A stretch of 53,493 bases of DNA, from the NCBI GenBank assembly GCA_014381755.1, contig JACNLB010000120.1:1-53493 (forward strand), read 5' to 3'. Origin of the DNA: Fidelibacterota bacterium (GTDB lineage Bacteria; Fidelibacterota; Marinisomatia; Marinisomatales; TCS55). Both the position numbers and the translations under genes were made by a program. This document shows positions 1 through 53,493 of this stretch, piece after piece. Every line of letters begins with the position of its first letter. Within the stretch, counting starts at the first letter, position 1. Under the pieces are notes generated by a model. The model searched no databases and was not told the DNA's origin. It saw only the letters and a list, made by a program, of their open reading frames with translations.

Positions 1-1714
1 GGCCTACTTCCAAAATTAAATCGCTGCTGTCTTTTCCGGCAGCTTCCAGCTCCCGAATCTGCAAGCGTGTTTGTTGAATTTTTTCACGAATGGGCTGTGT
101 TTTTAATGTATATATACATTCTTGTGCAACTATTAACGGATCGTCTACCTTGTTTTCATTCATCAAAATTCCAGCAACAGTTTCCCTTTCCCCTTTGTCC
201 TTAAATTCTTCCAAAACAGCAGCTGTTGATCCGGACCCATTCTTCAAAAGTAATTGGGCTGTTTTATTCAAAAGTGGTTCAGTTAAAAGATGTATATTTT
301 TTTCCACAATCCCTTTTACATCACGAAATGCAGTCAGCATAGTACTGATAATCTCAATCTGGGCTTTTTGAGCAACAGTTGTAAATAATGCAGGTTCTGC
401 CGATTTGGATTCATGTATTTGAGGTGGTTTTTGCTTGCGACTGACAACATTCCGAAACTGTTTTACCATTTCCTGCTCGTTAATGTTCAATTTATGTGCC
501 AGTGTCTGGAGCAAGTCATCGCGAATGATACCATCACTAACACCGGCAATTTCTTCAAGAATTTCCTTTACCAAATTTGAACGCTCCACAGCAGGGAGTT
601 CCATAGCGCCGGTTTTTTCCAAATGAAAATTTAACAGCTGAACAGCTTGATCAATACCGGCTCGAATAGCATCACCGCCCTCTTTCCGAACCCAATCATC
701 CGGATCCAATCCTTCCGGCACGCGAACAACCAATGCTGCAATGCTATTTTGGAGCAGTGCATATCCCGCACGCAGTGATGCTTTTTGCCCAGCTTCGTCA
801 CCATCATAGGCTAAATATACTTTTTGGGTAATTTTGCCAATTTGGACTGCATGTTTTGTGGTGAAAGCAGTACCGGAGACAGCCAAAACATTTTCGATTC
901 CTGCCTGGACTAATTGGAGAAAATCCATATATCCTTCCACCATTACAGCCGATCCGGTGCTGCGTACAGCCGGCGCTGTTTTGTGATAACCGTAAAACAC
1001 TTCACTCTTATGATAAAGTGGTGTTTCAGGGGAATTCATATATTTTGCAGGATCATCGCTATCGAATACCCGTCCGCCAAACGCAATCACTTTACCGGTG
1101 CGGTTCATAATGGGAAACATAATTCGCGAGCGGAAACGATCAATAACGCCCTGCTTTCCTTTACCAAACAATCCTGATTTATCCGCGCTCTCCCGGGAAT
1201 AGCCCTGCCCTTTTACTTTTTCTGTAAGAAATACCCAGGCATCCGGTGCAAATCCAACGCGATATTCTTTCAGTGTTTCTTCAGTTAGACCACGCTCGAG
1301 CAAATAATCCAAGGCAGCTTTACCAGGATCAGAAAACAAGTTTTTAGAGTAAGCAGAAGCAGCAATTTCATGGAGTTCATATAATTGTGTAAATAATTTT
1401 TTGGAACCGCTATCGCCGGAAAGAGCCACTTCAATTCCATAATGGGAGCCCAATTGCGTAACAGCTTCCACAAAAGAAAGATTCTCATGCTCCATAACAA
1501 AATTGAATACACTGCCTCCCGCACCGCAGCCGAAACAATGGTAAATCTCTTTTTCAGGAGCTACGCTGAAAGAAGGTGTACGTTCATCATGAAAGGGACA
1601 AAGTCCAAAGAAATTCCGGCCGCGCTTTTTGAGATTTACATATTGAGATACGACGTCTACAATATCCGCAGAGTTACGAATTCTATCGATTGTTTCCTGG
1701 CTGATACGGGCCAT
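1..1714 (-). CDS. dnaG: DNA primase DnaG (C-terminal end cut by window edge)
   Basis: Synthesises RNA primers for DNA replication at the fork, working with the replicative helicase. I translated the minus strand directly: it begins MARISQETIDRIRNSADIV and stays open for 571 codons to the window edge. The CHC2 zinc finger is visible with C39, H42, C60 and C63 (LCPFHDERTPSF, then YHCFGCGAGG). The TOPRIM catalytic domain follows, with VEGYMDFLQL and AYDGDEAGQKAS carrying the metal-binding acidic residues. The last part is a helical helicase-interaction region. Usual length is about 580-650 residues, so only a short tail is missing. The ATG shares its A with the TAA of the upstream cvpA gene (TAATG), indicating translational coupling. 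Confidence 0.97.
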   Translation of the reverse strand, partial: MARISQETIDRIRNSADIVDVVSQYVNLKKRGRNFFGLCPFHDERTPSFSVAPEKEIYHCFGCGAGGSVFNFVMEHENLSFVEAVTQLGSHYGIEVALSGDSGSKKLFTQLYELHEIAASAYSKNLFSDPGKAALDYLLERGLTEETLKEYRVGFAPDAWVFLTEKVKGQGYSRESADKSGLFGKGKQGVIDRFRSRIMFPIMNRTGKVIAFGGRVFDSDDPAKYMNSPETPLYHKSEVFYGYHKTAPAVRSTGSAVMVEGYMDFLQLVQAGIENVLAVSGTAFTTKHAVQIGKITQKVYLAYDGDEAGQKASLRAGYALLQNSIAALVVRVPEGLDPDDWVRKEGGDAIRAGIDQAVQLLNFHLEKTGAMELPAVERSNLVKEILEEIAGVSDGIIRDDLLQTLAHKLNINEQEMVKQFRNVVSRKQKPPQIHESKSAEPALFTTVAQKAQIEIISTMLTAFRDVKGIVEKNIHLLTEPLLNKTAQLLLKNGSGSTAAVLEEFKDKGERETVAGILMNENKVDDPLIVAQECIYTLKTQPIREKIQQTRLQIRELEAAGKDSSDLILEVG

Positions 1715-2256
1715 TATAATTCTTCTTCCGCTGTTTCCATTAATTCCTGAACAAATTTTTCCCCTTTTGCAACTGGATCCTGCAAATTGAAAACATTTAT
1801 TATTTTTAATCTAGTTGATGTCATGAATCTGGCGATAGTTGACTCATCGTGAATAATTTTTGTCCATTCCTTTTTTTGAGAAATATCCAATGCCCAAATA
1901 AATACCATCACAACCAATAACGCTTTTATGGCTCCAAAAACAAAACCCATGCCTCTATTTAATAATTTGGTGCTCTTTGATAGCAGTAATACATGAATGA
2001 ATTTGGTTACAAGTCTAGCTAGAAAAAGTACTATCAAAAAAACAATCGTAAAACTAAAGACCATGACCACCCAGGGATTAATATTAAATATATTCAATAC
2101 AATTCCGGATAATTCCACGTAATAGCCCCAAGCAAACGAAATAGCTAATAACAATCCCAACAATCGGCCAAATTCTTCCACAAGGCCACGTTTGTAGCCG
2201 ATGATTCCCAGGGCGATAATAAACATTGATGTTAATATATCTAGAAATAATATCAT
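1714..2256 (-). CDS. cvpA: CvpA family membrane protein
   Basis: A 180-residue protein with about four hydrophobic helices: near 1-20, 30-50, 63-85 and 103-125. The glycine-rich N-terminal pattern (IIGYKRGLVEEFGRLLGLLL) and the later RGMGFVFGAIKALLVV are typical of the CvpA/colicin V production family, inner-membrane proteins of unclear biochemical role. The C-terminal third is soluble and probably cytoplasmic. It lies directly upstream of dnaG with a one-base TAATG overlap, so the two are almost certainly co-translated. Family assignment is secure; function is not known from sequence. Confidence 0.88.
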   Translation of the reverse strand: MILFLDILTSMFIIALGIIGYKRGLVEEFGRLLGLLLAISFAWGYYVELSGIVLNIFNINPWVVMVFSFTIVFLIVLFLARLVTKFIHVLLLSKSTKLLNRGMGFVFGAIKALLVVMVFIWALDISQKKEWTKIIHDESTIARFMTSTRLKIINVFNLQDPVAKGEKFVQELMETAEEEL

Positions 2257-2260
2257 CGTT

Positions 2261-2340
2261 TAACGGTCAAGAGGCTTGTTATACGGTATACGGTTAGGAG
2301 GCTCGTAATACGGTAATCGGTTAGGAAGTTCGTTAAGAAT
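2261..2340. repeat. Three imperfect tandem copies of a 27-bp repeat
   Basis: Three consecutive units (2261-2286, 2287-2313, 2314-2340) share the core CGGTTAGGAGGCTCGT with changes, each followed by an AATACGG-like or equivalent tail. The third unit runs over the stop codon of the four-helix-bundle gene. A related block lies on the other side of that gene at 2749-2830, so the gene is bracketed by the same repeat type. Origin and function are unknown. Confidence 0.75.
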
Positions 2341-2734
2341 ATCGTTCACGTCTGCTGTCCTTAAATTTCGTCCACGTTTTAGCAAGATTATAAATCTGAC
2401 GGGACGCTTTATCATAGTTATCAATTAATTTTTCTAAATCAATACCATTCATTCTTTTCAGATACAAATCACGACACATTTCTAAACCGACAATTGTTTC
2501 ATTGCTTTCCGCCATTGCATCGTCTAAGTACTTTTGAAAACCAAATTTCTGATGTCTTTTTGAATAACCTTCTGCTATAAGCCTCGGTACAGCTTTGGTG
2601 GAACGACGCAGTTGGTCTGCCAAATCATATTTTTCTTCTGGTGGTAATTTTGTTATTACATTCATATGAATAAATATGCAATTTGAATAAGATTCTTGAT
2701 AAACTTCTAAATCTCGAAATGATTTTATACTCAT
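2333..2734 (-). CDS. Four-helix-bundle protein (23S rRNA intervening-sequence protein family)
   Basis: A 133-residue helical protein beginning MSIKSFRDLEVYQESYSNC, with the family landmarks FRDLEVYQ, LADQLRRSTKAVPRLIAEG and a C-terminal stretch around LAKTWTKF. These match the S23/IVP four-helix-bundle family, first found in intervening sequences of 23S rRNA genes and now known at many scattered loci. The molecular role is not established; related proteins form pentameric barrels and one is the accessory protein of diversity-generating retroelements. Here no reverse transcriptase or variable repeat is present. The gene sits between yqeY and cvpA and is bracketed by imperfect repeats, which suggests a later insertion into an older yqeY-cvpA-dnaG arrangement. 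Confidence 0.85.
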   Translation of the reverse strand: MSIKSFRDLEVYQESYSNCIFIHMNVITKLPPEEKYDLADQLRRSTKAVPRLIAEGYSKRHQKFGFQKYLDDAMAESNETIVGLEMCRDLYLKRMNGIDLEKLIDNYDKASRQIYNLAKTWTKFKDSRRERYS

Positions 2735-2748
2735 AATTTTAATCTCGT

Positions 2749-2830
2749 TAATCGGTCATTAAATTCGGTAAGCGGTTAAGAGGCTCGTAAAAACAATACG
2801 AGCATCGTGACCGTAACCGAAAATCGTTTC
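2749..2830. repeat. Imperfect repeats upstream of the four-helix-bundle gene
   Basis: The segment contains TTAATCGGTCATTAAATTCGG and then CGGTTAAGAGGCTCGTAA, the latter close to the core of the 27-bp units at 2261-2340. CGAGCATCGT at 2800-2809 recurs exactly at 4197-4206. The block forms the 5' flank of the four-helix-bundle gene on the minus strand and separates it from the yqeY stop codon. Confidence 0.65.
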
Positions 2831-2835
2831 ATCGT

Positions 2836-3279
2836 TCAACTCAATTTTTCCCGGACCAAAGATTGCACCAATTTCCCATCTGCTCTTCCCTCGGATCGCT
2901 GCATAACAACAGGCATTACTTTCCCAAAATCTGACATGGAAGCGGCGCCTGTTTCTTCTATTACAGCATTGATCAAAGCGTCTAATTCTTCTGCATTCAT
3001 CATTTGGGGCAAGTATGTTTCAAGCACTTCACGCTCTGATTGTTCTTTTGAAACAAGATCCTCTCGGTCGGCTTTGGTATACATTTCAATGGCTTCATTG
3101 CGCTGTTTCACCAGCGTTTTAATCACCTGCATTTCTTCCTGTTCATTCAAATCTTCACGTTTTTCAATTCGCTTGTCCTTCAATTTTGAAAAAGCACCTC
3201 TTAAAGTTGTGGCTTTTTCTTTTTCACCGCTTTTCATAGCAGCGTACATATCTTTTTGAATTTGAGATGATAAACTCAT
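2836..3279 (-). CDS. yqeY: GatB/YqeY domain protein
   Basis: A 147-residue cytosolic protein beginning MSLSSQIQKDMYAAMKSGEK. The N-terminal helical half (KEKATTLRGAFSKLKDKRIEKRE) and the C-terminal tail-like half (LPQMMNAEELDALINAVIEE, then RADGKLVQSLVREKL) match the YqeY family across its full length. YqeY resembles the tRNA-binding tail of the GatB subunit of glutamyl-tRNA amidotransferase, but its function is undefined. In many bacteria yqeY lies just before dnaG, and here it precedes cvpA-dnaG with the four-helix-bundle gene between. It follows the methyltransferase gene by 11 bases. Confidence 0.93.
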   Translation of the reverse strand: MSLSSQIQKDMYAAMKSGEKEKATTLRGAFSKLKDKRIEKREDLNEQEEMQVIKTLVKQRNEAIEMYTKADREDLVSKEQSEREVLETYLPQMMNAEELDALINAVIEETGAASMSDFGKVMPVVMQRSEGRADGKLVQSLVREKLS

Positions 3280-3290
3280 TTTAACTCCTC

Positions 3291-4112
3291 TTATGATTGA
3301 TCGATTCGTTTCATGGAAACAAGCAGATTGTCCTGATCTGTTTCAAAGCCAATAAATCGCCGTCCTTTAATTTTTGCTGCAACGCCAACACTGCCTTTGC
3401 GCATGAATGGATCCACAATCCAGTTAAGCTTAAAACTGCTGGCTTTAAGAATTTTTTCAAGCAGCATTTCCGGAATGTCTCCTTTTTCTTGTTCAGAACC
3501 AGCTGTAAAATATTCCAGCCAGAGATTGGACATATCTTCACTCGTTTGGGAATCATCTGCTTTATTATCATTTGTTATCATTTCCCTATCGAAGATAAAA
3601 TCACCTGTTTTTGTTGCCAGCCAAATATCACCTATTTCATTGAACCATGTAGCTTCTTGTATTGATTCCCTGGCTTTTCTATCCCGCCAGGTTATCCGTG
3701 TTTGAACCCTGAAATAATCGCTCAACAGTGCATGATACATTCCTGAAAAACGCCATCCGCAAAGTAAATAAATCGCGCCTGTATTCTTTAATACGCGCTG
3801 ACTTTCCTGCAACCATTTATTGTTCCAAGTATAGTATTCCTGAAGTGTCATTTTTTGGCCTTGAGTACCAATATTCCGCCATGGGCTTATCGGAGGAGCA
3901 GTCAGAATCAGGTCAATGGATTTTTCCGGTACTCGTTTTAATCCTTCCAACGCATCCGCAAGAAATAAGCCTTCCTCCATCGTGTCCGGCGTCATAACAA
4001 TTTCATCTGCCTTGCGAACTGCAGGCAAATATCGGTTCAGATCATCAACCGATAATCCGGGATAAGGCTCCAAGGGATTGGAGAATAGGGGGTTGAGGTG
4101 CTCTTTTTCCAT
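3291..4112 (-). CDS. Beta-class DNA methyltransferase with atypical motif IV
   Basis: A 273-residue protein of the N6/N4 DNA methyltransferase family. Catalytic motif IV comes first (residues 71-76, TAPPIS) and the AdoMet-binding motif I comes last (233-246, VDPFMRKGSVGVAA), followed by RRFIGFE; this order is that of the beta class. Motif IV is normally (D/N/S)PP(Y/F/W); here it reads APPI, lacking the aromatic residue that stacks on the target base. Motif I keeps the glycine at 240. No restriction endonuclease gene lies beside it, so it is an orphan enzyme or a protein that binds without methylating. Likely co-transcribed with yqeY. Confidence 0.82.
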   Translation of the reverse strand: MEKEHLNPLFSNPLEPYPGLSVDDLNRYLPAVRKADEIVMTPDTMEEGLFLADALEGLKRVPEKSIDLILTAPPISPWRNIGTQGQKMTLQEYYTWNNKWLQESQRVLKNTGAIYLLCGWRFSGMYHALLSDYFRVQTRITWRDRKARESIQEATWFNEIGDIWLATKTGDFIFDREMITNDNKADDSQTSEDMSNLWLEYFTAGSEQEKGDIPEMLLEKILKASSFKLNWIVDPFMRKGSVGVAAKIKGRRFIGFETDQDNLLVSMKRIDQS

Positions 4113-4153
4113 TTCTGACAGACGAAAATTTACACGCTTCTATCGTCAAATAT

Positions 4154-4212
4154 AATCGTTTAACGGTAATCTGTTATGAAATTCATCGGAGCATTTCGAG
4201 CATCGTTTAAAC
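4154..4212. repeat. Short dispersed repeats between the methyltransferase gene and arsC
   Basis: This divergent 163-base gap holds ATCGTTTAACGGT at 4155-4167, identical to 2255-2267 at the end of the repeat block beyond the four-helix-bundle gene. It also holds CGAGCATCGT at 4197-4206, identical to 2800-2809. The same repeat family therefore also bounds the yqeY-methyltransferase pair. Promoters for both flanking genes must lie in this gap, but I cannot define them. Confidence 0.55.
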
Positions 4213-4275
4213 TAAAACCTAAATGTTACCAGATAGTTGTTGATATGACTAACTTCTTAAAGCAAAATTATAATT

Positions 4276-4701
4276 ATGGAAAAGTCTAAAGTATTATTTG
4301 TTTGTACGGGAAATTCGTGTCGCTCCCAAATTGCAGAGGGAATTTTAAGAGATGCTGCCGGGGAAGAATTTGACGTTTTTAGTGCAGGGAGCCACCCGTC
4401 TCACGTCCATCCCATAGCCATAAAAGTAATGAGCGAATGGGGTATTGACATTTCTGAACATACGTCAGACCCCATCGATTATTTTTTGGACAAAGAAATT
4501 GATATTGTTATCACCGTATGCGATCATGCCAATCAGATTTGTCCCGCCTTCCCCGGTGATGTTGAAAGACTACATTGGAGTATTAAAGATCCCTTTTCCG
4601 GCTGGGATGCAAATGATGACTATTTAGAAGCATTTCGGGAAACACGGGAAACAGTCTGCGAAAGAATTGAGGAATTTTTGAAAAGCAGAAAAGTAGAGTA
4701 G
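4276..4701 (+). CDS. arsC: Arsenate reductase, thioredoxin-coupled type (low-molecular-weight phosphatase fold)
   Basis: Reduces arsenate to arsenite in the cytosol with electrons from thioredoxin, or acts as a low-molecular-weight protein tyrosine phosphatase. The CX5R nucleophile loop is C10-TGNSC-R16, preceded by KVLFV. The two further cysteines of the Staphylococcus/Bacillus ArsC relay are in place at C82 and C89 (VCDHANQICP), and DPF near 105 supplies the acid. The 141-residue length is standard. No arsenite efflux gene or ArsR regulator is nearby, so it stands alone. The three-cysteine pattern makes arsenate reductase much more likely than a phosphatase. Confidence 0.93.
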   Translation: MEKSKVLFVCTGNSCRSQIAEGILRDAAGEEFDVFSAGSHPSHVHPIAIKVMSEWGIDISEHTSDPIDYFLDKEIDIVITVCDHANQICPAFPGDVERLHWSIKDPFSGWDANDDYLEAFRETRETVCERIEEFLKSRKVE

Positions 4702-4705
4702 TGGA

Positions 4706-7700
4706 TTGCGGTCTATAAAATACGGATGGTTATTTTTATTATTTTCAAGTTATATATCCAGTCAGATTCGTATTACGGAGATCATGTATGACCTGGATGG
4801 GACTGATTCACCAAACGAATTTGTAGAAATATACAATTTATCATCAATTGATACTGTCAATCTTGCCGGCTGGCAAATCCGCGACCGATCATCAACAGAT
4901 GCTTTGCATGATTCCGGCTATGGCCTGGTTATTCCACCCGAATCCTACGGTATAATCTTTGAAGGAGACTATAACTTCAACACCGGTATTTATGCTGATT
5001 CTATCCCGGCGGGAGTTGTGCTGATTAAAGTTGACGATTCAAGTATCGGCAATAGCCTTTCCACAAGTGATTCCTTGTTTCTCATATCATCTGAAGGAGT
5101 AGTTCAGGATTCTATCGGTTGGACTGATATTGCTCCGGATGGCTTTTCTATTGAAAAAGTGCGGATTGAATTAGCCAATTCACCATCCAATTGGGAGTCA
5201 AGTCAAGATTCGTTGGGGACTCCCGGCAGCATTAACAGTGTAGAACCATTTACGATTGATGGTGAATTGATTGCTGATTCGTTGACCGCTGAACCGGAAA
5301 TTGTAAACATCAGTGAGACTGTAATCATCCATGGTTATGTGACTAATAGTGGCCGCACAGCCATTTCCGGCGATGTTGAAATATGGGATGGGGAAGATAT
5401 TTTGGAATCGATCTTTATCAGTTCTTTAAATGAATTGGATACCACAGACTTTTCTGCAGTTATAGGTCCGTTTACTTCGGGGCAAAAGAATTTGGATGTC
5501 CATTTTGCCATTAGCAATGATCAAGATACAGCCAATAATAATTTTACTGTTTCTTTTGGCGTTCGCTATCCGGTCGGACTGTTTACTATTAATGAATTTC
5601 TGCCTTATCCTGAAAGCGGGGAGTCTGAATTCGTTGAATTGTTTTATCATGGAGATAATTTTTTGTCCCTTTCCGGATGGAGTATAGCAGATCAAAACAA
5701 TAATCCTGCTTTGTTTGGCGAGATTAACGTTGAAGATCAAAACTATATTGTTATTGGCGCCGACTCTGCTCTATTGTTTTCAATTCCGGATTCCAGTTTA
5801 TTTTTAACTCCCCTGTCATCATTCCCTGCTTTAAACAACGGCGGCGATGCCATTCGAATCTATGATCCGTTCAATACATTAATTGATTCATTAACCTATT
5901 CCGGCAACTGGGATTATGATCGAGGTCAATCCATGGAAAAAATATTTACAGATCTTGTGTCAGCAGATTCTGCGAGCTGGCTGCCGGCAGTTGATGCGAA
6001 TGGCAGTACTCCGGGACTTCGCAATTCTGTCATGCCCTGGCCCTATGATGGAGCCATTATTTTTGAAAATATCAAGCTCGATCCGATTATTCCATCACAA
6101 ACAGATTCGATTGAACTGGCCATTCCGGTGGTTAATTCCGGGCAGAATGCTTTGTCCGGTGATATGTATATTGAATACAATGAAGATGAATTGGCCAGTA
6201 CAGTTGTTTCTATTCCAATTCCCGGGGATACAATTTTAGCTACGTTAATTATTCCGCCACTACCTTCCGGTGAAAACATATTATTTCTGGCGCTGGATGT
6301 GTTGAATGACGGCAATATTACTAATAATGCTGATACAGTTCATATAAAGGTACGTTATCCCTTTGGTACCATTCGTCTGAACGAATTCATGGCGAAGCCC
6401 AATAATGACCAGACTGAATTTATCGAATTGGTCAGCTTTGATGCATTTAACCTGAACGGTTGGTCATTTAGTGATAACAATCAGCAGATGAAACGAATTA
6501 GCAATTTTACCGTTGAAAATGGTGATTATATTGTTCTCGGGGCTGATTCCAGTATTTATCCCCTGCAAAACAGCGCGGCTCATTTTGTGGTTTCCGAAGA
6601 TGGTTGGCCATCTTTGAATAATTCAGGTGATGCTATTTTCCTCTACGACCTCACCGGCAGCATTATTGATTCATTGCGTTATGATTCGGATTGGCCATTA
6701 ACAGATGAAATTTCCACTGAAAAATTGCGACCGGAATTTGCTTCATTTACTTCTGCAAATTGGGGGTTGTCAACGGATACAACAGGAATTACTCCCGGTT
6801 TTTCAAACTCCATTACTCTTTTTGATTTAGACGGAGCCCTGCTTCCGGATTTAACATGGCATGAACCTCTTTATCCTAAAAATGATGAATCCATTTTTCT
6901 TTTTGCAACAGTCGTAAACAGCGGTGTGACTTCTTTTGAGGGATCAATTATTCTGGCAATTGACGGCGATGAATATGGTTCATCGGATTTTTCCACTATT
7001 GAACCGGGTGACACAGCTATCCATGGTCTAGAATTCGGACCGCTTATTTCCGGTTATCATTACGCTGAAATCACCTTGGATATTGCAGGGGATGAAAATA
7101 ATACAAATGACGTTGCAGGTGATTCAATCCTGATTAGCTATGATTTTGGAGATGTGGTACTTAACGAATTCATGGCTGTTCCTGATTCAATGCAATCGGA
7201 GTTTGTTGAGCTTGTTTCAATTAACTCTGTAAAAATGGATAACTGGTCGGTGAGTGATAATAGCATGTCCTTGAAAAATTTTAGTTTTGGAGATGTAGCT
7301 GAAGAACAGTTTTTGGTTTTGGTGGCAGATTCCATCATAACTGAATATCTGCCAGAAAATGGAAATTGGAAAATTCCAGAAGGCGGCTTTCCGGGATTAA
7401 ACAACACCAGCGATGGTATATATTTATACGATATGACCAATGTTATTATAGATTCATTGGTTTACACTTTAGACTGGGGTATTGTTGAAAATCGTTCGCT
7501 TGAAAAATACCGGCCGGAATTTCTATCCAGTGACTCTTCCCGCTGGGCAGTTGCGGTAAACGAGACCGGTCAGTCCCCCGGTCAAGCCAACAGCGTGTAT
7601 TATGAACAATTGTCAAAAGCAGGGCAACTGGTTCTGGAACCCAATCCATTTTCACCTGATGGAGACGGATTTGATGATTTGCTTTATATCAAATATAAGC

Positions 7701-7939
7701 TGCCCTTTGAATATGGCGTTATTTCCATTCAGATTTTTGATGTAATAGGCCGAACAATTGCTGTGCCTTACTGGAATATGTACACAGCCCAGGAGAATAT
7801 ATTCACGTGGGACGGCAAACGAAAAAATGGGGAAGCAGCGCGAATCGGTGTTTATATAATTAAAGTAAAAGCAGCGGATCAAGCCAGCAGCAAAACCTGG
7901 GAAGATATCCAAACAGTTGTTTTAGCAAAACAGTTGTGA
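4706..7939 (+). CDS. Secreted multi-domain lamin-tail (LTD) protein with FlgD-like C-terminal domain
   Basis: A 1077-residue exported protein starting at a TTG four bases after the arsC stop; the first 20 residues (RSIKYGWLFLLFSSYISSQ) form a signal peptide. Four lamin-tail domains start near residues 21, 291, 554 and 815, recognisable by repeated N-E-F-x8-13-EFVEL starts such as INEFLPYP and LNEFMAKP. Between them lie CARDB/Ig-like spacer domains, giving a repeat of about 262 residues. The C terminus (about 970-1077) has PNPFSPDGDGFDD and VYIIKVKA, a FlgD-like/type IX sorting-type domain. LTD proteins are extracellular and often occur with nucleases or adhesins, but no nuclease domain is visible here. 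A structural or adhesive surface role is the best guess. Confidence 0.85.
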   Translation: MRSIKYGWLFLLFSSYISSQIRITEIMYDLDGTDSPNEFVEIYNLSSIDTVNLAGWQIRDRSSTDALHDSGYGLVIPPESYGIIFEGDYNFNTGIYADSIPAGVVLIKVDDSSIGNSLSTSDSLFLISSEGVVQDSIGWTDIAPDGFSIEKVRIELANSPSNWESSQDSLGTPGSINSVEPFTIDGELIADSLTAEPEIVNISETVIIHGYVTNSGRTAISGDVEIWDGEDILESIFISSLNELDTTDFSAVIGPFTSGQKNLDVHFAISNDQDTANNNFTVSFGVRYPVGLFTINEFLPYPESGESEFVELFYHGDNFLSLSGWSIADQNNNPALFGEINVEDQNYIVIGADSALLFSIPDSSLFLTPLSSFPALNNGGDAIRIYDPFNTLIDSLTYSGNWDYDRGQSMEKIFTDLVSADSASWLPAVDANGSTPGLRNSVMPWPYDGAIIFENIKLDPIIPSQTDSIELAIPVVNSGQNALSGDMYIEYNEDELASTVVSIPIPGDTILATLIIPPLPSGENILFLALDVLNDGNITNNADTVHIKVRYPFGTIRLNEFMAKPNNDQTEFIELVSFDAFNLNGWSFSDNNQQMKRISNFTVENGDYIVLGADSSIYPLQNSAAHFVVSEDGWPSLNNSGDAIFLYDLTGSIIDSLRYDSDWPLTDEISTEKLRPEFASFTSANWGLSTDTTGITPGFSNSITLFDLDGALLPDLTWHEPLYPKNDESIFLFATVVNSGVTSFEGSIILAIDGDEYGSSDFSTIEPGDTAIHGLEFGPLISGYHYAEITLDIAGDENNTNDVAGDSILISYDFGDVVLNEFMAVPDSMQSEFVELVSINSVKMDNWSVSDNSMSLKNFSFGDVAEEQFLVLVADSIITEYLPENGNWKIPEGGFPGLNNTSDGIYLYDMTNVIIDSLVYTLDWGIVENRSLEKYRPEFLSSDSSRWAVAVNETGQSPGQANSVYYEQLSKAGQLVLEPNPFSPDGDGFDDLLYIKYKLPFEYGVISIQIFDVIGRTIAVPYWNMYTAQENIFTWDGKRKNGEAARIGVYIIKVKAADQASSKTWEDIQTVVLAKQL

Positions 7940-7970
7940 ATTTGCCAATTAGTGGTATTTATTAAAATTT

Positions 7971-8011
7971 TACCATGTATATTCATATATAACACTTGTA
8001 TTTACATGGTA
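7971..8011. promoter_or_regulatory. Perfect 9-bp inverted repeat upstream of the ATPase gene
   Basis: TACCATGTA (7971-7979) and TACATGGTA (8003-8011) are exact reverse complements with a 23-base AT-rich spacer. The second arm ends 18 bases before the start codon at 8030. No T-run follows, so a terminator for the upstream gene is unlikely; an operator or another protein-binding site fits better. Confidence 0.45.
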
Positions 8012-8029
8012 TTACCCGTATAATTCCGC

Positions 8030-9181
8030 ATGAAATTCATAAAAAGAAACACTGATTTAAAAAAAATACAGAATTATTTAGACATTTTTCCCGCTGTTGC
8101 TATTTTGGGTGCAAGACAATGCGGAAAAACAACTATAGCTCGAGAATTTAAATACGCTCATTATTTCGATTTAGAAAACCCCGGGGACCTAAGCCGGTTA
8201 GATAATCCAAAATTAGCTTTAGAAGATTTAACAGGTTTGATTGTCATTGATGAAATACAACTAAAACCTGATTTATTTCCATTATTGAGATATTTGATTG
8301 ATAACCATCCCAAGCAAAAATATCTTATTCTTGGAAGTGCCTCCAGAGACTTAATTCGGCAAAGTTCTGAATCTCTTGCCGGCAGAATTGCCTATTATGA
8401 ATTAGGAGGGTTCAGCCTTCATGATTTTGAAATGAAACATAATCGGGAATTATGGATTCGGGGTGGTTACCCTAGATCTGTTTTGGCACATTCCGAAACA
8501 GAAAGTGCGTTATGGCGTGAAGAATATATCAAAACGTTTTTAGAACGGGATATTCCCATGTTAGGAATCAGAATTCCTGCTCACACTCTACGCAGATTTT
8601 GGACAATGATTTCACATTATCACGGTCAATTACTGAACCAAACGGAATTGGGAAGATCTTTTGGAATTTCTGATATGACTGTTCGAAAATATTTGGATAT
8701 ATTAGAATCCACATTTATGATTCGCATACTACAACCATGGTATGTAAATATTGGCAAACGGCTCGTAAAACGACCTAAAATTTATCTTCGTGATTCAGGA
8801 ATTTTCCACACATTGGTATCTATTGAAAATGGTGATCAGTTATATTCCAACCCCAAATTAGGATCTTCATGGGAAGGCTTCGCCTTGGAAACTGTATGTC
8901 GATCTATTGATAAACCGACCAATTCCGTATATTTTTGGCGAACAAGTAATGGCGCTGAATTGGATTTATACTGGGAGGCAAAAGGAAAGAATTGGGGTAT
9001 AGAGTTTAAATACGCCGATGCCCCTACATTAACCCCTTCTATGAAAATTGCCAATGAAGATTTGAATTTATCACATCTATGGGTTGTATATCCCGGTACT
9101 GATTGTTATTCTTTAACAAAAAATATCACCGTACTTCCCTTTAATAATATTTTACCTTCTTGGGATTATTCTCAATATTAA
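8030..9181 (+). CDS. AAA-type ATPase with DUF4143 C-terminal domain
   Basis: A 383-residue cytosolic protein. The N-terminal domain has a Walker A motif at 27-34 (GARQCGKT) and a Walker B-like segment (LIVIDEIQLKPDLF). A winged-helix-like region follows around 210-235 (ELGRSFGISDMTVRKYLDIL). The C-terminal part is a DUF4143/nuclease-like fold with YFWRTSNGAELDLYWE and IEFKYA, resembling the PD-(D/E)XK core E-x-D-L...E-x-K. These ATPases are very common in bacteria and archaea, often horizontally moved, and lack a settled function. It has its own upstream inverted repeat and no operon partners. Confidence 0.9.
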   Translation: MKFIKRNTDLKKIQNYLDIFPAVAILGARQCGKTTIAREFKYAHYFDLENPGDLSRLDNPKLALEDLTGLIVIDEIQLKPDLFPLLRYLIDNHPKQKYLILGSASRDLIRQSSESLAGRIAYYELGGFSLHDFEMKHNRELWIRGGYPRSVLAHSETESALWREEYIKTFLERDIPMLGIRIPAHTLRRFWTMISHYHGQLLNQTELGRSFGISDMTVRKYLDILESTFMIRILQPWYVNIGKRLVKRPKIYLRDSGIFHTLVSIENGDQLYSNPKLGSSWEGFALETVCRSIDKPTNSVYFWRTSNGAELDLYWEAKGKNWGIEFKYADAPTLTPSMKIANEDLNLSHLWVVYPGTDCYSLTKNITVLPFNNILPSWDYSQY

Positions 9182-9298
9182 CAATGAAACAATTGAAAAC
9201 GATATGTCCGGAAGTCAAACATGTTTAGATGTTCATTAAATAAAATTAGTAAAAAAGCTGTAAATTCGCCGGATTTTAAAATTGCAAGAGAGGATCAA

Positions 9299-11407
9299 AT
9301 GCGTTATCTAATTACCATTTTGCTTACAATTTCAGTATTGTTTGCTGAAACAAAACATCTAATTGCTCCGGACGGCTCAACAGTGACGATCAGCCGAGAC
9401 GAGTACGGAGTTCCCCACATTAGTGCTGATAACGAGGCAGCGTTATTTTTCGGTCAGGGGTTCGCAGAAGCCAATGACCGCTTATACCAAATCGATTTAA
9501 ATCGCCGGGCAGGAACAGGTCGTTTGAGCGAGTGGTTTGGCAGCTTGGCATTGGATTTTGATAAAGATATTCGGAGAAATGGATATACAAAGGCAGAGTT
9601 AAACACGATGATCGGCAGTTTGTCGGATGAAGTGCGGACTGCGTTTGAGGGATATTCGGCTGGGATAAATGCTTATGCGGATACCATGAATCAATCGCCG
9701 GATATGTATAAACCCACACAATACGACGATATGGATTTCGACCCCATTACGATTCAAGATCTTGCAGCATTTGGTGTATATATGCTCTGGGACTTCGGAA
9801 AATTTGGCGGACATGAATTATCCCGATTAAATGAGTTACAAAATAATGGCTGGGATTGGTTTAATGAAAATCGGCCTGTCAATGATCCTTCATGTTCTAC
9901 AACCATTCCTGGTTCGGGTCAAACAGCATCCCAAACTTGGCATTACTCCGGCATGACCATCCCGGAAGAAGTTGCATTAGAATACGAAGCGAGGCAGGAA
10001 TATATGCTTCAGTTTAAAAAAGATCATGGGCTCATTTATAAGTTTGGTAGTTTTGCTACATTAGTGTCTCCCGGTTTTTCCACAACCGGAAATGCTTTAT
10101 TATTGGGCTGTCCGCAAATGGGCGCACCTGAATATGATAACCCTACCGTTACGATGGAAGTTGAACTGGAATGTCCCACGATTCATACCGGCGGTATGTC
10201 TGTTCCGGGAATGCCTTTTGTTATTCTTGGCCACAATGAAAACGTTGGCTGGACATGGACCAGCGGTGTTAGTGATAACGTTGATACGTATATAGATTCA
10301 ACCCAAAGTATGAACTTCAATGATGGTTACTGGCATAACGGTGGATGGGTAGATTTTGAGGTGATTGTAGATACCATTAATATGATTGTTGGAGAAGAGA
10401 TATTTACACATTACCGAACCATTCACGGACCTGTTGTTAGTTCTTATTTACCATTGAAGCAGGTGTTTTCCCACAAGATGACATTTTGGATGGATGAACT
10501 GCTCATGGCAGAGTATGTTTACGATGTTAATAAAGCAACAAGTATATACGAATATGAAAATGCGTTGAGTACAGCTTCCATGTCTTTTAATTGTTTTGTG
10601 GTTGACCAAGATCAGAATATTGGTTTTTGGCATTCCGGTCGCTTCCAAGATCGTACCGATGGTGTACATCCTTATTTGCCCCATAAAGGCGATGGTTCAG
10701 AAGAATGGGGCGGGTTTATTGATTTTGAAGATTTGCCTCAATCGCTCAATCCGGATTTAGGATATTTTACAAATTGGAATAATAAGCCGGCACCCGGATG
10801 GAACAATGGTGACTTTGGTCCTTGGATTTCCGGAGGATGGATTTGCGATGGGGTGGATTATATTACCAATTATGTTACTTCTTTTTCCAATATGACTTTA
10901 GAAGATGTAAAAAATGTTCCCAACGCAATTAGCAGTCATGGGACATTTCAAGCTGCCTATGAATTCAATGGATCTGACATTATTGATTATAATATCAACC
11001 CTCCAGGGCAAAGTGATTTAGTCCACTTGGATGGAACTCCCAGCGATCATAAAAATGACCAGTGGCCCTTACATCAGGAATGGAATTTTAAAGAAATGCT
11101 TTTTGGTGAAGAAATTGCCGGAACAGACCCCGATATTTTACCCAATGAGTTCAAATTGTTTGCACCGTATCCCAATCCGTTTAATCCTATTACAACCATC
11201 CGGTTTTCTGTAGAGACAGGGCATGTCACAACTTTACGGGTTTATGATATAACCGGGCGGTTAGTGGATGAATTGATTAGGGGTAAACGTGCAGCCGGTG
11301 AGCAGGAAATAATTTGGAATGCAGATGGATTGGCCAGTGGTGTTTATTTTGTAAAATTAGAAAGCGGAGAAAAACATCAAACGCAAAAGTTGTTATTGTT
11401 GAAATAA
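9299..11407 (+). CDS. Secreted penicillin acylase family (Ntn) hydrolase with type IX sorting-type tail
   Basis: Hydrolyses an amide bond after autocatalytic cleavage into two chains; natural substrates may be N-acyl amino acids, acyl-homoserine lactones or peptides. I place the start at the ATG at 9299, after an AGAGAGGA ribosome site and at the head of a signal peptide (MRYLITILLTISVLFAE), rather than the in-frame ATG at 9221. The nucleophile Ser is at about residue 251 (FGSFATLVS). Further family motifs are VPGMPFVILGHNENVGWTWT and FNCFVVDQDQNIGFWHSG. The C terminus has PYPNPFNP, VYDITGRLV and SGVYFVKLE, a type IX sorting-type domain. Length (702 residues) is normal for the family. The protein is probably surface-attached or secreted. 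Confidence 0.93.
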   Translation: MRYLITILLTISVLFAETKHLIAPDGSTVTISRDEYGVPHISADNEAALFFGQGFAEANDRLYQIDLNRRAGTGRLSEWFGSLALDFDKDIRRNGYTKAELNTMIGSLSDEVRTAFEGYSAGINAYADTMNQSPDMYKPTQYDDMDFDPITIQDLAAFGVYMLWDFGKFGGHELSRLNELQNNGWDWFNENRPVNDPSCSTTIPGSGQTASQTWHYSGMTIPEEVALEYEARQEYMLQFKKDHGLIYKFGSFATLVSPGFSTTGNALLLGCPQMGAPEYDNPTVTMEVELECPTIHTGGMSVPGMPFVILGHNENVGWTWTSGVSDNVDTYIDSTQSMNFNDGYWHNGGWVDFEVIVDTINMIVGEEIFTHYRTIHGPVVSSYLPLKQVFSHKMTFWMDELLMAEYVYDVNKATSIYEYENALSTASMSFNCFVVDQDQNIGFWHSGRFQDRTDGVHPYLPHKGDGSEEWGGFIDFEDLPQSLNPDLGYFTNWNNKPAPGWNNGDFGPWISGGWICDGVDYITNYVTSFSNMTLEDVKNVPNAISSHGTFQAAYEFNGSDIIDYNINPPGQSDLVHLDGTPSDHKNDQWPLHQEWNFKEMLFGEEIAGTDPDILPNEFKLFAPYPNPFNPITTIRFSVETGHVTTLRVYDITGRLVDELIRGKRAAGEQEIIWNADGLASGVYFVKLESGEKHQTQKLLLLK

Positions 11408-11437
11408 AAAAAGGGGCAGAAACTGCCCCTTTTTTGT
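11407..11437 (+). terminator. Strong intrinsic terminator after the penicillin acylase gene
   Basis: AGGGGCAG-AAA-CTGCCCCT with flanking A and T runs forms a perfect stem of about 13 pairs starting right at the stop codon. Because the arms are A-rich and T-rich, it can also stop the convergent transcript of the outer-membrane protein gene that ends at 11456. Confidence 0.93.
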
Positions 11438-11455
11438 ATCTATTCTTTCTGAAAT

Positions 11456-12142
11456 TTAAATCCCAAATCCTATGCGGAGGTTTATACTTCCAAAGCCACT
11501 GGCATCGGGGATAACATCTTCCACGATAGTATAACGGTAATTCAAAAAAGTATCCAACATCAGTAATTTAAATTGAAGACCGGTCTGAAAATGGAAACCG
11601 GAAGCTTCGATTGTATTGTCTTCCAAGTATTCCACAAGATTATCTTCAAGTGCAGATGGGTCACCTGCAGACAAATCTCCGCCCATTAGTTCTGTTATCA
11701 TATCAATATCAGCGAGGGGTGTTGACACATGCGTGTTATATCCTCCACCAGCATGCAATTTTGCCCCAGCCAGAAAAGGAATTGATAAGCCAAATACTTT
11801 CTTCCGCAAGGTATAGTAGATGTCTGTGCTAGCCCAACCAAAATTAATCGGTTCCATTGTACCTGCTACATTTTCAAAGTTGATGTCGTATTTGTTGCCA
11901 CGAACATTTGCATCTACTTCAAGATCAATAAAAGGAATGGCATCAATATATAGATACCCGCCAACTACATACGCTCCATCAAAGCTGCCGTTTGTTAACG
12001 TAACCCCAGGGATTCCTGATTCAGGACTGGATTCAGCAACACTAAATGAACTTTGTCCAAATTGCAATCCAATCCCGCCAATTGCGAATAAACTGGTTGT
12101 TGAAAAAATAATAGTTAAAAAGGTTATTTTAATATTTCTCAT
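11456..12142 (-). CDS. Probable outer-membrane beta-barrel protein, function unknown
   Basis: A 228-residue protein with a clear signal peptide (MRNIKITFLTIIFSTTSLFA) followed by alternating hydrophobic/polar strands and many glycines and tyrosines, for example GAYVVGGYLYIDAIPFIDLE and LLMLDTFLNYRYTIVED. It ends in an amphipathic strand, SINLRIGFGI. This pattern indicates a small outer-membrane beta-barrel. I do not recognise a named family with certainty. It is convergent with the penicillin acylase gene and divergent from the PDZ gene, so it is probably a single-gene transcript. Confidence 0.7.
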   Translation of the reverse strand: MRNIKITFLTIIFSTTSLFAIGGIGLQFGQSSFSVAESSPESGIPGVTLTNGSFDGAYVVGGYLYIDAIPFIDLEVDANVRGNKYDINFENVAGTMEPINFGWASTDIYYTLRKKVFGLSIPFLAGAKLHAGGGYNTHVSTPLADIDMITELMGGDLSAGDPSALEDNLVEYLEDNTIEASGFHFQTGLQFKLLMLDTFLNYRYTIVEDVIPDASGFGSINLRIGFGI

Positions 12143-12284
12143 GGTATTCTCCCTGTGGTTTGAGGTTTAGATATCAATAAAGTTAAACGATCTTGGACTA
12201 ATGATTAAAGTTATATAAATCGGAACTTATCCCGGTCAAAAATCGTAGATAAAGAGTAAATTCCTATAACTATTGAGGTAAATC

Positions 12285-13214
12285 ATGAAACAGATGTTAT
12301 TAGCAATCCTATTCACCTTTTCTGTGGGTCAGCTTCAGGCTAACGACAAAAATGTTATCGTCAAGAAAATTATTGTTAATTCAGACCAAGAAGAGAAAAA
12401 TGTTGATGTCAATATTGAGGTGGAAAATGATCTTATGACATTGACTATTAAACAGAACGGAGAGGAAAACGTTTTTAAGGTCAATATTGATGATATAGAT
12501 GCGTTGAAAGCGTTAAAAGAAGAGTTAGACATTTTGGGTATAGATTATAATATGTTAAAAATGGGTGATAAAAAAGATGAAGATGAAGTGCACGTTTTCT
12601 TTGGTGATAATCTTAATAGTTTTCATTTTGATTCTGAAAGTGGTGGATATTTAGGTGTTCAGATCCAGGATATTACAGATCAACTCCGGGATTATTTTAA
12701 AGTGAAAGGCGATGGCGGTGTACTCGTATCTGAAGTTGTGAAAGAAAGCCCGGCAGAAAAAGCGGGACTCGAAGCAGGGGATGTTATTATGAAAGTCAAT
12801 GATGTTCGTATCAGCGATACAGGAGAGTTGACGCAGACAATCCGCAATGAAAAACCGGAAAGTGATGTAAATATAACAGTTATTCGGAAAGGGCGGGAAA
12901 AATCCTTAAAAGCTACACTAGGATCAAGCGATGATTCCTTTTCTTGGTTTGGAAAAATGGGAAATCATCATAAGAATGGAATGAAAAAACACAAAATGAT
13001 GATGAAAAAAATAGGCCATGTTTGTTCAGATGACTGCGGTGATAATTGTACAATGAAAGGCCAAATGAAAATGGATGTAGATGTGGTGATGCCAGAGGGT
13101 ATTAAAGATATGATGAAAAAGAAAATATATTGGAATAATGATGATGAATTGGAAAAACTGAAAAAGGATATTGAAGAATTACAGGAAAAATTAAATAAAC
13201 AAAGCGATTCATAA
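12285..13214 (+). CDS. Exported PDZ-domain protein with His/Met/Cys-rich segment
   Basis: A 309-residue protein with a signal peptide (MKQMLLAILFTFSVGQLQA). One PDZ domain spans about 119-205 (GGYLGVQIQDITDQLRD, then SPAEKAGLEAGDVIMKVND), of the type found in HtrA proteases, but there is no protease domain. Residues 227-262 are rich in His, Met and Cys (NHHKNGMKKHKMMMKK, then C247, C251 and C255 spaced C-x3-C-x3-C), which suggests metal binding. The last 25 residues form a short coiled coil (DELEKLKKDIEELQEKL). It stands alone between a divergent gene and a terminator. Periplasmic location is inferred; its partner is unknown. Confidence 0.8.
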   Translation: MKQMLLAILFTFSVGQLQANDKNVIVKKIIVNSDQEEKNVDVNIEVENDLMTLTIKQNGEENVFKVNIDDIDALKALKEELDILGIDYNMLKMGDKKDEDEVHVFFGDNLNSFHFDSESGGYLGVQIQDITDQLRDYFKVKGDGGVLVSEVVKESPAEKAGLEAGDVIMKVNDVRISDTGELTQTIRNEKPESDVNITVIRKGREKSLKATLGSSDDSFSWFGKMGNHHKNGMKKHKMMMKKIGHVCSDDCGDNCTMKGQMKMDVDVVMPEGIKDMMKKKIYWNNDDELEKLKKDIEELQEKLNKQSDS

Positions 13215-13234
13215 ACAAATTTTCACATTAATTA

Positions 13235-13263
13235 TAAAAAAGGCTCCAACTGGAGCCTTTTTC
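13235..13263 (+). terminator. Intrinsic terminator after the PDZ protein gene
   Basis: AAAAAAGGCTCC-AACT-GGAGCCTTTTTC forms a stem of 11-12 pairs with a four-base loop and a T-rich tail, about 20 bases after the stop codon. Confidence 0.92.
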
Positions 13264-13314
13264 TTTTCTATACTATATATACAGATATAAATTGATGGTG
13301 CCTCTTCAATATTT

Positions 13315-15558
13315 ATGAACCGTTTTATCATTTTCAGTACACTACTTTTGGGAGTTATCACTGCCCAAAGTTACACGTGGCCGACCGATGCCGGTAAGTC
13401 GCTGAAATCTAATTATGGTGAATTTCGGCATCGCCATTTTCATATGGGGATTGATATTAAAACAGGTGAAAAAGAAGGCGCGTCAGTCTTTGCCGTTGAG
13501 GGAGGTTATGTGTCAAGGATGGTAGCAAATTTCAAGGGATACGGCCAAGCTCTATATATTATTCACCCGGACGGAAAAACAAGTGTCTATGCTCACCTTT
13601 CACAATTCAATCCGAAACTGGAACGATTTCTGAAATATTATCAAAACATGAATGAATCGTATTTATTAAACCACTATTTTGAACCAAATGAAATCAAGGT
13701 TAACGAAGGGGAATTGATCGGCTACACGGGCAATACCGGCTATTCGTTTGGACCGCATCTGCATTTTGAAATACGAAATGAAAACGAGCAACCTTTAAAT
13801 CCACAGACGAATGGATTTACCATTGATGACCGCCAGTCACCAAAATTAAACGAATTGGCGATTATACCTTTGGCGAAGAATTCACGGGTTAACGGAAGTT
13901 TATTACCGGTACAAATTCCATTTTTCAGAAATTCCGATGGATCATATGAACTTGCTGATACGCTTAATATTTTTGGCCCTGTTGGGCTGGCGTTCCGAAC
14001 AAAAGACAAACGCCAGGGATTTTCAGAAACCTATCAGTTGAAAACAATTGAATTGATCATTGATGGCAAACGGGAATACAAGCTTGATTTTGAGGTTCTT
14101 GACTACAGTTTAAATGACCATGTGCAATTGGTTCGCAATCATGGATTGCATCGTTTAAATCTTGGTTCCTTCCACAACCTTTTTCATCTAAAAGAAAATC
14201 CCAAATCAACTGTTCAGCCTGATAACCTTTCTGGAATTTTGAAATTACCACCAGGATACCACAAGCTGATCATCAAGTCAACAGATGCTAATGGAAATTC
14301 TGCTGAAGTTTCCGGTTGGATTTTTACCCACCCGCCCATCGATTTAGTTATCCAAGAAACACAACAGAATGGAAATGAAATCACTTTCAGTGTTCAATCC
14401 AAATCCATCAGTATTCCATTAAAAAATATAACCTGTTATTCATTTTCACCTTCGGGGTTTGCAGATAAAAAAATTGATCCTTTACGAATCGATAATAATG
14501 ACGGTGGATTAATGGTAACGCTGGATATGAGAAGGATACAAGATCGCTCATTACAATTCATTGCCAAAAACAGAATGGGTACATTTTCAAAACCATTGCA
14601 CTGGCATCCACAAAACATTGCAGTTGATTACAATGCTAAACCGGATATAAAGGTTAATCAAACTGCTGCCGGTATTATTGTCCAAATAGAAACGGGAAAT
14701 ATGGGTACAGCTAAACCAACTTTAATCTTGGATACACCTCAAAAACTTACAAATGTAGTTTTAGAGCAAATTCAACCTTATACATATATTTCTGAAGCAT
14801 TGGAAGTAGCGTTATTCAAGGATGTAACTTCATTAAATGTCAGCATAAATAATGGCACGAATTACACATATAAATATGCATTTAAACCGGCACTCGCCAA
14901 ATCAGGAGAACAGGCAGTTGTTGTTTCTGAAGATGAGATGTGTTCCCTGCAATCTCTCAAAACTACATTTTACGACCAAAGTTTAATTTGGATTGATGCT
15001 GTGGAAAACTCGGTGACGCCCTCCCATGGAAAATTTCTTTCGAATGTATATCAACTCCAGCCCTTTGATATTCCACTACAAGATACAGTTCGAATCGGTA
15101 TCCGCTATGATGAAAATGCAGCAAAATTAGAAAAGACAAGTTTGTATTATTATGATCAAGATGATGGTTGGACATATATTCAATCCAAAGACTCAAAAAA
15201 ACGACAGGTATTAACTGGAAGTCTGAAGAGTTTGGAAGCTGTGTGCATCCTCCAGGATAATATTCCACCGGTTATTAAATCTACATTTCCGGCTCATGGA
15301 GGACATTATTACACAGAAGATGTTCATCAACTGCAAGCCAATGTAGATGATCTTTTATCCGGCATTGCCCCTGAAGAAACATCTATGACTATGACACTTA
15401 ATGGCAAGAGATTATTATATGCATTTCAGCCAGTTAGTCAAACCATATCTTATAATCTGCTCGATCGTTTAACCTTGGGTAATCATACCATGACTGTATC
15501 CGTGAATGATCGCGCAGGCAATTCCGCCAGCTCTCGAATAGATTTTGTGATAAAATAA
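13315..15558 (+). CDS. M23 family (LytM) metallopeptidase, exported
   Basis: A 747-residue envelope protein with signal peptide (MNRFIIFSTLLLGVITA) and an N-terminal zinc peptidase domain, about residues 25-165. The zinc and catalytic residues of the lysostaphin fold are visible: H43 and D47 (HMGID), H94 (YAHL), and H148/H150 (GPHLHFE). The domain should cleave or bind peptidoglycan cross-links. The remaining 580 residues form several beta-sandwich-like domains, including a last one resembling a bacterial Ig fold (LTLGNHTMTVSVNDRAGNSA). It overlaps the rhomboid gene by one base (TAATG). The full catalytic set suggests an active enzyme rather than a degenerate regulator. Confidence 0.9.
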   Translation: MNRFIIFSTLLLGVITAQSYTWPTDAGKSLKSNYGEFRHRHFHMGIDIKTGEKEGASVFAVEGGYVSRMVANFKGYGQALYIIHPDGKTSVYAHLSQFNPKLERFLKYYQNMNESYLLNHYFEPNEIKVNEGELIGYTGNTGYSFGPHLHFEIRNENEQPLNPQTNGFTIDDRQSPKLNELAIIPLAKNSRVNGSLLPVQIPFFRNSDGSYELADTLNIFGPVGLAFRTKDKRQGFSETYQLKTIELIIDGKREYKLDFEVLDYSLNDHVQLVRNHGLHRLNLGSFHNLFHLKENPKSTVQPDNLSGILKLPPGYHKLIIKSTDANGNSAEVSGWIFTHPPIDLVIQETQQNGNEITFSVQSKSISIPLKNITCYSFSPSGFADKKIDPLRIDNNDGGLMVTLDMRRIQDRSLQFIAKNRMGTFSKPLHWHPQNIAVDYNAKPDIKVNQTAAGIIVQIETGNMGTAKPTLILDTPQKLTNVVLEQIQPYTYISEALEVALFKDVTSLNVSINNGTNYTYKYAFKPALAKSGEQAVVVSEDEMCSLQSLKTTFYDQSLIWIDAVENSVTPSHGKFLSNVYQLQPFDIPLQDTVRIGIRYDENAAKLEKTSLYYYDQDDGWTYIQSKDSKKRQVLTGSLKSLEAVCILQDNIPPVIKSTFPAHGGHYYTEDVHQLQANVDDLLSGIAPEETSMTMTLNGKRLLYAFQPVSQTISYNLLDRLTLGNHTMTVSVNDRAGNSASSRIDFVIK

Positions 15559-16214
15559 TGTTTTTTCCCTATAAAGATGATAATCCCCGTGTTCTCGTTC
15601 CGGTTGTAACGTACAGCATTATTGGCGTTAATGTTCTCCTTTTTCTTTACCAGCTCTCTTTGGCAATGTCCGGATCTGAAGCTGAAGTTTCATTTATTTA
15701 TTTATTTGGATTGGTACCGGCTCAATTTCATATTATTAATCTTTTTACATCTATGTTTTTACATGGCGGCATTGCTCATTTGCTAGGGAATATGTGGTTT
15801 TTGTGGATTTTTGGTGACAATGTGGAAAGTGCTCTCGGCCATGCTCGATATACATTGTTCTATATTTTATGCGGTCTTGCTGCTGGACTGGCGCAAGTTT
15901 TATTCAATATTGATTCTATGATTCCCATGGTCGGCGCCAGTGGAGCTATCGCCGGAGTTCTTGGAGCGTATCTTATTCGTTATCCTCATGCCCAAGTTCA
16001 TGTTTTTGTTTTCATATTCTTTTTCTTTACAACTATCAGAGTACCTGCAATTATTGTACTTGGAATTTGGTTTTTGACTCAATTAACCAATGGACTTGGT
16101 ACCATGGGACTCGATACGACCGGTGGCGTTGCCTGGTTTGCCCATATTGGGGGATTTATTGCCGGGGTTGGATTCAATTTCATTTTTCAACATATAAAAT
16201 TCAAAGAGTATTGA
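15558..16214 (+). CDS. Rhomboid family intramembrane serine protease
   Basis: A 218-residue membrane protein with six hydrophobic helices that cleaves substrates within the membrane. The catalytic serine is S128 in GASGAIAG and the partner histidine is H196 in FAHIGGF; the supporting HG...N element is at 69-78 (FLHGGIAHLLGNMW). All key residues are present. The start codon overlaps the M23 stop (TAATG) and the cdd gene begins two bases after its stop. It therefore links the peptidase to the nucleoside salvage cluster in one transcript, without an obvious functional link. Confidence 0.95.
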   Translation: MFFPYKDDNPRVLVPVVTYSIIGVNVLLFLYQLSLAMSGSEAEVSFIYLFGLVPAQFHIINLFTSMFLHGGIAHLLGNMWFLWIFGDNVESALGHARYTLFYILCGLAAGLAQVLFNIDSMIPMVGASGAIAGVLGAYLIRYPHAQVHVFVFIFFFFTTIRVPAIIVLGIWFLTQLTNGLGTMGLDTTGGVAWFAHIGGFIAGVGFNFIFQHIKFKEY

Positions 16215-16215
16215 T

Positions 16216-16596
16216 ATGGAAAAACTAATCGCTTATGCCCAACAAATGAGATCTCATGCTCATGCTCCTTATTCTAATTATACAGTTGGGGCGGCTGTAT
16301 TGACAGCCGATGGAAACATGATCGGCGGCTGTAATGTAGAATCCAGCAGTTATGGTTTAACATGCTGCGCTGAACGTGTAGCACTATATCGTGCTGTTGC
16401 TGAAGGGCATTCATCTTTCAAGGCTCTGGCTGTGGCAACGGAAAATGGCGGTTCTTTATGCGGTGCCTGCCGGCAAGTTGTGTGGGATTTATGTGGTGAT
16501 ATTCCTATTTTTATTACTGATAAAAACGGTAAGTTTGAAGAGACATCCTCTTCAAAACTGCTCCCGGAAGCGTTTGATCAAGATAATTTAACATGA
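16216..16596 (+). CDS. cdd: Cytidine deaminase
   Basis: Deaminates cytidine and deoxycytidine to the uridines in pyrimidine salvage. The 126-residue length is that of the tetrameric class. Zinc ligands are C51, C82 and C85 (CCAERVA and LCGACRQ), and E53 is the catalytic acid. The N-terminal HAPYSNYTVGAAV and NVESSSYG shape the nucleoside site. It overlaps udk by four bases (ATGA), so its uridine product is passed to an enzyme made from the same transcript. Confidence 0.97.
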   Translation: MEKLIAYAQQMRSHAHAPYSNYTVGAAVLTADGNMIGGCNVESSSYGLTCCAERVALYRAVAEGHSSFKALAVATENGGSLCGACRQVVWDLCGDIPIFITDKNGKFEETSSSKLLPEAFDQDNLT

Positions 16597-17225
16597 AACA
16601 ATCTTCTATATTAATCGGAATCGCCGGAGGAACAGGTTCTGGAAAAACATCCATTGCCCAAGAATTTGTTAAAGAATTCACAACAGGAGAAGTTGCAGTA
16701 ATCCAGTTGGATTCCTATTATAAGGATTTAAGCCACATGTCCATGGAAGAAAGAAATGAACAAAATTTTGATCATCCCGATGCCATGGATTTTGAATTAC
16801 TGCGCAATCATTTGTCAAAATTGAACCAATGGGAAAATGTTGAAATTCCTCGTTACGATTTTAGTACGCATACTCGTTTGGATGAATCAGTAACTATTAC
16901 TCCACATCATGTTCTCGTTTTAGAAGGGATTCTAGCTCTATGGGACGCCCGACTACGCGAACTAATGGATATCAAACTATTTGTGGAAACACCGGATGAT
17001 ATACGTTTTATTCGACGATTAACACGGGACAGGGAGGAACGGGAGCGCACAACTCAATCCGTTATAGATCAATATTTACATACGGTTCGGCCCATGCATG
17101 AGCAATTTGTTGAACCCATGAAAGTTCATGCGGATCTTATTATTCCCGAGGGTGGTCATAATGAAGTAGCTGTTGATCTTATTCGGACTAAAATTAAATC
17201 AATACTCCAAATGCAGAGAAATTAA
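16593..17225 (+). CDS. udk: Uridine kinase
   Basis: Phosphorylates uridine and cytidine to the monophosphates. It has 210 residues with a P-loop near the N terminus (GIAGGTGSGKTSIA), the uridine-binding QLDSYYKDLS, the HPDAMDF segment and RRLTRDREERERT in the lid, all as in bacterial Udk. Start at 16593 inside the cdd stop (ATGA). The next gene, tdk, begins at the base after its stop codon. Together with cdd, tdk and the nupC transporter this forms a pyrimidine nucleoside salvage operon. Confidence 0.97.
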   Translation: MKQSSILIGIAGGTGSGKTSIAQEFVKEFTTGEVAVIQLDSYYKDLSHMSMEERNEQNFDHPDAMDFELLRNHLSKLNQWENVEIPRYDFSTHTRLDESVTITPHHVLVLEGILALWDARLRELMDIKLFVETPDDIRFIRRLTRDREERERTTQSVIDQYLHTVRPMHEQFVEPMKVHADLIIPEGGHNEVAVDLIRTKIKSILQMQRN

Positions 17226-17789
17226 ATGACACTTACACCACGCACTGGCGGTTGGATAGAGGTAATATGTGGTCCTATGTTCTGTGGAAAAACGGAAGAA
17301 CTTATTCGCAGAATGAAGCGAGCCCAGATTGCTAAAATGAAGACGGCTATTTTTAAACCAAAAATTGATAACCGCTACAGTGAAAAGCATATTGTATCGC
17401 ATAATCAAATGAAAATGGAATCATTTCTCGTTGAGGGTGCTGCTGAAATACTTGAAAAAGTAGATGGGGCTGAAGTGGTGGGGATTGATGAGGCACAATT
17501 TTTTGACGATAACTTAATCGATGTTTGCCAAGAATTATCCGCCAATAATAAACGTGTACTTGTGGCCGGATTGGATAATGATTATCTGGCTCGTCCTTTT
17601 GGACCCATGCCTAAAATCATGTGCGCCGCTGAATACCTAGATAAATTGCGGGCTATTTGCGTTGTCTGCGGGGAACCGGCTAATTTTACTCAACGAATTT
17701 CAACTGATGCTGGACAAGTTGTAATTGGCGAAACAGATAAATATGAAGCCCGCTGCAGAAAATGTTATCAACATCCGGAGAAAAAATAA
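17226..17789 (+). CDS. tdk: Thymidine kinase (type II)
   Basis: Phosphorylates thymidine (and deoxyuridine) to the monophosphate. It has 187 residues: P-loop GPMFCGKTEEL near residue 16, DEAQFF carrying the Walker B acid, and the zinc-binding pairs CVVC and CRKC in the C-terminal lasso. This is the TK1-like bacterial type. It directly abuts udk upstream and nupC downstream with no gap, so it is co-transcribed with both. Confidence 0.97.
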   Translation: MTLTPRTGGWIEVICGPMFCGKTEELIRRMKRAQIAKMKTAIFKPKIDNRYSEKHIVSHNQMKMESFLVEGAAEILEKVDGAEVVGIDEAQFFDDNLIDVCQELSANNKRVLVAGLDNDYLARPFGPMPKIMCAAEYLDKLRAICVVCGEPANFTQRISTDAGQVVIGETDKYEARCRKCYQHPEKK

Positions 17790-19010
17790 ATGGATCGTTT
17801 TATTGGACTTCTTGGTATTGTTGTTTTATTAGCAATTGCCTTTGCCCTTTCAAATAACAGAAAACAAATCAATATGCGTATTATTGGCTGGGGTCTTGGG
17901 TTACAAGCTATCTTCGCCATTTTTATTTTAAGGACCCCCATAGGCGGTCCGTTGTTTGGATATCTTGATAAAGCTATCCGTAAGCTTATTAGTTTTTCAG
18001 ATGCGGGAAGTGATTTTTTATTCAAATCTTTTGTACCGGATGTGGGGTATCATGTTGCCATGATCAACTTTGCTTTCCGTGCTTTGCCAACCATAATATT
18101 CTTTTCCAGCCTTATGGCTGTTTTATATCATTTCGGTATAATTCAGATTTTCGTCAAATGGATCGCCAAAGCCATGCAAAAAACAATGGGCACCAGCGGA
18201 TCGGAAACATTAAGTGTTTCCGCTAATATTTTTGTAGGTCAAACCGAAGCGCCGCTTATTGTTCGTCCGTTTATTCAACACATGACAAAATCAGAGCTCA
18301 TGGCCGTTATGACAGGTGGATTTGCAACCGTTGCAGGTGGTGTGTTGGCTATTTATGTTATGTGGCTTGGGGACATTCCAGGAATCGCCGGCCACTTATT
18401 AGCGGCATCGGTCATGTCTGCGCCGGGAGCACTCGTTATAGCAAAAATTATTTATCCTGAAACCGAAACATCCGAAACAATTGGAGATCTGAAAATTGAT
18501 ATCGAACAACAAAGTACGAATGCAATGGAAGCGTTGGGGGACGGAGCTACCAGTGGATTAAAACTGGCTGCGAATGTGGCAGCCATGCTGGTTGCGTTTG
18601 TTTCACTCGTTGCCATGATTAATTATCTCCTTGGTTTTGCCGGCACATCCATGGAAACTATCCTCGGTTTTTTATTCAAACCCTTGGCATGGACAATGGG
18701 CGTTCCGTGGTCAGAAGCCGGAATATTGGGTACACTTATGGGCAAGAAGATTGTTTTTACAGAACTGATTGCCTATGGCGACTTAAAAGAGTTGATGTCA
18801 TCAGGAGCCATTACGGACCGAACAGCTATTATTGCAAGTTACGCGTTATGCGGGTTTGCCAATTTTGGTTCAATCGGAATTCAATTAGGCGGAATTGGAG
18901 GCATGGCTCCGGAACGAAAAAAAGATCTCGCTAAATTGGTTACAAAGGCAATGGTCGGTGGTGCTCTTGCATCTTGGCTTACAGCAACTATTGCAGGATT
19001 ATTGATTTAA
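17790..19010 (+). CDS. nupC: Concentrative nucleoside transporter (NupC/CNT family)
   Basis: Inner-membrane importer of nucleosides driven by a sodium or proton gradient. The protein has 406 residues with eight or more hydrophobic helices. CNT hallmarks include FVGQTEAPLIVRPFI, the substrate-site segment around residue 155, and GFANFGSIGIQLGGIGGMAPER near the C terminus. It starts at the base after the tdk stop. Placement directly after three nucleoside-handling enzymes makes nucleosides, probably pyrimidines, its likely cargo; the exact specificity cannot be read from sequence. Confidence 0.95.
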   Translation: MDRFIGLLGIVVLLAIAFALSNNRKQINMRIIGWGLGLQAIFAIFILRTPIGGPLFGYLDKAIRKLISFSDAGSDFLFKSFVPDVGYHVAMINFAFRALPTIIFFSSLMAVLYHFGIIQIFVKWIAKAMQKTMGTSGSETLSVSANIFVGQTEAPLIVRPFIQHMTKSELMAVMTGGFATVAGGVLAIYVMWLGDIPGIAGHLLAASVMSAPGALVIAKIIYPETETSETIGDLKIDIEQQSTNAMEALGDGATSGLKLAANVAAMLVAFVSLVAMINYLLGFAGTSMETILGFLFKPLAWTMGVPWSEAGILGTLMGKKIVFTELIAYGDLKELMSSGAITDRTAIIASYALCGFANFGSIGIQLGGIGGMAPERKKDLAKLVTKAMVGGALASWLTATIAGLLI

Positions 19011-19038
19011 TTCTTATTATTTGTATAGGTAATTAATT

Positions 19039-19599
19039 ATGCGTTTTATTTTTATCGGCCCCCCCGGCGTAGGAAAAGGTACTCAAGCTAAACGTATTTG
19101 TGATCATTTTGGTATTGTACACCTTTCTACAGGCGAAATTTTACGAGATGAAATATCAAATAATTCATCCGTTGGACAATCTGCAAAATCATTTATTGAT
19201 GGGGGACAACTCGTGCCTAATGACGTTTTATTGAATATGATGTCCGACCGTCTCGCTCAAGATGATTGCATCAATGGCTACTGTCTGGATGGCTTTCCCC
19301 GAACAATTGCCCAAGCAGAAGGATTGGAACATATTCTGTCCGAATTAAATCAATCATTGGATGCTGTGGTCAGTATTGCAGCTGATGAAGAAGAATTGAT
19401 TAACCGATTGGTGTTGAGAGGAACAACATCGGGGCGATCAGATGATACTCCTGAAATTATCCGTCAGCGTTTACAGGTTTACAGAAAGCAGACCGAACCA
19501 TTGATTGCGTTTTACGAAAAACTCAACTTGATCAAAACGATAGATGGAGTGGGTGAAATAAATGATATTACTAAACGGATTTTAAAAACTGTGACTTAA
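19039..19599 (+). CDS. adk: Adenylate kinase, short-LID form
   Basis: Interconverts ATP plus AMP and two ADP. It has 186 residues with P-loop GPPGVGKGT near the N terminus, HLSTGEILRDE for AMP binding, GYCLDGFPRT, and the late RQRLQVYRKQTEPLI. The LID is short (RGTTSGRSDDTPEII) and lacks the zinc-binding insertion of the long form. A 28-base gap with a weak ribosome site separates it from nupC; coaE follows after one base. Confidence 0.96.
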   Translation: MRFIFIGPPGVGKGTQAKRICDHFGIVHLSTGEILRDEISNNSSVGQSAKSFIDGGQLVPNDVLLNMMSDRLAQDDCINGYCLDGFPRTIAQAEGLEHILSELNQSLDAVVSIAADEEELINRLVLRGTTSGRSDDTPEIIRQRLQVYRKQTEPLIAFYEKLNLIKTIDGVGEINDITKRILKTVT

Positions 19600-19600
19600 A

Positions 19601-20194
19601 ATGTTGAAAGTTGGATTAACAGGCGGAATTGGGTGTGGTAAAAGTACAGCCAGCGCAGTCGTGGCTGAATTGGGAGCGTACATTTTTGAAGCGGATGATG
19701 AAGCAAAAAAGATGATACGAGAAAATTTGACCGTACAAAGTGAATTAATTGCTGAATTTGGCACAGATATAATGGGAGCCGGAGATGTAATGGACCTGCA
19801 GAAACTAGGTCGAATTGCTCTTCAGGATGAAGATCATCAATTGCGCCTTAATTTAGTCGTTCATCCATACATTTACAATTTGATCGATGATCAGTTTGAG
19901 AAAGTTTCAGCAAAAAATGAGCATACAATGTTTATAGTTGACGGCGCTTTGATTTATGAATCAGGCTATGACCAGCATCTTGATTATGTCATTGTTATTA
20001 CTGCATTAATGAAAAACAGGATGGAGCGAGCCATAGCCCGAGGCACGTTAACACGGGATCAAATATTGCAGCGAATTGATTTGCAGTGGTCAGAAGAAGA
20101 AAAAACAGGATTGGCTGATTTTGTTATTCATAACGACAGCACTCAAGAAGATCTTCAAAAAGAAATTACGGAAATCTACAATCGAATCGTTTAA
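19601..20194 (+). CDS. coaE: Dephospho-CoA kinase
   Basis: Catalyses the last step of coenzyme A synthesis, phosphorylation of the ribose 3' hydroxyl of dephospho-CoA. It has 197 residues with P-loop GLTGGIGCGKSTAS at the N terminus, EADDEAKKMI, VVHPYIY and the RAIARGTLTRDQILQRI lid segment. It follows adk by one base. Its TAA stop overlaps the stop of the convergent gene at 20191: the two stop codons share the palindrome TTAA. Confidence 0.95.
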   Translation: MLKVGLTGGIGCGKSTASAVVAELGAYIFEADDEAKKMIRENLTVQSELIAEFGTDIMGAGDVMDLQKLGRIALQDEDHQLRLNLVVHPYIYNLIDDQFEKVSAKNEHTMFIVDGALIYESGYDQHLDYVIVITALMKNRMERAIARGTLTRDQILQRIDLQWSEEEKTGLADFVIHNDSTQEDLQKEITEIYNRIV

Positions 20195-20655
20195 CGTATA
20201 CTTTTCCTTAAAGACCTTGGCTTGTCCATTATTTCCTTATAGATCATAGCCAATCGAACATCTCCTTGATGCCTGAAATATCTCGAATGGGATATGATTT
20301 TCTTCTGTTTTCGATGGGCAATGGTTCCAATTTCATGTTTTTCAAAACTACTGGGTAAATGTCTTTCTTTCAGCGGCGTTTCTTCAACAATCTCTATTGG
20401 AGAATATTGAAATGAGGGTTCATGGAGTTCAGCCTCTAGTTCATCTTCCAGTTCAGAAACAACGACTTCATCCAATTCTTCTGCGTCTTCACCCGTAAAA
20501 TCAGCGAAGAGTTCCTTAACAAATTCCGGAGTTTGCCAACCGTTTTCTTCGCTTTGATCTAATTCTTTCCTCGCGGTTTTTTGATGTCGCTTTTTCATCA
20601 TAGCTGACAGCAAGTAAAGAATCATTAGGAATACCCAATAGCCGAGACTATCCAT
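20191..20655 (-). CDS. Small acidic single-pass membrane protein, unknown function
   Basis: A 154-residue protein with one N-terminal membrane helix ([20 protein letters not shown]), then a basic stretch and a long acidic, low-complexity linker (about 45-85, rich in E, D and L). A basic C-terminal part (HRKQKKIISHSRYFRHQGDV) contains RLAMIYKEIMDKPRSLR. I do not recognise a named family. It starts inside the floA stop codon (TAATG), so it is translated with floA and nfeD, and its product may act at the same membrane microdomain. Confidence 0.75.
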   Translation of the reverse strand: MDSLGYWVFLMILYLLSAMMKKRHQKTARKELDQSEENGWQTPEFVKELFADFTGEDAEELDEVVVSELEDELEAELHEPSFQYSPIEIVEETPLKERHLPSSFEKHEIGTIAHRKQKKIISHSRYFRHQGDVRLAMIYKEIMDKPRSLRKSIR

Positions 20656-21662
20656 TAATCATTGTTCTCCGGACCGGCTGTGGTTTCTTCGCTCATTCCG
20701 GATATGGAATCCCGCATGCCGGTATCTGATTTGATATTCTGCATATTATAATAATCGAAAATTCCCAGATTTCCTTCACGGAAAGCTTGAGCCATCGCTT
20801 TAGGCACTTCTGCTTCTGCTGCGACAACATTGGCTTGCATTTCCTGAGTGCGAGCTTTCATTTCCTGTTCTTCAGCAACAGCCATGGCACGGCGAGTTTC
20901 CGCCTTCGCTTGCGCAACCCGTAAATCAGCTTCTGCTTGATCGGCCTGAAGACTGGCTCCAATATTTTTTCCCACATCAAGATCAGCAATATCAATGGAC
21001 AAAATTTCAAATGCAGTTCCGGCATCCAATCCTTTATGTAATACAGCTTTGGAAATATTATCCGGATTTTCTAACACAGCAGAATAATTCATTGATGAAC
21101 CAATTGCGCTTACAATTCCTTCGCCAACTCTGGCGATAATTGTATCATCGGTTGCACCGCCAACCAAGCCGGGAATATTTGTTCGTACAGTCACGCGAGC
21201 CCGTGCTTTCAATTCAATACCATCCTTAGCAACGGCCGATAAAAATCCATCTTTTGGTGCATCAATCACTTTTGGATATACACTTGTTGCCACAGCTGCC
21301 TGGACATCTCGACCTGCCAAGTCTATGGCTGTAGTTGTCTCAAACGTTAAGGGAATATTTGCTTTAGCGGCGGCAATGAGAGATGCCACTACATTGACAA
21401 CATGTCCACCGGCAAGTTGATGCGTTTCCAACATATCTGTTGAAACACTCTGCAGTCCAGCTTTGTGCAGATTGATTACACCACCCACAATTAATCGGGG
21501 TGGTATTTTTCGTAAGCGCATGCGGATAAGATCTATAATTGAAATGGGACCTATACCCAAACTCACGATAGATTGTATCCACAATCCCAATGGGACAAAA
21601 TAGAAAAACAGTACTACAAAAAACAGTAGTAAAGACAACATTATTATTGATCCGATAGCCAT
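20655..21662 (-). CDS. floA: Flotillin-like protein FloA
   Basis: Scaffold protein of functional membrane microdomains in the inner membrane. The protein has 335 residues: an N-terminal hydrophobic hairpin ([18 protein letters not shown]), a band-7-like domain (roughly 60-240, with [18 protein letters not shown] and [19 protein letters not shown]), and an Ala/Glu-rich coiled coil ([20 protein letters not shown]) ending in the DYYNMQNI segment. Its full-length pattern matches the FloA (YqfA) family. As in many bacteria it is paired with an NfeD protein gene, here 18 bases upstream. Confidence 0.96.
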
Positions 21663-21680
21663 AATTAATTCCCTTTATAT

Positions 21681-23024
21681 TTATTTAATTTTTCTGACAA
21701 CGACTCTATTCCCATCTACAGATAGAATTATTACATTATCATTTTGATTGATATACGATCCTTCCGTTACGACGAAAATTCGCTGATCTCCTACATTAAT
21801 CCACCCGGATGGACGTAAATCTGTATCCGCGATACCTTGTTGTCCAATCAATTCTTCCAAACCAATGGAGGAATTATAACCTTCTTCTTTTTTCTGAACT
21901 GCAGGAGAAGTCAGTTTTTGCCAAAATTCTGTTTTAGTCATGAGCTTAAACAATAAGACTAGTCCAATTATTCCGCCAATAATTCCAATGGTAAAACCCG
22001 TTAGTGCCATGGATTGAATTTCCTGACCCACAGGTACATCGGGCAAGAGTAATTCGTACAATCCCCACAATAAAATACCAATACCAGATATGCCGGCTAT
22101 GCCAAAACCGGGGATTAAGAGAACCTCTACAAGCAGAAGCGCAACACCAACAAAAACAATCAGTAAATCGGTCATTGTGGCAAGGCGCACGATATAAGAA
22201 GCACCTAAAGATAAAGCCAAGCATACTGCACCGAACGTACCGGGGATTCCCCAGCCAGGGCTTTGTAACTCAAATAAAATTCCTAAAAACCCGAACGTTG
22301 TTAACAAAGAAGCAACGACCGGGTGAGTTAAAAAGCGGACAAAATTTTCTGACCAGTTTTCTTTAGCAGAACGAATGGAGGCATTGGAAATTCCCAGTTC
22401 AGCCAATACTTCATCAAATGTTTCTGTTTCACTATCCGCTATTTTATATTTCAGCGCTTTTTCAGTGGTTAGTGTAATCAGCTTTCCTTCTTTTCGTCCT
22501 TCCAAGTCAGTTACTTCTACAGAATCACCATCAATAATTAAATGAGTAAATGCTAATTCCTCATCCACCATTCCGGTGGCAATCGTTGTATTACGATTCC
22601 TGTTTTCAGCCGTAGAAGCCATTTCTTCTCTCATATAGCTGATAACTTTTTCTGATGCTTTTTTACCCTGCATATCCACTGCTGTAGCTGCACCTATTGT
22701 ACCGCCCCCAGTCATGTATATTTTTTCGCAGGATAAAGATATTAATGCTCCTGCGGAAATAGCTCGCCGATTTATAAACGCAACTGTCAAAACATCAGAA
22801 TCAAGAATAGCATCCTTTATTTGTGTCGCAGCATCTACTCGTCCTCCAAAGGTATCAATATCAAATATAATAGCTGCTGCATCTGCTTCTTCAGCTGCTG
22901 CGATAGTTCTTTCAATAAATGGCGGAAGTCCTAAATCAATCGTTCCCTGTATCGGAACTCGGTAGACAATCGGTTCCGCTGAAAGGAATTGAACAAATAA
23001 AGCTAGTATTATGGGGATTCTCAT
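21681..23024 (-). CDS. nfeD: NfeD family membrane protein with ClpP-like serine protease domain
   Basis: Full-length NfeD: a periplasmic serine protease domain, four or more membrane helices and a C-terminal soluble OB-fold domain. I choose the ATG at 23024 because it heads a signal peptide (MRIPIILALFVQFLSAEP); the in-frame ATG at 23150 would add 42 residues and overlap the divergent acyltransferase gene. The ClpP-like core shows DIDTFGGRVDAATQI and the serine S90 in RRAISAGALI; the Lys in GKKASEKVISYMRE (near 126) is the likely partner. The OB domain (GQQGIADTDLRPSGWI) ends the protein. NfeD partners such as flotillins are encoded beside it, here floA. Confidence 0.92.
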   Translation of the reverse strand: MRIPIILALFVQFLSAEPIVYRVPIQGTIDLGLPPFIERTIAAAEEADAAAIIFDIDTFGGRVDAATQIKDAILDSDVLTVAFINRRAISAGALISLSCEKIYMTGGGTIGAATAVDMQGKKASEKVISYMREEMASTAENRNRNTTIATGMVDEELAFTHLIIDGDSVEVTDLEGRKEGKLITLTTEKALKYKIADSETETFDEVLAELGISNASIRSAKENWSENFVRFLTHPVVASLLTTFGFLGILFELQSPGWGIPGTFGAVCLALSLGASYIVRLATMTDLLIVFVGVALLLVEVLLIPGFGIAGISGIGILLWGLYELLLPDVPVGQEIQSMALTGFTIGIIGGIIGLVLLFKLMTKTEFWQKLTSPAVQKKEEGYNSSIGLEELIGQQGIADTDLRPSGWINVGDQRIFVVTEGSYINQNDNVIILSVDGNRVVVRKIK

Positions 23025-23101
23025 TCCAATGATGTTACCCCAATTCATCGGTAATTTCAATACTGTCATCGTAGAAATTATTATAGATTTACCATCAATA
23101 A

Positions 23102-23986
23102 ATGTCATTTTATCAACCAATGCGATTTTATCATAAATTATCTTATGCAACTCTGACGCTTTTTTCCGGCTGGCTGTGCAGCCTTTCGGAAGCTGAACGA
23201 GATCGGTTTGGTGTCAGATTAGCACGGGTTGCATATTATTTACTCGGTTTACGGAAAAAAGATTCATTTAAAAACATTGCAATTGCCTTTCCCGAAAAAA
23301 GCGATGGTGATCGACACGTGATCCTAAAAAAAACGTATTCGTTTTTCGCGCGAACGTTTTTACAGTTTTTATCAATCCCCAAGTCATACAAATGTATAGA
23401 TATTGATGTAGAAGGTCAGGAATTATTGGACACATCATTGGCAAAGGGACGAGGAATAATTCTGGCTACGGGACATTTCAGCAAATGGGAAATAATGTCC
23501 GCATGGCTTGGATATTCCGGTTATCCATGTGTTGCTGTCGCCTTGAGACAAAAAAACAGGGGTGCTGATATTTTTTTCAGGAAGTTCCGTGAAAATACCG
23601 GAATGAGGATGATTTTCCGTAAATCGTCATTGAAACAAATGTATCGCATTTTGAAAGAAAATAAACTTTTAATTCTTGCCAGTGATCAAGACGCAAAAAA
23701 ACGAGGGGTGTTTGTTAACTTTTTCAATACACCGTCTTCCACGCCTAAAGGCGTCGCCCGTTTCCATTTACATACAGGTTCGGATATGTTTTTCATCACA
23801 TGTCATGTTAAACAAAATGGGATTTATAAACTTCATATCCAACCTATCGTCCCTGAAGGAGAAAGTACAGTAGAGTCCATCACTCAAGCATTTACGACAC
23901 TATTAGAAGAAAAAGTTAGAGAATTCCCTGAACAGTATTTCTGGTTTCATCGCCGTTGGAAAACGAAACCGCCTATAGTTTTATGA
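23102..23986 (+). CDS. LpxL/HtrB-type lysophospholipid or lipid A acyltransferase
   Basis: Adds a secondary acyl chain to a lipid A precursor, at the inner membrane. The protein has 294 residues with an N-terminal hydrophobic anchor and the HX4E catalytic motif at H125-E130 (GHFSKWE). Further family elements are RKSSLKQMYRILKEN, SDQDAKKRGVFVNFF and EQYFWFHRRWKTKPP. An in-frame ATG at 23120 is an alternative start. It diverges from nfeD with a 77-base promoter gap. Its stop overlaps the next gene by four bases (ATGA). Confidence 0.9.
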   Translation: MSFYQPMRFYHKLSYATLTLFSGWLCSLSEAERDRFGVRLARVAYYLLGLRKKDSFKNIAIAFPEKSDGDRHVILKKTYSFFARTFLQFLSIPKSYKCIDIDVEGQELLDTSLAKGRGIILATGHFSKWEIMSAWLGYSGYPCVAVALRQKNRGADIFFRKFRENTGMRMIFRKSSLKQMYRILKENKLLILASDQDAKKRGVFVNFFNTPSSTPKGVARFHLHTGSDMFFITCHVKQNGIYKLHIQPIVPEGESTVESITQAFTTLLEEKVREFPEQYFWFHRRWKTKPPIVL

Positions 23987-24555
23987 TCGAAATTGATGTA
24001 CATAATAAAGATGCAATTGTTACAGCATTAAAAGTAATCGAAGATGGTGGAATCATTATTTATCCAACGGATACTATTTATGGTTTTGGAGTTGATGCTG
24101 CCAATGATGAAGCAATTGAAAAATTAAATCTAATTAAAAGACGTAATGGACCTATGAGTGTTTTGGCTCCAAACAGTAAAACTGCATTAAGCTGGAGTCA
24201 TATTTCTAAAAATGAAATGAAATTGGTTGAGGCAAATCTTAAAGGGCAATCAACTATAATCCTTCCTGTTAGGAAAGGAATAGTCAGTCATAAAATATTA
24301 GGTAAAAATCAAACACTGGGTGTGCGAGTACCAAACAATACATTCTGCAATCAATTGGCAAAAAAATCTTTAAATCCTATTACAACAACAAGCGTGAACC
24401 GTCACAACAGTTCGGCGTTAAATGGCCCCATTAAAATTCTGGAAGAATTTCGAGAAGAAATTGATCTTTTTGTAAATGGGGGAAATTTAGAAGGAAATAA
24501 AGGGTCAAGTATTTATAAACTTGAACATGGCGAACTGGTACAATTGAGAAATTGA
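23983..24555 (+). CDS. Sua5/YciO/YrdC family protein (threonylcarbamoyl-AMP synthase type)
   Basis: Members make threonylcarbamoyl-AMP from threonine, bicarbonate and ATP for the t6A37 modification of tRNA. I place the start at 23983, which overlaps the upstream stop as ATGA, rather than the ATG at 23956 inside that gene. YrdC features are IIYPTDTIYGFGVDA, KRRNGPMSVL, GVRVPNNTFCNQL and PITTTSVNRHNSSA. The 190-residue length equals a single YrdC domain with no Sua5 C-terminal domain. TsaC and the YciO branch are hard to separate by eye, so the exact reaction is only probable. Confidence 0.88.
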   Translation: MIEIDVHNKDAIVTALKVIEDGGIIIYPTDTIYGFGVDAANDEAIEKLNLIKRRNGPMSVLAPNSKTALSWSHISKNEMKLVEANLKGQSTIILPVRKGIVSHKILGKNQTLGVRVPNNTFCNQLAKKSLNPITTTSVNRHNSSALNGPIKILEEFREEIDLFVNGGNLEGNKGSSIYKLEHGELVQLRN

Positions 24556-24556
24556 A

Positions 24557-25270
24557 ATGCGATTTATCTTATTTATTCTAATAGCAATATTAAATGGACA
24601 GCATTTGCCTTTTCAATTAGGAGAAAAACTGGTTTATTCAGCAAAATTCAATATAATTCCTTCGGGCTACGCTTCACTTGAAGTGCTTGGTCATGAATCA
24701 ATCAACGGCGTAGGAACATACCATGCCAGATTCAAAGCCAGCACTAATCCAACATTAGATCGTTTGTATAAATTGAGAGATCAGGTTGATATTTGGTTAG
24801 ATGAAACAGATCTTTTCACTCACCAATTAAAAAAGAATTTGAGGGAAGGCAATTATCATAAGAAAATTTACACTATTATCCATTATGATGAGTCACAGGC
24901 AATTATCAATTCTGATACTGTTGCGATTACAGAACCAGTACGGGATCCATATTCCCTTTTTTACTATTTACGATCCATTCCTTTAAATGTAGGGCAATTA
25001 TTGGAATTCACATCTTTCGAAAATAAGAAAACAACCCCCTTCAAATTAGCAGTTACGGGTAAGGAAACTATCAAAACACGAGCCGGGACATTCAACTGCC
25101 TTGTTGTTAAACCATTTCAACAAGGGAAAGCATTATTTAAAAATGAGGGTGATATGCAAATTTGGTTCAGTGATGATGAAAAACGATTACCTGTTCAAAT
25201 TCATATTAAACTGAAATTTGGGTCCATGCATTTGAAACTAAAGGAAGTAGTTAACCAAAAAGTCGACTGA
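24557..25270 (+). CDS. DUF3108 domain-containing exported protein
   Basis: A 237-residue protein with a short hydrophobic N terminus (MRFILFILIAILNGQ). The mature part (FQLGEKLVYSAKFNIIPSGY, then DQVDIWLDE, RDPYSLFYYLRSIPL and EGDMQIWFSDDEKRLPVQIH) follows the DUF3108 pattern along its length. These periplasmic or envelope proteins are widespread in Gram-negative bacteria and lack an assigned biochemical role. It follows the YrdC gene by one base and overlaps the convergent rseP gene by 20 bases at the 3' end. Confidence 0.88.
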   Translation: MRFILFILIAILNGQHLPFQLGEKLVYSAKFNIIPSGYASLEVLGHESINGVGTYHARFKASTNPTLDRLYKLRDQVDIWLDETDLFTHQLKKNLREGNYHKKIYTIIHYDESQAIINSDTVAITEPVRDPYSLFYYLRSIPLNVGQLLEFTSFENKKTTPFKLAVTGKETIKTRAGTFNCLVVKPFQQGKALFKNEGDMQIWFSDDEKRLPVQIHIKLKFGSMHLKLKEVVNQKVD

Positions 25271-26423
25271 TATCGTTTACGATCACTGTGGCAATTAATA
25301 ACAACAAAAAGGCCATTCCAACCTGCTGGATGACCATACGTGTTTTGATAGTCAATTTCCGGCGTATAATGCCTTCAATAAGGATAATAAAAATATGTCC
25401 GCCGTCCAATCCAGGGATGGGTAATATATTAATAAAGGCCAAATTACAGCTGATCAAAGCCATAAACGTCAGTAGTGCTGTCCATCCTGCTCTGGCTGTT
25501 TCCCCTGCTAATTGAGCGATCATAATAGGCCCGCCGATATCTTTCATCGATGCATCTCCGCTGGCGAGCATGGACAATGACATAACAATCATTCCAAAAC
25601 CATTTACGGTGGCAACAGAACCTGCTTGAATTGCTTCAACCATTCCAATGGGTCGATAGCTATAATTCTGGATAATGCCAATAGCACCGAGTGTATCGAT
25701 ATGACCGTCAATAACCGCTACTTGATATTTTGTTGTTATTGCAATATCAAATTCATTCGCATCTCTCAATATTTTTAATTCAATAGGTGTATTTGGTTTT
25801 TTGTGGATACGTGTTGAAATATCAGTCCATGTTTCTATTGATTCACCATCTACTGCCAAAATTTGATCACCGACTTGCAAACCTGCAGCCACTGCCGGCA
25901 TATCTGGCACCAATTGAGCAATAACAGGATCATCGCTTAGTTCGGGGATACCCATATATTTTGCGATTCCTGAAAACAGTACAAATGCTAGCAGGATATT
26001 CATAATTACGCCTGCACTCATGACCCAAATTTGCTGTAAGGATGTTTTGCTCATTAATTCATCATCAGCGTGTTTTATATTATCATCAAGGCTTTCGTCA
26101 ATTGTACCGGCCATTTTTACGTAACCACCTAAGGGAATAATGGCCAAGCAATATTCAGTATTACTCCCTTTACGACTTTTATTGCCGATTATTTTTTCTA
26201 ATACAGGACCCCAGACAATTTTATTTTCTTCGTTACGATGATAAAAGAAAATTCTGAATAACCACCCGCTGTCAACTGAAGTAAACGTAAACAGCCGCGG
26301 AGGGAATCCTATGGAAAATCGATCCACGCGAACACCCACAGATCGCGCTGCCATAAAATGTCCAAGTTCGTGAACAGTAACTAGTACACCTAATACAATG
26401 ATTGTTGCCCAGAGAGTTGTCAT
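25251..26423 (-). CDS. rseP: Site-2 membrane zinc metalloprotease RseP
   Basis: Intramembrane protease that cuts membrane-bound regulators and leftover signal peptides. The 390-residue protein has the HEXXH zinc motif at H18-H22 (HELGH) in the first helix, one PDZ domain (about 160-240, with VAAGLQVGDQILAVDGESIE), and the third zinc ligand in NILPIPGLDGGH near the C terminus. It is the last gene of the envelope operon, after dxr by 19 bases. Canonical members may carry two PDZ domains; here one is visible. Confidence 0.95.
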   Translation of the reverse strand: MTTLWATIIVLGVLVTVHELGHFMAARSVGVRVDRFSIGFPPRLFTFTSVDSGWLFRIFFYHRNEENKIVWGPVLEKIIGNKSRKGSNTEYCLAIIPLGGYVKMAGTIDESLDDNIKHADDELMSKTSLQQIWVMSAGVIMNILLAFVLFSGIAKYMGIPELSDDPVIAQLVPDMPAVAAGLQVGDQILAVDGESIETWTDISTRIHKKPNTPIELKILRDANEFDIAITTKYQVAVIDGHIDTLGAIGIIQNYSYRPIGMVEAIQAGSVATVNGFGMIVMSLSMLASGDASMKDIGGPIMIAQLAGETARAGWTALLTFMALISCNLAFINILPIPGLDGGHIFIILIEGIIRRKLTIKTRMVIQQVGMAFLLLLIATVIVNDISRLFG

Positions 26424-26442
26424 AAATTTTTACCTTAATTTT

Positions 26443-27588
26443 TCAAATATACGCATTAATAAAATCGGTTGCCCAGAGTTCCAATGCCAATAAATCTTCT
26501 AAAGTTGGTTCTGCAATATAATGATGATTCGCACAGGCTTTTTCTATTATTGACGGTATTTCTGTAAATTTTATTTCACCGTCTAAAAAGCGATATACTG
26601 CTTGTTCGTTAGAAACATTTAATACAGCAGGTGTTGATCCCCCGGCACGAAGAGCTTCATAGGCCAATTTAATGCAGGGAAATTTTTCTAAATCCGGTTC
26701 TTCAAACGTGAGTTGCCCGGATTTTATCAGATCCAACTCCTCCCAATTTGCAGAGCTATGGCGGGGATACGTCAGGGCATATTGAATAGGAATTTTCATA
26801 TCGGGCACACCTAATTGCGCCTTGACTGATTTGTCAGCAAATTCAACCATTGAATGAATGATGGATTGAGGATGAATAACTATGTCAATTTCATCAGCAA
26901 GCAATCCAAAGAGCCACCTTGTTTCAATAACTTCCAATCCTTTGTTCATCATGGTGGCAGAATCAATTGTGATTTTATTGCCCATATCCCAATTTGGGTG
27001 GTTTAATGCTTCTTCCGGCGTTATGTCTTTAAACGTATTAATATCTCTTGTTCTAAATGGGCCGCCGCTTCCTGTTAAAATTATTTTTCTCACATCCCCT
27101 ATTTCTTCACCGGCTAAACATTGCCAGATGGCAGAATGTTCACTATCAACAGGAAATAGTGTCGCCCCGGATTTCTGTTTGGCTTTTTCTATAATTGAAC
27201 CGGCCATAACCAGGCTTTCTTTGTTACTCAAGGCGACATTCACCCCAGCTTCGATTGATCTTAATGTGGGTTCCATACCTGCACTTCCAACCAAACCGTT
27301 CATAACAATATCAACGTCATCTCGACCAGCCAATTCTAGTAATCCTTCTCTGCCAGTTAATACTTCTATGTTGTTCCCCAAAGCAGATGAAACTTTTTTA
27401 CCTGCTTCTTCATCAATAATAGCAACAGCTTTGGGTGCATATTTTTTTGCCTGTTCAATCAGTTTTTCTGAATTTCTATTTGCAGTTAAATAGATAATAT
27501 CAAATTGCGGTCCAAGATTATCAGTAACACGTAAGGTGTTTTCCCCAATAGATCCCGTTGAACCAAGTATGGATAATTTTTTTGTCAT
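26443..27588 (-). CDS. dxr: 1-deoxy-D-xylulose 5-phosphate reductoisomerase
   Basis: Converts 1-deoxy-D-xylulose 5-phosphate to methylerythritol phosphate with NADPH, the committed step of non-mevalonate isoprenoid synthesis. The 381-residue length is normal. NADPH binding is by GSTGSIGENTL at the N terminus. The metal- and substrate-site segments are ALSNKESLVMAG, PVDSEHSAIWQCL, GSGGPF and NWDMGNKITIDSATMMNKGLE. Its start overlaps the upstream stop by one base (TGATG). It supplies precursors used by UppS at the head of the same operon. Confidence 0.97.
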   Translation of the reverse strand: MTKKLSILGSTGSIGENTLRVTDNLGPQFDIIYLTANRNSEKLIEQAKKYAPKAVAIIDEEAGKKVSSALGNNIEVLTGREGLLELAGRDDVDIVMNGLVGSAGMEPTLRSIEAGVNVALSNKESLVMAGSIIEKAKQKSGATLFPVDSEHSAIWQCLAGEEIGDVRKIILTGSGGPFRTRDINTFKDITPEEALNHPNWDMGNKITIDSATMMNKGLEVIETRWLFGLLADEIDIVIHPQSIIHSMVEFADKSVKAQLGVPDMKIPIQYALTYPRHSSANWEELDLIKSGQLTFEEPDLEKFPCIKLAYEALRAGGSTPAVLNVSNEQAVYRFLDGEIKFTEIPSIIEKACANHHYIAEPTLEDLLALELWATDFINAYI

Positions 27589-28307
27589 CAGAAAAATAAC
27601 CGAAAAATTGTAACGTTAAATTGTACGAATTTAGAATGGATTTGGGTTTGTATTTCTATGTCTATACCATTAAACCTAAGTTCAGTTCCTGTAATTAAAT
27701 ATGATATTGAATTTTCTATTAACCGGGGTATATCATCACTATTTAATCCAAGAATATTTCCTCGATATTTGTTAAACCCAGCACCAAACAAAACGGGCAT
27801 GTTAAACAGTGATCTCTTTATAGTGATAGCCGTATCAACATAGCGTACTCGTAAATGTTTTGGTCCTTCCAGCCAACCAATTGAAACACTGGAAAACCAT
27901 GACTTTGCAAAATAATTACAACCGTATCCAGCAACTTGAACAGATTCTTCGCCATTGGAAAACATATTCATTTTCCCTTTAAGCACTAGATTTTCTGTGA
28001 TTAAAAATTGACCTTCAACCATAAATGGATGGATAAAAGGATTTGATTGATAAGAGGTCTTTGCTATATCCCACCCAATTGGCATGGAGACAGCAATCCC
28101 TAAACGCTGATTTTGAGTCAGATTTAACATGGTCGATCGGCCGCCGGTTAATACAGATGATATAATAGTAGGTTTAACTTGTTTTACGAATGTTGCTTCA
28201 TCGGCCTTTGACACATCAAACGATATCCACTGACTTGTTAAAAAAGAAGTAAAGATTAGGTATGATATTAAAAAACGAAGAATCATACTCTGTTTGTACC
28301 ATTTCAA
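27588..28307 (-). CDS. Probable outer-membrane protein encoded between lpxA and dxr, unknown function
   Basis: A 239-residue protein with a hydrophobic export signal (MILRFLISYLIFTSFLTSQ after a short basic lead) and a mature part rich in alternating strands, such as LRFNGIDIEIQTQI and FVQFNVTIFRLFF. It ends in aromatic residues typical of outer-membrane barrels. I recognise no named family. It overlaps lpxA by four bases (ATGA) and dxr by one base (TGATG), so it is made as part of the lipid A/isoprenoid operon. A role in envelope assembly is plausible but only inferred from position. Confidence 0.75.
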   Translation of the reverse strand: MKWYKQSMILRFLISYLIFTSFLTSQWISFDVSKADEATFVKQVKPTIISSVLTGGRSTMLNLTQNQRLGIAVSMPIGWDIAKTSYQSNPFIHPFMVEGQFLITENLVLKGKMNMFSNGEESVQVAGYGCNYFAKSWFSSVSIGWLEGPKHLRVRYVDTAITIKRSLFNMPVLFGAGFNKYRGNILGLNSDDIPRLIENSISYLITGTELRFNGIDIEIQTQIHSKFVQFNVTIFRLFF

Positions 28308-29077
28308 ATTATACCACGATCACTTGATTCTATAAAATTAATGATGGAGGTTATTTCATCTGTTTGTTCTAAATCTGATTCGATTTTTTCAAGGGCATCT
28401 TTACGATTCAAGTCTGACCTGAAATATAATCTATACGCTTCCTTAATTAATTTTCTGGTATTTCCGCCAAATCCACGACGGCGTAAACCTATCTGGTTTA
28501 TCCCGCTATATTCTAGGGGCTCTCCTGCGGCTAGAATAAAAGGTGGAACATCCTGTACTATCCGAAATCCTCCACCGATAAAAACATGATCTCCGACTTT
28601 AGAAAATTGATGCACAAGGACACCGCCTCCCAAAGAAACCCAATCACCCAGTTCTACATGTCCTCCCAAGGTCGATAAGTTTGCCATAATCACATTTTGA
28701 CCCAGAACACAATCATGAGCCACATGGGTACAGGCCATTAATAAAACATTATTACCTATTTCTGTACACCCTCTGGCGGACGTTCCGCGATTAATCGTGA
28801 CAGATTCTCGAATAGTAACATTATCACCAATTGAGGTTGTGGTCTCTTCGCCGCCAAATTTTAGATCTTGAGGAATTTCACCTATGGAGCAATTATGAAA
28901 AATGTGCGCATTTTTACCAATAGTCGTTCCTGCTTTAACCGTTGTATGGTTTCCAATGCTGGAATCATCACCAATTGTTACATTGCTTTCAATTACAGTA
29001 AAAGGACCTATAGAAACATTGTTTCCCAGTTTTGCTCCATTCGATACAAGAGCAGCAGGATGGATGAGTGTGGAAAT
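28304..29077 (-). CDS. lpxA: UDP-N-acetylglucosamine O-acyltransferase LpxA, non-canonical ATT start
   Basis: First enzyme of lipid A synthesis: moves a 3-hydroxyacyl chain from ACP to UDP-GlcNAc. The left-handed beta-helix hexapeptide repeats run from IHPAALVSNGAKLGNNVSIG through the catalytic HVAHD segment, followed by a C-terminal helical domain. The only early ATG (28738) lies inside the active site, so the gene must start upstream. There the frame is open to just beyond the fabZ stop but contains no ATG, GTG or TTG. ATT codons occur at 29080 and 29077. GGAG at 29088-29085 sits seven bases before the latter, giving 257 residues, close to the usual 255-262. The ATT at 29080 overlaps the fabZ stop as TAATT. 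Confidence 0.9.
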   Translation of the reverse strand: MSTLIHPAALVSNGAKLGNNVSIGPFTVIESNVTIGDDSSIGNHTTVKAGTTIGKNAHIFHNCSIGEIPQDLKFGGEETTTSIGDNVTIRESVTINRGTSARGCTEIGNNVLLMACTHVAHDCVLGQNVIMANLSTLGGHVELGDWVSLGGGVLVHQFSKVGDHVFIGGGFRIVQDVPPFILAAGEPLEYSGINQIGLRRRGFGGNTRKLIKEAYRLYFRSDLNRKDALEKIESDLEQTDEITSIINFIESSDRGII

Positions 29078-29079
29078 AA

Positions 29080-29520
29080 TTACGCTCCAGCGCGATCAAC
29101 TATATTTGCCATAATTATGGCTTCCGTAACGATCTTATCATCAACATATGCAATACCACGAAGTTTAACTGCATTCATACGGATTTTCAGTAATTCCATT
29201 TCTATCCTAACTTGATCACCGGGAATAATTGGTTTACGAAACTTGGCTTTTTCAACGGCTGAAAAGAACATATTTTTACTCATGGGATTATCAACTGAAT
29301 TGAGCGTAAGAAATGCGCCGGCTTGGGCCATAGATTCTAAAATCAGCACTCCGGGCATCACCGGTTGATCTGGAAAATGCCCATGGAAATAGGGTTCATT
29401 GATGGTCACATTTTTTAATGCTGTGCAGCGTTTAGCCGGTTCCATTTCAATAATTCTATCAATCAGAATAAATGGATAACGATGTGGCAGGAGTTTCATA
29501 ATTTCTTCTATATACAACAT
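29080..29520 (-). CDS. fabZ: 3-hydroxyacyl-ACP dehydratase FabZ
   Basis: Dehydrates 3-hydroxyacyl-ACP in fatty acid elongation and so competes with LpxA/LpxD for the same acyl pool. It has 146 residues with the hot-dog fold active site around HFPDQPVMPGVLILESMAQ (His and Glu) and the family N terminus EEIMKLLPHRYPFILIDRI. It is a separate gene here, not fused to LpxC as in many Bacteroidetes. The GGAG near its 3' end probably serves lpxA translation. Confidence 0.96.
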   Translation of the reverse strand: MLYIEEIMKLLPHRYPFILIDRIIEMEPAKRCTALKNVTINEPYFHGHFPDQPVMPGVLILESMAQAGAFLTLNSVDNPMSKNMFFSAVEKAKFRKPIIPGDQVRIEMELLKIRMNAVKLRGIAYVDDKIVTEAIIMANIVDRAGA

Positions 29521-29540
29521 TTTTGTTCTCTGTATAAAAT

Positions 29541-30494
29541 TTAAATTTTCTGTTCGTTAAAATAATCAGCGTATTCTTGGCGAATCATTTTAACGAATTC
29601 TACGTTGCTGGCATGCCCGCTTCTGGCAGCGGTTACGTGCCCTTTTATTGGAACACCCAACAGCGCTAAATCTCCGATCAAATCAAGTGTTTTATGACGT
29701 ACAGGTTCATTTTTATATCGCAATTTTTTACCATTCAAAATTCCATTTGCGCCTGAAATTATCGTTTCTTCGATGTTGAAAAGTGCTCTCAAATGATCAA
29801 TTTCTTCTGGGACTATTTCCTTATCAATAATCACCACAGCATTTTCTAATGTGCCGCCTTTGATCAGTCCTTGTTCCTTTAACATTTCAACTTCACTCAT
29901 AAAACAAAATGTTCTGGCAGGGGCGAGTTCTTTTGCGAAATCTTCTTCCATATTATAAATTGCTTCATATTGTGTTCCCAATTGCGGCAATGGGTATTCA
30001 ACCATGAACGTAACGCGAAAACGATTTGATGGAATAACATGTATATCAATTTCTTTAACTGTGTCGGAGTACGTTACTGCATTCCTGATTGGCAATACTC
30101 TGCGATCTGCATCTTGGGTTATTTGCCCTGATGATTTTAATGCTTCTACAAAATCTTTGGCGCTTCCATCCATCACAGGTGTTTCTTTACTCGTTAACTC
30201 GATAAGTATATTATCTATTCGTAATCCGGATACGGCTGCTAATGCATGTTCAACTGTATGGATACGAACACTATTTTGCTCAATTGTAGTCCCACGAGAT
30301 ATATCAACGACGTGATCGATATCAGCTTTAATTGCTGGACTTCCTTTAATATCCGTCCGCTTAAATCGTATTCCGTAGTTTTCCGGGGCGGGCTTAAATG
30401 TAATCTTACTTTCTACACCCGTATGTAATCCAACGCCTGTACATGAAGATGCTTTTTTTATGGTCCGTTGTTGTCTATGATGCGTTTTCAGCAT
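29541..30494 (-). CDS. lpxC: UDP-3-O-acyl-N-acetylglucosamine deacetylase
   Basis: Zinc-dependent committed step of lipid A synthesis. It has 317 residues: N-terminal GVGLHTGVESKITFKPAP, the zinc histidine in HTVEHALAAVSG, the ETPVMDGSA segment, and the C-terminal KTLDLIGDLALLG and GHVTAARSGHASN with the remaining zinc and catalytic residues. Length matches the stand-alone enzyme. It overlaps lpxD by 20 bases and precedes fabZ by 20 bases. Confidence 0.97.
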   Translation of the reverse strand: MLKTHHRQQRTIKKASSCTGVGLHTGVESKITFKPAPENYGIRFKRTDIKGSPAIKADIDHVVDISRGTTIEQNSVRIHTVEHALAAVSGLRIDNILIELTSKETPVMDGSAKDFVEALKSSGQITQDADRRVLPIRNAVTYSDTVKEIDIHVIPSNRFRVTFMVEYPLPQLGTQYEAIYNMEEDFAKELAPARTFCFMSEVEMLKEQGLIKGGTLENAVVIIDKEIVPEEIDHLRALFNIEETIISGANGILNGKKLRYKNEPVRHKTLDLIGDLALLGVPIKGHVTAARSGHASNVEFVKMIRQEYADYFNEQKI

Positions 30495-31485
30495 TTTCTA
30501 ATTTTTGTAATCTTTTCTTTATGGATGCTATTTCTGACATCACTGCATCTTTTTTATTCTGCTCTTTAATCTCCCTAGCAGGTACTCCTGCGTAGGTTTT
30601 CCCGCCCGGAAGTGATTTAGTTGCAACGCTCTTTATTGCAAAAACAGCGCCATCTCCTATCTTCACATGCGGAACAGAGCCAGAATTCCCTGCAAATATA
30701 CAAAAATCTCCCAATTCAACGCTCCCTGCAATCGAAACGCCGGCAGTGAAGAGACATCCTCTACCGGTTTTCACATTGTGAGCAATATGCACTAAATTAT
30801 CAAACTTGGTTCCGGCGCCGATAATCGTATCGCCTATGGTCCCACGATCAATAGTACAATTGGCGCCGATATCAACATTGTCCCCGGTAATCACCGCCCC
30901 GGTTTGAGGAATTTTTATATGGATTCCATCCTCTTCAACAAATCCAAAACCATCGCTGCCAATAACGGAACCGCTGAAAATAGTATTGTTATCACCGATT
31001 GTACAGTTATGATAAATAGTGATATTATTATGCAAATGGCATTTTTTACCGATGGAAGCACCTTTTCCAATAATAGTATTGGCACCAATAATAGAATGGT
31101 CTCCGATTGAAGCCCTTTCTTCAATTAATGAAAAAGGACCAATACTAACATCCTTACCGATTGTTGCTGAATCGGAAAGGACAGCTGTTTGATGAATTCC
31201 TTTGTTTGGTTTAGGTGGTGTATAAAAATGGTTCAGGATTTTCGCAAAAGCCAATTGTGGATTCTTAACTAAAATGCCATTTGTATCGCTTAAGTCAGTT
31301 TCATCTGCTGTAATAATCGCCGACGCAAGTGTATCAGCAGCGTATTTTTTATACTTGGGATTACCTATAAACGTGATTGTTCCGGATGTACCATTCTGGA
31401 TTTCAGAGACACCTGAAATTTCAAGTTTTGGATTTCCAATAACTTGACCACCAGACAGGGTGGCCAATTCCTGCAATGATGCCAA
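30475..31485 (-). CDS. lpxD: UDP-3-O-acylglucosamine N-acyltransferase
   Basis: Third step of lipid A synthesis, adding the N-linked 3-hydroxyacyl chain. It has 336 residues: an N-terminal uridine-binding domain (LQELATLSGGQVIGNPKLEI), then hexapeptide repeats forming a left-handed helix (about 105-290) with the catalytic His in LVHIAHNVKTG, and a C-terminal helix (ASIKKRLQKLENA). It follows the OmpH gene by eight bases and overlaps lpxC. Confidence 0.97.
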   Translation of the reverse strand: MASLQELATLSGGQVIGNPKLEISGVSEIQNGTSGTITFIGNPKYKKYAADTLASAIITADETDLSDTNGILVKNPQLAFAKILNHFYTPPKPNKGIHQTAVLSDSATIGKDVSIGPFSLIEERASIGDHSIIGANTIIGKGASIGKKCHLHNNITIYHNCTIGDNNTIFSGSVIGSDGFGFVEEDGIHIKIPQTGAVITGDNVDIGANCTIDRGTIGDTIIGAGTKFDNLVHIAHNVKTGRGCLFTAGVSIAGSVELGDFCIFAGNSGSVPHVKIGDGAVFAIKSVATKSLPGGKTYAGVPAREIKEQNKKDAVMSEIASIKKRLQKLENAENAS

Positions 31486-31493
31486 AGGTTTAG

Positions 31494-32027
31494 TTATTTA
31501 TCTTCTTCGGAAATATTATACTTCCGAAGTTCATAAAGAATATCGTCAGTTACATCAAACGCAGGGTTGCCGAAAAGCAGTGATACAGAACCGTCAATAA
31601 TGTAGTCATATTCTTTTTCGGCAGCCACTTTATCCACAGCTCGTTTTACCTTGGATAGAATTTCAAATTCCATCTGAGCCTGTTTTTGATAAAGAAGTCC
31701 TTCCGGCCCCACTTTTTCTGCTTGAAAAACTTGCAGGTTACGTTCTTTGGTTGCGATTTCCTGTTCTTTTTCACGACGCCATTCCGGTGAACTCATTAGC
31801 CGCTGTGTTTCATATGCATTTTTGAGGCTGTCCAATTCCATTAATTGTATTTGATATTCCATTTGCACTTTCCGGAATTCCATCTGCAATTGTGATTCTG
31901 CATCACGAAATTCTTCATATTCTGCACGAATACGATCCGATTGAACAAAACCGATTTTTATTTCACCAAGCAATGCTGAAGTCAACATCACTGCAGTTAT
32001 CATTAGTGTTACTATGTGTTTAGGCAC
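31494..32027 (-). CDS. OmpH/Skp family periplasmic chaperone
   Basis: Holds unfolded outer-membrane proteins in the periplasm on their way to BamA. I choose the GTG at 32027, preceded by a strong AGGAGGA site, because it heads a signal peptide (PKHIVTLMITAVMLTSALLG). A longer reading from 32138 would run into the bamA gene. The 177-residue product has the family N terminus EIKIGFVQSDRIRAEYEEF, a long coiled-coil tentacle region (about 45-120) and the C-terminal VAAEKEYDYIIDGS. It sits directly after bamA, its functional partner. Confidence 0.93.
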   Translation of the reverse strand: MPKHIVTLMITAVMLTSALLGEIKIGFVQSDRIRAEYEEFRDAESQLQMEFRKVQMEYQIQLMELDSLKNAYETQRLMSSPEWRREKEQEIATKERNLQVFQAEKVGPEGLLYQKQAQMEFEILSKVKRAVDKVAAEKEYDYIIDGSVSLLFGNPAFDVTDDILYELRKYNISEEDK

Positions 32028-32049
32028 AAGTCCTCCTTGGTTGAATTGA

Positions 32050-34455
32050 TTAAAAAGATTGACCAAAAATGATGGTGTAGTTCCAGCCGTCTGGATTCCC
32101 ATCCCCATTATTATCATCAAAACCATAGCCCATGTCAAAGCCGAGCATACCGATCATGGGCATAAAGAATCGAATTCCAAATCCGGCTGATCGCTTTAAG
32201 CTCAAGGGCCCGGATCTTGGAATACTAAATGGTTCTGTCATGGATTCTGTATTCCAAACATTTCCTGCTTCTGCAAACATGAGCCCGTAAATTACGGGAT
32301 TTTCTGAAAACGGAACCCTTAATTCCGAAACAAATCTCATCATGGCATTTCCGGGGACTGTATTCCCGGAGGACGATTTTGGACCTATGGAATTTTCAGT
32401 ATAGCCCCGAAGCATATTACCATATGGAATACCATTTCCGCCCATTATAAATTTTTCATCAAAAGGAATGATAGATCGTTCTTCCTTAGATGGCAAGGCA
32501 TCAATTACACCCATTTTCAATGAACTCATCAGTACAATTTTCCAGAATGTAGGTGTATACCATTCCAAATTCAATACGTGTTTAAGAAAATCTTCATTAC
32601 CGCCGAAAGGACCGCCAGAGATGGTTGACTCCCAAGTAAACCGTGATCCCCTGCTGGTGAATTCCTGACGATCACGACTATCGCGGCTTAAAACTTGTGT
32701 TATGCCAAGGCCCAATGTTTTGTCAAGTCCACCGGCATATGTATCAATATCGCTCTGTGCGCCATCATATGTTTTAGACGTGGTATTGAGTACCCAGTAT
32801 CCTCGGAAATAATCGTCCGGCCATTTAAAACGTCTACCCCATTGAACTGATCCGCCCACAACTTGAATATCCAAAGGTATTCCAAAACTGGATGATCTTC
32901 CCCGAAAAGAATTAAAAAATGAAAATCCAACTCTGTTTGGCGTATCAAAAATCATAGGATCCATGAAACGCACGCTAAATGATTCATATTTCGCTCCCTG
33001 ATTTTGGGAATAATAATTAACCGTTTGTTGTGAACCAACATTGTAACTCATGGTGAGCTGCTGGCCTAAACCGCGAAAATTATTGAACTCCACTCCACCA
33101 CCGCCCATGAGCCCATACACACCACTATAGCCCACATTGGCATTGGCTCGGTCAGATGATTTTTCTTCCACCGTTATTTCCAAATCAATTTCGTCTTCAT
33201 CGACCGGCACAACATCGGGAACGACATTGCTAAAATAATTTAAGATGAATAATTCACGGGCACTCCGCTGCAAAAGCTGACGATTAAACACATCTCCGGG
33301 AAAAACATGGAGTTCCCGCCGAATTACATTTTCCCTTGTCTTATCGTTGCCCAGTACATAAATATTGCGAATAGACACTTTATGATTTTCTGTAATTTCA
33401 AAATGTATGTCCAATGAATCTTTACCAACCGGCGTGAATTTGGGAATGATATTACTGTAAATATAACCACGGTCCATATACAGCCCATGCATGCGTTCGT
33501 ATACAGCAATATTAAATTCTTCTTCGTTATACTTTTCTCCAAGTTCCAGATCTAATGCTCGGCTTAACTCTTCCTCTGTATAAAGCGAATGCCCTTCCCA
33601 TGTAAACTGTCTGTAACGGTATTGAGGCCCTTCATTGATTCTCAATAATATCGTCATTGCTTTTTTATTTTCATCATAATAGACAGAATCAGATACAATT
33701 TCTGCATCTCTATAGCCTTCATTATGATAAAAATTGACAAGGTTTAGTTTATCCTCTTCAAATTTCTTTTCATCAAAGTGGGAGCGCCAAAATAAATACC
33801 ACCGCTGCATTTTTGTTTCTTTGAGTTCACGTCGAAGTCGGAAGGATGAAAATTTTTCATTTCCTTCAAATTTGATATGACGCAACTTTACTTTTTTATT
33901 TTCATTAATGGTAAAAACTAAATGGCGGATTTGTTTTTTCTTGGTATCGTCCGTTTCAGACATATCTTTGGGCTCTGCCAAATCACCTTCGATATTGACG
34001 AGTAAATAACCATCATCAGCATAAAGATCTTTCATTTTTTTAATGGTTTCATTAATGAGATTTGGCTGAATCCGCATTCCGCTGCGCAGGCCTAATTCTT
34101 CATCAAATTTTTTATCCTTTATTTTCTTATTCCCTTTATAACGGATTTCCCCTATAATATAATTTTCCTTTACAACAATAGTAAGAGACAACCCCTCTTC
34201 CGATTCTTCATCCATTCTGATTTGAATATCATTAAACAGACCAAGCTGCCATAGCCTTTTTACGGCTCTGGAGAAATCACCGGGCGCAATATTTTCCCCT
34301 TCTTGCAATCCGGCTGTATATCGGATCATTGATTCTGACGTTAAATTATTTCCTTCAATATTCACTTCCTTTAGCTTGATTTCTTCCTGCTGAGCAAAAA
34401 GACAATTTGATGCAAATAATAGTGTAAGTATGAGATATAAAAATTTATTTAACAT
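32050..34455 (-). CDS. bamA: Outer-membrane assembly factor BamA
   Basis: Central component of the machine that folds beta-barrel proteins into the outer membrane. It has 801 residues: signal peptide (about 1-21), five POTRA repeats (for example IKEVNIEGNNLTSESMIRYT-like segments and YVLGNDKTRENVIRRELH), and a C-terminal 16-strand barrel with FEDGNGDGNPDG-like turns ending in NYTIIFGQSF with the terminal Phe. Its start overlaps the uppS stop by seven bases. Followed by the OmpH/Skp gene. Confidence 0.96.
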   Translation of the reverse strand: MLNKFLYLILTLLFASNCLFAQQEEIKLKEVNIEGNNLTSESMIRYTAGLQEGENIAPGDFSRAVKRLWQLGLFNDIQIRMDEESEEGLSLTIVVKENYIIGEIRYKGNKKIKDKKFDEELGLRSGMRIQPNLINETIKKMKDLYADDGYLLVNIEGDLAEPKDMSETDDTKKKQIRHLVFTINENKKVKLRHIKFEGNEKFSSFRLRRELKETKMQRWYLFWRSHFDEKKFEEDKLNLVNFYHNEGYRDAEIVSDSVYYDENKKAMTILLRINEGPQYRYRQFTWEGHSLYTEEELSRALDLELGEKYNEEEFNIAVYERMHGLYMDRGYIYSNIIPKFTPVGKDSLDIHFEITENHKVSIRNIYVLGNDKTRENVIRRELHVFPGDVFNRQLLQRSARELFILNYFSNVVPDVVPVDEDEIDLEITVEEKSSDRANANVGYSGVYGLMGGGGVEFNNFRGLGQQLTMSYNVGSQQTVNYYSQNQGAKYESFSVRFMDPMIFDTPNRVGFSFFNSFRGRSSSFGIPLDIQVVGGSVQWGRRFKWPDDYFRGYWVLNTTSKTYDGAQSDIDTYAGGLDKTLGLGITQVLSRDSRDRQEFTSRGSRFTWESTISGGPFGGNEDFLKHVLNLEWYTPTFWKIVLMSSLKMGVIDALPSKEERSIIPFDEKFIMGGNGIPYGNMLRGYTENSIGPKSSSGNTVPGNAMMRFVSELRVPFSENPVIYGLMFAEAGNVWNTESMTEPFSIPRSGPLSLKRSAGFGIRFFMPMIGMLGFDMGYGFDDNNGDGNPDGWNYTIIFGQSF

Positions 34456-35207
34456 GATTCTAGTTGTTCACTCACTTTTCCAAAACGCCTTTCGCGTTCC
34501 TGATAATTTTGGATTGCCAACAGCAATTCTTCTTCACGAAATGCAGGCCAATAAAGATCCGTCACATATAACTCTGTATACGCAATTTGCCACAGAAGAA
34601 AATTACTGATTCTGTTTTCACCGCCTGTACGAATGAGTAATTCCGGATCCGGTGTAGCAGCTGTATACAAATAATCTTTAAACAGTAAAGTATTAATATC
34701 AGCCGATTTTACTTTCCCGCTTCCCAGATCTGCACAGAGATCTTTGACCGTTTTTAGAATTTCCTGCCTCCCGCCATAACTCAAGGCAAGAATAAGGTTT
34801 AACCCGGTATTGTTTTTGGTTTTTTCAATTCCATCCAGAATTCCTTGACGCGCACCTGTGGGTAAATCGTCTAATTCGCCGATGGTTGTTAATTGTACAT
34901 TATTCTTATCCAGTTCAGCTACTTCCTTTTTGATTGTTTTCAGCAGCAATTTCATCAAAGCAGATACTTCAGTTTTGGGCCTTGACCAATTTTCAGAAGA
35001 AAAAGTATACAGGGTCAAATGTTTCACGTCTATTTCACCGCAAATTCTGGTTATTTCCCGTACGGAGTTAATCCCTTCACCGTGCCCGGCAAAGCGGGGG
35101 AGTCCTTTCTCTTTGGCCCATCGCCCGTTTCCATCCATAATAATAGCTATATGACTAGGGATGTTACCGTTTTTGATAATGTTATTTTTTAATAAATCAA
35201 CTGACAT
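34449..35207 (-). CDS. uppS: Isoprenyl transferase (undecaprenyl diphosphate synthase)
   Basis: Builds the C55 lipid carrier used for peptidoglycan and polysaccharide synthesis by adding isopentenyl units in cis. The 252-residue product (from the ATG at 35207; a TTG two codons earlier is possible) shows IIMDGNGRWAKEKGLPRFAGH with the catalytic Asp, TLYTFSSENWSRP, LSYGGRQEI, and PDPELLIRTGGENRISNFLLW. It is the first gene of the envelope operon. Confidence 0.96.
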   Translation of the reverse strand: MSVDLLKNNIIKNGNIPSHIAIIMDGNGRWAKEKGLPRFAGHGEGINSVREITRICGEIDVKHLTLYTFSSENWSRPKTEVSALMKLLLKTIKKEVAELDKNNVQLTTIGELDDLPTGARQGILDGIEKTKNNTGLNLILALSYGGRQEILKTVKDLCADLGSGKVKSADINTLLFKDYLYTAATPDPELLIRTGGENRISNFLLWQIAYTELYVTDLYWPAFREEELLLAIQNYQERERRFGKVSEQLESC

Positions 35208-35251
35208 AAACAATTTAATTATTTATAAAATTTGCGGGCGAAATTACCCTT

Positions 35252-35275
35252 TACACTGTCTATAAACAAACAGTG
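35252..35275 (-). terminator. Hairpin between the zinc-ribbon gene and uppS (weak terminator candidate)
   Basis: ACACTGT (35252-35258) and ACAGTGT (35269-35275) form a perfect seven-pair stem with a ten-base loop, just past the stop of the zinc-ribbon protein gene on the minus strand. No T-run follows on that strand, so it may be a factor-dependent stop, a transcript end-protecting hairpin or an operator ahead of uppS. Confidence 0.4.
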
Positions 35276-35297
35276 TCTCGAGTATAACGCATGGTAT

Positions 35298-35594
35298 TCA
35301 ATCCAGTTCCTCATACAATTCAGCAATATGATGATCAAATGGTTTAATGTGTTCAGGTATATCAATATTCTTGAATTCCTTCCTGCACTTATAGCACACA
35401 ACTTCATCAGGTACTTTTTTGTATAAAAACCAATCAATTGCTGCAACGACAGCAAGGCTTAAGCCATATGTAAATGGGACCAATATGGCTCCTGCTAATA
35501 TCATCAGGCAACCAATGGCTTTGTTAAAATCCTTTTGACGATAAAGATGTTTACATTCACACTCTGGACATGTTGAAAAATCCAACTCACTCAC
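35298..35594 (-). CDS. Small membrane protein with split zinc ribbon, unknown function
   Basis: A 98-residue protein with one CXXC pair near the N terminus (CPECEC) and one after the membrane region (VCYKCRKEF). Between them lies a hydrophobic hairpin (about 27-57). The two pairs could form a single zinc ribbon on the cytoplasmic side, closed by the hairpin. It starts inside the stop of the upstream membrane protein gene (four-base ATGA overlap), so it is a real, coupled gene. I do not recognise a named family. Confidence 0.8.
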   Translation of the reverse strand: MSELDFSTCPECECKHLYRQKDFNKAIGCLMILAGAILVPFTYGLSLAVVAAIDWFLYKKVPDEVVCYKCRKEFKNIDIPEHIKPFDHHIAELYEELD

Positions 35595-36382
35595 AATAAT
35601 AATCCATTTTGGAATAGAACATATTTATAACATAAATCGCCAACCATAATGGCCAAAACACTAATGTATAATAATCCTGTGGCACTTTGAGTCGCGTGGA
35701 GTTTCAATGTGCGCCAAATAAAAAAGTGCAATACTAAAGGAACCAAGAGTCCAAAAAACAGAGCTACACCCAAGAAAAAACCTTCTAATGTTGCTATGTA
35801 TTGAAAGACAGAAAGCGCTCTTCCATATTGATCCATAACTGAAAATGATTGTAAATGAAATAAATTCCAAATCAAACGGATGCCCAAAAGGATGGCCAAT
35901 GCATTAGATGTTTTTCTCAAAAGGAAAATGGGCAGCTGAATAACATTCAAATACCAATGCCCAAGAATCATGGCAAACATCACTCCCGCCAGTATGGCTT
36001 GACTAATTAACCCAGTAAAAATCACTAAGTAGAAATGACTCTCCGGAAATAATGATTTTGCAAAAACAACAAAGACAAAACAGCCTAAAAAGGATATAAA
36101 TGATATGACGAATAAGGAAATTTTTTCATTATTCCAGTACAGGTATGTCACGAGTAAATGCAATCCCAACCAACCGGCTATACCAAATATATGTATCTGA
36201 TCCATCCCGGTTGCCCAAGATAAAACCAATGCCATGCCTCCAAGCATTCCTGACAGACCCAAGTTAAAATTGTAAAAACCGGAATCAATTTTTTGACGGG
36301 GAGTGAACCATAAAAAGAAGGGGTATAAAACAGCAAAACCCAAAAGGGTATAAATTAGAATGTCAGCAAGATGGGTTGTCAT
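35591..36382 (-). CDS. Multi-pass membrane protein, unknown function
   Basis: A 263-residue protein with about eight hydrophobic helices and few charged residues. Distinct points are the conserved-looking AMILGHWYLNVIQLPIFLLR in the middle and the FTPRQKIDSGFYNF loop near the N terminus. I cannot name a family. It lies 14 bases after the Mrp-type ATPase gene and overlaps the zinc-ribbon gene by four bases; the three are probably co-transcribed. Confidence 0.8.
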   Translation of the reverse strand: MTTHLADILIYTLLGFAVLYPFFLWFTPRQKIDSGFYNFNLGLSGMLGGMALVLSWATGMDQIHIFGIAGWLGLHLLVTYLYWNNEKISLFVISFISFLGCFVFVVFAKSLFPESHFYLVIFTGLISQAILAGVMFAMILGHWYLNVIQLPIFLLRKTSNALAILLGIRLIWNLFHLQSFSVMDQYGRALSVFQYIATLEGFFLGVALFFGLLVPLVLHFFIWRTLKLHATQSATGLLYISVLAIMVGDLCYKYVLFQNGLLL

Positions 36383-36396
36383 TGTACCCTTTGGTG

Positions 36397-37521
36397 CTAT
36401 GAATTCAACGCAGTATGAATGCGATCAGCTATTTTAACATACACGTGTGATACTGGAGAATCCGGATGGCTTAAAACAAGGGGTTTACCATTATCTGTGG
36501 AATCCATTATTTCTTTATCAATGGGAATTTCGCCTAATAATGGGACGCCTAATCGTTCACTTTCTGTAGCACCACCTCCTTTTTTGAAAACGTCCACCTG
36601 AAATTTAAAATGTCCATCTTTGTCTACAGTAACATTTTCTATACCACTAATATCAATTTTTACATCTTTCCCACCTGATAATTGTCCTTCAATAATTAAA
36701 CCGGACATATTTTCTATTACACCCAAAACTGGTGTTTGAACTTTTCGAAACATGTCAGCGCCTTTGCGTACGTCAGACAGAGCAATGTCTTGGGGAGTCG
36801 TAACAATCACCGCACCGCTCATACGCAGTTTTTGGCTCAACGTAAGTTGAACATCTCCGGTTCCGGGCGGAAGATCCAAAATCAGATAATCTAATTCCCC
36901 CCAGATAACATCCTGAAAAAACTGTTCAGTCATCCGGCTAATCATAGGACCTCTCCATATGGCAGGCGTATCGTTTCCGCTGATAAATCCAAAACTCATG
37001 ACTTTCATTCCATATCGGTTTAGGGGAACTAATTTTTTATCTTGAGTTAATTCCGGATTTTCATTGAATCCAAGGATTATGGGTAATGACGGTCCATAAA
37101 TATCTAAATCCAGTAAACCGACTTTGTGGCCTTGTTGTGTAAGTGCGACAGCAATATTTGCCGCCACTGTTGATTTACCCACACCGCCTTTTCCACTGGC
37201 GACGGCAACTATATGTTCAATTCCTTCTAAGGGCGATGGCTCGGCTGGTGCTTGTTGTTGTTGTGTGGGAGGTGGTGTGTGGCCTTGTTCAGAGAGTGTT
37301 ACATCGATTTGTTCAAACGTATTTGTTGATTGTAAAACATTGTTAACAGCTTCTAGAACAGCTTGTTTTTTATCATCTTTATCTGTGGTTATTTTTAATA
37401 CAACAGACACGCTATTGCCATCAACAGTAATATTCTCAACCATGCCAAAGGAAACAATATCCCGGCTGAACCCCGGATAGTTTATTTTTTTTAGTAGATC
37501 TAATACGTCTTGTTTATTCAT
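36397..37521 (-). CDS. Mrp/NBP35-family P-loop ATPase lacking all cysteines
   Basis: Family members carry and deliver iron-sulfur clusters in the cytosol. The 374-residue protein has an N-terminal MIP18/DUF59 domain (about 1-78), a Gln/Pro-rich linker (HTPPPTQQQQ), and a MinD-like ATPase with the deviant Walker A motif SGKGGVGKST at 109-118. Switch elements DLDIYGPSLPI and ILDLPPGTGDVQLTL follow. Usual Mrp proteins then have a CXXC pair that binds the bridging cluster; here residues about 274-318 are a Gly/Lys/Asp-rich segment with no cysteine, and the whole protein contains none. It is encoded just after the ferredoxin gene and a terminator. Confidence 0.9.
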   Translation of the reverse strand: MNKQDVLDLLKKINYPGFSRDIVSFGMVENITVDGNSVSVVLKITTDKDDKKQAVLEAVNNVLQSTNTFEQIDVTLSEQGHTPPPTQQQQAPAEPSPLEGIEHIVAVASGKGGVGKSTVAANIAVALTQQGHKVGLLDLDIYGPSLPIILGFNENPELTQDKKLVPLNRYGMKVMSFGFISGNDTPAIWRGPMISRMTEQFFQDVIWGELDYLILDLPPGTGDVQLTLSQKLRMSGAVIVTTPQDIALSDVRKGADMFRKVQTPVLGVIENMSGLIIEGQLSGGKDVKIDISGIENVTVDKDGHFKFQVDVFKKGGGATESERLGVPLLGEIPIDKEIMDSTDNGKPLVLSHPDSPVSHVYVKIADRIHTALNS

Positions 37522-37530
37522 GGGATTAAA

Positions 37531-37567
37531 AAGAAAAAGAACGGCTGTTTTACACAGCCGTTCTTTG
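37531..37567 (-). terminator. Intrinsic terminator after the 7Fe-type ferredoxin gene
   Basis: On the minus strand AAAGAACGGCTG and CAGCCGTTCTTT pair around a short loop, followed by TTCTTTTT. It separates the ferredoxin from the Mrp-type gene, whose ATG lies about ten bases beyond; a separate promoter or partial read-through is needed for that gene. Confidence 0.88.
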
Positions 37568-37592
37568 AGTTAAGATTGATTGGATTGCTGAA

Positions 37593-37895
37593 TCAGCCTG
37601 TGTATTCCTGACCGAACCACTCGTAATTGATTCTGATGTATTTGTTCCACTCTTCAGGAACTTCACTTTCTTCAAAGATTGCTTCAACCGGGCATTCCGG
37701 TTCACAGGCTCCGCAATCAATGCACTCTTCCGGATCGATGTAAAGCTGCTTGCCTTCAGGATCAAATCCTTCTGCTTTTGCTTCAGCTCCGGCACCGGTT
37801 TTATCCTCGGGTCCGTGGATACAATCCACCGGGCATACTTCTACACACGCAGTGTCACATGTACTTACACAGGGTTCTGCAATTATGTATGTCAT
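37593..37895 (-). CDS. Ferredoxin, 7Fe type with enlarged loop
   Basis: Small cytosolic electron carrier, 100 residues. The N-terminal cysteines are C9, C13, C17, C21 and C25 ([17 protein letters not shown]), and a second set is [12 protein letters not shown] in the 57-68 region. The spacing resembles the Azotobacter-type [3Fe-4S][4Fe-4S] ferredoxin family. Two features differ: the second cysteine is one position later than usual, and a loop of about 30 residues rich in Gly, Ala and Glu separates the two motifs. It has its own terminator and lies divergent from the MFS gene. Confidence 0.9.
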
Positions 37896-37967
37896 TTTTA
37901 TCTCCTAAATGAGTTGGTTGTATAAACTGTAAAATTAGATCGAAAATTTAGGAGGGTTTTATAAAAA

Positions 37968-39197
37968 GTGAAAAGGATTTTGACATTAACTTTCCTACTA
38001 ATTATTACTATGTGGAATCGAAATGTAACTGTCCTCTGGCTGGCCCAGCTTATTTCTTCTATGGGTGATGCTGTCTATCAATTGGCCTTGATCTGGTTAA
38101 TCCTGGATTTGACCGGCTCACCTGTCATCACAGGACTGGTGGCAATGAGCGCTTATTTACCCGCTATGCTTTTTGGTTTGCTTGGTGGAGTTTTCGCCGA
38201 TAAATACAATCGCCTGACGATCATGCATGTTGCAAATATCAGTCAATCATTGACGGTGATGATAATTCCCCTTACACTTTTTTACGGCGTAGCCGATGCC
38301 ATGCTCATTGGTATTCTGGCGTTCATACGTAGCAGTTTTGGCACTATGTTCCCCCCGGCGCTGAATGCATTTGTCCCGGAAGTCGTTGCCAAAGATCAAT
38401 TGTCTAAAGTGAATTCTGTTATAGCCACCAGTTCACAATTGGCTTATTTAATCGGCCCGGCTATAGCAGGTATACTATTGGGAATCATATCTTTGAATAG
38501 ATTATTTGTTTTTGATGCATTATCATTTTTAGCAGCCAGTATACTGCTTATATTTGTTATTAAACCTAAAAACCGTCCACCCCAGGAAACACATGCTACA
38601 TTCAAACAACTCAAATCCGGATTACGCTACATCATTAAACACCGTAGTATTGGCTATTTAATTATTCTGACTATTTTAAATAATATCTTCATTATGGGTC
38701 CTGCCATCGTCGGTATGCCAATATTTGTAAAAACCACTTTGGGCGGTACGGCGTCCGATTTTGCCTTTGTGGAAGCGGGCATGGCTGGTGGTATGCTCAT
38801 CGGCTCTTGGTTCATGTATAAAAGCAGTCATCGATTGAGCAATGGTATATTATTACTGTTTGCATTGATTTGGGACGGAATAACGTATTCCTTTTTTTAC
38901 TGGATTCCTTCAGTCCCTGCAGCGATTGTTATGATAATTGTTCATGGGATGGGTATACCTGTTATTACTATTTCCAGAACGTCCATTATCCAGAAAAATA
39001 CGCCAAATGAATATCATGGACGTCTATTTTCCATGGTACATTTGGCAGTTGTAGGTATGACAGCTATGTCATCAGCATTGGTGGGGATTCTGGCGGCAGT
39101 TATGTCTGTCCGCTATGTTTTTCTTATTTTTGGAATTGGAGCTGTCATAAGCGGATTGGTGGGCCTTTTATCCAAACAGATTCGGCGACTGAATTAA
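37968..39197 (+). CDS. MFS transporter
   Basis: A 409-residue inner-membrane protein with about twelve helices, exporting or importing a small molecule by ion coupling. The motif GGVFADKYNRLTIM between helices 2 and 3 is MFS motif A, and the overall pattern (WLAQLISSMGDAVYQLALIW) resembles the MFS_3/enterobactin-exporter group. The GTG at 37968 has an AGGAGGG about 11 bases upstream; an ATG at 38010 would give a more usual family N terminus. Substrate unknown. It diverges from the 7Fe-type ferredoxin. Confidence 0.88.
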   Translation: MKRILTLTFLLIITMWNRNVTVLWLAQLISSMGDAVYQLALIWLILDLTGSPVITGLVAMSAYLPAMLFGLLGGVFADKYNRLTIMHVANISQSLTVMIIPLTLFYGVADAMLIGILAFIRSSFGTMFPPALNAFVPEVVAKDQLSKVNSVIATSSQLAYLIGPAIAGILLGIISLNRLFVFDALSFLAASILLIFVIKPKNRPPQETHATFKQLKSGLRYIIKHRSIGYLIILTILNNIFIMGPAIVGMPIFVKTTLGGTASDFAFVEAGMAGGMLIGSWFMYKSSHRLSNGILLLFALIWDGITYSFFYWIPSVPAAIVMIIVHGMGIPVITISRTSIIQKNTPNEYHGRLFSMVHLAVVGMTAMSSALVGILAAVMSVRYVFLIFGIGAVISGLVGLLSKQIRRLN

Positions 39198-39252
39198 CTT
39201 TTGGTTTTGCTAAAAGCCAGCATAATTTCTTGATTAACTTAAAGTAATCAAA

Positions 39253-39588
39253 ATGGCAGATACATATAAATACGATCATTATAAGTCTGTTCCCGAACCG
39301 GCGGAAAAGATCAATAAAAAGAAAAAGAAACCAAAATTGATCGCTGTTGTGGACGAAGACAATTGTACGGGGTGTCAAGTCTGCGTTCCTTTTTGTCCTG
39401 TAGACTGCATTGAAACAGTTCCTGATGAAAAGTATGGTATTCCTATTCCACCCGTTCAGATTCGTTTCGATGAATGCATCGGTTGCCAGATTTGTGCCCG
39501 GGTGTGTACCAAGCTCACGTGGGATGCCATTCGAATGCTGCCAACGGATGAATTCGAAACTCTTTACGAATATACTGTAGCAGAATAA
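39253..39588 (+). CDS. 4Fe-4S dicluster ferredoxin
   Basis: A 111-residue electron carrier. After a lysine-rich N-terminal lead (INKKKKKPK) there are two four-cysteine motifs, CTGCQVCVPFCP and CIGCQICARVC, consistent with two [4Fe-4S] clusters. The second motif lacks the usual proline after its last cysteine. The downstream FGGY kinase starts two bases after its stop, so the two may be translated from one message, although no functional link is evident. Confidence 0.9.
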   Translation: MADTYKYDHYKSVPEPAEKINKKKKKPKLIAVVDEDNCTGCQVCVPFCPVDCIETVPDEKYGIPIPPVQIRFDECIGCQICARVCTKLTWDAIRMLPTDEFETLYEYTVAE

Positions 39589-39590
39589 CC

Positions 39591-41036
39591 GTGCCGGACT
39601 CATCCGGTTCACCTTTTTTCCTTGTCATAGATCAAGGAACATCCTCAACAAAATGTTTTTTATTCAATGAAAATCATAATGTTGTTTTCAGCAACCGTAT
39701 AAAACACCCATTATCTCGACCGGCACTTAATCATGTTGAGTGCGATGCCAATGCAATAGTTGATTCATGTTTTGAACTGATTCAGCAATGTGTTGATGTT
39801 GCTGACCAAAAATCAGGTAAAATCATTAATGTTGGGATTGCGTTGCAGCGTTCCACATTTTTGTTCTGGGATAAGAAAACATGTGATCCCCAATCACCTG
39901 CATTGAGCTGGCAAGATAGTCGAGCCTATCAAATTGTGGATGAATTATCTGAATATAAACAGCTGATACATGAAAAAAGCGGCGTTCCTTTAAGTGCTCA
40001 TTTTGGTGGAGCTAAATACCAGCATCTGACCCGCGACGATGCAAATCTCAAATCAAAAGTAGATAATGGAGACCTATGGTTTGGACCATTAAGCGCTTTC
40101 CTTGTACATCGGTTAACAGGGCATCCTGTCGTTGATCATACAATCGCCGGACGCTCCCAACTGATGGATATTTCTGCATTAAAGTGGGATGATGAGCTAT
40201 GTTCATTTTTCGACGTTAATCAAACTTGTTTGCCAACCCTTGTGCCATCTGTGGGAAATTTTGGACGCATCCAACCTTGGGGCCTGCCGCTGAATTGTAT
40301 CATAGGTGATCAGCAAAGTGCGTTGATTGGGCAGGGGGGATTGGCAGAGAATTTTCTGGCTATGAATTTTGGAACGTCTGGATCTGTTTTATTCCATTCA
40401 GGTAATTCTCCAAGGCATATAGATGGACTGCTTAATAATGTACTTTTTTCCAATGAACATGAAACCCATTATGTGACTGAAGGATCAATCAATGCGTGTA
40501 ATTCTCTTTTTTACTGGCTGGAAGATGAATTAAATATTCCCCACAAAGACATGGAATGGGGTAAAAGATGCAGCCAAACTGAAACAAATGGAATCTTGGT
40601 TCCCGGTTTTTCAGGACTAGCAGCACCATACTGGAAGAGTGGTTTTGAATCCATTTATCAAAACCTTAAAAATTCAACGGAGGATGAAATTGTAAGAGCC
40701 GGGATGGAATCAATCGGTTTTTTGGTCCATGACATTTTAAACACCATGAATACGGATCTTACAGATAAAATAATCCCTGCAAGTGGAGGTGGAGCCAGGA
40801 AACCCTTGCTTCAGTTCATATCCGATATAACAGGAAACTCTATTGGCCATTCTTCCATGAAAGACAGAACAGCGTTTGGGGTGTTCAGCTTATTAAAAAA
40901 AGCAGCCGGCGAACCAATGGTTGATGAACACGTAGACTGCGACCAAATATTTACACCCAAAATGGATGAAACTATAAGAGAATCAAAATTAGATCAATGG
41001 CATTCTGCTTTGAAAAAAGTGGGTGTATTAAAATAA
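39591..41036 (+). CDS. FGGY family carbohydrate kinase (glycerol kinase-like)
   Basis: Phosphorylates a sugar or polyol with ATP. The 481-residue protein starts with GTG at 39591. The N-terminal phosphate loop is VIDQGTSSTKC; GDQQSALIGQG carries the catalytic Asp as in glycerol kinase; NFGTSGSVLF and ASGGGARKPLLQ are the ATP-binding elements. The glycerol-binding QRET motif of GlpK is replaced by LQRSTF, so glycerol is not assured as substrate. No glycerol uptake or GlpD gene is nearby. Its 3' end overlaps the remnant aminotransferase on the other strand by nine bases. Confidence 0.88.
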   Translation: MPDSSGSPFFLVIDQGTSSTKCFLFNENHNVVFSNRIKHPLSRPALNHVECDANAIVDSCFELIQQCVDVADQKSGKIINVGIALQRSTFLFWDKKTCDPQSPALSWQDSRAYQIVDELSEYKQLIHEKSGVPLSAHFGGAKYQHLTRDDANLKSKVDNGDLWFGPLSAFLVHRLTGHPVVDHTIAGRSQLMDISALKWDDELCSFFDVNQTCLPTLVPSVGNFGRIQPWGLPLNCIIGDQQSALIGQGGLAENFLAMNFGTSGSVLFHSGNSPRHIDGLLNNVLFSNEHETHYVTEGSINACNSLFYWLEDELNIPHKDMEWGKRCSQTETNGILVPGFSGLAAPYWKSGFESIYQNLKNSTEDEIVRAGMESIGFLVHDILNTMNTDLTDKIIPASGGGARKPLLQFISDITGNSIGHSSMKDRTAFGVFSLLKKAAGEPMVDEHVDCDQIFTPKMDETIRESKLDQWHSALKKVGVLK

Positions 41037-41135
41037 TTCAGTCAATACGTTTATAAGCCTGTTGGCATCTTTTTCATCATTATAGATATTGAAGGATGTG
41101 CGGAATAGAATTCTATTTCATGGAGGAATGAAAAC
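41028..41135 (-). pseudogene. Remnant of a second class V aminotransferase gene (3' end only)
   Basis: The minus strand of 41028-41114 encodes ILFRTSFNIYNDEKDA followed by NRLINVLTELF and a stop. This matches the C terminus of the intact aminotransferase at 41707 in 23 of 28 positions (ILFRTSFNAYNDEKDA, then DRLIEVLGELF). DNA similarity seems to continue to about 41135, but a TGA and a length change break the frame. The rest of this copy is gone. The toxin-antitoxin pair lies between the remnant and the intact gene. Confidence 0.85.
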
Positions 41136-41149
41136 TATATTGCAATTTA

Positions 41150-41178
41150 TGTATTATATGTATTACACTGTATTACAC
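41150..41178 (+). promoter_or_regulatory. Tandem TGTATTACAC repeats, probable antitoxin operator
   Basis: TGTATTATA (41150-41158) is followed by two exact copies of TGTATTACAC (41159-41168 and 41169-41178), directly ahead of the ribosome site AAAGAGG at 41182-41188. Ribbon-helix-helix antitoxins bind short tandem repeats at their own promoter, so these are the likely autoregulatory operator. Confidence 0.65.
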
Positions 41179-41195
41179 ACAAAAGAGGTTTTGAA

Positions 41196-41414
41196 ATGAG
41201 TAAAACTATATCCGTACGGTTACCGGACAGTATCTCTGACGAACTCGATGATATTTCTTTAGAGACAGAACGGTCTAAATCATTCCATATTACAAAAGCA
41301 GTGGAAAAATATTTGGAAGAATTTGCTGATCTACAGATTGCGCTGGATCGACTAAAAGATAAAGATGATGAATTAATTACAAGCGAAGAGTTTAGAGCAG
41401 AAATTGGCTTATAA
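41196..41414 (+). CDS. Ribbon-helix-helix (CopG-like) antitoxin
   Basis: A 72-residue protein that should neutralise the neighbouring toxin and repress their common promoter. The N terminus KTISVRLPDSISDELDDIS is a ribbon-helix-helix DNA-binding domain, with TERSKSFHITKAVEKYLEEF as the second helix region. The acidic C-terminal tail (DKDDELITSEEFRAEI) is the likely toxin-binding part. It overlaps the toxin gene by 11 bases. Confidence 0.92.
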   Translation: MSKTISVRLPDSISDELDDISLETERSKSFHITKAVEKYLEEFADLQIALDRLKDKDDELITSEEFRAEIGL

Positions 41415-41661
41415 TATTCTCTATAAAAAATCAGCAGCCAAGGATTTCAAAAAATTAGATTTACCCATCAGAAAACGAATCATTGATAAAATTGAAGAAA
41501 CTCTTTCGGAAAAACCACAACAGTTCCCTCTTTTACGAGGGCGATTTGCCGGTTTGCGAAAATTCAGGATTGGACCCTATCGAGTCATTTTTTCAGTATT
41601 AGACGATGATGTATGGGTGCTCCGAGTTGGACATAGGGGTGATGTTTATAAGAAAAAATAA
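41404..41661 (+). CDS. RelE/ParE family toxin
   Basis: An 85-residue basic protein of the RelE/StbE superfamily, which act mainly as ribosome-dependent mRNA endonucleases; ParE members poison gyrase instead. Family signs are YKKSAAKDFKKLDLPIRKRI, LLRGRFAGLRKFRIGPYRVIF and VLRVGHRGDVYKK, with C-terminal Arg, His and basic residues typical of RelE-type RNases. The start is a TTG at 41404 within the antitoxin gene, an overlap that keeps toxin output low. An mRNA interferase is more likely than a gyrase poison but not proven. Confidence 0.92.
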   Translation: MAYNILYKKSAAKDFKKLDLPIRKRIIDKIEETLSEKPQQFPLLRGRFAGLRKFRIGPYRVIFSVLDDDVWVLRVGHRGDVYKKK

Positions 41662-41706
41662 AAAGCATTTTTGATGAATATTATAATGCAACGTAGAATT
41701 AGTACT

Positions 41707-42843
41707 TTAAACTTTAAATAATTCCCCTAATACTTCAATCAATCGATCTGCATCTTTTTCATCATTATAGGCATTAAAGGATGTGCGAAATAAAATTTTA
41801 TCTCCCCATGGGAAAACGGGCATTTCCAATTTATATTCATCCATAAGCCACCATTTAAAATTAAGTCCATTTTCAATATGAATAATAACGCTTGCCATTT
41901 GTCCCAGCCATTCGGAATTGTTCGGGCAAATGGGTTCTGTATCAATAATCTCATAGATTCGATTTCGTGTGTCTCGGTTCAATTTTCTACAACGAGCACG
42001 GACGGCAGCCCAATCATGATCTTCTTGGAATTGGATAGCAGCCGGCACTGTTAAAAAGGCACTTGGGTCCCACGTTCCTTGGTATTGATTTTCATAAATG
42101 AAAGCTGTTGGCGCAGGATCAATGACCGAACCCCAACTAATTATGAGTGGTTTTATTTTTTCTTGAAGTGATGTTTTTACATATAAAAAGGATGACCCTT
42201 TTGGTGCGGATAACCATTTATGACAGGCGCCAACATAAATATCAGGAACCATTTCAGAAATGTTTAATGGAATGTGAGCTGGCACATGAGCTCCATCTAT
42301 AATTGTCATGATTCCTGCTGCTTTTGCACGGCGGCAAATCTCCTCCACAGGTAAAATAACGCCTGTTGAACTGGTGATTTGGCTAATGAAAATTGCCTTC
42401 GTTTTATCATTCACCCCAGACCAAAAATGCTCTACATAATCTTTATGCGTTGTAAGTGGAATAGGTGTAGATCGTTTTACGATTGAATACCCATTTTCAT
42501 TTCCATAATATTCCCATGCACGTACCAGCGATCCATATTCCATGTCTGTCATGAGTACTTCGTCGGTTGGACCAAGGTCCAAGCTTCGAATTACAGCATT
42601 CACAGCGGTGGTTGGATTTGTTACAAAAATAAGGTCGTCACCACTGCAACCCACATAATCACCCAACGCATGGCGAGCTTTTTCCAAATGTTCGTACACT
42701 TTCCTAGCCATGAATTCAACAGGCTGTTGCTCAAGTTCCAATTGCCAGTTTTGATATGTTTCAAAAACCGGTTTTGGACATGCGCCAAAGGAACCGTGAT
42801 TCAAAAAAGTAATTTCAGGGTTTAATAAGTAGAGGTCTTTCAT
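41707..42843 (-). CDS. Class V aminotransferase family protein (isopenicillin N epimerase-like)
   Basis: A PLP-dependent enzyme of about 378 residues. I take the ATG at 42843 (MKDLYLLNPEITFLNHGSFG), as the TTG at 42861 adds only six residues. The motif FLNHGSFGACP, the DGAHVPAHIPLN segment with the PLP Asp, and GACHKWLSAPKGSSFLYV with the PLP Lys are clear. These match isopenicillin N epimerase-like and cysteine desulfurase-like proteins of uncertain substrate. Last gene of a minus-strand run from marR; its 3' end has a decayed copy at 41028. Confidence 0.9.
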   Translation of the reverse strand: MKDLYLLNPEITFLNHGSFGACPKPVFETYQNWQLELEQQPVEFMARKVYEHLEKARHALGDYVGCSGDDLIFVTNPTTAVNAVIRSLDLGPTDEVLMTDMEYGSLVRAWEYYGNENGYSIVKRSTPIPLTTHKDYVEHFWSGVNDKTKAIFISQITSSTGVILPVEEICRRAKAAGIMTIIDGAHVPAHIPLNISEMVPDIYVGACHKWLSAPKGSSFLYVKTSLQEKIKPLIISWGSVIDPAPTAFIYENQYQGTWDPSAFLTVPAAIQFQEDHDWAAVRARCRKLNRDTRNRIYEIIDTEPICPNNSEWLGQMASVIIHIENGLNFKWWLMDEYKLEMPVFPWGDKILFRTSFNAYNDEKDADRLIEVLGELFKV

Positions 42844-42896
42844 ACATTGAACTGTGCGCAAGTTTTAAACTTTCGCTAAGTATTCACTTTCATGGA

Positions 42897-44237
42897 TCAT
42901 TTTGCCAACGCACCCATTGGATCCCAAGGCGGAAGAACAACAGGATCTTTTTGATAGATCACAAACTCGTCTTTGGTGATATAATCCTTATGAACGACAA
43001 CTTCATAATTATATTCATCAAACCATTTGTCCGTCATTATATCGTACCCTTTGTCACCATATTTATCACTCCAACTGTTTTCCACGCGCCATTTTCTAGG
43101 TTTGCCTTTGGCATTAATATCAACTCCCGTAAACAACATGGCGTGTGTCATTAAACTATCTCCGTATTCTAATCGCTGTGCTTTATTAATGGGAAATGGA
43201 GTATCATAAAACAATTCAAAATCATACAGGTCCATGTCCATTATTCCAATATCGCGATGGAATTGTTTTCCCACATCACAGCCAAACCACACAGGGTGAT
43301 CGTCTTTGATAGATGCAATGGCCACTTCTTTTAATCGTTTTGATGGCAGATTCAGATAACGGATAGGTTGACCTTCGATAACATTGCCAAGATAGTCGAC
43401 CGTATAAACTTCATTGTAGGTTTTATCTGACATAGGGCATTGAATAAGACAAATATAATCTTTGAGATTTAATCCAACATGTTCGTTAAAAAACTTCTTG
43501 GGTGTCATATTTTCAAATCGAAGAAATTTGTCGTCTTTATCACGTATTTGCCAATCAAATTTTTCTGGCGGAGAACCAAAACTAATGGTGAGAATTTTGT
43601 AAATGGATTCCAGCATATCTGTTTTCATAACTCTGATTGAAGTCAGATTGGCTCCTTTTTGATGGGCTGCCCGTAGGGTAATAGCAAATTCCCGGAGTTT
43701 TCTGGTCACCATCCTATTCACCCGGGCTGTATTGCTGGATTGAAAACTTTCCGGCATTTCCGATTGGGGCACAACGCCATATTTTTCAATGATGTTTACA
43801 AACATATGCCATTGACCGCCATCCTGAACTGGATCAGTAAGCAAATGCATGACCAATCTACCGTCACGAGGTTCGTCAGCCGTTTTGATTATATTTTCCA
43901 GGAAGTAATTGGATTTTTCCATTTTGTCCCAAAAGATGAAATAATTCTGGCTGAATTCGAATTGCTTTACTTTATATTTACGACCAAGGTAAATCCGAAA
44001 TAGATTTAATCCGGCAAACCCCCAACAACGTCCACTTGATTTCTGATTGGTGACTTTCATCTGTCCGCTGACCATATCAGAAAATGTATGGTCAATTTTG
44101 CGGAATGCTTCCCAATCCATGGCAATATCGACAAAATTTGTTTTAATAGACGAATTTCTTGCCAGTTTTACTCGGGGATTTTCATTTGTTTTTTTACGAT
44201 ATTCTTTTATTGATTTAAGTAAAATATTTGAACTCAT
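42897..44237 (-). CDS. Aminopeptidase C / bleomycin hydrolase family (C1B) cysteine peptidase
   Basis: Intracellular papain-like aminopeptidase that trims N-terminal residues from peptides. It has 446 residues without a signal peptide. The active-site Cys is C71 in QKSSGRCWGFAGLN, the His is near 364 in DSLMTHAMLFTGVD, and the Asn is in WRVENSWSDKYGDKGY. All three catalytic residues are present and the length is standard. An AGGAG site precedes the ATG. It lies between the SDR gene and the aminotransferase gene. Confidence 0.94.
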   Translation of the reverse strand: MSSNILLKSIKEYRKKTNENPRVKLARNSSIKTNFVDIAMDWEAFRKIDHTFSDMVSGQMKVTNQKSSGRCWGFAGLNLFRIYLGRKYKVKQFEFSQNYFIFWDKMEKSNYFLENIIKTADEPRDGRLVMHLLTDPVQDGGQWHMFVNIIEKYGVVPQSEMPESFQSSNTARVNRMVTRKLREFAITLRAAHQKGANLTSIRVMKTDMLESIYKILTISFGSPPEKFDWQIRDKDDKFLRFENMTPKKFFNEHVGLNLKDYICLIQCPMSDKTYNEVYTVDYLGNVIEGQPIRYLNLPSKRLKEVAIASIKDDHPVWFGCDVGKQFHRDIGIMDMDLYDFELFYDTPFPINKAQRLEYGDSLMTHAMLFTGVDINAKGKPRKWRVENSWSDKYGDKGYDIMTDKWFDEYNYEVVVHKDYITKDEFVIYQKDPVVLPPWDPMGALAK

Positions 44238-44299
44238 TATTTTCTCCTCTTTTGATGTTTAAATGTTTTGAGAAATACACCCTTGGTGCATGAATATAT

Positions 44300-44977
44300 T
44301 TAAACATGAATCATTTCTCCATTGCTCTCGCTGTTTACAACAGTGATAATTTTATCTGCTATAGCAACTGGAGTAGTCCATGTAATAAAATCTACACCCG
44401 GCATGGCAGTCCTGTTCTGTGGTGTATCTATAATCGTAGGTACAATTGCGTTGCAGGTAATGCCATGTTTTTTTCCTTCAAGTGCTGTTGTTTTCGTTAG
44501 TGATAGTACTGCCGCTTTGCTTACTGAATATGGTCCTGCCATAGCCATGCCCTGATCTGCAGCAATGGATCCAAAATTCATGATCCTGCCATAGCCATTT
44601 TTTTTCATGTGCGGTAATACAGCTCTGCTGCAATTTAACGCACTTTGAAAATTCAGGGACATCATTTTTGACCAGTCTGCAGTTGTTGTTTCTTCGATGG
44701 AGGCTCCCATAGCAAAACCACCGACAATATTTATCCAGACAGATATTATACCGGACTTGCTTTGAATATCATTAAATATACGCCGCACATCGTCCATATT
44801 TGTTAAGTCTGCTTCAAGATATACATAAAAGTCATTGACTTTTTCTATTTTTTGGTTTTGTCCATAATCAATTCCAAAGACTCTGTTTTTCCTTTCCACC
44901 AATGAATCTACAAGCGCCTTTCCTACGTTACCCTTAGCTCCCGTAACAACCCAGTTTAATGTTTGTTTATTTTTCAT
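44300..44977 (-). CDS. Short-chain dehydrogenase/reductase (SDR)
   Basis: A 225-residue NAD(P)-dependent oxidoreductase. The Rossmann motif is VTGAKGNVGKALVD, DLTNMDDVRR binds the cofactor edge, and the catalytic Ser-Tyr-Lys set is in FGSIAADQGMAMAGPYSVSK. The coenzyme loop has four glycine-rich positions but not the classical TGxxxGIG. The substrate is unknown. It starts four bases after the plsC stop, so it is in the same transcript. Confidence 0.92.
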   Translation of the reverse strand: MKNKQTLNWVVTGAKGNVGKALVDSLVERKNRVFGIDYGQNQKIEKVNDFYVYLEADLTNMDDVRRIFNDIQSKSGIISVWINIVGGFAMGASIEETTTADWSKMMSLNFQSALNCSRAVLPHMKKNGYGRIMNFGSIAADQGMAMAGPYSVSKAAVLSLTKTTALEGKKHGITCNAIVPTIIDTPQNRTAMPGVDFITWTTPVAIADKIITVVNSESNGEMIHV

Positions 44978-44980
44978 TAA

Positions 44981-45703
44981 CTATTTCCTTAATTTTGACT
45001 GATTTATCAAATCTGTAATTTTACTTCGTATTACATTCCTTAAAGAGTCTAAATCCATATTTTTATATTGTTCTCCGGATATTGGATCACCGAATCTTAT
45101 TGTTAAGATTCCCGGATTAAGTTTCCAATCGGTTTTTTTCTTTGCTTCATATGCACCCATCAATGCTACCGGAACAATGGTAACACCGGTTTTTAACGCC
45201 ACATGAAAAGGTCCTTTTTTAAATGGTCCCATTTGTCCTGAAACAGTGCGCGTTCCTTCCGGCGATATGATAAATGATATTCCATTGCGAATCGATTCTT
45301 CTGCAATATCCAAACTGTGGATAGCTTCATCCAATTTTTTTCTTTTAATGGGAATAGCGCCATACCGTTTTATCAAAAACCCCCAAACCGGGTATGAAAA
45401 TTGATAATTAGCTCCAACGCCGGTAATATAATGTTTTACTGAACCGGCAAACATAAAAGGATCGAACATAGATTCATGATTGAATAAATAAAGATAGGGC
45501 TGGCCTTTTTTATCCGGGAGATTACCCTCAATCCGCAACCATTGCCCGGCAGCCAGCATCATCATTCTGCAGGCAAATCGCACGTAGGGGAAAAGTGGAA
45601 TAGGTTTAATAAATAATCTCAACAATAAAAAAATGGCAACAAATAATAAAAATACCAGTAAAGCAACTGGCCAAAGAATAATGGATATAATCGTTCTAAA
45701 CAT
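44981..45703 (-). CDS. plsC: 1-acyl-sn-glycerol-3-phosphate acyltransferase
   Basis: Makes phosphatidic acid from lysophosphatidic acid at the inner membrane. It has 240 residues: an N-terminal hydrophobic region (LWPVALLVFLLFVAIFLLL), the HX4D motif in FNHESMFDPFMFAG, the substrate-binding SPEGTRTVSGQMGPFKKG, and VTIVPVALMGAYE. Its start overlaps the end of mutY by eight bases. Confidence 0.93.
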   Translation of the reverse strand: MFRTIISIILWPVALLVFLLFVAIFLLLRLFIKPIPLFPYVRFACRMMMLAAGQWLRIEGNLPDKKGQPYLYLFNHESMFDPFMFAGSVKHYITGVGANYQFSYPVWGFLIKRYGAIPIKRKKLDEAIHSLDIAEESIRNGISFIISPEGTRTVSGQMGPFKKGPFHVALKTGVTIVPVALMGAYEAKKKTDWKLNPGILTIRFGDPISGEQYKNMDLDSLRNVIRSKITDLINQSKLRK

Positions 45704-46766
45704 GCCAGCCTTGTTTATTCAGGATTGCAAACAATTTATGATTGGCTTTTGGGAAAGGTAAATCCTTGATTTGGTCAGGTTTTATCCATCTATTTGGTTG
45801 AGTTGTTTTTAAAATTGTATTTTTTTTGAAAACACAATGAAAGGATGTCATATGTATGGAAAAATGGCTGTAAACATGTTTTATGCTGCCAATCTTTGAC
45901 TGCACATTCACATCAATTCCACATTCTTCCTTTATCTCTCTTGCAAGGGCTTTGCGATGGTTTTCTCCATTTTGTATTTTTCCACCGGGGAATTCCCACA
46001 ATCCACCCAAATGATTTTTTTCATCACGTTTTAATATTAAAAATTTATCATGCTCCCAGATGACACCTGTAACTACATCATAGTTAGGAATAGGTTTGTG
46101 GAATTTTGTAGCCGGATAAGATTCAGGTGATTTTGTTTGAGCTGCCAGACATGACTTTTCTAAGGGACATTTATAACAATGAGCTTGATTCGGTTTACAA
46201 ATTTGGCTGCCAATATCCATGAGCGCCTGATTTATATCGCCGGGGGAACCAAACTCCATCCAGTTAAAAATATGATTATGAATTACTTTTTTGTTATAGC
46301 GTGATACAGTTTTCTTCTTCAGAAACCTAGACATAACACGCATTATATTTCCATCCAATGCAGGATGAGGTTTATCATGAGACATAGACAAAACAGCCGA
46401 TGCAATATATTCACCCACACCGGGTATTTGAATAAAACCATCATAATCAGTGGGAATTTCTCCGGCATAATCTGTCAAAACAATTTCACCTGCTTTCTTA
46501 AAATTCCTACAGCGATTATAATAACCCAAACCTTCCCACATTTTTAATAAATCCTCTTCATTTGCTTTGGCAACATCTGTTAAACAGGGATATTTTTTAA
46601 GCCATTTTGAATAATAAGGAATTACAGTATCAACCTGTGTCTGCTGGAGCATTATTTCTGATAGCCAAATTTTATATGGATCTTGTGTGTTTCTCCATGG
46701 GAGATCCCTTTGATACATACTATACCAATCCAGAAGCTGTTTTGAAATTATATTTGTATTATACAA
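45696..46766 (-). CDS. mutY: A/G-specific adenine glycosylase
   Basis: Removes adenine mispaired with 8-oxoguanine in DNA repair. It has 356 residues beginning at TTG (46766), one base after the marR stop; a later ATG would remove the conserved first helix. Catalytic E37 (LSEIMLQQTQVD) and D138 (PALDGNIMRVMSRF) are at the same positions as in the Escherichia coli enzyme. The iron-sulfur loop C-x6-C-x2-C-x5-C is CKPNQAHCYKCPLEKSC. The C-terminal NUDIX-like 8-oxoG recognition domain starts near 225 (GLWEFPGGKIQNGE). Confidence 0.97.
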   Translation of the reverse strand: MYNTNIISKQLLDWYSMYQRDLPWRNTQDPYKIWLSEIMLQQTQVDTVIPYYSKWLKKYPCLTDVAKANEEDLLKMWEGLGYYNRCRNFKKAGEIVLTDYAGEIPTDYDGFIQIPGVGEYIASAVLSMSHDKPHPALDGNIMRVMSRFLKKKTVSRYNKKVIHNHIFNWMEFGSPGDINQALMDIGSQICKPNQAHCYKCPLEKSCLAAQTKSPESYPATKFHKPIPNYDVVTGVIWEHDKFLILKRDEKNHLGGLWEFPGGKIQNGENHRKALAREIKEECGIDVNVQSKIGSIKHVYSHFSIHMTSFHCVFKKNTILKTTQPNRWIKPDQIKDLPFPKANHKLFAILNKQGWHV

Positions 46767-46767
46767 C

Positions 46768-47193
46768 TTATTCTTGTTTTAACAGTATTTTTGATAATGT
46801 CCAATGAAATGTAGATAAAATTTCTTTCACTTCATCTCTATCTTCCATTGGAATGGACTCATAAACAGTATCGCCTAATAAATCTATCCGTTCTTCAACT
46901 TTCACCTGAACCTCCTGTCCCTTTGGTGTCAATTTTAGTATTGTAATTCGTTTATCATGTCGGCCTTTTGATTTTTCTATCCAATTCCGACGTACAAGAA
47001 TATCCACTAATCGAGTGAGAGTACTGTTGTCCACTCCCAGCTGCTGTGCCAGAGAGGTCATATCAATTCCGTCAAAGGGGACGCTTGAAACAAGCAATAT
47101 CTGCGGGAGGGTAATTTCACCATCAACAATATTCAATCTGAATAATCGTTGTAGGTCTAGGAGGAACTGCTTTAGAACTTCACCGAATTCCAT
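46768..47193 (-). CDS. MarR family transcriptional regulator
   Basis: A 141-residue winged-helix repressor-like protein. The recognition region is DMTSLAQQLGVDNSTLTRLVDILVRRNWIEKS-like (about 45-75), followed by the beta-wing with GRHDKRITILKLTPKG, all typical of MarR. The C-terminal helix pairs dimers. First gene of the run that includes mutY, plsC, SDR, pepC-like and the aminotransferase, so it may control that unit; the ligand is unknown. Confidence 0.93.
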   Translation of the reverse strand: MEFGEVLKQFLLDLQRLFRLNIVDGEITLPQILLVSSVPFDGIDMTSLAQQLGVDNSTLTRLVDILVRRNWIEKSKGRHDKRITILKLTPKGQEVQVKVEERIDLLGDTVYESIPMEDRDEVKEILSTFHWTLSKILLKQE

Positions 47194-47231
47194 ACTTGTA
47201 TATTACAAATATATTGGGTGAAGAAGCAATC

Positions 47232-47561
47232 TTAGCTTATTTTTGCTCCATTTTGGATAGGTGTATCCAATTCAAGCAAAATAATCCCTTTCTCTTGCCC
47301 CTCAGCGCCGAGAACAAGCACTTCAGATGTATATGATGCAATTTTTTTCGGTGGGAAGTTCACCACCGCAACAACTTGCCGATTCAATAATTCCTTCGGT
47401 GAATAATGATCCGTGACTTGGGCGCTGGATTGTTTATTACCAAACCCTCCAAAATCAATTGTAAGTTTATATGCAGGTTTTTCTGCTTCTGGAAATTCGT
47501 CTATAGACACAATAGTGCCCACTCTTAATTCAACTTTTTTAAAATCGTTTATATTAATCAA
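47232..47561 (-). CDS. csaA: CsaA-type tRNA-binding domain protein
   Basis: A 109-residue OB-fold protein of the CsaA/EMAP-II tRNA-binding group, which binds tRNA and has been proposed as a secretion chaperone in Bacillus. The full-length pattern matches: FKKVELRVGTIVSIDEFPEA, KQSSAQVTDHYSP and VVAVVNFPPKKIA. The start is TTG at 47561, which lies inside the end of a 29-codon reading frame upstream; an upstream in-frame TAA excludes a longer start. No clear ribosome site is visible. Confidence 0.93.
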   Translation of the reverse strand: MININDFKKVELRVGTIVSIDEFPEAEKPAYKLTIDFGGFGNKQSSAQVTDHYSPKELLNRQVVAVVNFPPKKIASYTSEVLVLGAEGQEKGIILLELDTPIQNGAKIS

Positions 47562-47643
47562 GGTTGTATTTTAGTCTGGATAATTCATGAGCAAGTGTAC
47601 TTACAATACTAAGTGCCGTAATAATTGTGGATAAAGGAATCAT
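47554..47643 (-). other. Small 29-codon reading frame overlapping the csaA start
   Basis: The minus strand has ATG at 47643 followed by IPLSTIITALSIVSTLAHEL and more, ending with TAA eight bases past the csaA TTG start. No ribosome-binding site precedes it. It could be a leader peptide coupling to csaA, a gene remnant or chance; low confidence. No other gene fills this 215-base gap. Confidence 0.25.
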
Positions 47644-47657
47644 AGTGTTACGTAATT

Positions 47658-47701
47658 ATGTAAAACGTAAATACGTAATTGGAAGACATTACGTTTTACA
47701 T
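47658..47701. repeat. Perfect 13-bp inverted repeat upstream of csaA
   Basis: ATGTAAAACGTAA (47658-47670) and TTACGTTTTACAT (47689-47701) are exact reverse complements with an 18-base spacer. Further related TACGTAAT and TTTACGTTTTA pieces lie on both sides. No T-run adjoins, so this is more likely a binding site or an old repeat than a terminator for the S9 peptidase gene. Confidence 0.6.
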
Positions 47702-47776
47702 ATTTACGTTTTATCGTCGATATTTTTTCAAACATTAATATGTCCTTTTCACAAAATTAAAAAGCGGGTGAAGTAG

Positions 47777-49765
47777 TCAAGTTAGATATTTATCAAACCA
47801 GTCTACAATGAATTTTAACCGTGCTTCCCTGCGGTCGGGGCGGCCATGGCGGGATAAGCCATGGGGTTCTTCAGGAAAACGAATATATTCCACATCTTGT
47901 TCTAAATATTTGAGAGCCGTAAACATTTGATCTCCTTGCTCAATATTACAACGAAGGTCAAACTCACTGTGAATAATAAGCAGGGGAGTGGTACATTTAT
48001 CTATATACGTCATGGGTGACCATTTTAAGTAAGCTTGCCTGTTTTCCCAGGGAGCTCCGCCAAATTCCCAAGACAAGTCCCAGGCAATATCAGAATTACC
48101 AAACATACTGGATAAATCCGACACACATCTCTGGGTCACGGCTGCTTTAAACCGGCTCGTGTGCGTTATAATCCAATTGGTCATATAACCGCCGTAACTT
48201 CCACCTGTAACACCCATTTTATTTTTATCTACGAAACCAAGAGATAGTGCATGATCCACAGCTGCCATTAAATCTTTCATGGCCGGTTCTGCCCATTTAC
48301 CTGCAATCGCCTTGGCAAATTTTTCGCCATATCCCTGGCTGCCTCGAGGATTGGTATACATGACAATATATCCTGCCTGGGCTAATACATACATTTCGTG
48401 ATAAAATGTTCGACCGTATTGACAGCGTGGTCCGCCGTGAATGTTCAATATAAATGGATATTTTTTCTTCGGATTGAAATTCGGAGGTTTTACCAGCCAA
48501 CCCATTAATTTTTGTTTACCGTTATAGAATTCTACTTCCTCAGCAACCGAATAAGTTCGACTATTGATATACCGCCCATTTAATCGTGTTATTTGTTTTG
48601 TTTCACTGGTATTCAATTTTAATGTGAATAATTCATCCGGTGACTCCAAGCTGGCTCCATTATAAACCATTACTGTTTCATGAGCATCCATTGACCATGT
48701 ACATGCTACGGTATTTTTTGGTGTATTGATTTTGTCCCGGCCGGTATTTACATCCGTTTTGACAATATGATGCCGTCCTTCATGGGCAATACCATAATAA
48801 ACCGATTTTCCATTTTTACTCCAAATGGGCGATGTAATGACAAATGAGGGTGTAATATCGCCTAAGGTCAACATCATGGCCATGCGGTTCAATTTTTTCC
48901 CGAACATTTCATGTCTTTTCCCGGTAATATTCACTGTATTCAAAATATAATTAACCTCACCCCATCCTTTATAAGGCTGATCGTGGCCAATGTAGGCTAT
49001 GGTTTTTCCATCCGGTGAAAAGGAAATGCCTCCGTCCTTTGGTCCTGACGGTGTTTTGACTACTTTTAATTTTCCACCATTTACCGGTACACGGTAAATA
49101 TCCTGTTCGTCTAGCCGCTGGCGCCAGTTCTTTTCCCGAAAGGATACGAAGCAAATTTCCTTCCCATCCGGGGACCAGCAGGGAAACATATCATCATAAT
49201 CTCCAAAAACTAATTGTTTAGCAGATCCCGTATTTCCATTTGCTACCCACACATGGGTGTTTTCACTGTCAAAAAATCCCTGTCCATCCAAACGATACCA
49301 TATTTCCTTAATCTGCCGATATACGGGTGTTTCAATTTTTCCGTCTTTGCTAACTATTACTTCTTTACCAAGAGGATGAAAAAGGAATAGGATTTTTTTA
49401 CCATTCGGGGACCATTTGATGTCGCTGATTGAACCCCGGGGTAATTTTGTTAGGGGCTTGGCTTCACCGCCATCTATGGGCAAAAGCCAGATTTGACTAG
49501 ATGTTTCTTTTTTACGAATAAAGGCAATCGATTTATCATCTGAGGACCAAGCGGGGGAATGGTCGTTTCGTTTTCCAAATGTCAATTGTTTTAAACCTCG
49601 CCCGTTTGTTCCTGTAAAATACAAATTCGAATAATACTTTTTATCTTTCTTATCCATGCGTTCCACAGTAAATACGACGTGCTGACCAGACAAACTAACC
49701 CTTGGCTCCAGAGGGATTCTAAACTTATACAAGTCATCTATACGTATAGGATGTTTTTTGGGCAT
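47777..49765 (-). CDS. S9 family prolyl oligopeptidase-type peptidase
   Basis: A serine peptidase of about 662 residues, cleaving short peptides such as acyl- or dipeptidyl units. I use the ATG at 49765 (MPKKHPIRIDDLYKFRIPLE), as the GTG at 49798 lies inside the upstream lipase gene. The first part is a TolB-like seven-bladed propeller with WSPDGKEICFVSF-type repeats; the C-terminal alpha/beta hydrolase has the Ser in GGSYGGYMTNW (near 522) and the His in EEPHGLSRHG (near 635). No signal peptide is seen, so it is probably cytosolic. Last gene of a three-gene unit with the lipase and heme-copper protein. Confidence 0.93.
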   Translation of the reverse strand: MPKKHPIRIDDLYKFRIPLEPRVSLSGQHVVFTVERMDKKDKKYYSNLYFTGTNGRGLKQLTFGKRNDHSPAWSSDDKSIAFIRKKETSSQIWLLPIDGGEAKPLTKLPRGSISDIKWSPNGKKILFLFHPLGKEVIVSKDGKIETPVYRQIKEIWYRLDGQGFFDSENTHVWVANGNTGSAKQLVFGDYDDMFPCWSPDGKEICFVSFREKNWRQRLDEQDIYRVPVNGGKLKVVKTPSGPKDGGISFSPDGKTIAYIGHDQPYKGWGEVNYILNTVNITGKRHEMFGKKLNRMAMMLTLGDITPSFVITSPIWSKNGKSVYYGIAHEGRHHIVKTDVNTGRDKINTPKNTVACTWSMDAHETVMVYNGASLESPDELFTLKLNTSETKQITRLNGRYINSRTYSVAEEVEFYNGKQKLMGWLVKPPNFNPKKKYPFILNIHGGPRCQYGRTFYHEMYVLAQAGYIVMYTNPRGSQGYGEKFAKAIAGKWAEPAMKDLMAAVDHALSLGFVDKNKMGVTGGSYGGYMTNWIITHTSRFKAAVTQRCVSDLSSMFGNSDIAWDLSWEFGGAPWENRQAYLKWSPMTYIDKCTTPLLIIHSEFDLRCNIEQGDQMFTALKYLEQDVEYIRFPEEPHGLSRHGRPDRREARLKFIVDWFDKYLT

Positions 49766-49773
49766 TTTTTTGC

Positions 49774-51006
49774 TTACTCTTTCGGTGGTAACGACCACAG
49801 TAAATTACAATGATCCTCTAATAATTTTAGCATTTCCTGGACATCTTCTTCATCATTCAAACCGTGGCCCAGGGGCGCTTTATGATCCATATTTATTGTT
49901 TTAATATGATACCATTGACCGGGAATTAATAATTCCTCCGAGCGATATTCTGCAATGGGATCGGCTCCGTTCAAGCCGGTTGTGGGACCAAATTGAGAAA
50001 TTGTATTCACAATTCCATCATTTTCAAACCATGTGGAATCCGTTGCGGAGCCGTCAGCCCAATAGGCTTTATTCTTACCCATCACTCGTGCATTGGCCCG
50101 CAAAATTAAACTCATGGTTTCATCGGGTGTATGGAAACCACTGGCAGTATCCAGACGGGTATTGGCGGTAGAAAAGGAAAAATAATAAGTGCTGGAATTA
50201 GCCGGCGCAATCGTGTTTAATTCACGCGCACCTTCGATACTCACATCCCAAGCACACATATTTTTTGTCCCCCAGGCTTTATGTTCGCGCATGCGCCTGA
50301 AATATGCTGCCCAGGTTTCTTCTTCTTGTTTTTCAAAGCCCCATTGCTGGAGATCAAAATCATAAAAATCGTTGCCCACAACTGCCGCTAAACCAATAAC
50401 GTCCTGCAAAAACGGAATGCCCTTGGTAATTATGTCAGAAAGAGTTGTACCATTATGGGGAGTAGATATTGTGGCAATTGAACGAATCCATCCTTCATGA
50501 ACATTGGCCATTAACATGTTTTTTTCAAGAATGAATTCATCCTCATTTTCATAAATAATATTTTCAAGTAAATACTGCAGCATCCGAACAGTTTGCCCGC
50601 CCATACTATGTCCAACGAAATGAACAGGATGATTTTGATCCCATTGGGGATAGAGTCCATCAAAATACTTTTCCGGTGGTTGTTGTTCAAGCCCATATAT
50701 TTCAGAATGGCTTTTTCCGTAATCAACTTGGCCGCCTTTTATTTGGTAAAATAATTCAACAGCGCGATCCCAGTTGGAGGAAACTGGTCCCACAGACGTT
50801 GTATATACCTCAAAACCTTGTTGGCGAAGATAGGCTTCATAATCATTTTTACCACCCCAGTATTTGTAACCGGACATTTCATCGTTGCCCCAGCCCATAA
50901 AGCCATGGACCAATATAATGGGGTATTTATTCTCCGCAGCAAGATTAGTAAGAAGAACAAAACAAAGGAAGGTTGTGGTGATTATAAAATGGTTATGGAA
51001 TTTCAT
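49774..51006 (-). CDS. Secreted lipase, family I.5-like
   Basis: A 410-residue esterase/lipase with a signal peptide (about 1-23). The mature part resembles Geobacillus/Staphylococcus family I.5 lipases along its length: ILVHGFMGWGNDEMSGYKYW, TSVGPVSSNWDRAVE, GHSMGGQTVRML with S134, STPHNGTTLSDI and FENDGIVNT with D330, and MDHKAP with H375. The complete triad is present. Some zinc-ligand positions of the known family appear changed (for example Q in DLQQWGF), judged from memory. The ATG directly follows the stop of the heme-copper protein. Confidence 0.9.
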   Translation of the reverse strand: MKFHNHFIITTTFLCFVLLTNLAAENKYPIILVHGFMGWGNDEMSGYKYWGGKNDYEAYLRQQGFEVYTTSVGPVSSNWDRAVELFYQIKGGQVDYGKSHSEIYGLEQQPPEKYFDGLYPQWDQNHPVHFVGHSMGGQTVRMLQYLLENIIYENEDEFILEKNMLMANVHEGWIRSIATISTPHNGTTLSDIITKGIPFLQDVIGLAAVVGNDFYDFDLQQWGFEKQEEETWAAYFRRMREHKAWGTKNMCAWDVSIEGARELNTIAPANSSTYYFSFSTANTRLDTASGFHTPDETMSLILRANARVMGKNKAYWADGSATDSTWFENDGIVNTISQFGPTTGLNGADPIAEYRSEELLIPGQWYHIKTINMDHKAPLGHGLNDEEDVQEMLKLLEDHCNLLWSLPPKE

Positions 51007-52377
51007 TTAATCAGTATAATAATAGCCGAAGAGAATCATCATTTCGTCCTCACTCAATAAACCAAAGGTCAGGGTATCATTTGTCCAGTTATCATACGTG
51101 GCAATCATCCGCAAGCCTTCGCCCGGTTCCAATGTAAGAGGTGGATCCAATTCCAAAATAGGAGGGTGTTCCCAATCATAGGAAATATAAACCAATTCCC
51201 CATCTCTTTCTCCTCCGGCAATCTCCACTGCAAATTCCAGGTTGTGCTCGTGAGCGTGGGAAAAGAGCTGGAGAATATGCATGCGTTGGTTAAATGTAAA
51301 TGTTCGTTCAAGAGTTGTAATTTCATTTGGAGGTAATTCAAATTCATTATGATTTAATGTCAAAATTTCAGCTATGTGCTCTACTTCTGTAGGATCCACT
51401 AAATGAATATTAGTATAGATTTCGCCGATCAATACATCATCTGAACGATTCACATAATGAGAATTAAGATCTAAACCTTTATCAGCATCAATCTTTATAG
51501 CCATTCCGGGCGGATATGTTCTATTTATATATGGCCATTGAGTTCCAGCAAAAAAATCATGGTAATACATAACGGCTAAATTGTCAATATTGAAATTCCC
51601 ATTTGCGTCTCTCAAATCTCGATAAACACCCTCTTCTGGAATTAATAGATCGGGCATGCTGTTGCGAAAAGTATACAAAATAAAATGATGGCTTCCCGGT
51701 CTCATGGTTATTTCTACTTGATTCACATAAATATATCCGCTTGTATCCAGATCCGTATAATTTAATAATTCTCGTTCGTAATTGGGTTGCACTTCAAAAG
51801 GGCCAAGGTGGATTTGTATGCCATTTTCAGGTATGGCTAATGGACTAAAATTAATTTCCTCAAAACGTGTGGTATCCGTTAACAGAGTTGTATCAGAAAC
51901 ACTCCCAGTTTCAGGTGCCCCCTCAATAATCCACTGGCGAATGAATTCCAGTTGCCCGTTCGTTAAATGAGGTAATCCCAAGGGCATTAATGAACCATAA
52001 TTATGGTGATCGCTAAAAAAGTGTTCTTTGTCGGGAGCATTTATTTTCTCCCAGAAATAGCTTTTATATAGACTGCTTAATCCATCGGTCCCTATGCGTT
52101 CCAACCCATCATCTAATGCAGCTTGATTGTCAACCGGTTGATTGGTCAATTGATTATATGCTACATCTTGAGTAAGAACAAGATTAGATTGATTGGCAAA
52201 TGATGTCCCCGCTGAATGGCAATCAACACAGTTTTGGGAAAAAATATCTTCCTGAATAATTTTCCATGAATCACGGCTATTTATAATGACTTGATCGTCA
52301 TTTGAATTTCGCGCGACTTCTGTGCAGCCCCATAAGATGAATATGAGCAGAAGAAAGAGATAATTTTTATTCTTCAT
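51007..52377 (-). CDS. Lipoprotein with c-type heme and PHM-like copper monooxygenase domains
   Basis: A 456-residue exported lipoprotein (lipobox Cys C18 in ILWGC). The first domain has one c-type heme site C50-x2-C53-H54 (CVDCH), with M131 (GSLMPLG) as a possible axial ligand. The second (about 180-456) resembles copper type II ascorbate-dependent monooxygenases of the peptidylglycine hydroxylase kind. Ligands are seen as H230/H231 (PGSHHFILYTF), H307 (LNSHYV), H374/H376 (FSHAHEHN) and M446 (SEDEMMILF). A redox-linked hydroxylase or an electron carrier is inferred. It is the first gene of a unit with lipase and S9 peptidase. Confidence 0.85.
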   Translation of the reverse strand: MKNKNYLFLLLIFILWGCTEVARNSNDDQVIINSRDSWKIIQEDIFSQNCVDCHSAGTSFANQSNLVLTQDVAYNQLTNQPVDNQAALDDGLERIGTDGLSSLYKSYFWEKINAPDKEHFFSDHHNYGSLMPLGLPHLTNGQLEFIRQWIIEGAPETGSVSDTTLLTDTTRFEEINFSPLAIPENGIQIHLGPFEVQPNYERELLNYTDLDTSGYIYVNQVEITMRPGSHHFILYTFRNSMPDLLIPEEGVYRDLRDANGNFNIDNLAVMYYHDFFAGTQWPYINRTYPPGMAIKIDADKGLDLNSHYVNRSDDVLIGEIYTNIHLVDPTEVEHIAEILTLNHNEFELPPNEITTLERTFTFNQRMHILQLFSHAHEHNLEFAVEIAGGERDGELVYISYDWEHPPILELDPPLTLEPGEGLRMIATYDNWTNDTLTFGLLSEDEMMILFGYYYTD

Positions 52378-52429
52378 CAGTTATAAAGAATAGAAATTTT
52401 ACTGCACAATTCCAACTATCATTGCATAA

Positions 52430-52462
52430 AAAACAAAAGCCCTCTTTGAGGGCTTTTGTTTC
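52430..52462 (-). terminator. Intrinsic terminator after glnA
   Basis: AAACAAAAGCCCTC-TTT-GAGGGCTTTTGTTT forms a long, perfect stem with a three-base loop just past the glnA stop codon (minus strand), with T-runs on that strand. It isolates glnA from the heme-copper protein gene. Confidence 0.93.
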
Positions 52463-52479
52463 AGCAAGTGATTAATACA

Positions 52480-53490
52480 TTAACTGCAACATGTTTCAAT
52501 CAAAGCAGCACACACTTGGTAAGGATCCATATTTGCAGAGGGACGGCGGTCTTCCAAATATCCGTGACCATCTTTTGCTGTGGCCATGGGAATGCGGATG
52601 GACGCTCCACGGTCACTCACGCCATACCGAAATTCATGGATGGAGCACGTTTCATGAAGCCCTGTTAATCGTTCTTCATTGTGTGCACCGTACAACACAA
52701 TATGTTTATCATGATTTTTTCCTAATGCTTCACAGGCAGCCTCGATCACTTTTATACCCCCATTTTCTCGCATGGATTTTGTACTGAAATTGGTGTGTGC
52801 TCCGGCACCATTCCAGTCGCCTTTAACTGGTTTGGGATGTAAAGTGGCATTAACACCATATTCTTCCGAAATACGATACAGTAGCCAGCGGGCAAGCCAT
52901 AATTGATCACCTGCTTCTGTTGCGCCTACTGGCCCTACCTGGAATTCCCATTGGCCGGGCATAACTTCTGCATTAATACCGGAAATTTCTATTCCCGCTT
53001 CCAAACAAGCGTCCATATGTTCTTCAACAATATCTCTCCCAAAGACTTCATCGGCACCTACACCACAATAAAAAGGACCTTGTGGAGCCGGATAACCTCC
53101 TTCGGGCCACCCTAAAGGTGAGCGTCCAACAAAAAATGTATATTCCTGCTCAATACCAAACCATGGTTCATGATCTTTGAATTTTTCAGCAATATCTGTT
53201 AACCGGGCTCGTGTATTGGATTTATGAATAGAGCCATCCGCTTGAAGAACTTCGTTCATTACCAAGATATGATCTTCTCCACGAAGGGGATCTTTAACAT
53301 AATAAACTGGTTTCAGCAAACAATCACTATCATGACCTTCTGCCTGCATGGTGCTGGAACCATCAAATCCCCATTCAGGGATTTCGTTCAAATTATTAAT
53401 AGACCCATCAATAACTTTTGTTTTTGATCGTAATTTTGCAGTGGGTTGATGACCATCAATCCAAATGTATTCTGCTTTTACTTTACTCAT
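52480..53490 (-). CDS. glnA: Glutamine synthetase, type II (eukaryotic-like)
   Basis: Makes glutamine from glutamate, ammonia and ATP. The 336-residue length and motifs are those of GSII: IWIDGHQPTAKLRSKTKV at the start, PEWGFDGSSTMQAEGHDSD, EQEYTFF, INAEVMPGQWEFQVGP, GAGAHTNFSTKSMR and DRGASIRIP. Type I enzymes are about 470 residues and differ. GSII is not controlled by adenylylation in the bacteria studied. The gene is complete, starting three bases from the window end, and has its own terminator. Confidence 0.97.
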   Translation of the reverse strand: MSKVKAEYIWIDGHQPTAKLRSKTKVIDGSINNLNEIPEWGFDGSSTMQAEGHDSDCLLKPVYYVKDPLRGEDHILVMNEVLQADGSIHKSNTRARLTDIAEKFKDHEPWFGIEQEYTFFVGRSPLGWPEGGYPAPQGPFYCGVGADEVFGRDIVEEHMDACLEAGIEISGINAEVMPGQWEFQVGPVGATEAGDQLWLARWLLYRISEEYGVNATLHPKPVKGDWNGAGAHTNFSTKSMRENGGIKVIEAACEALGKNHDKHIVLYGAHNEERLTGLHETCSIHEFRYGVSDRGASIRIPMATAKDGHGYLEDRRPSANMDPYQVCAALIETCCS

Positions 53491-53493
53491 TTT

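Follow-up and report, generated by a model that had tools for sequence, protein, structure and literature searches.

The fusion gene and its neighbours

The window, that is, the whole stretch of 53,493 nucleotides analysed here, belongs to a Marinimicrobia (SAR406) genome and carries on its minus strand an open reading frame (51007..52377, ATG start, TAA stop) encoding a predicted lipoprotein of 456 amino acids, in which a putative c-type heme domain is joined to a copper core of the type found in peptidylglycine alpha-hydroxylating monooxygenase (PHM). The features of the window given with coordinates below lie on the same strand. The protein begins with a signal peptide (52324..52377) that ends in the lipobox-like sequence FILWGC with C18. 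The heme domain follows at residues 35-165 (51883..52275), with the heme attachment motif CVDCH at residues 50-54 (52216..52230) and a candidate distal heme ligand at M131-P132 (51982..51987), within a SLMPLG stretch. The two-domain copper monooxygenase core, recognised with Foldseek, occupies residues 183-455 (51013..51831). Its predicted CuH ligands are H230-H231 (51685..51690; PHM H107, H108) and H307 (51457..51459; PHM H172), and its predicted CuM ligands are H374-A-H376 (51250..51258; PHM H242, H244) and M446 (51040..51042; PHM M314).

Homologues were gathered from public genomes, from the window's own phylum and from Bacteroidota, and 60 non-redundant sequences remaining after a 93% identity filter were used for the invariance counts. 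C50, C53, H54, M131, H230, H231, H307, H374, H376 and M446 were each found in 60/60. A preliminary description of this DNA had placed a lipobox, CVDCH and the copper residues HH, H, HAH and M in one polypeptide, and this holds.

A secreted lipase is encoded directly downstream (49774..51006; Lip_C 211 bits, YSIRK lipase model 265 bits), and its ATG starts at the very next base after the TAA of the fusion gene, leaving zero-base spacing. After it comes an S9 prolyl oligopeptidase-family peptidase (47777..49798; Pfam Peptidase_S9 191 bits), so both neighbours named in the preliminary description are real. Upstream of the fusion gene lies glnA, named from sequence as glutamine synthetase. Between the two we observed a hairpin with a T-run, AAAAGCCCTC-AAA-GAGGGCTTTTGTTTTTT (52422..52458), which is probably the terminator of glnA; a scan for consensus promoters and terminators did not flag it.

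Within the window's own family the lipase adjoins the fusion gene in all 27 carrier genomes. The lipase itself is present in 35/40 genomes of this family, eight of which have no intact fusion gene. In four of these eight (G107, G109, G081 and G085), whose sequences were read, glnA is followed directly by the lipase and the S9 peptidase. In G107 the stretch from glnA to the lipase holds no more of the fusion gene than its last 27 codons (L118:3869-3949), apparently what a deletion left behind, and the S9 gene of this genome has an internal deletion too. Whether the S9 peptidase accompanies the lipase varies with the genus. Because it is found next to the lipase in genomes that lack the copper gene, and is absent in G110, a link between the S9 peptidase and the copper gene was rejected.

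The surroundings of the gene are different in other lineages. At L003, L004, L006, L023, L025 and L026 it is preceded by an AMP-binding ligase of the acyl-CoA synthetase type, an enoyl-CoA hydratase lies downstream in a Rhodothermaceae contig (L010), and short-chain dehydrogenases are divergent from the fusion gene at L007 and L013. Most of the remaining lineages show unrelated neighbours. A lipid theme is visible among these genes and can be taken as a lead. The survey of neighbouring genes proposed in the preliminary description thus gave a constant lipase among carriers of the window's own family and different neighbours elsewhere, so that the neighbours do not constrain the substrate.

Copper core and heme domain

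The whole protein was modelled with AlphaFold2 using 16 sequences, with a mean pLDDT of 78 and values mostly above 80 in the copper part. When the model was compared with the PDB by Foldseek, the first 31 matches were all PHM or dopamine beta-hydroxylase (DBH), with E values from 1.3e-12 to 2.8e-9 and a target TM of about 0.6-0.67 to PHM; the best match had about 15% identity. The matches after these were double-jelly-roll capsids and similar folds, with E values above 1e-6.

The PHM reference sequence was identical to PDB entry 1OPM. A profile alignment of the fusion family with 1OPM paired four of the six ligands (H307/H172, H374/H242, H376/H244 and M446/M314), at an E value of 2e-4 and a probability of only 44%, and started at residue 286. 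H230-H231 lie outside this alignment and were equated with H107-H108 through the fold and through a second, distant family of fusions (family B, described below), whose HH pair aligns with H107-H108. The window protein scored 17.7 bits with Pfam Cu2_monoox_C, below the cut-off of 23, and several orthologues just reached the cut-off; fold and ligands, and not Pfam, are therefore the basis of the PHM-type assignment. Sequence searches of the PDB with the protein and with its first alignment returned nothing useful. By its predicted fold and six ligands, the copper core is assigned to the PHM/DBH-type (copper type II) monooxygenase superfamily. The match to all six PHM copper ligands, which had been read from the letters, holds in the Foldseek fold, in the conservation and, for four of them, in the 1OPM alignment; the fold from the structure prediction that had been called for and the alignment both fit PHM-like copper sites.

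The heme domain was modelled separately (residues 24-168, 57 sequences) with a pLDDT of 91.9. This model had no Foldseek match. The sequence profile of the domain matched cytochromes c6 weakly and also the diheme cytochrome FoxE (5MAB) weakly, at E 7e-4, where both heme modules of FoxE were matched, including the MPLG...I-WI-AGAP stretch; FoxE, however, is a diheme iron oxidoreductase without a copper core. Pfam gave weak matches to CTI, Cytochrom_C and PSCyt1 only. From its motif and conservation, the N-terminal domain is considered a putative c-type heme domain.

The spacing of the heme motif was variable among the 60 homologues: 46 had CX2CH, six had CX3CH (L084, L089, L013, L090, L063, L027) and eight had CX4CH (L095-L102). 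Despite this change both Cys, the His and M131 were never lost, which speaks for selective pressure to keep the heme site. M131 and P132 were kept in 75/76 sequences, the single exception being the heme-less form described below. The occurrence of three spacings in one protein family offers a natural series for the study of cytochrome c maturation specificity. Two genes of the host genome match Cytochrom_C_asm, with products of 663 and 230 aa, and are CcmF- and CcmC-like, so covalent heme attachment is possible. H119 and H124 had been considered as extra metal ligands, being invariant in the first 16 sequences, but they were variable in the larger set and were dropped.

A lipobox was present in 43/60 homologues and a C-terminal tail of more than 60 aa in 15 others, while both occurred together in none. 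Four tail-bearing members of the first set (n=16) were scanned, and T9SS/FlgD-type sorting-domain models matched. The lipobox and the tail thus appear to replace one another, and both would point to a location at the envelope or surface. At two loci (L063:5603-7420 and L073:5764-7515) the signal peptide is separated from the heme domain by extra cysteine-rich and dockerin-like inserts.

Distribution and relatives of the fusion

Near-full-length matches to the fusion protein were found in 60/245 Neomarinimicrobiota genomes and in 19/296 Bacteroidota genomes, the latter including the two carriers known earlier (G249 and G246). A cultivated species, Portibacter marinus (L011), is among the carriers. 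The closest relative in public genomes, from Candidatus Marinimicrobia bacterium 408169, has 91% identity; the rest of the first homologue set had whole-protein identities of 47-65%, and identity of the heme domain went down to 34% in the wider set. The join of heme domain and PHM core is real and is conserved across a bacterial superphylum. Outside the ten metal-binding residues the divergence of the family reaches about 35-50% identity, and as judged from these alignments the conservation of the ten residues is far beyond chance. A search of plasmids found no relative of the fusion protein and only one distant relative of family B.

Family B (also A2) consists of very distant heme-PHM fusions from Marinimicrobia (L058:1533-2975, L059:1452-2951, L060:1875-3323, L061:1392-2627 and L062:1251-3608) and Bacteroidota (L106-L117). 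As in the fusion family, a CxxCH domain comes first and a PHM core second, the latter carrying HH, H, HxH and M of its own. Over the PHM part the two families were matched by hhalign with a probability of 98% at 24% identity. Unlike the window protein, family B scores above the cut-off of Pfam Cu2_monoox_C, and its heme loop reads MPPWP where the fusion family has MPLG. Some members carry dockerin-like or other tails. The presence of a second distant heme-PHM family in the same phyla indicates that the architecture is recurrent.

One relative of 331 aa (L056:3162-4154, in genome G045) has no heme domain and keeps all six copper ligands. In this protein a His-rich linker (HNHDDHDH) connects the lipobox to the copper core. 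It nests within a heme-bearing clade in the tree, and so it looks like a secondary loss of the heme domain. Missing cytochrome c maturation was considered as the cause and was rejected, since G045 keeps the maturation genes. An alpha/beta hydrolase gene overlaps the end of the heme-less gene. In the sibling genome G042 the fusion gene (L057) is split into several broken frames and is apparently decaying. We found no description of bacterial heme-PHM fusions in the open PMC literature, which mostly does not include subscription papers.

Proposed electron route and substrate

PHM and DBH are textbook animal copper enzymes that use ascorbate as electron donor, and the electron route to CuM has long been debated. 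We take R240, N316 and Y318 of PHM to be the anchors of the peptide carboxylate. The equivalent positions in the fusion family are F372 (F/T/W/M/L/V, never R), I448 (I/F/L) and F450 (F in 59/60). Because these positions are mostly apolar, a peptide substrate, as the preliminary description had considered, is disfavoured, and the protein, though PHM-like, probably does not amidate peptides. Q170 of PHM belongs to a water network to the peptide (PMC6123673); its position is taken by an invariant Asn305 in the 60 homologues, whereas family B keeps Gln there. Residues 100-455 contain no Cys in most members, including the window protein, so these have none of the PHM disulfides. With rat PHM (1OPM/3MIC) the fusion protein has in common the two-domain copper core, all six of its copper ligands and the SxDEM sequence around the CuM methionine, but it differs in its low identity (about 15%), in the lack of core disulfides and carboxylate anchors, and in being a lipoprotein with an additional heme domain. 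It would work like a PHM-type enzyme, not like PHM proper.

DBH (4ZEL) has the same copper core and also an extra N-terminal domain; this domain, a DOMON beta-sandwich, lacks heme ligands (PMC4846438), whereas that of the fusion protein is modelled as an alpha-helical c-type heme domain. In animal PHM one electron per copper comes from ascorbate (PMC6123673), and DBH uses two ascorbates as reductant (PMC4846438).

The reading we favour is that of a binuclear copper monooxygenase of the PHM type, anchored at the surface, whose electron-entry heme is fused in cis and which probably acts on a small apolar substrate; on the sequence and model evidence we consider it fairly probable. A periplasmic or surface electron carrier would reduce the heme, and the heme would pass single electrons to CuH (H230/H231/H307). 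O2 would bind at CuM (H374/H376/M446), the C-H bond of the substrate would be hydroxylated, and the second electron would come from CuH, as in PHM. The fused heme would thus stand in for the ascorbate of animal PHM and DBH. The idea that a built-in heme feeds the coppers had been raised in the preliminary description, and its plausibility survives the tests of fold, alignment and conservation. Given the apolar residues at the positions that would anchor a peptide, the substrate would probably be small and apolar and not a peptide with C-terminal glycine. A comparable handover is known from the cytochrome domain of cellobiose dehydrogenase, where a heme module hands single electrons to a copper oxygenase, the LPMO; there, however, the heme is heme b, the partners are separate proteins, and the copper enzyme is mononuclear with an unrelated fold.

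A wider statement can be offered more tentatively, at somewhat under even confidence. In this statement the family is a self-sufficient, ascorbate-independent bacterial branch of the PHM/DBH superfamily, where a c-type cytochrome fused to the copper core feeds electrons from outside the cell or from the periplasm straight into the two-copper site, and apolar environmental or lipid compounds are hydroxylated at the surface of marine Marinimicrobia and Bacteroidota. If it is true, ascorbate would be shown to be non-essential to PHM/DBH chemistry, a heme visible by spectroscopy within the one polypeptide would allow direct timing of electron entry, and an uncharacterised oxidative activity would recur in marine uncultured bacteria.

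The main caution for a heme donor comes from the heme-less L056, which keeps the copper ligands and suggests that the heme is not absolutely required. The protein could be an active PHM-type monooxygenase whose heme docks, senses or is structural, and whose coppers are reduced by small molecules. L056, nested as it is among heme-bearing relatives, would fit this, as would PHM and DBH, which function without heme (PMC6123673, PMC4846438), and the DOMON domain of DBH. However, the heme and Met ligands are kept in 60/60 others, and distant family B also has a heme domain ahead of its PHM core, and we regard a heme that is not the donor as unlikely.

The electron-entry reading can also be narrowed to an operon for lipid degradation: the lipase would release or expose fatty acids, alkanes or sterols, and the copper enzyme would hydroxylate them. 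A lipid-derived substrate is a guess from the neighbouring genes alone. The zero-base spacing and the constant lipase adjacency among the 27 carriers speak for it, as do the AMP-binding ligase before the gene in another family and the enoyl-CoA hydratase after it in the Rhodothermaceae contig. The degradative unit suggested in the preliminary description finds weak support here: the lipase adjacency stands, but the lipase occurs without the copper gene in eight genomes, with glnA running directly into lipase and S9 in the four that were read, the S9 peptidase is unlinked, and the neighbours are unrelated in most other lineages. The adjacency to the lipase may be merely an inherited gene order after glnA. 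We think that so specific a role is improbable.

Conservation alone is no proof of oxygenase activity, and the PHM fold might have been kept for copper storage, for sensing, or for electron transfer or delivery to the respiratory chain. The PHM substrate-pocket residues are not conserved, no substrate gene neighbourhood is seen, and the His-rich linker of L056 would suit such a role. Yet the O2-binding CuM set of His-X-His and Met is strictly kept together with its DEM context, and storage would not require two separate sites at the PHM positions; a non-oxygenase role appears quite improbable to us. A true peptide-amidating or peptidylglycine-hydroxylating enzyme working as partner of the neighbouring S9 peptidase would accord with the PHM fold, the copper ligands and the nearby peptidase, but is very improbable, as F372, I448 and F450 replace the carboxylate anchors, the peptidase is unlinked outside a few genera and occurs without the copper gene, and the fusion protein has no PAL domain.
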